33,041 bases of DNA from a virus. Of this stretch, positions 1 through 33,041 are shown in pieces (within the stretch, counting starts at the first letter, position 1; each line of letters starts with the position of its first letter). Both the position numbers and the translations under genes were made by a program. The notes under the pieces are model-generated. The model was given only the letters and a program-made list of their open reading frames with translations, was not told where the DNA came from and ran no database searches. The stretch covers positions 1 to 33,041 of the IMG/VR virus record IMGVR_UViG_3300047317_000373, one strand, 5' to 3'.

Positions 1-26
1 GAACCCCCGCTCGTCAGGGAGTAGCC

Positions 27-119
27 GTGAACAACGAATGCCTGCTGTGCGGCGCGCCTGGTGGCTACCCGTACTGCAACGACGCCTGCGAAGCCGCCGA
101 CCAAGACGACGAGGAGTGA
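27..119 (+). CDS. Small Cys-rich (zinc-knuckle-like) protein
   Basis: A 30-residue ORF starting at GTG, with AGGGAG (16-21) as a well-placed ribosome-binding site. It contains CxxC near residue 5, then two further cysteines three residues apart (Cys17 and Cys21), and an acidic tail (DQDDEE). Four cysteines in so short a protein suggest one bound zinc. Tiny proteins of this sort are common in actinophage genomes and their roles are mostly unknown. A hairpin terminator follows at 136-164. No function is assigned. Because it lies at the window edge, its operon context upstream is unseen. Confidence 0.6.
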   Translation: MNNECLLCGAPGGYPYCNDACEAADQDDEE

Positions 120-135
120 TCGACCCGCACCCTTG

Positions 136-164
136 CGGCCCCGTGCCTTCACCGGCCGGGGCCG
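136..164 (+). terminator. Hairpin, probable terminator
   Basis: CGGCCCC (136-142) pairs with GGGGCCG (158-164), a 7-bp GC stem with a 15-nt loop, followed by TTGTTGTGT. It lies between the end of the rightward small gene (119) and the end of the leftward lipoprotein gene (180), where a terminator serving one or both converging transcripts is expected. Confidence 0.55.
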
Positions 165-179
165 TTGTTGTGTGGCGCG

Positions 180-545
180 CTACTTCTGCGGGCCGACGGA
201 GCACCCGTACTGCGTGCCGCCGGCGTGAAGGACACCGCCGATGTCATGGACCTGGGCGAGCTCGACGGGCGCGGTGTAGGTCCGCCGGCCGGTGCTCACC
301 TGGTCGTCGTGCCGGTAGGTCTGGTCCGCGGTCGCGTGGGTGATGAGCTCCCCGGCGACGGTCGTGACCACCGTCCACGACATGGAGCCGCCTTTGTCCT
401 GGTAGGTGATGCCGCATTGCGGGTCGCCTGCCGCATCGAAGGCGTGCGAGCCGGCGGGTTTGGGCGGCGGCGTCGAGTCGTTTCCGTTACTGGAGCAGGC
501 GGCGGTCAGCAGGATGGCGGCGACGGGCAGGACGATGCGACGCAT
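180..545 (-). CDS. Small secreted lipoprotein, unknown function
   Basis: The 121-residue protein starts with a classic lipoprotein signal: two arginines, a hydrophobic stretch and lipobox LTAAC with Cys17 as the predicted lipidated residue. A Ser/Pro-rich linker follows. The mature part (about residue 35 onward) is a compact globular region with two cysteines (in PQCGITY and QYGCSVG) that could form a disulfide outside the membrane. No enzyme motif is recognised. It lies downstream of the HNH lipoprotein on the same strand, so both may be surface proteins of one leftward unit. The ribosome-binding site (GAGGGGG) is buried in a 10-bp hairpin at 548-573. Small lipoproteins carried by actinophages are sometimes superinfection-exclusion factors, but nothing here shows that role. 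Confidence 0.75.
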   Translation of the reverse strand: MRRIVLPVAAILLTAACSSNGNDSTPPPKPAGSHAFDAAGDPQCGITYQDKGGSMSWTVVTTVAGELITHATADQTYRHDDQVSTGRRTYTAPVELAQVHDIGGVLHAGGTQYGCSVGPQK

Positions 546-547
546 GA

Positions 548-573
548 GAGCCCCCTCGATCGTGAGGGGGCTC
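548..573 (-). promoter_or_regulatory. 10-bp hairpin covering the lipoprotein RBS
   Basis: GAGCCCCCTC (548-557) and GAGGGGGCTC (564-573) form a perfect 10-bp stem with a 6-nt loop. On the minus strand the 3' arm contains the only Shine-Dalgarno-like motif of the lipoprotein gene, ending two bases before its ATG (545). The hairpin may terminate transcription from the HNH gene upstream, repress translation of the lipoprotein, or both. No T-run follows it. Confidence 0.6.
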
Positions 574-633
574 AGCGTAGGACCAGCGTTGCGGGTTCGT
601 GAGTAGTCCGGCGGTGGCCTTCTTGATCGCCGT

Positions 634-1320
634 CTACTTGATGCCGAGGCTGGAAAGGGCAGTGGTCCAGTCGCTGACGATGGCGTTCTGCGCGGCTGCC
701 AACGCCACCTTGCCCGAGCAGATCGCCGTGTGGAGCTTCGACTCGACGCCGTCCTTCGGGTTGTTGGGCCCGGCGCCCGCCTTGTGCCCTGGTGACGGCG
801 GCTCTACCCACAGGTTGCGCGGATCGTTGGGGTCGCCGCCTAGCTCCAGGCTCACCAGGTGGTCCATCTCGGCGTCGTGCAGGGCGCCGGTGTAGCCGTA
901 GGACTTGGCGTTCGCCTTCTTCTCCGCGTCCGTGACGGAGGCTGGGGGCCGGATCGTCGACGTGTACCCCGACTTGCAGATCGTCGCCTTCAACGTCGCC
1001 GCGGTGACCTTCGGGTTGAGGGCGCCGGGCGTACACGCCTTGTCTTCCAGCGGCTCCTTGGCCGCCGTGTACCCGTAGTGGCATGACCCTGCGGGCGGCT
1101 GGGTCTGGACTGTGTACTTCGTCTGCGGACCCGGCCCGTACTGCAAGGCTGCCGGGGCACCACCAGCCCCCGGCGTCGAGGCGCCTCCCGCACCGCCGCT
1201 GCTCGAAGCCGGCGTGTCGGGATGCTTCCCGCTGTCGGAGGCTTTCCCGCTCGAACAGCCCGCCGCCGACACGGCGAGCAGCAGCGCGACAGCGGTGACG
1301 ACGGTGCGGCGGACCGGCAT
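634..1320 (-). CDS. Lipoprotein with HNH-nuclease motif
   Basis: The 228-residue protein begins at the ATG whose complement is 1318-1320, preceded by a GGGGG ribosome-binding site. A signal peptide leads to lipobox VSAAGC (Cys22). A Gly/Ser/Ala/Pro linker (about 25-60) is followed by a Cys-containing globular domain. The C-terminal part has a His/Asp-His core (EMDHLVSLELGG, Asp153-His154) and PRNLW (Asn169-Trp171), the beta-beta-alpha metal arrangement of HNH endonucleases of the DHxxxLxxGG...NLW type. Predicted site: outer face of the membrane, anchored by lipid. Extracytoplasmic HNH proteins of this kind occur in Streptomyces; substrates are mostly unproven. It lies upstream of a second lipoprotein gene and apart from the structural genes, like a moron. 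The frame stays open upstream, but only this start gives a signal peptide. Confidence 0.78.
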   Translation of the reverse strand: MPVRRTVVTAVALLLAVSAAGCSSGKASDSGKHPDTPASSSGGAGGASTPGAGGAPAALQYGPGPQTKYTVQTQPPAGSCHYGYTAAKEPLEDKACTPGALNPKVTAATLKATICKSGYTSTIRPPASVTDAEKKANAKSYGYTGALHDAEMDHLVSLELGGDPNDPRNLWVEPPSPGHKAGAGPNNPKDGVESKLHTAICSGKVALAAAQNAIVSDWTTALSSLGIK

Positions 1321-1424
1321 GGCAACCCCCAGCGAGACGGTGACGCTGAGACGGTACCGCCCGGCCTCAACTGCCGTACTGCCTGGGGATGCAGACCGCC
1401 CGATCGAAGGACGGGGGCGGCTGG

Positions 1425-1643
1425 CTACGGGGCTTGGCCTTCGTGTTCTTCCCGGGTCTGGGTGTGCCCGTTGATCCTGAGGCAGATCTTGCGGGCGCTC
1501 TCGTGGTTGATCTCGGCCCATGTGCCGAGCTCGCGGAAGGTATGGCCATCGAGGCGGGCATCGGCGATGGCCTTCTCGACCGCGCGGGCTGCTTTGTTGG
1601 CCGTGGCGACGGTGCGCTTGAGTTGCTTCTCCCAGTCGGTCAT
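1425..1643 (-). CDS. Small probable HTH DNA-binding protein
   Basis: A 72-residue protein. Residues 1-32 form a charged helix. Residues 33-58 (FRELGTWAEINHESARKICL) look like a helix-turn-helix in which the second helix (HESARKICLRI) would contact DNA. It is the first gene on the leftward side of the intergenic region with three inverted repeats (1668-1748), which makes it a candidate regulator of that region; this is inference from position. No enzymatic motif. Alternative: a small phage accessory protein with a helical domain that does not bind DNA. Confidence 0.65.
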   Translation of the reverse strand: MTDWEKQLKRTVATANKAARAVEKAIADARLDGHTFRELGTWAEINHESARKICLRINGHTQTREEHEGQAP

Positions 1644-1667
1644 GACGGCATGGTCTCACGGCGATCC

Positions 1668-1748
1668 GTCTATTCGGTAGTCGAGTTCTGTCTAATCTGT
1701 AGACAAGAGTGGAGCTTTGATGGGACCGTAGTTGTCTAGAAGTTAGAC
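1668..1748. promoter_or_regulatory. Three phased inverted repeats (operator array)
   Basis: Three copies of GTCTA-N5-TAGAC lie in the divergent intergenic region. Copy 1 (1668-1682) has one mismatch (TAGTC). Copies 2 (1690-1704) and 3 (1734-1748) are perfect. Centres at 1675, 1697 and 1741 are 22 and 44 bp apart, about two and four helical turns, so all three face the same side of the DNA. This is the expected design for a dimeric repressor controlling both the leftward gene (start 1643) and the rightward gene (start 1763). The half-site resembles the GTCTA boxes of GntR-type regulators, but the binding protein is not identified. No further copy was noticed elsewhere in the window. Confidence 0.8.
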
Positions 1749-1762
1749 GCAAGGGGGACCCG

Positions 1763-2149
1763 ATGATCCGCAAGCTTCGTGCCATCCGCCGCAGCATCGC
1801 CGCCGCACTCCGCATTAGCCGGCCCGTCGCTTACGCCACCCTCAACGGCCAGATCGGCGCCCAGCTCGCCGACGGACGGCTCATCCGCACCGGCGACCTG
1901 CTGGACCGCCTCGGCGCCGACGACCTCCCCGACGGACAGCGCGCCTGGTTCGGCCGTCATGTAGCGAAGGCCTACCGGGCGATGCACCTCGGCGAAGACG
2001 CGCCGCGCGCCTGGGTGCAGCACCGCACCACCGGCCACTGGATTCAGGTCTACGTGTACGCGCCGAACGACCCCGCCCTGTACGCCGGACTTCGTACCTA
2101 CAAGGGCACGCGCCACCTCGTCGCCGTCGAGCTCTCGGAGGCCGCCTGA
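1763..2149 (+). CDS. Hypothetical phage protein, first gene after operator array
   Basis: A 128-residue protein starting at ATG with AAGGGGGA (1750-1757) as ribosome-binding site. The N terminus (about 1-35) is basic and helical (RKLRAIRRSIAAALR), possibly nucleic-acid binding. The rest has Trp/Tyr-containing beta-like segments (WVQHRTTGHWIQVYVY) and ends SEAA. I do not recognise the family. Being the first rightward gene beyond the three inverted repeats, it probably belongs to the regulated transcript. Its TGA stop is in the same frame as the coding-like acidic stretch that follows. Confidence 0.65.
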   Translation: MIRKLRAIRRSIAAALRISRPVAYATLNGQIGAQLADGRLIRTGDLLDRLGADDLPDGQRAWFGRHVAKAYRAMHLGEDAPRAWVQHRTTGHWIQVYVYAPNDPALYAGLRTYKGTRHLVAVELSEAA

Positions 2150-2287
2150 ACCACGCCCTGGGAGGAGACGGCGGAAGAAGTCGCCAAGGCCGACGACCGC
2201 TACTGGTGCGATCGTTGGGACGGCACCAGCCACGAGGAGGACGACGACCGCGACGACGAAGAAGACCCCGACAACGACGAGGAATGA
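2150..2287 (+). pseudogene. Acidic ORF without a start codon (start lost or stop readthrough)
   Basis: After the TGA at 2147-2149 the same frame stays open for 45 codons, beginning TTPWEETAEEVAK and ending in an acidic run (HEEDDDRDDEEDPDNDEE). Third codon positions are almost all G/C, the mark of coding sequence in this genome. There is no ATG, GTG or TTG in the stretch. A good Shine-Dalgarno (GGAGG, 2137-2141) sits exactly 5 nt before the TGA. Loss of two bases from a TGATGACC junction would explain it, because such a junction would give an ATG start reading MTTPW. Alternatives are readthrough of TGA or a sequencing error. The ORF end overlaps ATGA (2284-2287). Confidence 0.55.
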
Positions 2288-2298
2288 GAGGCCCGGAC

Positions 2299-2826
2299 AT
2301 GTTCAACCGACAGTTGTGGTTCGACCGCCAGGGTCAGCCGATCGACTCCGAAGCCGCGAACCGTCTGCTCGGCGATATGGCCTACAGCCGCATTGCACGA
2401 ACCGAGATCACTTCGGCCAGCGACTCCAACATCGAGTTCGACGTGTCGACCGTCTGGCTTGGCGTCAACTACAACTTCACCAACGACGGTCCGCCGATCA
2501 TTTTCGAAACCATGGTCTTCGGCGGCGACGAAAGCCAGGACCAGATGCAGTGGCGCTGGAGCACCGAGGAAGAGGCCCGCGCCGGGCATGCGCAAGTCGT
2601 GACCAGCATCGCCGCGACCGTCCCCGACGAGCAGATCCGCGACACAGCGAACGGGCAGAGCGAGACGGCTGGGCCGGGGCTCCACCTGCACCAGTGGACG
2701 GAATGGCAGGACGCCGAAGCCACCTACGACTCGCCGCTCTTCCCGAAGCTCGGCACGTGGAAAGTTCCCGTGCAGACCCGCCGCTGCCTCAAGTGCAAGA
2801 AGACGCAGACGCGGAAGATCGGCTGA
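2299..2826 (+). CDS. Hypothetical phage protein with C-terminal zinc-ribbon-like motif
   Basis: A 175-residue protein. I chose ATG 2299 because AGAGG (2287-2291) lies 7 nt upstream; an in-frame ATG at 2284 overlaps the preceding stop and adds five residues. The middle is mixed alpha/beta with several Trp. The C-terminal part has LHLHQWTEWQ and ends with RRCLKCKKTQ, a His/Cys arrangement like a small zinc-binding knuckle. No catalytic motif is seen. It belongs to the run of small Cys-containing genes preceding the packaging genes. Confidence 0.7.
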   Translation: MFNRQLWFDRQGQPIDSEAANRLLGDMAYSRIARTEITSASDSNIEFDVSTVWLGVNYNFTNDGPPIIFETMVFGGDESQDQMQWRWSTEEEARAGHAQVVTSIAATVPDEQIRDTANGQSETAGPGLHLHQWTEWQDAEATYDSPLFPKLGTWKVPVQTRRCLKCKKTQTRKIG

Positions 2827-2848
2827 TGCGGGCGCGCATACTGGCGGC

Positions 2849-3379
2849 ATGAGCGACCTCATTCCGATGTCCGCCTTCCAGCCTTCCGGTGCCCTGTGGC
2901 TGCCCCCGCAATCCGTCAAGCAGCCGGAGCAGGTGAAGTCGGCCGCCGACGCCTCGGCCGACGACCCCGAGACGTCCAGCGGAATGAGCGAGCACACCCT
3001 GGATCACCTGTACCAGGTGTTCTACGGCGAATCGGAGCTGGGCCTGTGCGGCTGCGGCAACCCAGAGCACGCCTGGCAGTTGATCGCCAGCCTCCTCAAC
3101 CTCGCCCCGTTCTACGAACATCCGGACGCCGTAACGGAACTGATCGGGCAGCACGGCGCGTACCACATCGTCCTGTCCGCGCTCACCCGCGCCGACCTCA
3201 TCGAACACGGCGGCAGCATCGGCGGATCGTGGCTCACGCCGAAAGGCAAGTGGTGCCAGCGGGCACTCGCCGGGGTCACGGACTGGGAGGTGTTTTGTCG
3301 GGCGATCGACGAAGACGCCGGATTCCCGGACCAATGCCAAGACGGCTGCACGGACGCCTGCTGGGAGGTTCAGCCGTAA
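2849..3379 (+). CDS. Hypothetical Cys-containing phage protein
   Basis: A 176-residue protein. The first 45 residues are low complexity (Pro/Ser/Ala) and the rest is mostly helical (LDHLYQVFYGE, WQLIASLLNLAPFY). LCGCG (about residue 67) and DQCQDGCTDACW near the C terminus suggest metal binding or disulfides. WLTPKGKW in a helix-beta context is reminiscent of the wing of a winged-helix domain. The start has only a weak upstream purine stretch. The TAA stop overlaps the next ATG (TAATG), so the two genes are probably translationally coupled. Family not recognised. Confidence 0.68.
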   Translation: MSDLIPMSAFQPSGALWLPPQSVKQPEQVKSAADASADDPETSSGMSEHTLDHLYQVFYGESELGLCGCGNPEHAWQLIASLLNLAPFYEHPDAVTELIGQHGAYHIVLSALTRADLIEHGGSIGGSWLTPKGKWCQRALAGVTDWEVFCRAIDEDAGFPDQCQDGCTDACWEVQP

Positions 3380-3813
3380 TGGACAACCCCGCCCTGATGG
3401 TCGCGTGGCTGCGTGACGCCATGGACGCGGCCCAACGCGACGCGGAAGCAGCGGGCGGCGATGCCTGGACTGTCGCGGACGCTCGACTAATCGACGTAAG
3501 CGAAGCGGGCCTCGTCGAGGTCGGGCGGACCGTAGGCACGCTCGTCGTTGGCGGTGGTCGTCGGATCCTCACCGGTGTCCCGGCCGTCCTGCCGCACATC
3601 GCCCGCAACGGCCCCACCGCCGTTCTGCGCCGCATCGCCGCCGGCCGGAAGATCCTCGAACTTCACCAGCCCGTTCCCGGGTGGCCTGACGAGTGCACCA
3701 TGTGCCTTAGCGACCGAGGGTCCTGGCCTGAGACGTGGAGCGGCGACAACTATCCGTGCCAAACGGTCCGCCTGCTCGCCGACGGGTGGGGCTGGACCGA
3801 GGAAACGGCATGA
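3379..3813 (+). CDS. DUF6221-like protein
   Basis: A 144-residue protein starting in a TAATG overlap. HIARNGPTAVLRRIAAGRKILE (written over two helices around residues 74-95) matches the recurrent core of the DUF6221 family of Streptomyces and actinophages, in which a His-Ile-Ala-Arg helix is followed by a Lys/Arg helix. The C terminus has CTMC and a later YPCQTVRLLA, also usual in that family, and probably a zinc site. The biochemical role of DUF6221 is unknown. The start overlap and the ATGA junction with the next gene place it inside an operon of small genes. Confidence 0.7.
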   Translation: MDNPALMVAWLRDAMDAAQRDAEAAGGDAWTVADARLIDVSEAGLVEVGRTVGTLVVGGGRRILTGVPAVLPHIARNGPTAVLRRIAAGRKILELHQPVPGWPDECTMCLSDRGSWPETWSGDNYPCQTVRLLADGWGWTEETA

Positions 3814-4037
3814 AATGGCCGTGGCGGAAGCCGCGACCACCGTCCTCCCAGGTCGACCGGCTTCAGATCGCGATCCTGGAGTACGAGCTCTTCGGGATCA
3901 AGCCCGATCAGGCTGCGGCCGCCGCGTTCGTGGCCAAGTACCGCTATCCCCTTGGATCCTCCAGCAGCAACGCCCCGGGCTACCGTCGAGACCTCGACCC
4001 CGCCGAGGCCCAGGCGGCATGGGAAGCCCGCAGGTAG
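3810..4037 (+). CDS. Small hypothetical protein
   Basis: A 75-residue protein. ATG 3810 overlaps the preceding TGA and GAGGA (3799-3803) is the ribosome-binding site. The N terminus is basic and Trp/Pro-rich (MKWPWRKPRPP), followed by a helix (DRLQIAILEYELFGI), and the C terminus is helical again (DPAEAQAAWEARR). No conserved motif is recognised. Gene overlap and codon use support it as real. Confidence 0.6.
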   Translation: MKWPWRKPRPPSSQVDRLQIAILEYELFGIKPDQAAAAAFVAKYRYPLGSSSSNAPGYRRDLDPAEAQAAWEARR

Positions 4038-4103
4038 TCAGCCGGCCGGTGCACAATTGGCTCAACCCGCGCCTCTGCACCACGCCTGTCGAGGAGCCAC
4101 ACC

Positions 4104-4853
4104 ATGCACGCCACTCCCTGCCCCGGCCCCTGCAACAACGCCTGGCGCCGCGCCGAGACCCTCCTCGCCGAGACCGGCACCGAACACCACCTCACCCCCG
4201 CCTGGGGTCAGCCCGTCCAGTGCGACGGCTGCACCGCTCGTGCCCGCCAGCAGCTCGGCGAACTCCCCGAACTCCTCGCCGCTGTCCACCTCGAAGCGCT
4301 CAACGCGACCCGATCACCGAACACGGCCACCATCCACGCCCGTTCCAGTGACGCCCCCGCCTGGCCCGGCCAAGTCGCACGCCTCCTCACAGAAATGATC
4401 CTCGGTGAAATGGAGGAGTTGGAGGCTGACACCCTCATCCAGCGCGGCATCTGGCACGACGGTCGCGAACCCCGCCGCGACGGGATCACCGAGGGCCGGC
4501 GCATCGGAGACTGCGCGCAGATCCTCGACGCGCACCTCGACTGGATGATGCAGCACCACCCCGCCGCAACAGAGCTCCACGACCGCGGCAACGCCAACCC
4601 CGGCGGGCAAATACGGGGCTGGTACGGGGCGGCGACCCGGTTCATCAAGGCACATCCACAGCACGACGTCCGCAAGCTGGCGCCGTGCCCCAGGTGCAAG
4701 GGGCCGTATCTGGCCGAGTCCCGAGACCTGCGGCTGGTGGGCGACCGGCCGTACATCGAGTGCCGGGACCCTGACTGCCAGCGGATCCTCACGTCGGCCG
4801 AGTACGACACGTATGTCAAGGCTCTTGCGGCAGTTGTTGCCCAGGCGGCTTGA
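4104..4853 (+). CDS. Hypothetical phage protein with paired zinc-ribbon motifs
   Basis: A 249-residue protein with GAGGAG (4091-4096) upstream of its ATG. An N-terminal Cys pair (CPGPC) combines with CDGC near residue 37 into one likely zinc site. A helical middle (about 45-175) has PGQVARLLTEMILGEMEEL. A C-terminal ribbon is formed by CPRC (about residue 193) and CRDPDC (about 223), followed by a helix. Proteins with this architecture occur in many Streptomyces prophages near DNA-metabolism or early-late boundary genes, and their role is not established. A strong terminator follows at 4910-4943. Confidence 0.72.
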   Translation: MHATPCPGPCNNAWRRAETLLAETGTEHHLTPAWGQPVQCDGCTARARQQLGELPELLAAVHLEALNATRSPNTATIHARSSDAPAWPGQVARLLTEMILGEMEELEADTLIQRGIWHDGREPRRDGITEGRRIGDCAQILDAHLDWMMQHHPAATELHDRGNANPGGQIRGWYGAATRFIKAHPQHDVRKLAPCPRCKGPYLAESRDLRLVGDRPYIECRDPDCQRILTSAEYDTYVKALAAVVAQAA

Positions 4854-4909
4854 TTTTTTCGCTTTCACGCGTGAGACTTTCTGGCGGAGCAGCATGCCCA
4901 TACGTGCCC

Positions 4910-4943
4910 AAGGCCCTCACGAGTCCCACTCGTCGGGGCCTTT
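4910..4943 (+). terminator. Rho-independent terminator
   Basis: AAGGCCC (4910-4916) pairs with GGGCCTT (4936-4942). Inside it ACGAGT (4919-4924) pairs with ACTCGT (4928-4933) around a CCC loop. The stem is 13 bp with a small internal mismatch and is followed by TTTCGTCGT. It ends the transcript of the 4104-4853 gene. Confidence 0.75.
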
Positions 4944-4977
4944 CGTCGTATCGAGGACAGTGTCGGGAGGACGCCCC

Positions 4978-5208
4978 GTGGTCGACCTGACCGCAGACCT
5001 ACAGACCGCCCTCTGGAACGTCGCCGAAGCCGCCGAGGCTGCCGGAGTCGCCCCGAACGTTGTCCACAACTGGCGCTACCGCGGCAGGCTTTCGGTTGCC
5101 GGGCGGGACCGCAACGGGCGTCCTCTCTTCCGTGCGATCGACGTGATTCGCGCGGAGAAGGCCACTCGCGAACGGGCCCGCCGGGTCTATCTACCCCAGG
5201 CTGCCTGA
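4978..5208 (+). CDS. MerR-like small helix-turn-helix protein
   Basis: A 76-residue protein. GTG 4978 is chosen because GGGAGG (4965-4970) is 7 nt upstream and because an upstream start would run through the terminator at 4910-4943. Residues about 12-55 fit a MerR/excisionase-type winged HTH: a helix (WNVAEAAEAAG), a turn, a recognition helix (APNVVHNWRYRG), a wing with RNGRPLFRA, and IDVIRAE. The C terminus is basic. Likely DNA-binding in regulation, excision or packaging. It is preceded by a terminator and followed by two long hairpins, so it forms its own small unit. Confidence 0.75.
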   Translation: MVDLTADLQTALWNVAEAAEAAGVAPNVVHNWRYRGRLSVAGRDRNGRPLFRAIDVIRAEKATRERARRVYLPQAA

Positions 5209-5218
5209 CCTCCAAGGC

Positions 5219-5256
5219 TCGGGGCCGCCAATCCGTCCCCCCGGGTGCGGCCCCGA
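5219..5256 (+). other. Long perfect hairpin I
   Basis: TCGGGGCCGC (5219-5228) is perfectly complementary to GCGGCCCCGA (5247-5256), a 10-bp GC-rich stem with an 18-nt loop containing the self-complementary CCCGGG. No T-run follows. It could be a terminator of the type common in Streptomyces, or a structured RNA or DNA element. Confidence 0.65.
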
Positions 5257-5257
5257 C

Positions 5258-5300
5258 GTCCCGCTGCCCCTCTCCTGGGCTCACGACCGGGCAGCGGGAC
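5258..5300 (+). other. Long perfect hairpin II
   Basis: GTCCCGCTGCCC (5258-5269) is perfectly complementary to GGGCAGCGGGAC (5289-5300), a 12-bp stem with a 19-nt loop, starting one base after hairpin I ends. No T-run follows. The remaining sequence to 5387 shows no further gene or motif that I can support. Confidence 0.65.
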
Positions 5301-5387
5301 ACCCCAAACGCCGTCCGGTGACGCATGTGGGTGCGGGCGAGGCGCACGCAGCAGCAACCGGGCGGCGGAATCAGACCAGGGGGCGTG

Positions 5388-5585
5388 ATGGCGCGGATCC
5401 AGGTGCTGCAACTCCCTGACAGCCTCGATGAGATCGCACCGTTCGTGCTGATCCTCGACCAGGCGCAAGACCTGATCGCCGCGAACGAGGCGCTCGGCTA
5501 TGACCCGCTCGCCGCCCTCAAAGCCGCCACCGGCGCCCGCCACGTGCTCATCACCGCGGCCACCGTCGACATCCGGCACCCCTGA
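5388..5585 (+). CDS. Small hypothetical protein
   Basis: A 65-residue protein. ATG 5388 follows a CAGGGGG ribosome-binding site (5377-5383); GTG 5385 is an alternative start one codon upstream. It begins MARIQVLQLP and looks like a beta strand plus two helices (DSLDEIAPFVLILDQAQDLIAANEALG, DPLAALKAATGA). No known motif. It belongs with the next small genes before the methyltransferase. Confidence 0.6.
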   Translation: MARIQVLQLPDSLDEIAPFVLILDQAQDLIAANEALGYDPLAALKAATGARHVLITAATVDIRHP

Positions 5586-5616
5586 CTGACCGCGCCCTCA
5601 CCCCCAGGAGAACCCC

Positions 5617-5892
5617 ATGTCCGCACTCGCCGACCGCCTCCACGCCTTCCTGAACCGCTTCGTCTCCGTCGGCAAGACCGACGTGGAAGAGGTCGTGGCC
5701 GCCGCCGAAAGTCACCTCCTGCCCGTCATCGAGCAGGCCCGCGCCGAGATCGTCGCCGACCTGGGACATCTCCTCGACGAGGCCAAGATCGACGAGCAGA
5801 AGCTCGCTGCAGAGGTAGCTGCTGCGGTCGCCGCGCTCCTCGGGCACACACCGGCCCCTGCGCCGGTCGAGCCCCCCGCCCCGCAGGGCTGA
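5617..5892 (+). CDS. Small helical hypothetical protein
   Basis: A 91-residue protein with AGGAGA before its ATG. It is almost wholly alpha-helical with amphipathic segments (ADRLHAFLNRFV, VVAAAESHLLPVIEQARAEIVADLGHLLDEA, LAAEVAAAVAALLG), consistent with a coiled coil or helical bundle, and ends in an Ala/Pro-rich tail. No family is recognised. It is followed 6 nt later by the next ATG, so the two genes are in one operon. Confidence 0.62.
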   Translation: MSALADRLHAFLNRFVSVGKTDVEEVVAAAESHLLPVIEQARAEIVADLGHLLDEAKIDEQKLAAEVAAAVAALLGHTPAPAPVEPPAPQG

Positions 5893-5898
5893 CGCTCC

Positions 5899-6318
5899 AT
5901 GACCGACAGCCCGAGCATGCCCGCACTCCCAGAGCCAGCACCCGCGCCGCCCGCCGGTCTGACCTGCACCCTGTGTGGGGGGCCGGCCGTCGTGCACTGG
6001 CAACGCCGCCTGACTGACGCGGAGTTCGCCGACTACCTGCACGCCGAGCAGACCCGACGCGACCAGATCATCCTGCTGTCCGACCCCCAGCTCCCGGCGC
6101 CCGACCTCGGGCCGCTGCCTATACCGGGCGACTGCACCACGCCAGTGTTCGCCTGCGTCCACCACGCCATAGGCATCGACGCGGCCTCCCTCGTGCACGC
6201 CAAGACCTGCACCGCCCCCGAGGCCGCGAAACTACCCGGCTGCGACTGCACCCCCGAACCGGCCGCGCCGCCCGAACCCGCCCCAGCCCCGCAGCAACTG
6301 CCGCCGGGCTGGAGCTGA
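5899..6318 (+). CDS. Zinc-binding phage protein with duplicated C-terminal tail
   Basis: A 139-residue protein. After a Pro/Ala-rich start comes CTLCGGPAVVHWQRR (from about residue 23), a zinc-ribbon-like CxxC. Later come ACVHHAIGIDAASLVHAKTC and GCDCTPEP, further Cys/His ligands, and a Pro-rich end. Proteins of this type are common upstream of terminase genes in Streptomyces prophages. The segment from HAIG to CTPEP is repeated in the next gene with high similarity, including a 29-nt identical DNA stretch. Role unknown; metal binding is inferred from the spacing of Cys and His. Confidence 0.7.
   Translation: MTDSPSMPALPEPAPAPPAGLTCTLCGGPAVVHWQRRLTDAEFADYLHAEQTRRDQIILLSDPQLPAPDLGPLPIPGDCTTPVFACVHHAIGIDAASLVHAKTCTAPEAAKLPGCDCTPEPAAPPEPAPAPQQLPPGWS
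6235..6263 (+). repeat. 29-nt direct repeat, copy 1
   Basis: Identical to 6578-6606 at 343 nt distance and codes for PGCDCTPEP plus flanks in the first of two adjacent genes. The surrounding about 90 nt are also similar in both copies, consistent with a segmental duplication. Confidence 0.8.
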
Positions 6319-6331
6319 GAGGAGGGACGCC

Positions 6332-6679
6332 GTGGCCGTCATCCGCGCCCGCAAGGCCGAACTCGCCGAGCGCCGCACCCGCCTCATCCAGTACCGCATC
6401 GACGGACGCTCCTACGAAGAGATCTACCAGGAACTCGGCTACAGCAGCCCCAACGCCGCCAGCAAGGACTTCTGCCGAGTCCTGGAAATGAACATTGCCG
6501 AGCAGCACGCCATCGGTATGGACGCAGCAGCCCTCATCCATGCCAAAACCTGCACGGCGCCCAACCCGGCCACCCTGCCCGGCTGCGACTGCACCCCCGA
6601 ACCGGCACCGGCGCCCGAACCGCCACCCGGACCGCCGCCGCTGCCCGCATCTTGGATCAAGACCGAGGACGGAGGCTGA
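6332..6679 (+). CDS. Chimeric protein: terminase-small-like HTH plus zinc tail
   Basis: A 115-residue protein starting at GTG with GAGGAGGGA upstream. Residues 1-58 align without gaps to residues 1-58 of the small terminase gene at 7953; by eye about 26 positions are identical, including RRT, LGYS, AA, KD, LE, NI and EQ. That region carries the HTH (YEEIYQELGYSSPNAASKD). From residue 59 (HAIGMDAAALIHAKTC ... GCDCTPEP) it matches the C-terminal tail of the preceding gene. The gene is thus a fusion of two neighbouring gene types. It probably binds DNA through its HTH, but it lacks the rest of a small terminase. Function unknown. Confidence 0.75.
   Translation: MAVIRARKAELAERRTRLIQYRIDGRSYEEIYQELGYSSPNAASKDFCRVLEMNIAEQHAIGMDAAALIHAKTCTAPNPATLPGCDCTPEPAPAPEPPPGPPPLPASWIKTEDGG
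6578..6606 (+). repeat. 29-nt direct repeat, copy 2
   Basis: Second copy of the repeat at 6235-6263, in the C-terminal part of the chimeric gene. Confidence 0.8.
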
Positions 6680-6680
6680 C

Positions 6681-7925
6681 GTGGGGGCGCGGTACGTGGC
6701 AACCCGCGATGTCCCTATTGACGAACTCACGCCGTTCCCCGGCAACGCAAAACGAGGCGACGTCGACGCCATCCGCACCTCGCTGCGGAAGAACGGTCAA
6801 TACCGCTCCCTCGTGGTACGCGAGATCCCCGACGGACCCCTCACCGTCCTGGCCGGCAACCATACGATGCAGGCCCTCACAGCCGAAGGCCACGACCTCG
6901 CGCGCTGCGAAATCGTGGCCTGCGACGACGCCACCGCCCGCCGGATCAACCTCGCCGACAACAAGCTGGCCGAGCTCGGCGCCTACGACAACGACGCGCT
7001 CGCCGAACTCTTGTCGTATCTCGACGAGGACTACGAAGGAACCGGCTACACGCAAGACGACGTCGACGCCCTCCTCGGCATCCAGCAGCTCCCTCCGGCC
7101 TTGACCGACGTCGATGATGTACCCGAACCTCCATCCGCCCCGGTGTCGAAACCCGGCGACGTATGGATTCTTGGACGCCACCGGCTCCTTTGCGGCGACA
7201 GCACCGATGTCACGGCCGTCGAGGCAATGCTTGACGGAGATCGCTGCGATGCGATGTGGACCGACCCGCCCTACGGTGTCGACTACGTCGGCAAGACCAG
7301 AGACGCGCTCACGATCCGCAACGACGGTGCCGACACCTTGCCCGACCTCCTAGCCGGTGCCTTCGCGACGGCCACCGTCGCCCTCAAGCCCGGCGCTCCG
7401 GTGTACGTCGCGCATCCGCCCGGCCCGCTCTCCCTCGCCTTCACTCAGGCGTTTCTCAACGCCGGATGGCTGTGGCGACAGAACCTCATCTGGGTAAAAG
7501 ACGCGATGGTCCTGGGCAGGTCCGACTACCACTACCGTCACGAACCGATCTTGTATGGGTTCACTGACCCAGAGCCCGGTTCGGGTCGCCTGGGCCGCGG
7601 CGGCGATCGCTGGTACGGCGACAACGCGCAGACCTCAGTTCTCTTGATCCCCAAACCGCCGCGAAGCGAAGACCACCCCACCATGAAGCCGGTCGAGTTG
7701 GTTACCCGCTGCCTGGCCAACTCCTGCCGGCCCGGCGGCCTCGTATACGAACCCTTCGGCGGATCAGGCACCACACTCCTCGCTGCCCACACCACCGGCC
7801 GTAGCGCCCGGATCAGCGAACTCGATCCGCGGTATGCCGACGTCATCGCCCGCAGATTTCAGGAACACACCGGCGAACAGCCGATCCTTCAATCAACCGG
7901 CGAGGCACACGACTTCACCGCCTGA
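6681..7925 (+). CDS. ParB-like / DNA methyltransferase fusion
   Basis: A 414-residue protein starting at GTG 6681, with GGAGG (6671-6675) just upstream; the frame is open farther upstream, inside the previous gene. Residues about 8-95 are a ParB N-terminal-like domain (IDELTPFPGNAK, LAGNHTMQAL). Residues about 155-400 are an amino-methyltransferase of the beta order: catalytic TDPPYG (Asp195-Tyr198) comes before the SAM-binding FGGSGTT (Phe359 onward). It would methylate adenine N6 or cytosine N4 in DNA. ParB-methylase fusions are frequent in phages and modify phage DNA, often protecting it from restriction. No cognate restriction enzyme is nearby, so it is probably an orphan. It lies between a partial and a complete copy of the small-terminase gene. 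Confidence 0.88.
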   Translation: MGARYVATRDVPIDELTPFPGNAKRGDVDAIRTSLRKNGQYRSLVVREIPDGPLTVLAGNHTMQALTAEGHDLARCEIVACDDATARRINLADNKLAELGAYDNDALAELLSYLDEDYEGTGYTQDDVDALLGIQQLPPALTDVDDVPEPPSAPVSKPGDVWILGRHRLLCGDSTDVTAVEAMLDGDRCDAMWTDPPYGVDYVGKTRDALTIRNDGADTLPDLLAGAFATATVALKPGAPVYVAHPPGPLSLAFTQAFLNAGWLWRQNLIWVKDAMVLGRSDYHYRHEPILYGFTDPEPGSGRLGRGGDRWYGDNAQTSVLLIPKPPRSEDHPTMKPVELVTRCLANSCRPGGLVYEPFGGSGTTLLAAHTTGRSARISELDPRYADVIARRFQEHTGEQPILQSTGEAHDFTA

Positions 7926-7952
7926 CCGGGCCAACAGGGAAGGCGTGCCCCT

Positions 7953-8414
7953 ATGTCAGCATCCAAAGCCCGGCGGGCCGTAACCGCCAAACGACGCACC
8001 GACGCCATCACGCTGCGCCTGGCCGGCATGGACTGGACGAGCATCGCCGATCGGCTCGGCTATTCCGACCGCGGCGCAGCGTGCAAGGACGTAACCCGTG
8101 CTCTTGAGGCAAACATCGTCGAGCAGCGGGTGTCGGCCGAGGAACTCCGAGAAGTGGAGCTGCTACGGCTGGACCGTCTCCAGGCCGCCGTGTGGGGTGC
8201 CGCTGTCCAAGGTGATCTCAGGGCTATAGAAACCTGCCTGAAGATCTTGGATCGGCGGGCCAAGCTCCTCGGCCTGGACAGCGCCATCAAGCTGGAGGTG
8301 CTGACCATTGACGCCATCGACGCCCAACTTCAGCAGCTCGAAGCTCAACTCCGAGATACAGCCGCATTCGCCGATCTTGCTCGCGAAGGTGGAGAAGCTC
8401 CGCCGACTGCGTGA
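7953..8414 (+). CDS. terS: Terminase small subunit (probable)
   Basis: A 153-residue protein with AGGGAAGG (7936-7943) upstream. The N-terminal HTH (residues about 14-58: RRTDAITLRLAG, WTSIADRLGYS, AACKDVTRAL) is of the kind that recognises the packaging site. A long helical part follows (EELREVELLRLDRLQAAVWGAA, LRAIETCLKILDRRAKLLGL), fitting the oligomerisation region of small terminases. It directly precedes and overlaps the large subunit by about 26 nt. The family is not named with certainty; position, size and HTH are the basis for the call. Confidence 0.75.
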   Translation: MSASKARRAVTAKRRTDAITLRLAGMDWTSIADRLGYSDRGAACKDVTRALEANIVEQRVSAEELREVELLRLDRLQAAVWGAAVQGDLRAIETCLKILDRRAKLLGLDSAIKLEVLTIDAIDAQLQQLEAQLRDTAAFADLAREGGEAPPTA

Positions 8415-9897
8415 GCTACAAGCCGAAGTCGACCGGCGCGAGGGTGTACGCCTCGCCAGCCTGGACGTGTTCGGCGTCCTCGGCTACCGGCCGCACCCGC
8501 AGCAGGAGGAGTTCCATGCCGCCATCGAAGACGATGTTCTGTACGGCGGCGCCGCGGGTGGCGGAAAAAGTGTAGCGATCGTCATGGAGGGCCTGCGGGC
8601 CTGCGCCCGGCACCCCGGCATGCGCGTCCTCCTGGTGCGCCGCACCTACGACGAACTCGCCGAATCCGTCTTTCCGGTCCTCGCCAAATACGGGTACGCC
8701 GCCGGGCTGGGAGCGACCTGGAACGGTACCGAGAGGGAGCTGCGCTTCCCGAACCGGTCCCTGTTCCGCTTCCGCTACATGGAGAACCTTGTCGACGCCT
8801 CCCGCAGGCAGGGCGGCGAGTACCAGCTGCTCCTCGTCGACGAAGCCACCCTCATGCCGCCCGGAGTGGTCGACATTTTGAAGTTTGAGCGGCTGCGCTC
8901 CGACGGCACCGTCCCCGTCATTGGCACCCGCTCCACCTGCAACCCGGGCGGCCCCTCGCACGCCCAGGTCAAGGCCCGCTACATCGACGGCACCGGCCAC
9001 GGGCAGCGGATCGTGGCCGACGAACAGGGGCTGACGGTGCGTTTCGTGCAGGCCAAGGCCACCGACAACCCGCACTTGGATGACGGCTATGCCCGCCGCC
9101 TCGACGCGATCCCCGACCCGCAGCGGCGTGCGGCGATGCGCGACGGCGACTGGGACCAGTTCGCCGGAATGGTCTTCCCTGAGTGGCGTCACGACCGCCA
9201 CACCGTCCCCCCGATGGCGCTGCCCTCGACGCTCACCCGGTACAACGGCATCGACTGGGGCTACACCGCCCCCTGGTGCGTGCTGTGGGGTGCGCAGGAC
9301 GAGGACGGCCGGGTCTGGATCTACCGCGAGCTGTACGCCACCCAGGTCGGCGAACAAGCCCAAGCGCAGCGGATCCTGGCCGCCGAAAGTGCTGGCGAGC
9401 ATGTTGCAGCCCGGTATGGCGACGACGCGATGTGGGCGACCCGCGGCGACGCCAAGCCCGTGGCGACCGTGTACGCCGAGAACGGCGTACCCCTCACCCC
9501 GGCGGGCAAGGGCGGACGCGTGCCCGGCTGGCAGCGCGTCCACTCCTACCTCGCCGAAGCCCCCGCCTGCGCCCACCACCGGGCGGCAGGCTGGGACACC
9601 TGCCCGCTGCTGCATGTCTTCACGACGTGCACCGAACTGGTCCGCACCCTGCCCGCGCTGCCGCACGCCACGTCGGGTGACCCGGAGGACGCCGACACGA
9701 AGGCGGAGGACCACGCACCCGACAGCCTCAGATATTTGTTGATCAACCTGGGCAATGAGGCCCGCTTTCACTTCCCGGCGCCGACTCCAGTTGCGCGTCC
9801 TCTGGACCCTGCCGCCGCTGGCACGGCAACTGTGGCGGCGCCGCGGACCATCGGCGGGTTCCCGATCATGCAAGGGGGTGACCCGTGGGCGCTGTGA
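8389..9897 (+). CDS. terL: Terminase large subunit
   Basis: DNA-packaging motor and nuclease, about 502 residues from GTG 8389. That start is uncertain: in-frame TTG codons at 8308 and 8377 are alternatives, and no clear Shine-Dalgarno decides. The ATPase has Walker A GGAAGGGKS (residues 53-61) and Walker B LLLVDEA (Asp151-Glu152). The C-terminal RNase H-like nuclease begins with NGIDWGY (Asp289) and includes DSLRYLL near the end. The architecture matches Terminase_6-type large subunits of siphoviruses. It overlaps the small subunit upstream and the portal gene downstream by 13 nt. It acts at the portal vertex of the prohead, cutting and pumping DNA. Confidence 0.93.
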   Translation: MEKLRRLRELQAEVDRREGVRLASLDVFGVLGYRPHPQQEEFHAAIEDDVLYGGAAGGGKSVAIVMEGLRACARHPGMRVLLVRRTYDELAESVFPVLAKYGYAAGLGATWNGTERELRFPNRSLFRFRYMENLVDASRRQGGEYQLLLVDEATLMPPGVVDILKFERLRSDGTVPVIGTRSTCNPGGPSHAQVKARYIDGTGHGQRIVADEQGLTVRFVQAKATDNPHLDDGYARRLDAIPDPQRRAAMRDGDWDQFAGMVFPEWRHDRHTVPPMALPSTLTRYNGIDWGYTAPWCVLWGAQDEDGRVWIYRELYATQVGEQAQAQRILAAESAGEHVAARYGDDAMWATRGDAKPVATVYAENGVPLTPAGKGGRVPGWQRVHSYLAEAPACAHHRAAGWDTCPLLHVFTTCTELVRTLPALPHATSGDPEDADTKAEDHAPDSLRYLLINLGNEARFHFPAPTPVARPLDPAAAGTATVAAPRTIGGFPIMQGGDPWAL

Positions 9898-11414
9898 GCT
9901 GGCTCCGCGACCGCTTCCGCGGGGCGCCCCTCGCCGAGAGCACGGCAGTCTCCGAGTCGGCCGACGCGCCGACGCCGGCGCAGGTTCGCCGGGTCGGCTT
10001 CGAGTACGGACTGCCGCTCAACATCCAGAACACGTCGTCGCTGACGTCCGCCACCAGCGAGCGGCAGCAGGTTCTCGCCCAGCTCCACCAGGCGTACATG
10101 TCGTGCAACTGGGTGTCCGCTTGCGTTGATCTGATCGCGCGGACCGTCACCGCCGGGGGCCTTCAGGCTGTGCCCGAGGACGACCCTGCCGGGGCCGGCA
10201 CCGCCCCGGAGACTCCCCAGGTTGCCCGGCTGCACCGGCTGATGCGGTTCTGTAACGCCCGCGAGGACATGGTCCAGCTGCTGCGGAACGTGGCGACGGA
10301 CCTGCTGCTGTTCGGCGACGCCTACCTCGAAGTGGTGTTCCTGCTGGGGGAGCCGGTCGCGCTGTACACGCTGGACGCGACGACGATGACGGTCATCTCC
10401 GATCAGCACGGCGAAGTGTCCGGTTACATCCAGGACGTTGACGGGGTGCGCACCGCGAAGTTCGACGCGGAGCAGGTCATCCACATCAGCCTCGACGCCC
10501 CGCGCGGCGGCCTGTACGGCGTATCCCCAGCCCAGAAAGCCTTGCTGCCCGTCACGGCCTGGCTGTTCACGATGGCCACCCTCAAGGAATGCTTCCGACG
10601 TGGGGATCCGCCCCGGCTGCACGTCGACCTGGGACACCAGCAGGAATCCGATGTGCAACGGTGGCGCGAGCAGTACCGCGTGTTCAACCTCGGCCCGAAG
10701 GCGGTCGGGGAGCCGGTCCTCACGACGGGCAGCGGCGTCGTGCAGGTGCTGGACCAGCGCAAGGTCACCGACTACCTCGATGCGGACCGCCAGTTGCGGG
10801 ATCAGATCATCGCCGCGTTCGGTGTGCCCCCGGCCAAGCTCGGCATCATCGAGACCGGCAACCTCGGCGGCGGCACGGGCGAGGCGCAGGACAAGACGTT
10901 CCGCGTCAATACGATCATCCCGATCGCCAACCTCATCCTGGAAAAGCTCAACTACCACCTGCTGCAAGTCGGGTTCGGGATCACCGACTGGCACCTCGAA
11001 TTCACGGAGATCGACTACCGGGACTCGAAGGTCGTCGAAGAGATCCGCGACATGCGCCTGAAGGCCGGCGCGTACACCCTGAACAGATGGCGCGCCGAGA
11101 TCGGCGAACCCCCTGTCGAGGGCGGCGACGACGCCATCTTCATGGAACGCACCTTCATCGCGGACTGGTCCAACATGAAGGACCTCGCCACGTCGTTCAT
11201 CGTCAAGAACCTCGGCTCACAGTCGCAGCCCCCGGCGCCCGGGGAGACCCCGCCCGACCCGAACAACCTGGCACCCCCGCCAACCGGCGACGGGCCCCAG
11301 GACCCCGAGGACAAACCCGGCCTCGCCAAGGACGCAGCCCAAGGGGAACCGCCCGAGGAGATGTGGGACGACCTGTACCGGCGCTGCCTCGACGAAGCAC
11401 TCGCCCAACTATGA
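9885..11414 (+). CDS. Portal protein (HK97-like)
   Basis: A 509-residue protein from GTG 9885 with AAGGGGG upstream, overlapping the terminase end. It has the features of HK97/SPP1-like portals: an N-terminal helical segment (NWVSACVDLIARTVTAGGL), a conserved central part (DLLLFGDAYLEVV, VIHISLDAPRGGLYGVSPAQKALL), a long helix region and FGVPPAKLGI, followed by a disordered Pro/Asp-rich C-terminal tail. It forms the 12-subunit ring through which DNA enters and leaves the head and binds terminase and the connector. Length is within the family range. Confidence 0.9.
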   Translation: MGAVSWLRDRFRGAPLAESTAVSESADAPTPAQVRRVGFEYGLPLNIQNTSSLTSATSERQQVLAQLHQAYMSCNWVSACVDLIARTVTAGGLQAVPEDDPAGAGTAPETPQVARLHRLMRFCNAREDMVQLLRNVATDLLLFGDAYLEVVFLLGEPVALYTLDATTMTVISDQHGEVSGYIQDVDGVRTAKFDAEQVIHISLDAPRGGLYGVSPAQKALLPVTAWLFTMATLKECFRRGDPPRLHVDLGHQQESDVQRWREQYRVFNLGPKAVGEPVLTTGSGVVQVLDQRKVTDYLDADRQLRDQIIAAFGVPPAKLGIIETGNLGGGTGEAQDKTFRVNTIIPIANLILEKLNYHLLQVGFGITDWHLEFTEIDYRDSKVVEEIRDMRLKAGAYTLNRWRAEIGEPPVEGGDDAIFMERTFIADWSNMKDLATSFIVKNLGSQSQPPAPGETPPDPNNLAPPPTGDGPQDPEDKPGLAKDAAQGEPPEEMWDDLYRRCLDEALAQL

Positions 11415-11427
11415 GGAGGCGAACGGC

Positions 11428-11493
11428 ATGGACCCCGGACACCCCACCCGCGCCCAGGACGTACTACCCCTGATCGCCAAACGGATCGGCTGA
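11428..11493 (+). CDS. 21-residue micro-ORF
   Basis: ATG 11428 has a strong GAGGAGG (11413-11419) at ideal spacing and encodes 21 residues (MDPGHPTRAQDVLPLIAKRIG) before TGA. It sits between the portal and the MuF-like gene. It could be a real small protein, a leader that couples translation, or a remnant. The strong ribosome-binding site, not needed by any longer frame, is the reason to list it. Confidence 0.4.
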   Translation: MDPGHPTRAQDVLPLIAKRIG

Positions 11494-11518
11494 GACGGCT
11501 CAACGCCAGGGGGTGGCC

Positions 11519-12292
11519 GTGCCCGATGCCACTCTCCAACTCCGCTCCCTCAAGGGGATCTGGCGGCCCGTGTACGCCCGCCGCCAGGCCCTCCACGCCA
11601 CTGCCGACGCGGTCGTCATCGCCGCTTGGCGCGCCGACCTGCACGGCATCAACCTCGCCCCAGCCGTCACGGCCTGGCGCCAGGCCATCGGCGAAACCAC
11701 AGACCCCGCCACGCAGCGCCGACGCCAGGCAGCCGCCGCAGCCGTCCTCGGCACCCTGTCCGCACGCTCATGGAGCCGCACCCGCACGGCCCTGGCGCTC
11801 GCCGCCAAACGCGCCCACCGCACAGGCTGGGCCGCCGGACACGCCATCGCCACCCGCGACCACACCGACGACAGCGACTACGACGAACCCGACGCCAACC
11901 CGTACCAGATCGGCTCGCCGGACATGACCGACCACGCCGCCGACGCGACGGCCGGCGCAGTCCTCTCCGCAGGCCTGCGGGCCAGCGCCAACCGCGCCGG
12001 ACGCGCCATGGCGGACAGCGAAGACGATCCAGAAGGCGATGCCGAGGACGCCTTGGACGACGGCATGGACCTGGCGCTCGCCGTCGACGTGGGCGTGTCC
12101 GCCGCCTACGGAGCCGGAATGCTCGCCGCCTACCTGGGCGCCGGCACGGGCGGCGTCATGTGGCTGACCGCCGGAGACGAACGCGTCTGCGACCTGTGCA
12201 TGGCCAACGAGACGGCGAGCCCTTACGGCCTGCTCGGAGCACCAACGCTGCCCGCACACACCCGCTGCCGCTGCTGTCTGGCCCCGGCCTGA
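11519..12292 (+). CDS. Minor head protein, MuF-like
   Basis: About 257 residues. GTG 11519 is preferred over GTG 11513 because the AGGGGG motif (11508-11513) is then correctly spaced. The N-terminal half is helical and Ala/Arg-rich. The C-terminal 45 residues are diagnostic: GDERVCDLCMANE followed by LPAHTRCRCCL, the Cys/His signature of MuF/SPP1 gp7 head morphogenesis proteins. These are minor capsid proteins bound to the portal and injected or needed for infectivity in some phages. Its place just after the portal gene is the usual one. Confidence 0.82.
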   Translation: MPDATLQLRSLKGIWRPVYARRQALHATADAVVIAAWRADLHGINLAPAVTAWRQAIGETTDPATQRRRQAAAAAVLGTLSARSWSRTRTALALAAKRAHRTGWAAGHAIATRDHTDDSDYDEPDANPYQIGSPDMTDHAADATAGAVLSAGLRASANRAGRAMADSEDDPEGDAEDALDDGMDLALAVDVGVSAAYGAGMLAAYLGAGTGGVMWLTAGDERVCDLCMANETASPYGLLGAPTLPAHTRCRCCLAPA

Positions 12293-12308
12293 GACTGGAG
12301 ACCAACCG

Positions 12309-12815
12309 ATGCCCACGAACCCAGTGTTCACGCCGGTCGACGCCACCGGGAACGTGATCGGCTCCGCGTCCGGAACGGCGGGCAGTCCGGCGTCCAGCGT
12401 CACGTCAATTCAGGGCGTGGTGGGCGGCACGAGCGTGCCGGTGACCACGTCCACGACGACCAGCACGTTCATCACCTACCTGTCCGGCGCCCAGGCCGTC
12501 AGCAATACGGGCGTCTCCTTCTCCACCGCTGCGGTGTCGGGGCTCGCGGTCGACGTCACGCTCACCAGCTTCACGGGTGGCACGTCCCCGACGGTGACTT
12601 ACTTCGTGGACCGGCTCGGCTCGGACGGAGTCTGGTACCGCCTGTGGACGAGCGCGGCCTTGAACGGCGCCGGGGTCACCAGCGTGCAGATCGGCCCTTT
12701 CCCGGCCGCGACCGGCATTGTCACTGCCGTCCTGACCGGCACCGCCCGCTTCGGCTGGACATCGACCGGCACCCCGACAGCGATCACGTTTTCGGCGTCG
12801 GTGGTCGGGCGGTGA
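12309..12815 (+). CDS. Beta-rich structural protein, unknown
   Basis: A 168-residue protein rich in Ser, Thr, Gly and Val, with alternating hydrophobic residues typical of beta sandwiches (TVTYFVDRLGSDGVWYRLWTS, ITFSASVVG). It has GGAG (12297-12300) as ribosome-binding site. It lies between the MuF-like and protease genes, so a head decoration, fibre or stopper-associated role is possible. No family is recognised. Its GTGA junction with the next gene indicates coupling. Confidence 0.68.
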   Translation: MPTNPVFTPVDATGNVIGSASGTAGSPASSVTSIQGVVGGTSVPVTTSTTTSTFITYLSGAQAVSNTGVSFSTAAVSGLAVDVTLTSFTGGTSPTVTYFVDRLGSDGVWYRLWTSAALNGAGVTSVQIGPFPAATGIVTAVLTGTARFGWTSTGTPTAITFSASVVGR

Positions 12816-13027
12816 GCCCGGTGTACGAGATCCCGCCCAAGCCGCGCCGACGGGCCGTCACCCGCGCCGATGTCGAAGACGCCGAAGCCGAAGCCGAGTT
12901 CGCTGAGCGGCTCCTCGAAGCGATCGACAACGACCAGCGGGTCCGCGCCGCGATCCTCCGCCTCGTCGCAGGCACCCGACGCCAACCCAGGCCGACCATC
13001 CCAAAACGCATGGAGAGGGGGCGGTAA
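12812..13027 (+). CDS. Small helical protein between head genes
   Basis: A 71-residue protein starting at GTG in a GTGA overlap with the preceding stop and ending in a TAATG overlap with the protease gene. The N terminus is Pro/Arg-rich (PPKPRRRAVTRADVEDAEAE), followed by a helix (FAERLLEAIDNDQRVRAAILRLVAGT) and a basic tail. It has no known motif. Tight overlaps at both ends and codon use support it as real. Confidence 0.65.
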   Translation: MSPVYEIPPKPRRRAVTRADVEDAEAEAEFAERLLEAIDNDQRVRAAILRLVAGTRRQPRPTIPKRMERGR

Positions 13028-14730
13028 TGGACAAGAGGATCGCCACGATCACCGGCACGATGCTCACCCCCGGCGTGAGCCGCAACCGGCGCCTCTACTC
13101 GCCCGAGCTGATCGCCAAGGCCGCGGCGCGGATGACCGAGCGGATCGCGGATCCCGACGGCCTGCCCATCGTCATGCGCAGCCACCATGGCGCAGAAGAT
13201 GACAGCACCCGCATCGTGGGGGCCCTCCGTGAGGTGACGGTCGGCGAGGACGGGTCGGCCCGCTACCGAGCCGACCTGTACGACACCGCCGCCGGACGCG
13301 ACATCGCCGCCCTCGTCACTGGCAAGACGCCCGCCCTCAAGTCCGTCTCGATCCATGGCTACTGGCTCGGCCCCGTCAAGCAGGTGCAGTACGAAGGGGA
13401 GAGCTGCACCACCGGGTCTGACCTGGAGATCAACGCGCTGGACTTCACGGCGACCCCGGGCGTGCCCGGCGCCTCAGTGGCCGCCGCGTCCTACCTCGAC
13501 GGACGCTCCCCGGCTGAGTCTGTCGACGGACGCACCGCGATCAGCGAGTCCGTCGAGGCCACCGTCGAGCCGGTCACTGAAGAGGCGCCCGCCGACGCGG
13601 GAACGATGAAGAACGCCTCGGGTGACCCGTCGTACCCGATCAAGTCGAAGTCGGATCTCCGCAAGGCAATCCGGGCCGTCGGACGGGGCGGCGCCGACCA
13701 CGACGACATCCGCGCCCACATCATGGCCCGGGCCAAGGCCCTCGGCCTCACCAGCATGATCCCCGACACGTGGAACAAGGACGGTTCGATGAAGGAGAAC
13801 GCACTCCGCCTCGGGGAGATCCGGGAGTACTACCCCGAGGGGCCGGGCGACAGTGCCGGATTCTGCATCGACGCCTACAACGGCCCCATCTCCCTGACCA
13901 TGCGCGCCTGCGGCATCGACCCCGCCGAACTCCGCGTCATCACCGCCGCCGCCATGACCGCCGCCGTCGACGCCTTGCAGGCCATGGACCCCGACATGGA
14001 CGCCGACATCGACGTGGACGGCGCCCCCCACGCCGACACCGACGGCGACAACGGCGAAAGCGGGGCCAGCCCGGACGACGACATGGAGTCTGCGGCCCCG
14101 CTCGGTACTCCGGCCCACGAGTCCACGCCGAGCGCCGCCGTAGGCATGCCCCTCCTGCCTGGGCACATGGCCGCGCTGAAGGCGTCTGGCGCCCTTGAAC
14201 GGCTCCAACCTGGCGAGCACATCACTGCCGCCATGGTCAACGAAGCCCTTGCGCTCACCCAGACCACCCCGGCCACCCCGGCCGAGGAGACCACCGACAC
14301 GACCCTGGAGGTGCCCGCCGTGAGCGAGCCCACGACCCCGGCCGCCGAAACGGCCAGCACCCCGACCACCGCGCCCCTCATCGCGCTCACTCAGGAGCAG
14401 TTCACCCAGCTCCTCGACCGCATCACCCCCGCCCGCGAAACCGCGCCCGCCGCAGCCGAGCCGGCCACCGAGACCGCGCCCGCGGCCGAGCCTGTCGCTG
14501 AGACCGATGACCAGCGCGTCGCGCGGCTCATCGCCGAAGGCGTCAAGGCGGCCAAGGACGAGCTGCGCGAGCAGCTGCTCCGCGAGAACGGCCTCCCGCA
14601 GCGCACCGGCTACCGCGTCCACGAGAGCGAGCAGCCCGCCGCCGACAAGGAAGACGTCCAGGTCCTGTTCGCGAACCGGGCTGAGACCCTCCTCGGCAAC
14701 TACGGCCGCACCCCCCAGCCCGCCCAGTAG
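13027..14730 (+). CDS. Capsid maturation protease with C-terminal scaffold
   Basis: A 567-residue protein. Residues 1-175 resemble prohead proteases: a strand-rich start, His53/His54 in MRSHHGA, and a serine in LKSVSIHG (Ser106 or Ser108) as candidate catalytic residues. Residues about 198-250 contain a DUF6582-type segment (YPIKSKSDLRKAIRAVGRG, RAHIMARAKALGL). Acidic linkers follow. The last 135 residues are Ala/Thr/Pro/Glu-rich with a coiled coil (QRVARLIAEGVKAAKDELREQL), typical of scaffold. It would shape the procapsid and then cleave itself and scaffold. An in-frame GTG at 14320 with GGAGGTG probably gives free scaffold. Confidence 0.82.
   Translation: MDKRIATITGTMLTPGVSRNRRLYSPELIAKAAARMTERIADPDGLPIVMRSHHGAEDDSTRIVGALREVTVGEDGSARYRADLYDTAAGRDIAALVTGKTPALKSVSIHGYWLGPVKQVQYEGESCTTGSDLEINALDFTATPGVPGASVAAASYLDGRSPAESVDGRTAISESVEATVEPVTEEAPADAGTMKNASGDPSYPIKSKSDLRKAIRAVGRGGADHDDIRAHIMARAKALGLTSMIPDTWNKDGSMKENALRLGEIREYYPEGPGDSAGFCIDAYNGPISLTMRACGIDPAELRVITAAAMTAAVDALQAMDPDMDADIDVDGAPHADTDGDNGESGASPDDDMESAAPLGTPAHESTPSAAVGMPLLPGHMAALKASGALERLQPGEHITAAMVNEALALTQTTPATPAEETTDTTLEVPAVSEPTTPAAETASTPTTAPLIALTQEQFTQLLDRITPARETAPAAAEPATETAPAAEPVAETDDQRVARLIAEGVKAAKDELREQLLRENGLPQRTGYRVHESEQPAADKEDVQVLFANRAETLLGNYGRTPQPAQ
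14320..14730 (+). CDS. Nested scaffold protein (internal start)
   Basis: GTG 14320 is in frame with the protease gene (codon 432) and has a near-perfect Shine-Dalgarno GGAGGTG (14307-14313) at 6-nt spacing. The product would be 136 residues: MSEPTTPAAET, an Ala/Pro linker and the coiled coil. Lambda makes its scaffold Nu3 from an internal start in the protease gene C, and this arrangement looks alike. The start site is seen; its use is inferred. Confidence 0.6.
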   Translation: MSEPTTPAAETASTPTTAPLIALTQEQFTQLLDRITPARETAPAAAEPATETAPAAEPVAETDDQRVARLIAEGVKAAKDELREQLLRENGLPQRTGYRVHESEQPAADKEDVQVLFANRAETLLGNYGRTPQPAQ

Positions 14731-14747
14731 GCAGGCAGCACCTCCCC

Positions 14748-14772
14748 AAGGCCCCGCCCGATGCGAGGCCTT
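14748..14772 (+). terminator. Hairpin after the protease-scaffold gene
   Basis: AAGGCC (14748-14753) pairs with GGCCTT (14767-14772), loop 13 nt, with T's in the last stem bases and one further T. It is a modest hairpin and may act as a partial terminator or processing site ahead of the capsid gene. Confidence 0.45.
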
Positions 14773-14790
14773 TGCCGTACCCCCGAACTC

Positions 14791-14820
14791 CAGCCCCGCC
14801 CGGACACCGGCGCGGGGCTG
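14791..14820 (+). promoter_or_regulatory. Strong hairpin upstream of capsid gene
   Basis: CAGCCCCGC (14791-14799) and GCGGGGCTG (14812-14820) make a perfect 9-bp stem. CCGG (14800-14803) and CCGG (14807-14810) extend it by four pairs with one bulged C and an ACA loop. It ends 23 nt before the capsid start; no T-run follows. It may stabilise or set the 5' end of the capsid message. Confidence 0.55.
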
Positions 14821-14831
14821 TCGCATGAAAT

Positions 14832-14843
14832 GGAGGCGCCTCC
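14832..14843 (+). promoter_or_regulatory. Palindromic Shine-Dalgarno of the capsid gene
   Basis: GGAGGCGCCTCC is a perfect 12-bp palindrome directly before the GTG start at 14844. Its 5' half is the only good ribosome-binding site, but it can pair with the 3' half, or two messages could pair here. Confidence 0.6.
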
Positions 14844-16208
14844 GTGCCTACTGAGCTCGAAGAAGCGATCACCACCGCCGGTACGACCGGAGCATTGATC
14901 CCGAAGAGCATCGACCCGGTGCTCCTTGAGTACCAGCGCCGGTACGCGCCGCTGCTCGCCGCCATCCCGTCGAAGCAGTGGAACAGCACGCAGTACTTCT
15001 TCAACCGGCGCGTACAGCGGCCCGACTCTGGCGGTGTCGTCGACGGCGGAGCCCGCCCCATCGGCAACAGCACCTACGAGCAGGCCGTCTTCAACATCCG
15101 CCTGTACCAGGCGGTCGGCTCCGTCACCGGCTTCGCGCAGACCGTCACCCGCGACATCGTCGGCGACCTGCGCCAGCTCGAACTCGACGGCACCGTCTCC
15201 TCCATGATGTGGACCCTGGAGAACGCACTCATGTGGGGCCACGACGGCGCCACCGCGAGCGGCCTCTACCCGATCTCCACCGGCCTGGACTACCTCGTGT
15301 CCAACTGGTCGGCGGGCACGGGCTCGAACAACTACGTCAACGCGGTCGACCTCGCGGGCGGAAACTTCGCCCTGCACTACCTCGACCAGCTCATCGACCT
15401 CGTGGAAACCAACGCGGCGATGCCCGTGGGATCCGAGCACATGTTCGTGATGTCGCCGCGCATGGCCTCCGCCGTGTCGCAGGCCTTCGTCGCGCAGCAG
15501 CGGTTCATGGCCCCCACCACCATGATCGGTGCCGGTCTCAACGTGCCGACGTACCGCGACATCCCGATCGTCAAGAGCTCGTTCCTGAGCCCCCGGTCGA
15601 ACCAGATGAGCACCGTCGCCACGGCGACCGCCACCAGCGGCGGCACCCTGGCCGCGGCCACCTACTACTACCAGGTGTCCGCCGTCGCGGCCCGCTTCGG
15701 CGAGATCTCTGCCGCGACCGAGGTCTCCCAGACCACGACTGGCTCCACCTCGACGGTCACCCTCAGCTTCTCCACGCCGACGAACCTCCCGGACGGCGCG
15801 GGCCCGATCCTCTACAAGGTCTACCGCAGCACCGGAACCGGCACGGAGACCCTCGTCGGTGTGGTCGACGCGTTCGACACGACCGGCGCCGCCGTCACCA
15901 GCATCATCGACACCGGCACCAACCTCCTCACCAACAGCTCCGGCAACACCGTGGTGACCGCCTACCAGGGCGGCAACGCCGGCGCCAAGCCCCGCACCGT
16001 CACCAACGCGGCTGAGGACATCTACCTGCTGCCGCGGAACCCGGACTTCCTGGTCCGGCCCTACACCCGCGACATGCAGATCCTGCCCCTCGCACCCACC
16101 GTCAGCTCGCCCGACTCGCTGCCGTTCGCCGTACTCACCGACACGTGCCTCGCCTTCCGCGGGAGCAAGTACGGCGCGAGGCTCAGTCGGCTCGTGGCCG
16201 CGCTCTAG
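14844..16208 (+). CDS. Major capsid protein with inserted FN3-like domain
   Basis: A 454-residue protein from GTG. Parts before about residue 255 and after 370 fit an HK97-fold capsid protein (PKSIDPVLLEYQRRYAPLL, TRDIVGDLRQLELDG, the MFVMSPRMASAV helix, and DIYLLPRNPDFLVRP near the end). Residues about 255-370 look like an inserted beta-sandwich of fibronectin type III/Ig kind: TYYYQVSAVAARFGE and ILYKVYRSTGTG are the usual strands. Such inserts are displayed on the outer capsid surface in other phages. It follows the protease-scaffold gene, is flanked by hairpins, and is expected to be the most abundant product. Confidence 0.88.
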   Translation: MPTELEEAITTAGTTGALIPKSIDPVLLEYQRRYAPLLAAIPSKQWNSTQYFFNRRVQRPDSGGVVDGGARPIGNSTYEQAVFNIRLYQAVGSVTGFAQTVTRDIVGDLRQLELDGTVSSMMWTLENALMWGHDGATASGLYPISTGLDYLVSNWSAGTGSNNYVNAVDLAGGNFALHYLDQLIDLVETNAAMPVGSEHMFVMSPRMASAVSQAFVAQQRFMAPTTMIGAGLNVPTYRDIPIVKSSFLSPRSNQMSTVATATATSGGTLAAATYYYQVSAVAARFGEISAATEVSQTTTGSTSTVTLSFSTPTNLPDGAGPILYKVYRSTGTGTETLVGVVDAFDTTGAAVTSIIDTGTNLLTNSSGNTVVTAYQGGNAGAKPRTVTNAAEDIYLLPRNPDFLVRPYTRDMQILPLAPTVSSPDSLPFAVLTDTCLAFRGSKYGARLSRLVAAL

Positions 16209-16231
16209 GCCTGGACAGTCCGCATCTGCAC

Positions 16232-16262
16232 GGTGGGCCCGGCACGCACGTCCGGGCCCACC
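16232..16262 (+). terminator. Strong hairpin after the capsid gene
   Basis: GGTGGGCCCGG (16232-16242) is perfectly complementary to CCGGGCCCACC (16252-16262) with a 9-nt loop. It lacks a T-run, like many Streptomyces terminators. It may end part of the transcripts or protect the capsid message from 3' decay. Confidence 0.65.
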
Positions 16263-16283
16263 ATCCAGCCCCAGGGAGGGCAT

Positions 16284-16556
16284 ATGCCGTTCATCCGTAA
16301 GGACAAGGCTGGGTCGTGCCCCGGCCACAGCTGGGAGCACGACGGTGACGTTGTCGAGGTCGGCGACGTCGACCTAGTCGCGGAACTCCTCGCGATCCCC
16401 GGATTCTCCGAAGTCGCTCCCGGCTCCGAACCCGAGCATCAGAAGGCCGACGACTCCGACCGTGAGGAGCCGGCGGGACACGAGGACGCCGACGCTCCTG
16501 CGGCCCCGGCGAAGCGGGGGCGGCCCCGCAAGACTCAGACCGAAGTCAGCGAGTGA
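16284..16556 (+). CDS. Small acidic protein with AT-hook-like end
   Basis: A 90-residue protein starting at ATG after GGGAGG (16274-16279). It begins MPFIRKDKAGSCPGHSWEHDGDVVEV, a compact domain with one Cys and two His. An acidic linker follows and then a basic end KRGRPRK, which resembles an AT-hook. Short proteins with a similar basic tail often follow the capsid gene in actinophages; head decoration or head-tail joining is possible. No function is assigned. Confidence 0.65.
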   Translation: MPFIRKDKAGSCPGHSWEHDGDVVEVGDVDLVAELLAIPGFSEVAPGSEPEHQKADDSDREEPAGHEDADAPAAPAKRGRPRKTQTEVSE

Positions 16557-16597
16557 CCAGCTCGCTCGCCTCCTCGCCCGTGATCTGGAGGTGAGCG

Positions 16598-17260
16598 ATG
16601 CCGCAAGACCTGGTTACCCCCCTGGCGAGCGTGGCCCAGTTCACTGAGGGCCCGTTCGCCAACCTCGTCAGCGGGTTCAGTAGCCCGGCGCAGACCAACC
16701 TGATGTTGCAGGCCACCCGCGCCTGCGAATCAGCTTGTGACCGCAGGCTCGCCCCGTTCGCGGGCGTGACGGAGACCCAGCGGGCGAATGCCATGGACGT
16801 CGAGGACGCCATGGACTCCTACGTGCCCCTCGACCCCACCTCGCAACTGAACCTCTCGCGCGGCCAGTCGTTGGGTTCCACGGGGCTGGCCCGGCACTTC
16901 TGGGTCCGCGAACACCCGCCCCGCTACCCCGAACTGTGGTCCGGCAGCATCGCTACGATCGGCCTGCTGCGCTCCTATTCGGGCACACAGTCTGTCGGCA
17001 TTTCCACCATCCAGTACGAGACCGACACCGGGCACGTCCGCTTCCAGCTAGGCACGTTCGTGCCGCCCGGCACGACGATCGTCGTCACCTACTCCGGCGG
17101 TTACAGCACCGTCCCCGCGGACTTGGTGCAGGCCTGCCAGTACATGGCCGCGAGCATGGCAGTGAAGCAGTTGGACCCGGTCGACGGACGTTCCGGGCAT
17201 GATCCGGACGCGCTCCGCTCGGATGCCCTGGAGATGCTCGCCCCGTACACCCGGCGGTAG
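16598..17260 (+). CDS. Head-tail connector (gp6-like)
   Basis: A 220-residue protein with GGAGGTG before its ATG. The N-terminal helix has ATRACESACDRRLAPF, the middle is beta-rich (STIQYETDTGHVRF, TTIVVTYSGGYSTVPADLV), and the C-terminal helix follows SGGYxxVPxDLxxA, a pattern common to head-tail connector proteins of siphoviruses. It would dock onto the portal ring. Position after the capsid gene fits. Confidence 0.72.
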   Translation: MPQDLVTPLASVAQFTEGPFANLVSGFSSPAQTNLMLQATRACESACDRRLAPFAGVTETQRANAMDVEDAMDSYVPLDPTSQLNLSRGQSLGSTGLARHFWVREHPPRYPELWSGSIATIGLLRSYSGTQSVGISTIQYETDTGHVRFQLGTFVPPGTTIVVTYSGGYSTVPADLVQACQYMAASMAVKQLDPVDGRSGHDPDALRSDALEMLAPYTRR

Positions 17261-17263
17261 GCG

Positions 17264-17872
17264 GTGGCGCGCCGCAAGCGTGTGGTGTCGGCCGCGACCC
17301 GGGCCAAGCTCTCCGCGCGGATGAAGGGCAAGAAGCATCCGCACAAGGGCCACAAGATTTCGGCGACCACTCGGGCCCGGATCGCGAAGGCGCTGAAGGG
17401 CAGGCACCACAAGGGGCATGTGGTTTCGTCGGCGACCCGGGCGAAGATCGCCGCACGGTTGAAGGGCCGCCACCACAAGGGCCACAAACTCTCGTCCGCC
17501 GCGAGGGCGAAAATCTCGGCGAAACTCAAAGGCCGCCACCACCCAGGCCACCGGCTGTCGGCGGCCACCCGCGCCAAAATCTCGGCCAGCCTCAAAGGCC
17601 GGAAACACCCCCGGGCCGGGGTGCACGCACGGATCGTTGCGCACCGCACCAGCCCCGCCCACCGCACCACCCAGGCGGCAGCCCAGCGCGCAGCCCGCCA
17701 CCGTGCCCACCGGAACAGGCCGAAGCACGTCAACCGCATGGCCACCCACTTCGGGCTGCGACGCAAGCACGTCAAGACCACGCGGTTCGGGCTTCGGCAT
17801 CACCGCACCACGCACCTCGGCCGCCACCACGTGAAGAAGTCGACCCGGGCCCGTCGCCGTCGCAGAAGGTGA
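17264..17872 (+). CDS. Basic protein with tandem NUMOD3-like repeats
   Basis: A 202-residue protein starting at GTG. It begins with five tandem repeats of about 22-24 residues, each of the form [VK][VLI]S-x-A/T-TRAKI-x-x-x-LKGRHHKGH (starting near residues 7, 31, 53, 75 and 97). This is the NUMOD3 motif, known as a DNA-binding module next to GIY-YIG or HNH homing nucleases. The rest is Arg/His/Lys-rich with a short second repeat (THFGLRRKHVK, TRFGLRHHRT, THLGRHHVK) and ends in RRRRRR. No nuclease catalytic motif is seen, so this is a repeat-only, extremely basic protein, likely DNA- or RNA-binding. It is packed between a connector and a tail-terminator gene, where a structural protein is expected. 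Confidence 0.8.
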   Translation: MARRKRVVSAATRAKLSARMKGKKHPHKGHKISATTRARIAKALKGRHHKGHVVSSATRAKIAARLKGRHHKGHKLSSAARAKISAKLKGRHHPGHRLSAATRAKISASLKGRKHPRAGVHARIVAHRTSPAHRTTQAAAQRAARHRAHRNRPKHVNRMATHFGLRRKHVKTTRFGLRHHRTTHLGRHHVKKSTRARRRRRR

Positions 17873-17878
17873 GGCTGC

Positions 17879-18361
17879 ATGTCGACCGCTGACGCCGTAG
17901 ACCGTGAAGTCGCCTGGCTCACCTCATCCGGCGACGGCCTGCCAGCCCTGCTGACCGCCTCGGGCGGCCCGTGGGACAACTTGCAGGCCTACCAGCCCCG
18001 CACTCCCGGCAAGCGGGCCGCGAACATCTATGTCCTGCGGCGCGGGATCCATGAGAAGCGGTTCGCGAACGTCCGCCGCATGGCGACCTACGAGTTTGCC
18101 CTCAAAATGATCTGGCCGCTCTCCTCCGGACAGGGCATCGCCGAAGCGGATCAGCGCGCGTTCGACGCGGCCGTAGACCTCGTACTAACCCGCATCGGCG
18201 GCCTCGTCGGCGACAAGAGCCACGGCGGCCGGTTCCTGTCCGTGGCCGAGAACCCCGAGTACGTGAACGTCCGGTTCACCGACCCCGAACAGACGCTCGG
18301 CATGGGCGAATTCCACGCCGAGATCACGTACCACGCCGACGACACCGAGATCACCGGCTGA
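17879..18361 (+). CDS. Tail terminator / head-tail completion protein
   Basis: A 160-residue protein with AAGGTGAGG before its ATG. The sequence fits a mixed alpha/beta tail-completion fold: an N-terminal helix, a basic middle (VLRRGIHEKRFANVRRMATYEFALKMIWPL), a helix (ADQRAFDAAVDLVLTRIGG) and C-terminal strands (VNVRFTDPEQTLGMGEFHAEITYHAD). Position between the connector and the tail tube supports a tail-terminator role, though the family is not named with certainty. A terminator follows. Confidence 0.62.
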   Translation: MSTADAVDREVAWLTSSGDGLPALLTASGGPWDNLQAYQPRTPGKRAANIYVLRRGIHEKRFANVRRMATYEFALKMIWPLSSGQGIAEADQRAFDAAVDLVLTRIGGLVGDKSHGGRFLSVAENPEYVNVRFTDPEQTLGMGEFHAEITYHADDTEITG

Positions 18362-18376
18362 CCCGATCCGACCCGT

Positions 18377-18401
18377 GGCCCCTGCCTTCGCGGGGGCCTT
18401 T
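18377..18401 (+). terminator. Rho-independent terminator
   Basis: GGCCCC-T-GC (18377-18385) pairs with GC-G-GGGGCC (18390-18398), 9 pairs including one T-G, closing a CTTC tetraloop, followed by TTT (18399-18401). It sits ahead of the tail-tube genes, suggesting a partial stop or a processing site. Confidence 0.7.
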
Positions 18402-18420
18402 CGCATGCCCGGAGGCCCCT

Positions 18421-18630
18421 GTGCTCCAGCGCAATCCCTTCCCCTACGCGCTGGACGTGCCGGACATCCCGGCCACGGTCCAGCCCGGCGAAACCGTCGA
18501 CTGGCACCAGCCGATCGCCGGGTTCGAGCCCGTCGAGGACACGCCGCCTGAGGCGGATGCCCCCAAGACCGCCCGCAGCAAGAAGGCCGCGCCCACCCCG
18601 GCGCCCGTCGGTGAGGAGCCGCAGCCGTGA
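18421..18630 (+). CDS. Small Pro-rich tail-module protein
   Basis: A 69-residue protein starting at GTG with GGAGG (18411-18415) at 5-nt spacing. It has an N-terminal patch (NPFPYALDVPDIPATVQPGETVDWHQPIAGFE) and then a Pro/Glu/Lys-rich, probably disordered end. It overlaps the tail-tube start. No family recognised. It may be a small tail or head-joining accessory protein. Confidence 0.6.
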   Translation: MLQRNPFPYALDVPDIPATVQPGETVDWHQPIAGFEPVEDTPPEADAPKTARSKKAAPTPAPVGEEPQP

Positions 18631-19772
18631 CCCAGATTTCTCGCCTTGCGACGGTCGGCATCGCCAGGGAAGTCACCCCGGGCACTTGGCTGGCGCCGAC
18701 GATCGGCATCCCTTTCACCAAAGCCGACTTCGAGGACATGTACACCGAGCTGAAGGACGAGTCGTACCGGGGCAATGACACCGTCCTGCAAGGCCTCTAC
18801 CAGGGTGTTGTGCACACCGAGTGGTCTCTGGACGTGATGGCCTATCCGGACCTGATCGGGCATTTCCTGGCGGGGATCATCGGCCCGGACACCGTGACGC
18901 CGGGGGTGTCGACCACGCTGTCGGCGTCGACGATCGTCGGTGCAACCACGATTTCGACGGCGGCGTCGATCCCGCTCGGGTCGATCATCGCGATCGATAC
19001 CGGCACGAAGATTGAGTACGCGACGACCGGTACGCCAACCGGATCAGGGCCTTACACGATCCCCATCACGGTTCCGGCGACGGGGCTGACGCAGACCCAC
19101 AGCTCGGCCGTGACCGTCGTGTCGCAGACGACGCACCTGTTCAAGCAGTCCACGACGCCGCTGCCGACGTACTCCCTGACGATCTACGACACCACGCAGA
19201 CCCTGTCGTCCTCGTACTGCCGTCTCAGCGACTTGCAGATGAAGATCGACCCCAAGGGTGCGGTCTCCCTCGCGCTGAAGTACATCAGCTTCCCGTCGGT
19301 CACGCAGACCACCCAGTCGGAGACGTTTTCCACCTACGACCCGCTGCTCGGCTGGTCCTGGAACATGACCAACGGCGGGGCCGCCAGCACGCGCGGCCTG
19401 TCGTTCGACGCCACCGTCAAGCGCGCCACCGAAGCCATCGCCAGCTCGGACGGCACGCAGACGCCGCGCGAAGTGTTCGCCGGCCCGATCGAGGTCGACG
19501 GCACCTATAAGGCCATCTTCGAGAACCAGCTCGACATGGCGCTGTACCTCCAGTACACGCAGACCGCCGCGACCGCAGCCCTAGCCCAGCCGGTACCCCG
19601 TGGCGGCCAGTCCCTGGCGATCACCATGTCCAAGTCCGGCTGGTACAAGGGCAAACGTGACTTGTCCGGTGCCTACGTGCAGGGCGACTTCAGCCTGTCG
19701 GGGATCTACAACACGACCGACGGCGGCGCCGTCCAGGCCACGCTCAAAAACTTCAGTTCGTCGGCGTACTGA
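18627..19772 (+). CDS. Major tail (tube) protein
   Basis: A 381-residue protein from GTG in a GTGA overlap. The N-terminal and C-terminal halves have the beta-rich pattern of siphovirus tail tube proteins (LATVGIAREVTPGTW, HTEWSLDVMAYPDLIGHFLAG; later MKIDPKGAVSLALKY, GTYKAIFENQLDMALYL). Between about residues 95 and 175 lies a Thr/Ser/Gly-rich beta segment (ATTISTAASIPLGSIIAID) that looks like an inserted surface domain. It is preceded by a terminator and followed by a 12-bp hairpin, then the chaperone genes, which is the usual tail order. Confidence 0.83.
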   Translation: MTQISRLATVGIAREVTPGTWLAPTIGIPFTKADFEDMYTELKDESYRGNDTVLQGLYQGVVHTEWSLDVMAYPDLIGHFLAGIIGPDTVTPGVSTTLSASTIVGATTISTAASIPLGSIIAIDTGTKIEYATTGTPTGSGPYTIPITVPATGLTQTHSSAVTVVSQTTHLFKQSTTPLPTYSLTIYDTTQTLSSSYCRLSDLQMKIDPKGAVSLALKYISFPSVTQTTQSETFSTYDPLLGWSWNMTNGGAASTRGLSFDATVKRATEAIASSDGTQTPREVFAGPIEVDGTYKAIFENQLDMALYLQYTQTAATAALAQPVPRGGQSLAITMSKSGWYKGKRDLSGAYVQGDFSLSGIYNTTDGGAVQATLKNFSSSAY

Positions 19773-19778
19773 CCTACT

Positions 19779-19820
19779 CCCCGGCCGGGCCGCGCGTGAG
19801 GGCGTCGCGCCCGGTCGGGG
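19779..19820 (+). promoter_or_regulatory. 12-bp hairpin with competing pairing after tail-tube gene
   Basis: CCCCGGCCGGGC (19779-19790) pairs with GCCCGGTCGGGG (19809-19820), 12 pairs with one G-T. The loop and its edge contain GAGGGCG (19798-19804), which can instead pair with CGCCCTC at 19825-19831, or nearly so with GCCCTC after it. The two folds exclude each other. No T-run follows. Confidence 0.6.
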
Positions 19821-19859
19821 ACCACGCCCTCAACGCCCTCACCGCTCAAGGAGACACCG

Positions 19860-20276
19860 ATGCCCGCCGGCTACACCAACCGCGTCATTTTGCTGTCGTT
19901 CCCGAAACTCGGTGACCGGGTCAGCGTCCTGATCCGCAACCCGAAGTTGCTGCCGCCGTCCGAACTCACCCCACAAGACGTGGCGGTTGATGCACAGGGC
20001 AATCCGCTGGACCCGCAGGCAGCCAACACGGCCCTGTACGAGGTGATGGCAAGCCTGATCGTCGCGTGGCGCGTGTACGACGCCAGCGCGCCGGCCGCCG
20101 CGGTCGACATAGACCTTGACGCCGACGTCGAGAGCCTTGAGGTCCAGATAGCGGCCCTCGACGCTGCGGATCAGACCCTCATGACGGAGATCACTGCGGA
20201 GAACGTGGCCCGCCTTCCGATGGCCATCATCAACCGCATCGGCGAGGAGCTCGGCAAGGTCGCCGACCCCAGCTAG
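19860..20276 (+). CDS. Tail assembly chaperone G
   Basis: A 138-residue protein with AAGGAGA before its ATG. Near the N terminus it has FPKLGDRVSVLIRNPKLLPPSEL, a recurrent opening of actinophage tail chaperones, then helices and an acidic segment. These cytoplasmic proteins coat the tape measure during tail assembly. A second frame (20267-20539) continues it through a -1 frameshift close to its TAG stop, as in lambda G/GT. Position between tail tube and tape measure is the classical one. Confidence 0.83.
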   Translation: MPAGYTNRVILLSFPKLGDRVSVLIRNPKLLPPSELTPQDVAVDAQGNPLDPQAANTALYEVMASLIVAWRVYDASAPAAAVDIDLDADVESLEVQIAALDAADQTLMTEITAENVARLPMAIINRIGEELGKVADPS

Positions 20277-20539
20277 GCCCCGGCAGCCCCTACTTCGAGG
20301 ACGTCCTGCTGCCCGTAGAGTCCCTCATCGAGGGCACGTGGAGCAGCGGTGCGCCTCCTGCCGAATGGGCCGACTTCATCCTGATGAAACGCATGAAATG
20401 GTCCTGGGGCGATCTTCAGGCGACTCCCATGTACGTGCGGCGCTACACGCTCGATTTCCTCAACGCGCTCGCCGAGCACGAGCAGGACGAGCACGACCGC
20501 GCGAAACGAGAGGCCAACCGGGCTCAGCGGACGGGGTGA
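20267..20539 (+). CDS. Tail chaperone T extension made by -1 frameshift
   Basis: This frame encodes about 90 residues: SPYFEDVLLPVESLIEGTW, PPAEWADFILMKRMKWSWGDLQ, PMYVRRYTLDFLNALAEHE and a charged end. It has no well-supported start near its beginning and lies in the -1 frame relative to the upstream chaperone. That frame is open well back into the upstream gene. The nearest slip site before the TAG is CCCC (20267-20270), where a Pro-tRNA could move back one base; a classical X-XXY-YYZ heptamer was not found in the last 100 nt. G-GT fusions are near-universal in siphovirus tails, so the frameshift is highly probable and its exact site is uncertain. Confidence 0.78.
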   Translation, partial: PQLGPGSPYFEDVLLPVESLIEGTWSSGAPPAEWADFILMKRMKWSWGDLQATPMYVRRYTLDFLNALAEHEQDEHDRAKREANRAQRTG

Positions 20540-20544
20540 TTGCT

Positions 20545-21003
20545 GTGCCGGAGCTGCGGCCGGGCGAATTCACTGCGATCTTCGCGAAGCTGTCGGCGGA
20601 AGGGGAAATCCGGGGGCGGATCGCCCTGGAGCCGCTGGCCAACGCCGTTGAGAAGCAGGCAAAGATCAATGCCTCCTCGGGGCGTCACGCCTACGGTACC
20701 CCTACCCCGGCACACCCCGGCTCGGGCCCCGCCGTCATCTCCGGCAACCTCCGGCGGTCGATCACTCACAGTCCAATCGTGCAGGTCGGCACGGGCTGGG
20801 AAACGAAGGTCGGCACGGGAGTCGGCTTTACGCCGCCCTACGGCCGCACGCCCGCGAACCGGTACGGCTTCTATCTGGAAACCGGACTCCGCAACGGATC
20901 CAAATACCCGTTCCTCGTCCCCGCGTTCCACTTCGCCGTCCGGATCGCAGCCCCCACGATCTACGCCGCGGCCTACGGCACCGGCTGGACACGCGTCGCC
21001 TGA
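20545..21003 (+). CDS. HK97 gp10-like minor tail/head-tail protein
   Basis: About 152 residues. GTG 20545 has GGGGTGA (20533-20539) well placed; GTG 20536, overlapping the T stop, is an alternative start. The N terminus is helical. NLRRSIT, FTPPYGRTPANRYGFYLETG and SKYPFLVPAFHFA match the gp10-like pattern (strand, Y-x-x-Y-L-E-x-G, P-F-L-x-P-A). Such proteins act in tail completion. Here it lies after the chaperones rather than before the tail tube, which is a less common order. Confidence 0.7.
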   Translation: MPELRPGEFTAIFAKLSAEGEIRGRIALEPLANAVEKQAKINASSGRHAYGTPTPAHPGSGPAVISGNLRRSITHSPIVQVGTGWETKVGTGVGFTPPYGRTPANRYGFYLETGLRNGSKYPFLVPAFHFAVRIAAPTIYAAAYGTGWTRVA

Positions 21004-21044
21004 CCCCCGGGTCCGCGGTAGTCAGCGAGCCGTGAGGAGGTGTC

Positions 21045-23918
21045 ATGACCGAGGTTGCAGACCTGTGGGTCACCCTGCGTGCCGAAACCGCCCCTTTCTT
21101 GCGCGGGATGCGCACGGCCAGCGTCGAGGGCGAGTCGTTCATCGCGAAGATGGGCGGCATAGGCGCCGTCGCGTCGAAGGTGGGCGCGGCGACTACTGCG
21201 GTCGGTGTCGGTGTCGCCGTCGTCAGTGTGAAGATGGCGTCTGATTTTCAGACGCAGATGACGCGCCTGTACACGGCGGCCGGGCTCACCCAGGATCAGC
21301 TCAAAAAGTTCGGGACGACGGCCGACGGCCTCAACTCGCAGGTGCTGAAGATCGGCGATGCGGTTGGGATCTCAGGCACCAAGATGGCCGAGGCCTTGTA
21401 CCACCCGATCTCGGCCGGGCTGGATCTGAAGTCCGCGCTCGAAGTGGTCAAGTACGCGGCCGAGGAGACCAAAATCTCGGGTGCGTCGCTGGACGACACC
21501 ACGTACTCGCTGTCGTCGGTGATGAAGGCGTTCAATCAGCCGGCGTCGCAGGCCAAGCAGACGATGGCCGAACTGAACGCGGTGGTCGGCCAGGGCGACA
21601 TGCGGTTCCAGGATTTCAACGGCTCCATCAAGAACTGGGCGCCGACGGCTGCCCAGATGGGTATCTCCGTCACGTCGATGGGTGCCGGCCTCGCCTACCT
21701 GACCGACCGTGGCAACTCGGCTGAGGTCGCGGCGACCCGTATGACGATGGGCATCTCGATGATGACCACACCGTCGAAGCAGGCTACGAAAATGCTTGTC
21801 GGAATGGGGCTGGCTTCGACGGACGTGAAAGCGTCCAGTGAGGCGATGCAGTCGGCGATGGTGAAGGCGGGCATCACTCAGAACAAGCTGGCCATGGACT
21901 TGAAGCAGCCAGACGGCCTGTATGTCGCACTGAAGGACCTGAAGGACGGTCTGACGAAGGCCGGGGTGTCGGGAACAGAGGCCGACTCGGTCCTGGCGAA
22001 GATCTTCGGTGGTGGCCGAAGCGACAAGGCGATCATGTCGCTGATGCAGAATCTGGACGGGTTGAAGGGCAAGTTCGACGACATCTCCAACGCTTCGGCC
22101 CCAGCCAAGTTCGATGCGGCCTGGCAGAAATCTCAGCAGACGTTCTCCGCGCAGATGCAAAAGATCAAGGCCAATGCGGAGAACCTGGGGATCACCCTCG
22201 GGCTGAAATTGATCCCGGTGATCCAGAGCGTGCTGTCGTTCTTCACCCAGCACAAAGCAGCCTCGGAAGCCCTGGCGGCCGCCATTGGTATCGTCCTCAC
22301 CGGCGCTGTCGTCAAGTTCATCGTCAGCGCCCTTACTCCGCTGGTGAAGGGCATCGGCGGGATCGCCTCCGCGATCGGCAAGATCCCGTGGGGTGGTATC
22401 GCCTCTGGCGCTTCCAGCGCGTTCGACACGCTGCGGCTGCGCGGCATGATGGCCATGGACGGCGTGCGCGCCGGGGCTTCCACCATGCGCGCCGGGGTCA
22501 CGTCGGCGCTCGACACCGTCCGCCTGAAAGGCATGTACGCCTGGGATGCGGTGAAGTCCGGGGCCAGCACCGCCGGTACGGCGGTCGCCGAGTTCGCGGG
22601 GAAGATGCGCACTGCGGCAGTCTCCGGGGCCAGCACCGCCTGGACCGGCCTGGTGACCGGAATCAAATCGGTCGGCACGGCCATGAAGACCGCGGCGCTC
22701 GCGTCGCTGGAGTTCGGCAAATCCATGGCCGCGTCCGCCGTTGCCGGGCTGCGCGCCGCAGCGGCCTGGACAGCGCAGAAAGTCGCGCTGATCGCGTCGG
22801 CAGTCGCGGAGAAGGCGGCTGCGGCGGCGCAATGGCTGCTGAACATCGCGATGGACGCCAACCCGATCGGGCTGATCATCCTGGCGATCGCGGCACTCGT
22901 CACCGCGATCATCTTCATCGCGACGAAAACGACCTGGTTCCAGACGGCCTGGTCGGCGACCTGGAACGTCATCAAGGCGGTCGGCCTCGCGGTGTGGAAT
23001 GCCCTGAAGACGGCCTTCACCGCGACGATCAACTTCTTCGTGTCGCTGTGGAACACGGTGTCGAGTGCGCTGACCTCGGCCTGGAATGCGACGTGGGGCG
23101 CGATCAAGTCGTTCGTGACATCGACCTGGAACAGCATCAAATCGATGATCGTCACAGTGGTGATGGCGATCTACACAGCCGTCATATCGAAGCTCACAGC
23201 GCTGCAAGACCTGTGGAGCTCGATCCTGAATCGAATCCGGACGATCGCATCGTCGGTCTGGAACTCAATCACCTCCACCATCAGCAACGCGATAAACGGC
23301 GCCAAGCTTGCCGTCGAACGAGCCATAGTGGCTGTCTACAACATCATCTCCGGAATCCAGGGCAAGATCATGGGCGTCCTCAGCGGAGCCGGGCGCTGGC
23401 TGTGGGACGCAGGCACCAACATCGTGCGGGGCCTGATCGACGGCATCAAATCCATGATCGGATCGGTCAAGGACACGCTATCCGGGCTGACCAACCTGCT
23501 CCCGTCCTGGAAGGGCCCGCCGGCCCGCGACAAGGTGTTGCTTCACGGCGCCGGGCAGCTCATCATCGAGGGCCTCGTGAACGGCATGAACAGCCGCTTC
23601 ACCGACGTACAGAAGGCCGCGGTAGCCATCGCGCAAGGCACTCGCGACGCCTTCTCCGGCGAACTCGGGATTAGCCCACCGTCGCAGAAACTGGCGACCG
23701 TCGGCGGGATAGGCGCCGCCACCTCAGGCCCCCTCACCGGCGGTACTGGCGCCCTGGCAATGGCAGGCGGCGGCGGCACGGCGCCCGTCGTCTACAACGT
23801 CACGCTCAACGTACAGGGCTCCGTCCTTTCCGAGCGTGATCTGCGGGACAGCGTCCAGACCGCGATGCTCCAGCTCGGCGCCCGCAACTCCCAGACCTGG
23901 CAGTCCTACCACCGCTGA
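21045..23918 (+). CDS. Tape measure protein
   Basis: A 957-residue protein with GAGGAGGTG before its ATG. It sets tail length and is ejected into the cell membrane at infection. Residues about 38-65 are a hydrophobic segment. A TP901-type core follows (SDFQTQMTRLYTAAG, AEALYHPISAG, DTTYSLSSVMKAF, MGISMMTTPSKQA). Around residue 605 there is a long membrane-like stretch (GLIILAIAALVTAIIFIA), then a Trp-periodic helical region (TAWSATWNVIK, LWNTVSSALTSAWNATWGAIK). The C-terminal part has PPARDKVLLHGAGQLIIEGLVNG, a conserved end motif. By the usual 0.15 nm per residue the tail would be about 140 nm. Confidence 0.92.
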   Translation: MTEVADLWVTLRAETAPFLRGMRTASVEGESFIAKMGGIGAVASKVGAATTAVGVGVAVVSVKMASDFQTQMTRLYTAAGLTQDQLKKFGTTADGLNSQVLKIGDAVGISGTKMAEALYHPISAGLDLKSALEVVKYAAEETKISGASLDDTTYSLSSVMKAFNQPASQAKQTMAELNAVVGQGDMRFQDFNGSIKNWAPTAAQMGISVTSMGAGLAYLTDRGNSAEVAATRMTMGISMMTTPSKQATKMLVGMGLASTDVKASSEAMQSAMVKAGITQNKLAMDLKQPDGLYVALKDLKDGLTKAGVSGTEADSVLAKIFGGGRSDKAIMSLMQNLDGLKGKFDDISNASAPAKFDAAWQKSQQTFSAQMQKIKANAENLGITLGLKLIPVIQSVLSFFTQHKAASEALAAAIGIVLTGAVVKFIVSALTPLVKGIGGIASAIGKIPWGGIASGASSAFDTLRLRGMMAMDGVRAGASTMRAGVTSALDTVRLKGMYAWDAVKSGASTAGTAVAEFAGKMRTAAVSGASTAWTGLVTGIKSVGTAMKTAALASLEFGKSMAASAVAGLRAAAAWTAQKVALIASAVAEKAAAAAQWLLNIAMDANPIGLIILAIAALVTAIIFIATKTTWFQTAWSATWNVIKAVGLAVWNALKTAFTATINFFVSLWNTVSSALTSAWNATWGAIKSFVTSTWNSIKSMIVTVVMAIYTAVISKLTALQDLWSSILNRIRTIASSVWNSITSTISNAINGAKLAVERAIVAVYNIISGIQGKIMGVLSGAGRWLWDAGTNIVRGLIDGIKSMIGSVKDTLSGLTNLLPSWKGPPARDKVLLHGAGQLIIEGLVNGMNSRFTDVQKAAVAIAQGTRDAFSGELGISPPSQKLATVGGIGAATSGPLTGGTGALAMAGGGGTAPVVYNVTLNVQGSVLSERDLRDSVQTAMLQLGARNSQTWQSYHR

Positions 23919-23930
23919 CGGGGGAGACCT

Positions 23931-26786
23931 GTGGCGATCAACCCGAACTGGCCGGTCATCGAGGACGGCTGGGGCCCGTACTGGACGGCGACGGCGACCG
24001 CGCCGTGGGACCGGTACGTCGAACTCACCCCCGGCACCCGGGGCCGTACCGGCATCCAGCGGGGTCGGCAGTACGAGCTCGACCAGGTCCGCAGCGGTGA
24101 GCTGTCGACGACGGTCAAGAACACTGACGGCTCCCTCGACCCGCTGAACTCGGCGGGCCCGTGGTTCGGGCACATCGCCCCGTACCAGCCGTGGCGTAAG
24201 CGCGCCATGTGGCCGCCGAGCATCAACATCCTTTCGCAGGTCATGGCCACAGGCGGCGACCTCGGCGGATACGCCGTCGGCAGCAACCTGTTCGCCGCCG
24301 ACGTCTTCAGCCTGACCGACCCGGCGTTCGCGCCGACGGTCACCGCGTCTGGCACCGCCTGGCAGGGCGCCAACGTGCTCCAGGCCTCCGTGCCGTCCGG
24401 AACGAGCTCGCCCGTCCTCATCTGCTACACCCTCCAGCCCGCCGCCCAGCCGGGCCAGACGTACACGATGCAGATGCGGATCCGGAACGTCACCGCCTCA
24501 ACATCGCAGCAGGTCCAGCCAGTCATCACCTGGTGGGCACCGGGCGGCGGCACGTTCAGCCCGTCGACCGGTTCGACGGTCACGCTCACCGGCTCGCCAA
24601 CAGCGGCATGGACTCAGATCACCGTCACCGGCACCTGCCCGGCGAACGCAGCCGGCATCTACCTCGGCGTGCAGACCGCAGCGTCGGCCGCGGCCACAGC
24701 CAGCATCCAGGTCGACGGCTGGCAGCTGGAGAAGGGCTCCACCGCGTCGGCGTGGACGGCCCCCGGGGTTTGGTATCCCATGTTCCAGGGCTACATGGAG
24801 CGTCTGCCGTCGAAGTGGACGTTCAACGGCACCTACGGGACGGTCGATCCGACCGCGGTCGATGCCTTCGCACTGCTCTCCCAGCGGCAGCTGTCGGACC
24901 CGCTCACCCAGGAGATCAACTCACACACCCCGCGGTTCCTGTTCAAGCTTGACGACCCGCAGGGCAGCATCGGCGCGAGCGACGCCACCGGCAACTATCC
25001 GCAGGCCAAAGTCGCCGTATCCAAATACGGCGCGGGCAGCCTCACATTCGGCACACAGATCACCGCAACGAACCCGACAACCGGGATATATAGCGGATCC
25101 AGCGGCACCGTCGTCACCATCGCTAACGCCAACCCCGGCCAATTCATCATCGGCCCCGCCACCTATTTGAAGCTGACATCATCAGGCATCACCGGACCAG
25201 CGAATCCCGCCCTATGGGTCCGCATGCTCGCGTTCCGGTACACCGGTCCCACGATTGCGGGCGGCGCCTACCTGTGGTCATGCATGGACGGCCAGCGTTC
25301 TGGAGGCTCGCCTTCCGGGTCCCTGATCGATGTCCATCTGGACACTTCGGGACACCCGAACATGACCCTTGGAGGACCAACTGGGGCAGGTGCCACTTAC
25401 ATAGCAGGCGGCGCGACCAACTGCGTCGACGGCAACTGGCACTTGCTGATCTTCGGATATAACGCGTCGACTCAGCAGGTGGCGATCTCCCAGGACGGGG
25501 CGGCCCCTAACGTCTACGGATCTGTCCCCTCGACGTACACCCCGACAGGGCTGATCAGCGATAGCCTGGGCGGCTTCGTAGACGCCACCAATGGCGGCGG
25601 CACCACAGCCAACTATCAAGGCGACATCAGCTTCGCCGCCGAATTCTCCGACTGGGACGGCATCGCAGGCGGTGGGGCCGTCGGTATCACCAACCTCTAC
25701 AACGCCTGGAAAAACTCCTTCGCGGGGGAATCGTCGGACGCCCGCTACACCCGGATCCTGAACTACGCGGGCTGGACTACCGCCACGTCGATCCAGGCAG
25801 GGCTCACGACGTCGATGGGCCCGGCGGCGTTCGGCGGGCAGGATGCGGTCAGCGCCTTGCAGAGCGTTGTCGACACCGAGAACGGCGCCCACTACGTCGA
25901 CCGGGCCGGGGCAATCGTGTTCAAGGCACGGTCGGCCCGCTACAACTCCCTGACCCCGGCCTACGTGTTCGGCGAGAACGTATCGGGCGGCGAGTACCCC
26001 TACGAGGACATCACCCTCGACTACGACCCGACCCGCCTCGCGAACATGGTGACGATCACCCAGCAGTCGACCAGCGGGACGTTCGCCGCGCAGGACTCGG
26101 CGTCGATCGCCCAGTACTTCCCCCGGACCCTGACCCGGACGGTCAACTCCAGCTCGGCTGCTGAGTGCCAGGACGCCGCCAGCTACCTCCTGTCCCGCTA
26201 CAGGCAGCCATCCGTCCGCGTCTCCTCGATCAAATTCCATCCGTCTGCGAACCCGTCGCTGTGGCCGGTCCTGCTCAGCCTCGAACTCGGCACTCGGGTC
26301 CGGGTAATGCGCCGCCCGCCCGCACCGGCCGCCACGATCCAAATCGAGTGCTTCGTTGAGGCGATCCAGTGGGACATGAACGACCAGGGAGAGGCGTACT
26401 GCACGCTCCAGTGCTCGCCCGTCGACCTGACCCCATATGCGATCTTCTCGGCTTGGCACACGACGCTGAAGACCACGATCGCGTCCGGCGTCTCGTCCAT
26501 AACGATCAACAACTCGCAGGACAACACGAACCCGTTGGCCACCCAACTCGGCGCGGGCACACGGATCGTCCTCGGACAGAACACCGCGAATCAGGAGACG
26601 GTGACGATCTCGGCGGTGGGGGCGACCTCGACCGGCTGGACCAGCGCAGTCCTCACTCTCACCGCCCCCACCACCAAAGCCCACACGGCAGGCGACCCGA
26701 TCAACGAGGTTTTGCCCGCCGGGGTCACGGACCCGACCACCTGGGACGCCGCCAGCGCCTTCGACGCCACAGCGTTTGCCTACTGA
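23931..26786 (+). CDS. Large minor tail protein with carbohydrate-binding-like inserts
   Basis: A 951-residue protein from GTG with GGGGGAG upstream. Residues 1-110 and 620-830 fit a distal tail/baseplate-hub framework ([32 protein letters not shown]; later [29 protein letters not shown]). Two beta-rich inserts are seen. Residues about 118-275 resemble a CBM4/9-like jelly roll ([32 protein letters not shown]). Residues about 330-590 resemble a concanavalin/LamG fold ([32 protein letters not shown]). These would bind cell-surface glycans. Following the tape measure, it is probably the tail-tip host-recognition protein. Confidence 0.8.
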
Positions 26787-26797
26787 GGGGAGGGCCG

Positions 26798-27328
26798 ATG
26801 GCCCGCACCGTCCCGAGCCCGCCCACCGAGGTCCCCGGCAACTTCAACACGTCCGCCCTGTTCAACGCCCAGGTCCGCGACCTCAACAATTTCGCCCTGG
26901 CTGTGCCCGTCTTTCGCGGTTACCAGGCGTCGTCGCAGTCCGCCGCCAACGCGACTTGGGTTTCCGTGGCGATGGACACGGAGACCCTGGACTCCGACGG
27001 TGGGCATTCCACCACCACCAACAACTCGCGCTACACGCCGACCGTGGCGGGTACGTACTGCGTGATCGGCACCGCCGCATTCGCCGGGTCCGCGACCACG
27101 CAGCGGGCCGCGCGTCTCACGATGAACGGCGGCACGTCCATCGGCGCCGCCGTCGCAGGAGGCTCCGGTGCCAGCTGGTGGTGCGCCACGGCGATCGACT
27201 TTTTCGTGATGAACGGGACCACGGACTACGTCGAGCTCCAGGCCCGTCAGGACTCCGGCGGCACGATCACCACCTATACCGGCACCGACTTCAACTCGGC
27301 CCTCCGGGTGTTCTGGCTGTCCCGCTGA
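26798..27328 (+). CDS. Tail-tip protein, C1q/TNF-like beta domain
   Basis: A 176-residue protein with GGGGAGGG before its ATG. A short N-terminal connector ([21 protein letters not shown]) is followed by a jelly-roll-like domain ([66 protein letters not shown]) of the C1q/TNF-like shape used by phage fibres, where TVAGTYxVxGxxxF and VELxxRQ are recurrent. It would form trimers at the tail tip. Host-binding is inferred from fold and position. Confidence 0.7.
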
Positions 27329-27347
27329 CCTTCCCTTATCGCCCTCA

Positions 27348-27363
27348 CCCGCCACCGCGCGGG
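27348..27363 (+). terminator. Weak hairpin after tail genes
   Basis: CCCGC (27348-27352) pairs with GCGGG (27359-27363) around CACCGC, followed by CCTTCG. Only 5 bp, so terminator function is uncertain. Confidence 0.3.
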
Positions 27364-27387
27364 CCTTCGCCATGCCCTGGAGGGTCC

Positions 27388-28149
27388 ATGACGCACATTG
27401 AACTCATTCCCGCCGCAGGCCGGTTCGGCCGGCATGTCGAGCACGACCCGCGGTCGCTGGAGTACGCGCACGGTGTCCTCCCGGAGACCGCCATCAAGTC
27501 CGTGTCGTGGGCCCGTCGCGCCCCCGTGCTGGATCAGGGCCAGCTTGGGTCGTGTACGGCCAACGCCGGCACGGGTCTGCTCGTCACGGACAGCTCGGCG
27601 CGGCCGGGTCTCACGTCGGTCACCATCTCCGTCGCGGCGGCCCGTGCCTCGCACGGCATCTTCACCCCGGGCGTGTATGCGCCGGACGAGGATTTCGCGG
27701 TGCGCCTGTACTCCCTGGCGACGCTTCTCGACTCGATCTCCGGGCACTACCCGCCCACCGACACGGGCAGCTCCGGGCTCGGCGTCGCCAAAGCCCTCAA
27801 GGCATTGGGCCTGGCCCAGAGCTACACCCACGCCTTCTCGCTGAGTGCTCTGACCAGTGCGCTCCAGTCCGGCCCGGTAATGATCGGCATCCCGTGGCTG
27901 AACAGCATGGAAGACCCCGACGCCGACGGGCGGCTCATCGTCGACCCCGGCTCCGGCATCGCAGGCGGCCACGAGATCGAGCTGAACCGCTTCGAAGCTT
28001 CGACGGGCGACTACTGGATCACCAACTCGTGGGGCACCTCCTGGGGCGTCGACGGCAGCGCCTACTTCACCACTCCTGATCTGCGCTGGCTCCTGTCCCA
28101 GCAGGGCGACGTCACCATCCCCGCCTGGACGACCGCGAAGGCGGCCTGA
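27388..28149 (+). CDS. Papain-like (C1 family) cysteine protease
   Basis: A 253-residue protein with GGAGGG before its ATG. It has the papain active-site set in order: oxyanion Gln50 and nucleophile Cys56 in [15 protein letters not shown], His195 in GGHEIEL, and Asn213 in NSWGTSWG. There is no signal peptide and no long pro-region, so it may act from the particle, in the cytosol, or after lysis. It lies between the tail-tip genes and the endolysin, 1 nt before the latter. Role unknown: a tail-associated protease, a host-protein processor or a lysis helper are all possible. Cys-Thr replaces the Cys-Trp of plant and animal enzymes. Confidence 0.85.
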
Positions 28150-28150
28150 C

Positions 28151-29080
28151 ATGGGTATTTACGGCCAGGACTGGGCGTCGTACCAGTCGGCCACCCCGGA
28201 CACGAGCGGCCTGTCGTTCGCGTTCGTCAAGGTCACCGAGGGGCTGTCGTACATCAACCCGGAGTGGGCGGCGCAGCGCGATCACGCCAAGGCCAACGGC
28301 CTGGTGTGGGGCGCCTACCACTACCCATACATGGGCAACTCCCCGCAGACCGAGGCTGACTACTTCCTGTCCCAGGTGAACTGGCAGCCCGGGGACATGG
28401 TGGTCCTCGACTGGGAGGGCTACGACGACGCCAACAGACTCGTCCCCAAGTCAACGCAGGCCGCCTACAAAGAGGCCTGGCTGCGGTACGTCAAGGGGCG
28501 CCTGCCGCACAACCCCGTCGGGATGTACGCCAACACCGACTACTGGCGCAACGTCGACACGACCGGCTACTTCGGTGACTTCCTGTGGATCGCCACCGCC
28601 GGACAGGCCGCCGGGGACCCCGGCATCTCGGCGCCGTGGATGTTCCACCAGTACAGCGACAGCGGCGTCGACCGCGACTACTGCCCCCTCACCAGCACTG
28701 CCGAACTGCGCGCCTGGGCCCTCATAACCCAGCCCAACCCGGCCCCCGCCCCGGCACCGTCTCAGGAGACCGACATGCCCCAATGGATCACCGGCTCGGT
28801 CTCGACCGGCCCGCAGCCCACCGTCGTCCTGCTCCCGCACGGCAGCGCATGGGCGTCGTTCAACCGGCGCCTGCACCTCGGGATGGACCAGATCAGCGAC
28901 AAGCCCGTCAAGGGCAGCGTCCGCGTTGCTCTCCACAACGGCAGCGTCTGGCACGGCATCAAGGACATCTCCCTGGATGCGGGGGCGGGCGTCATCGACG
29001 TCGACATAACCGCCCCCGACGTGAAGCTCAGCCTCCAGACCGACACCGAAGGCGTCACCTACGCCGTCGAAACCTGGTAA
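28151..29080 (+). CDS. Endolysin, GH25 muramidase
   Basis: A 309-residue protein starting 1 nt after the protease stop. Residues 1-190 are a glycoside hydrolase 25 (lysozyme) domain: GQDWASYQ (Asp7), FAFVKVTEG, WGAYHYPY, and VVLDWEG with Asp87 and catalytic Glu89. It hydrolyses the bond between MurNAc and GlcNAc in peptidoglycan. A Pro/Ala linker follows, then a beta-rich C-terminal domain (about 205-309), probably wall-binding. There is no signal peptide, so release needs a holin. An in-frame internal start with a strong ribosome-binding site lies exactly at the linker end (28775). Confidence 0.92.
   Translation: MGIYGQDWASYQSATPDTSGLSFAFVKVTEGLSYINPEWAAQRDHAKANGLVWGAYHYPYMGNSPQTEADYFLSQVNWQPGDMVVLDWEGYDDANRLVPKSTQAAYKEAWLRYVKGRLPHNPVGMYANTDYWRNVDTTGYFGDFLWIATAGQAAGDPGISAPWMFHQYSDSGVDRDYCPLTSTAELRAWALITQPNPAPAPAPSQETDMPQWITGSVSTGPQPTVVLLPHGSAWASFNRRLHLGMDQISDKPVKGSVRVALHNGSVWHGIKDISLDAGAGVIDVDITAPDVKLSLQTDTEGVTYAVETW
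28775..29080 (+). CDS. Free C-terminal domain of endolysin (internal start)
   Basis: ATG 28775 is in frame with the endolysin (Met209) and AGGAG (28764-28768) is spaced 6 nt before it. The product would be 101 residues: the beta-rich domain alone. Some endolysins of Gram-positive phages use an internal start to make free wall-binding domains that join the full-length enzyme. The sequence features are clear; use is inferred. Confidence 0.55.
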   Translation: MPQWITGSVSTGPQPTVVLLPHGSAWASFNRRLHLGMDQISDKPVKGSVRVALHNGSVWHGIKDISLDAGAGVIDVDITAPDVKLSLQTDTEGVTYAVETW

Positions 29081-29107
29081 CCCACCCGCACAGCTAGGAG
29101 CCCTCAC

Positions 29108-29464
29108 ATGAAGATCTTCGGAAGAGAACCGGCAGCATTCACGGCACTCGCAGCCGTCGCCATCAAGCTCGTCGCCGCGTTCGGCGTCGGCCTCAGCACC
29201 GACCAACAGGCCGTCCTCAACGCCGTCGCTGCGGCTGGCGTCGGCCTCGCTGTCGCGGTGATGGCGCACGACGCGCTCGCCGCCCCGCTGTACGGCGCAG
29301 CTCAGGCAGCCCTCGCGCTCGCGGTCGGGTTCGGGCTGCACTGGTCCGCCGACCAGCAGGCCCTCGTCCTGTCGGCGGTGCAGATAGGCATCGCCATGTT
29401 CCTCCGTACTCAGGTCACCGCGAAGGTTCCGGCGCCGGCTATCAGCCGTCCGACGGCTGTCTGA
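29108..29464 (+). CDS. Membrane protein, holin candidate
   Basis: A 118-residue protein with AGGAG before its ATG. It has three or four hydrophobic helices (FTALAAVAIKLVAAFGVGL, VLNAVAAAGVGLAVAVMA, YGAAQAALALAVGFGL, ALVLSAVQIGIAMFL). Size, helix count and position right after the endolysin fit a holin that opens the membrane for it. Several other membrane proteins follow, so which one is the actual holin is not certain. Confidence 0.7.
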   Translation: MKIFGREPAAFTALAAVAIKLVAAFGVGLSTDQQAVLNAVAAAGVGLAVAVMAHDALAAPLYGAAQAALALAVGFGLHWSADQQALVLSAVQIGIAMFLRTQVTAKVPAPAISRPTAV

Positions 29465-29476
29465 TCGGAGCAGCAC

Positions 29477-29791
29477 GTGCCGGACGATCCGACGCTCGGC
29501 GAGCTGGCCCGCCGCCTGGAAGATCGGTTCGGCGACGTCCGTGACGACATCCAGCAGCTCGGCATACGGCTCGACTCGCGGGTGTCCATGGAGCGCTACC
29601 AGATCGAGCAGCAGCAACGCGATGACGCCCACAAGCTGCTCTTGGAGCGCGTCAAGGGCATCGAGGACGCCCGCAAGGAGCAGGATAAACAGCGGGCCGC
29701 CGACCGGCGCTTGATCTTTTCTGCGCTGGTCGTGCCGGTCCTGCTGGTGCTGTTGCAGGTGTACCTGTCGACGAGGGGAGCCGGAGCGTGA
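29477..29791 (+). CDS. Coiled-coil protein with C-terminal membrane anchor
   Basis: A 104-residue protein from GTG with GGAG upstream. A charged coiled coil (GELARRLEDRFGDVRDDIQQLGIRL, ERVKGIEDARKEQDKQRAADRR) leads to one C-terminal transmembrane helix (LIFSALVVPVLLVLLQVYL). The arrangement resembles DUF2746-type actinophage holin-cassette proteins. It likely tunes lysis timing. Its stop overlaps the start of the next gene (GTGA). Confidence 0.65.
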   Translation: MPDDPTLGELARRLEDRFGDVRDDIQQLGIRLDSRVSMERYQIEQQQRDDAHKLLLERVKGIEDARKEQDKQRAADRRLIFSALVVPVLLVLLQVYLSTRGAGA

Positions 29792-30459
29792 GCGACCACG
29801 CATCCCCGGCCCCGGCCCGCCGCCGCACCGACGTCTGGTTCGCGCTCGGTGTCCTCGTCGCGGTCGGCGTGCTGTGCTGGATCGTCATCACCATGGCGCA
29901 GTTGGGGCAGAGCCTGCGCACCGCAAACGACGCCCGCGACGCGCTCGCCCGGCAGGTCCAGGGGTTGGGCCATCAGCCGGTTGCGGGTCCACCCGGCAGC
30001 CGTGGCGACCCAGGCCAGTCCGTCACCGGGCCGCGCGGCGCGCAGGGCGAACCCGGCCCGATCGGACCCACCGGACCCGTCGGCCCGATCGGGCCCACCG
30101 GGCAGACCGGAACGCCTGGCCTGTCCGCAACCGGCGCCCCCGGTACGGCAGGCCAGCCCGGAACCGTGGGAGCCAAGGGCGACATCGGCCCGACCGGACC
30201 ACCCGGTACGCCTGGCAAAGACGGCGCCGACGGCGCACCTGGCAAAAACGGGACGGATGGGCGTCCCCCGGCGGGATGGACGTACACCGACCCGCAAGGC
30301 GTGCAGTACACCTGCACCCCAGTCGACGGATTCGACCCCAACGCCCCCCGCTACAAGTGCACCCCGGCCAGCCAGCCGTCCCCGTCGCCCGCATCCCGCC
30401 GCGGCCTCCTCGGAGTCGGCGCCCTCGCGATGACCGGCATGTACAGGAGGATCGGATGA
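29788..30459 (+). CDS. Membrane-anchored collagen-like protein
   Basis: A 223-residue protein from GTG. A basic start (PAPARRRTD) precedes one transmembrane helix (about 16-40), so the rest is probably outside. A short coiled coil (GQSLRTANDARDALARQVQ) could trimerise it. Residues about 68-165 are a Gly-X-Y collagen-like stretch (GPPG, GPIGPTGPVGPIGPTG, GKDGADGAPG) with one short interruption. A C-terminal part with YTCTPVDGFDP and YKCTP may form a disulfide. It lies among holin-type genes. Collagen-like tracts occur in actinophage tail and lysis genes; the role here could be a stalk through the cell wall. No enzyme motif. Confidence 0.78.
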   Translation: MSDHASPAPARRRTDVWFALGVLVAVGVLCWIVITMAQLGQSLRTANDARDALARQVQGLGHQPVAGPPGSRGDPGQSVTGPRGAQGEPGPIGPTGPVGPIGPTGQTGTPGLSATGAPGTAGQPGTVGAKGDIGPTGPPGTPGKDGADGAPGKNGTDGRPPAGWTYTDPQGVQYTCTPVDGFDPNAPRYKCTPASQPSPSPASRRGLLGVGALAMTGMYRRIG

Positions 30460-30671
30460 CCCGAACCTGGTGGATCCTCGCCGCGCTCCTCGTCCTTGCC
30501 GTGGACGCCTACCTGCTGGCCTACCACTGGGGCGACGTCGCCGGAAACCTGGAAGCCTCGATCATCTGGGGCACCCCGGCGTTGGTCGTCCAGCACGTCG
30601 CCCTGCGCCGCCACTCGGACCGGCAGCACGCGGAAACTCGGGCCGTCATCCTCGACAGCACCCGGAACTGA
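30456..30671 (+). CDS. Small membrane protein of the lysis cassette
   Basis: A 71-residue protein starting in an ATGA overlap, with AGGAGG (30445-30450) upstream. It has an N-terminal transmembrane helix (WWILAALLVLAVDAYLLAY), a second short hydrophobic part (SIIWGTPALVVQHVALRR) and a charged end (RHSDRQHAETRAVILD). Such small membrane proteins accompany holins in actinophages and may be a holin, antiholin or lysis regulator. Confidence 0.65.
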   Translation: MTRTWWILAALLVLAVDAYLLAYHWGDVAGNLEASIIWGTPALVVQHVALRRHSDRQHAETRAVILDSTRN

Positions 30672-30728
30672 GCTGCCCTGACAGCCCCTCCACGCTTCGC
30701 CCCTGTCCGTCCTCTCTCGGAGGCCTCT

Positions 30729-31307
30729 ATGGCTCTTGCTGACCTGGCCGTCCTGGACGGCTACAAGACCGGGGGCTTCCCGCCGGGCTATCCGGCGTTC
30801 GCCCGCACTTTCTACAGCCCCGTGGATGCCGTCCACGACGTGCTCCTCGGGATCATCAAGTCGGCGACGTCGAGCCTGGTCTGCGCCATGTACGGCTTCG
30901 ATGACGACGATCTCGCTGCGGCCTTGCACGAGAAGCTCGACGACGAGCACGTCTTCGTCCAGCTCACCCTCGACTCGTCACAGGCGGGCGGCGTACACGA
31001 GCGGGAGCTGCTGGCGAAGTCGGCGTTCCCCGCGAACAGCGTGGCGATCGGCCGCTCCGAACACGGCGCGATCATGCACATGAAGCTGCTCATCATCGAC
31101 GGCCTCGACGTCGTCACCGGGTCCACGAACTGGTCCCGGTCCGGCGAAGCTCTCCAGGACAATCAGCTCACCGTGCTCAGGGATCCGCTGGTTGCCGCGG
31201 AAGCGAGGGCCCGCGTGGATGCCATCCACACCCACATGCTGAAGGCCGCGACCGGACGCTTGCCCGCCGAAGTCGTCACCGAACGGGACGCCCACGCGCA
31301 CGAGTAG
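30729..31307 (+). CDS. Phospholipase D-like protein (single HKD motif)
   Basis: A 192-residue protein with GGAGG before its ATG. It has the PLD-superfamily motif HMKLLIID (His117, Lys119, Asp124), followed by GSTNWSRSG, the usual continuation. An earlier part ([37 protein letters not shown]) fits the first half of a PLD fold, and one HKD per chain implies a dimer, as in Nuc-type endonucleases. No signal peptide is seen. It could act on DNA or on phospholipid. It is the last gene of the late operon, right before the strong terminator. Confidence 0.82.
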
Positions 31308-31312
31308 AAGTT

Positions 31313-31344
31313 CCCCGCCGCTCTTTGAGTGGCGGGGGCTTTTT
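31313..31344 (+). terminator. Strong rho-independent terminator of the late operon
   Basis: CCCCGCCGCTC (31313-31323) pairs with GAGTGGCGGGG (31327-31337), 11 pairs with one G-T, closing a TTT loop and followed by GCTTTTT. This is the best terminator in the window and ends the rightward late transcript facing the leftward genes. No gene is seen in 31345-31428; it holds an imperfect inverted repeat CCATGC (31349-31354) and GCATGG (31368-31373). Confidence 0.9.
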
Positions 31345-31428
31345 CCTGCCATGCTGGGGGTGACCCGGCATGGGAGACCCTTAAGACGCCACCTGTACTG
31401 GCCGTGTGCGCGAGACCGGATCACCATG

Positions 31429-32172
31429 TCACTCGTGTTCGGAGTGCCGGCGCCACCGCTTGACGGTGCTCGCGCCGATGCCGAGTTGCGTTGCCGCTGT
31501 CCGGCTCGACAGATGCCGTGTCGCGTCGATCGCTGCCGCCATCGACTCGAACCCAGCCGCCTGCGCCCTGACTTCCATGGCGGCGCGACGGGCCTGCTGA
31601 GCGGCCGGGAGGGTACGGCGGGCGCCGACGGCTCGCGCTGCCCGCACGGCTGGCAAGTCGTTCGTATCAGCGCGGCCATCGGCGGAGCGACGGGACAATT
31701 CCTCCTGGGGGAGCGCAGCGGCTCGCATCCGGTCGATGAGCTTCGGGTCCTCGGCCATCGCGGCAGTCCGGGCCTGGGACAGGGCGGCGCGTACCCCGGT
31801 GGCCATGAGCGCGGTGGTGGCCGGCAGGCGGTGTTCGGCGCGATACTCGGCGGCCGTCATGTCGTGTGCACGGGCTAGGTGTGGACCGAGGGAGCGGAAG
31901 CGCCGGTCGCAGGAGAGGCATGTCACCAGACCGTCGGCATCAGCACCAGCTGGCCGCTGGGAGCGCATTTCACCGGGGCGAGCTACGGCTCGCAGCGCCT
32001 CCAGCTCGTACAGCAGTGCCCGCCCTCTCACTCGGCATGCCACCGGATTGGGCCAACGTCCCCGCTGCTGCTGCATAACGACCTTGAGGCTGGACCGCGC
32101 GTAGCCGAGAAGCGGCTCGGCCTCCCGCCGAGTGACCAGGCGGATGGCCGAGTCGTCGCGGGTGGCGCTCAC
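31429..32172 (-). CDS. Ros/MucR-like zinc-finger DNA-binding protein
   Basis: A 247-residue protein from GTG (32172), overlapping the stop of the next upstream gene by 4 nt. Three likely DNA-binding parts are seen. Residues about 12-66 look like an HTH (RLVTRREAEPLLGYARSSLK) with a wing-like strand. Residues 82-120 are the Ros/MucR zinc finger: Cys85-x2-Cys88-x9-His98-x4-His103, then MTAAEYRAEHRLP. The C-terminal HTH is LSSRTAATQLGIGASTVKRW. Ros/MucR proteins are best known as transcription regulators of proteobacteria; in actinophages such proteins are probably regulators of phage genes. Last gene of the leftward operon. Confidence 0.78.
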   Translation of the reverse strand: MSATRDDSAIRLVTRREAEPLLGYARSSLKVVMQQQRGRWPNPVACRVRGRALLYELEALRAVARPGEMRSQRPAGADADGLVTCLSCDRRFRSLGPHLARAHDMTAAEYRAEHRLPATTALMATGVRAALSQARTAAMAEDPKLIDRMRAAALPQEELSRRSADGRADTNDLPAVRAARAVGARRTLPAAQQARRAAMEVRAQAAGFESMAAAIDATRHLSSRTAATQLGIGASTVKRWRRHSEHE

Positions 32173-32735
32173 CGCGCCTCGTTCCGGTCGGAGCGCGCAC
32201 CTTGACCGGGGCGCTTCGCCAAGGCCTCCCGGACAACCCCCGCGTAGTACAGGGCTTGAGGGCGCTTGGAGTCGGGGTCACGGTAGTAGGTGACCGGCTT
32301 GAGCCCCAGCTTGGACAGGACGCCCGAGGCGGTCTTGGCGGGTTCCTTGGCCTTCGACTTCAGCAGATCCCGGCCGATCTGCTCCAGGGTGTACGGGTCG
32401 TAGTAGTCGACGATCGCCGAGAGGTCGATGTCTTCGAGCAGCGCCCGGATGTCGAGGCCGCCTTCGTCGTCCGTGTCGTAGCCCTCAAACTCATCATCAT
32501 CGGGATAAGCGGGGCCGATGAACTCGTCGCCACACAGGGCGACGGAGGGGGGCAGCTTGGCATCGATGGCCCGACGGTAGGCGGCCTTGATCTCCGCCAG
32601 TGCGCCGGTCTCGTCCAGCAACTCCCGCCAGTCGGCGTCGCCACCGTTGATGACGTCGAGAACGTCGGCGTCCGGGCTGGTGCTGTACTGGCTGACGCGG
32701 TTGCACCAGGTGCCATAGCTGGCGGTCGTGGTCAT
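32169..32735 (-). CDS. Hypothetical acidic protein
   Basis: A 188-residue protein with GGAGA upstream of its ATG. It has an N-terminal part with SQYSTSPDADVLDVINGG, helices (WRELLDETGALAEIKAAYRRAID), an acidic segment (YPDDDEFEGYDTDDEGG), and a basic end (KSKAKEPAKTASGVLSKLG). No conserved motif is recognised. It is coupled to the zinc-finger gene downstream by a 4-nt overlap and preceded by another small leftward gene, so all three are one operon. Confidence 0.68.
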   Translation of the reverse strand: MTTTASYGTWCNRVSQYSTSPDADVLDVINGGDADWRELLDETGALAEIKAAYRRAIDAKLPPSVALCGDEFIGPAYPDDDEFEGYDTDDEGGLDIRALLEDIDLSAIVDYYDPYTLEQIGRDLLKSKAKEPAKTASGVLSKLGLKPVTYYRDPDSKRPQALYYAGVVREALAKRPGQGARSDRNEAR

Positions 32736-32763
32736 GACGGTCTCCTGAACTCTCGATGGGATG

Positions 32764-33039
32764 TCAGAGGGCGGCGATGGCGGCGCGGATGCCGGCGGTA
32801 ACGCTGGCCCACACCTCGTCGCGGGAGGCGACGCGGGACTCGCTGTAGCCGAAGCGGGCGTAGAGCTTGCCGTCGGCGGCGTCGAACCACACTTTGTCGA
32901 TGCTGCCGAGGAGTTTGTAGGCCTGGCTGTTGCTGATGCCGTCGCCCTGGTAGGAGGCGGAGCTGATGTTGCCGGTGTTGTAGCGGCTGACCTCGATGCC
33001 GGCGAACTCGGCCCAGTCGTTGAGGTAGACGCGGTCCAT
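32764..33039 (-). CDS. Hypothetical protein at window edge
   Basis: A 91-residue reading with an ATG at the very edge (33037-33039); the true start and ribosome-binding site may lie outside. It has mixed alpha/beta character (YLNDWAEFAGIEVSRYN, ISNSQAYKLLGSIDKVWF, KLYARFGYSE, DEVWASVTAGIRAAI). Family not recognised. First visible gene of the leftward operon, 28 nt before the next gene. Confidence 0.6.
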   Translation of the reverse strand: MDRVYLNDWAEFAGIEVSRYNTGNISSASYQGDGISNSQAYKLLGSIDKVWFDAADGKLYARFGYSESRVASRDEVWASVTAGIRAAIAAL

Positions 33040-33041
33040 GT

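Follow-up and report, generated by a model that had tools for sequence, protein, structure and literature searches.

In the OR region of phage lambda, CI binds at OR1–OR3, three palindromic operators located between the divergent promoters PRM and PR, with one weaker operator lying near the promoter of the repressor. The lambda cI mRNA is leaderless (PMC4488713). In the telomere phage PY54 the cI and cro genes are likewise divergent, their mRNAs are leaderless and their operators are closely placed, although CI and Cro recognise partly different sites (PMC4488713). Of the primary transcripts of S. coelicolor, 21% are leaderless mRNAs, and the -10 consensus in this species is TANNNT (PMC4895711).

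We analysed an IMG/VR virus contig of 33,041 bp (referred to here, at its full length, as the window), in which three sites of the form GTCTA-N5-TAGAC are located between a leftward gene encoding a 72-residue helix-turn-helix (HTH) protein and a rightward gene encoding a protein of 128 residues. This locus is highly likely to be a repressor switch that regulates its own gene and heads the packaging/structural operon of a prophage.

Predicted operators and promoters of the control region

The features of the locus are as follows, P_R and P_L being the predicted rightward and leftward promoters and O1 to O3 the three sites.

1425-1643, minus strand: gene for the 72-residue HTH protein, the proposed repressor; predicted to be leaderless
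1650-1658, minus strand: predicted extended -10 of P_L, TGA-GACCAT, 6 nt ahead of the first codon of the HTH gene, so that a leaderless transcript is expected
1668-1682, palindrome: O1, GTCTATTCGGTAGTC, one mismatch to GTCTA-N5-TAGAC; a putatively weakened operator at about -25 to -39 of P_L
1690-1704, palindrome: O2, GTCTAATCTGTAGAC, a perfect GTCTA-N5-TAGAC; its right half, TAGAC, forms the core of the predicted P_R -35
1700-1705, plus strand: predicted -35 hexamer of P_R, TAGACA
1724-1729, plus strand: predicted -10 hexamer of P_R, GACCGT, a weak match to TANNNT; most relatives have CATGCT, CATTCT or TATTCT
1734-1748, palindrome: O3, GTCTAGAAGTTAGAC, a perfect GTCTA-N5-TAGAC, 4 bp past the -10 and over the putative start point (about 1736)
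1763-2149, plus strand: first gene of the rightward operon, 128 residues, belonging to no known family; also found behind other regulator modules
1763-31307, plus strand: continuous rightward operon of about 29.5 kb, comprising small genes, a methyltransferase, terminase large subunit, portal, capsid (major head protein), tape measure, endolysin and holin

The centres of the sites are 22 bp (O1–O2) and 44 bp (O2–O3) apart. A search of the full record for further copies, which had been set beforehand as a test, returned only these three sites at up to one mismatch in all 33,041 bp. Shuffled versions of the window gave a mean of 0.15 matches and none of the 100 shuffles reached three, so the array of repeats between divergent genes described by the first-pass annotation is real.

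Alignment of 17 loci encoding relatives of the HTH protein showed hardly any invariant columns other than those of the operator half-sites, the P_L block and the start codon; the operator spacers and flanks vary. O2 and O3 have no mismatch in any of the 17 loci. O1, which lies 26-33 nt from the HTH start codon, has exactly one mismatch in every case, and this is reached by various routes (GTCTG, GTCTT, TAGCC, TAGTC). A weak O1 is nevertheless not universal, since one further locus (L214) reverses the quality of the sites, O1 being perfect and O2 degenerate.

The P_L block, TGN-NANNNT, is present 5-8 nt before the ATG of the HTH gene in 19/19 loci, its end lying 6-7 nt ahead of the start codon, compared with 4/386 background genes, and is a predicted extended -10 promoter for a leaderless HTH mRNA. 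Set against the actinobacterial leaderless -10 (TANNNT-like, ending 6-7 nt before the AUG), P_L has the expected geometry in 19/19 loci and retains A2 and T6, and T1 is absent. Reading the conserved GTGAGAC as a Shine-Dalgarno sequence is less likely, as two loci (L004 and L005) lose GAG yet keep TGN-NANNNT.

For the rightward promoter, the right half of O2 reads TAGACR in all 18 loci compared and is followed, after a spacer of 17 or 18 bp, by a hexamer NANNNT with A2 and T6 conserved. The same geometry is found in L214 and L215, neither of which was used to find it. O3 begins 3-7 bp past the -10, mostly 6, and three loci (L009, L026 and L028) have a fourth site that adjoins O3 and contains the -10 TATTCT. 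A single site lies over both -35 regions in the distant locus L069. The window's own P_R -10 is poor, and its control region yields no promoter in a generic sigma-70 scan. Taken across the loci, the layout is that of a predicted repressible promoter, P_R, with its -35 and its start point both beneath operators.

The first-pass annotation had proposed that equal spacing by whole helical turns organises the array, through cooperative binding of a repressor. The distances of 22 and 44 bp in the window agree with this proposal, as does an O1–O2 distance of 22-24 bp in nearly all loci. However, O1–O2 is 35 bp in one clade, and O2–O3 ranges from 42 to 46 bp across loci and follows the promoter spacer: where the gap between the -10 and O3 is 6, a spacer of 17 gives an O2–O3 distance of 45 bp and a spacer of 18 gives 46 bp. 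With such a range O2–O3 is not kept to whole turns, and equal spacing does not survive as an organising principle. Site spacing appears to be set by promoter geometry, helical phasing not being conserved, and it is unlikely that cooperative binding in helical phase fixes it.

The same positions bear on whether the 72-residue protein might activate, rather than repress, the rightward operon. In favour of activation, divergent transcription is a feature of many activator/target pairs, and O2 is located at the -35 of P_R. O3, however, lies over the start point and the fourth site surrounds the -10 in three loci, positions that would be expected to block polymerase, and it is very unlikely that the protein is an activator.

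Linkage of the sites to the HTH gene

Relatives were searched for with the 72-residue protein sequence alone, the sites not being used. The first nine relatives in viral contigs all have three sites upstream of the HTH gene. The array is likewise present in the relatives found later whose upstream region is complete, among them five in Streptomyces genomes. It precedes every stand-alone relative found in phages or prophages (the 17 aligned loci and later ones), these loci being related by descent and hence not fully independent. The array is present at L214 and L215 (about 80 bits). The gene of a 167-residue chromosomal relative in Streptomyces (L201:1471-1971, 35.6 bits) is preceded by one perfect site which, spaced as in the other loci, lies 27 nt from the start codon. 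This longer protein also has a putative leaderless promoter upstream and the same HTH. Relatives scoring 33 bits or less, which are without the NHE motif, have no site upstream. The HTH domain is also found at the C-terminus of longer phage proteins (L036:5700-6213, GIY-YIG-like by eye, and L233:1550-2200); no site or operator accompanies these fused forms.

The rightward gene differs between loci, and the sites and the HTH gene remain together. In loci that have the 128-residue gene but no HTH gene (L014-L018 and L239), GTCTA sites are missing and different repeats take their place, in several cases with another small regulator. Streptomyces genomes of 8-10 Mb contain the exact pair once each, with 0-1 stray sites, and a reversed control pattern occurs 3-10 times in such genomes. 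Loss of the sites in related phages, or many random copies elsewhere, had been named beforehand as grounds for abandoning the idea of a control switch. Neither was encountered: the sites are kept in relatives and stray copies are scarce, and the reading of the array as a conserved control switch is borne out.

The first-pass annotation had listed both the 72-residue protein and a MerR-like protein (4978-5208) as candidate binders. Because the sites accompany the HTH gene and not the rightward gene, because the pair is unique in the genomes, and because a homologue of the MerR-like protein is found in only 4 of 13 module carriers, the binder is very probably the 72-residue protein; co-occurrence of site and gene favours the first candidate, and the distribution of the second speaks against it. 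Binding by some other protein, whether host-encoded or the MerR-like one, is highly improbable. In favour of such a binder, the MerR-like gene does belong to the P_R operon; against it, the sites are not scattered across host genomes and their presence tracks the HTH gene as far as the distant chromosomal relative.

A confident AlphaFold2 model of the 72-residue protein (pLDDT 93.8) contains helices at 3-31, 36-43, 47-58 and 64-68, giving a long N-terminal helix (3-31) followed by an HTH (36-43 and 47-58). Residues N46, H47, E48 and R51 (NHExxR), where the second HTH helix begins, are unchanged even in the most distant site carriers. Searches of Pfam, PHROGs, NCBIfam and the PDB returned no significant sequence or fold match, and no function could be assigned from Pfam, PHROGs or NCBIfam; the best weak Pfam match is HTH_38 (E 0.0048). 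With tblastn, the GenBank phage and plasmid collections covered here gave no relative in any isolated phage or plasmid. The Streptomyces phages Picard, Mojorita and Raleigh contain a 31-bp match (E 0.1), which we attribute to chance. The 72-residue protein most likely represents an unnamed prophage repressor family, now with a predicted operator, promoters and a single target locus.

GTCTA-N5-TAGAC is also found in or beside replication-initiator-like genes (RepA_N, Phage_rep_O, HTH_36/DnaD-like) of unrelated phages, in many cases with 3-6 copies at 22-24 bp (L041, L047, L051, L053, L056, L058, L065, L070, L071, L074 and others). These initiator-linked arrays are probably origin iterons that share the word by convergence. 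Although the palindrome and its spacing there recall the window, we give almost no credence to a replication origin or partition iterons at the window locus, which has only three sites at uneven intervals, promoter elements conserved in register with them, a constant linkage to a small HTH gene and no adjoining initiator gene (the genes at 1425-2149 match no initiator family), and the shared word looks convergent, a scan with a control palindrome, which is even commoner in such arrays, showing that they are not special to GTCTA-N5-TAGAC.

Proposed mechanism and the operon under P_R

In the autoregulated switch that we propose, a dimer of the 72-residue protein would bind each palindrome. By covering the -35 at O2 and the start point at O3, the protein would exclude RNA polymerase from P_R, and at moderate or low repressor dose this occlusion would silence the virion, or late, operon in the lysogen. 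At higher dose the protein would also occupy the weaker O1, in the -35 region of P_L, and so reduce expression of its own gene. If the protein were lost, P_R would be freed and virion production would follow.

P_R points towards the terminase where the latter is clearly placed (G001, G002, G006, G009, G010, G013 and L020-L022), and in L029 and L031 it points towards a terminase of another type. Two exceptions were observed: in G004 the terminase match is on the strand opposite to P_R, and in the distant L069 the terminase is on the HTH strand. The matches in Streptomyces genomes place the module in prophages of that genus.

Several other features were observed around the switch. Downstream of the HTH gene, and on the same minus strand, are genes for two predicted lipoproteins (window 180-545 and 634-1320), the second with an HNH-like stretch; in the lysogen they may be co-expressed with the HTH gene. 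A ROS/MUCR domain protein (window 31429-32172, minus strand, E 7.7e-10) is possibly a second regulator of the phage. FtsK/SpoIIIE-like genes are located a few kb past the HTH gene, and facing it, in some relatives (L028:8237-10438, L031:8002-10107, G005 and G007). The contig L012/L236 (IMGVR_UViG_3300046543_000354) is identical to the window in the 128-residue gene and the terminase, and stops at the first codons of the 128-residue gene, so that its assembly breaks right at the control region.

Possible cassette exchange and comparison with known systems

The slot before the 128-residue gene is occupied in other contigs by other small regulators with repeats of their own (L018:4880-5005, L239:880-1080, L015:1100-1232 and L016:4850-5005). 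For example, L018 has a ribbon-helix-helix-like gene and three GGTGTACGTACACC palindromes, the imperfect copy being the one nearest its own regulator gene, and L239 has another small HTH gene and a terminase 78% identical to that of the window. Both modules hold the same position, divergent from the same 128-residue gene, but their regulator and operator sequences are unrelated to those of the window. Because related contigs have unrelated modules in the same slot, cassette exchange at this position is suggested. It is a real possibility, though somewhat less likely than not, that the NHE-type 72-residue protein founds a new minimal family of prophage repressors gating the virion operon directly, and that related phages swap unrelated, self-contained, dose-sensing repressor/operator cassettes at this slot, ahead of shared late genes, with a resulting change of immunity type. 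For a little-known group of Streptomyces prophages, the locus would be the first element controlling lysis and lysogeny that can be put to the test, and the HTH-operator module could find use in Streptomyces as a small orthogonal switch. Unrelated cassettes in one slot make the evolution of immunity types in these phages directly testable.

No comparable late-operon repressor of Streptomyces phages was found in the open literature searched. A MerR-type system, in which a regulator of that type is linked to the sites, does not describe a module with such a homologue in 4/13 carriers. The origin iterons of RepA_N and Phage_rep_O genes share the GTCTA-N5-TAGAC word and a spacing of about 22 bp with the window, but lie in or beside initiator genes, which the neighbours at 1425-2149 do not resemble, are without divergent promoters and belong with proteins of another fold family. 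The cI/cro region of PY54 has divergent regulators, leaderless mRNAs and closely placed operators, as found or predicted for the window, but there two proteins, CI and Cro, act at partly different sites, where the window has a single small protein and one site in three copies (PMC4488713).

The likeness to lambda OR extends to three palindromic operators between divergent promoters, a putatively leaderless repressor gene and a putatively weaker operator near the repressor's own promoter. In the window, copies of one operator are found between divergent (predicted) promoters, one of which serves the repressor gene. The operators may be graded in strength, O1 having a single mismatch in 17/17 aligned loci and L214 showing the reverse. 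The putative repressor, in contrast, is an unrelated 72-residue HTH protein consisting of a long helix and an HTH, without the visible C-terminal domain for oligomerisation (dimerisation) or cleavage that characterises CI-like repressors; no Cro-like partner came to light in the comparisons made. The window differs further from lambda OR in that a half-site of O2 doubles as the predicted -35, and in that P_R heads a packaging/structural operon.
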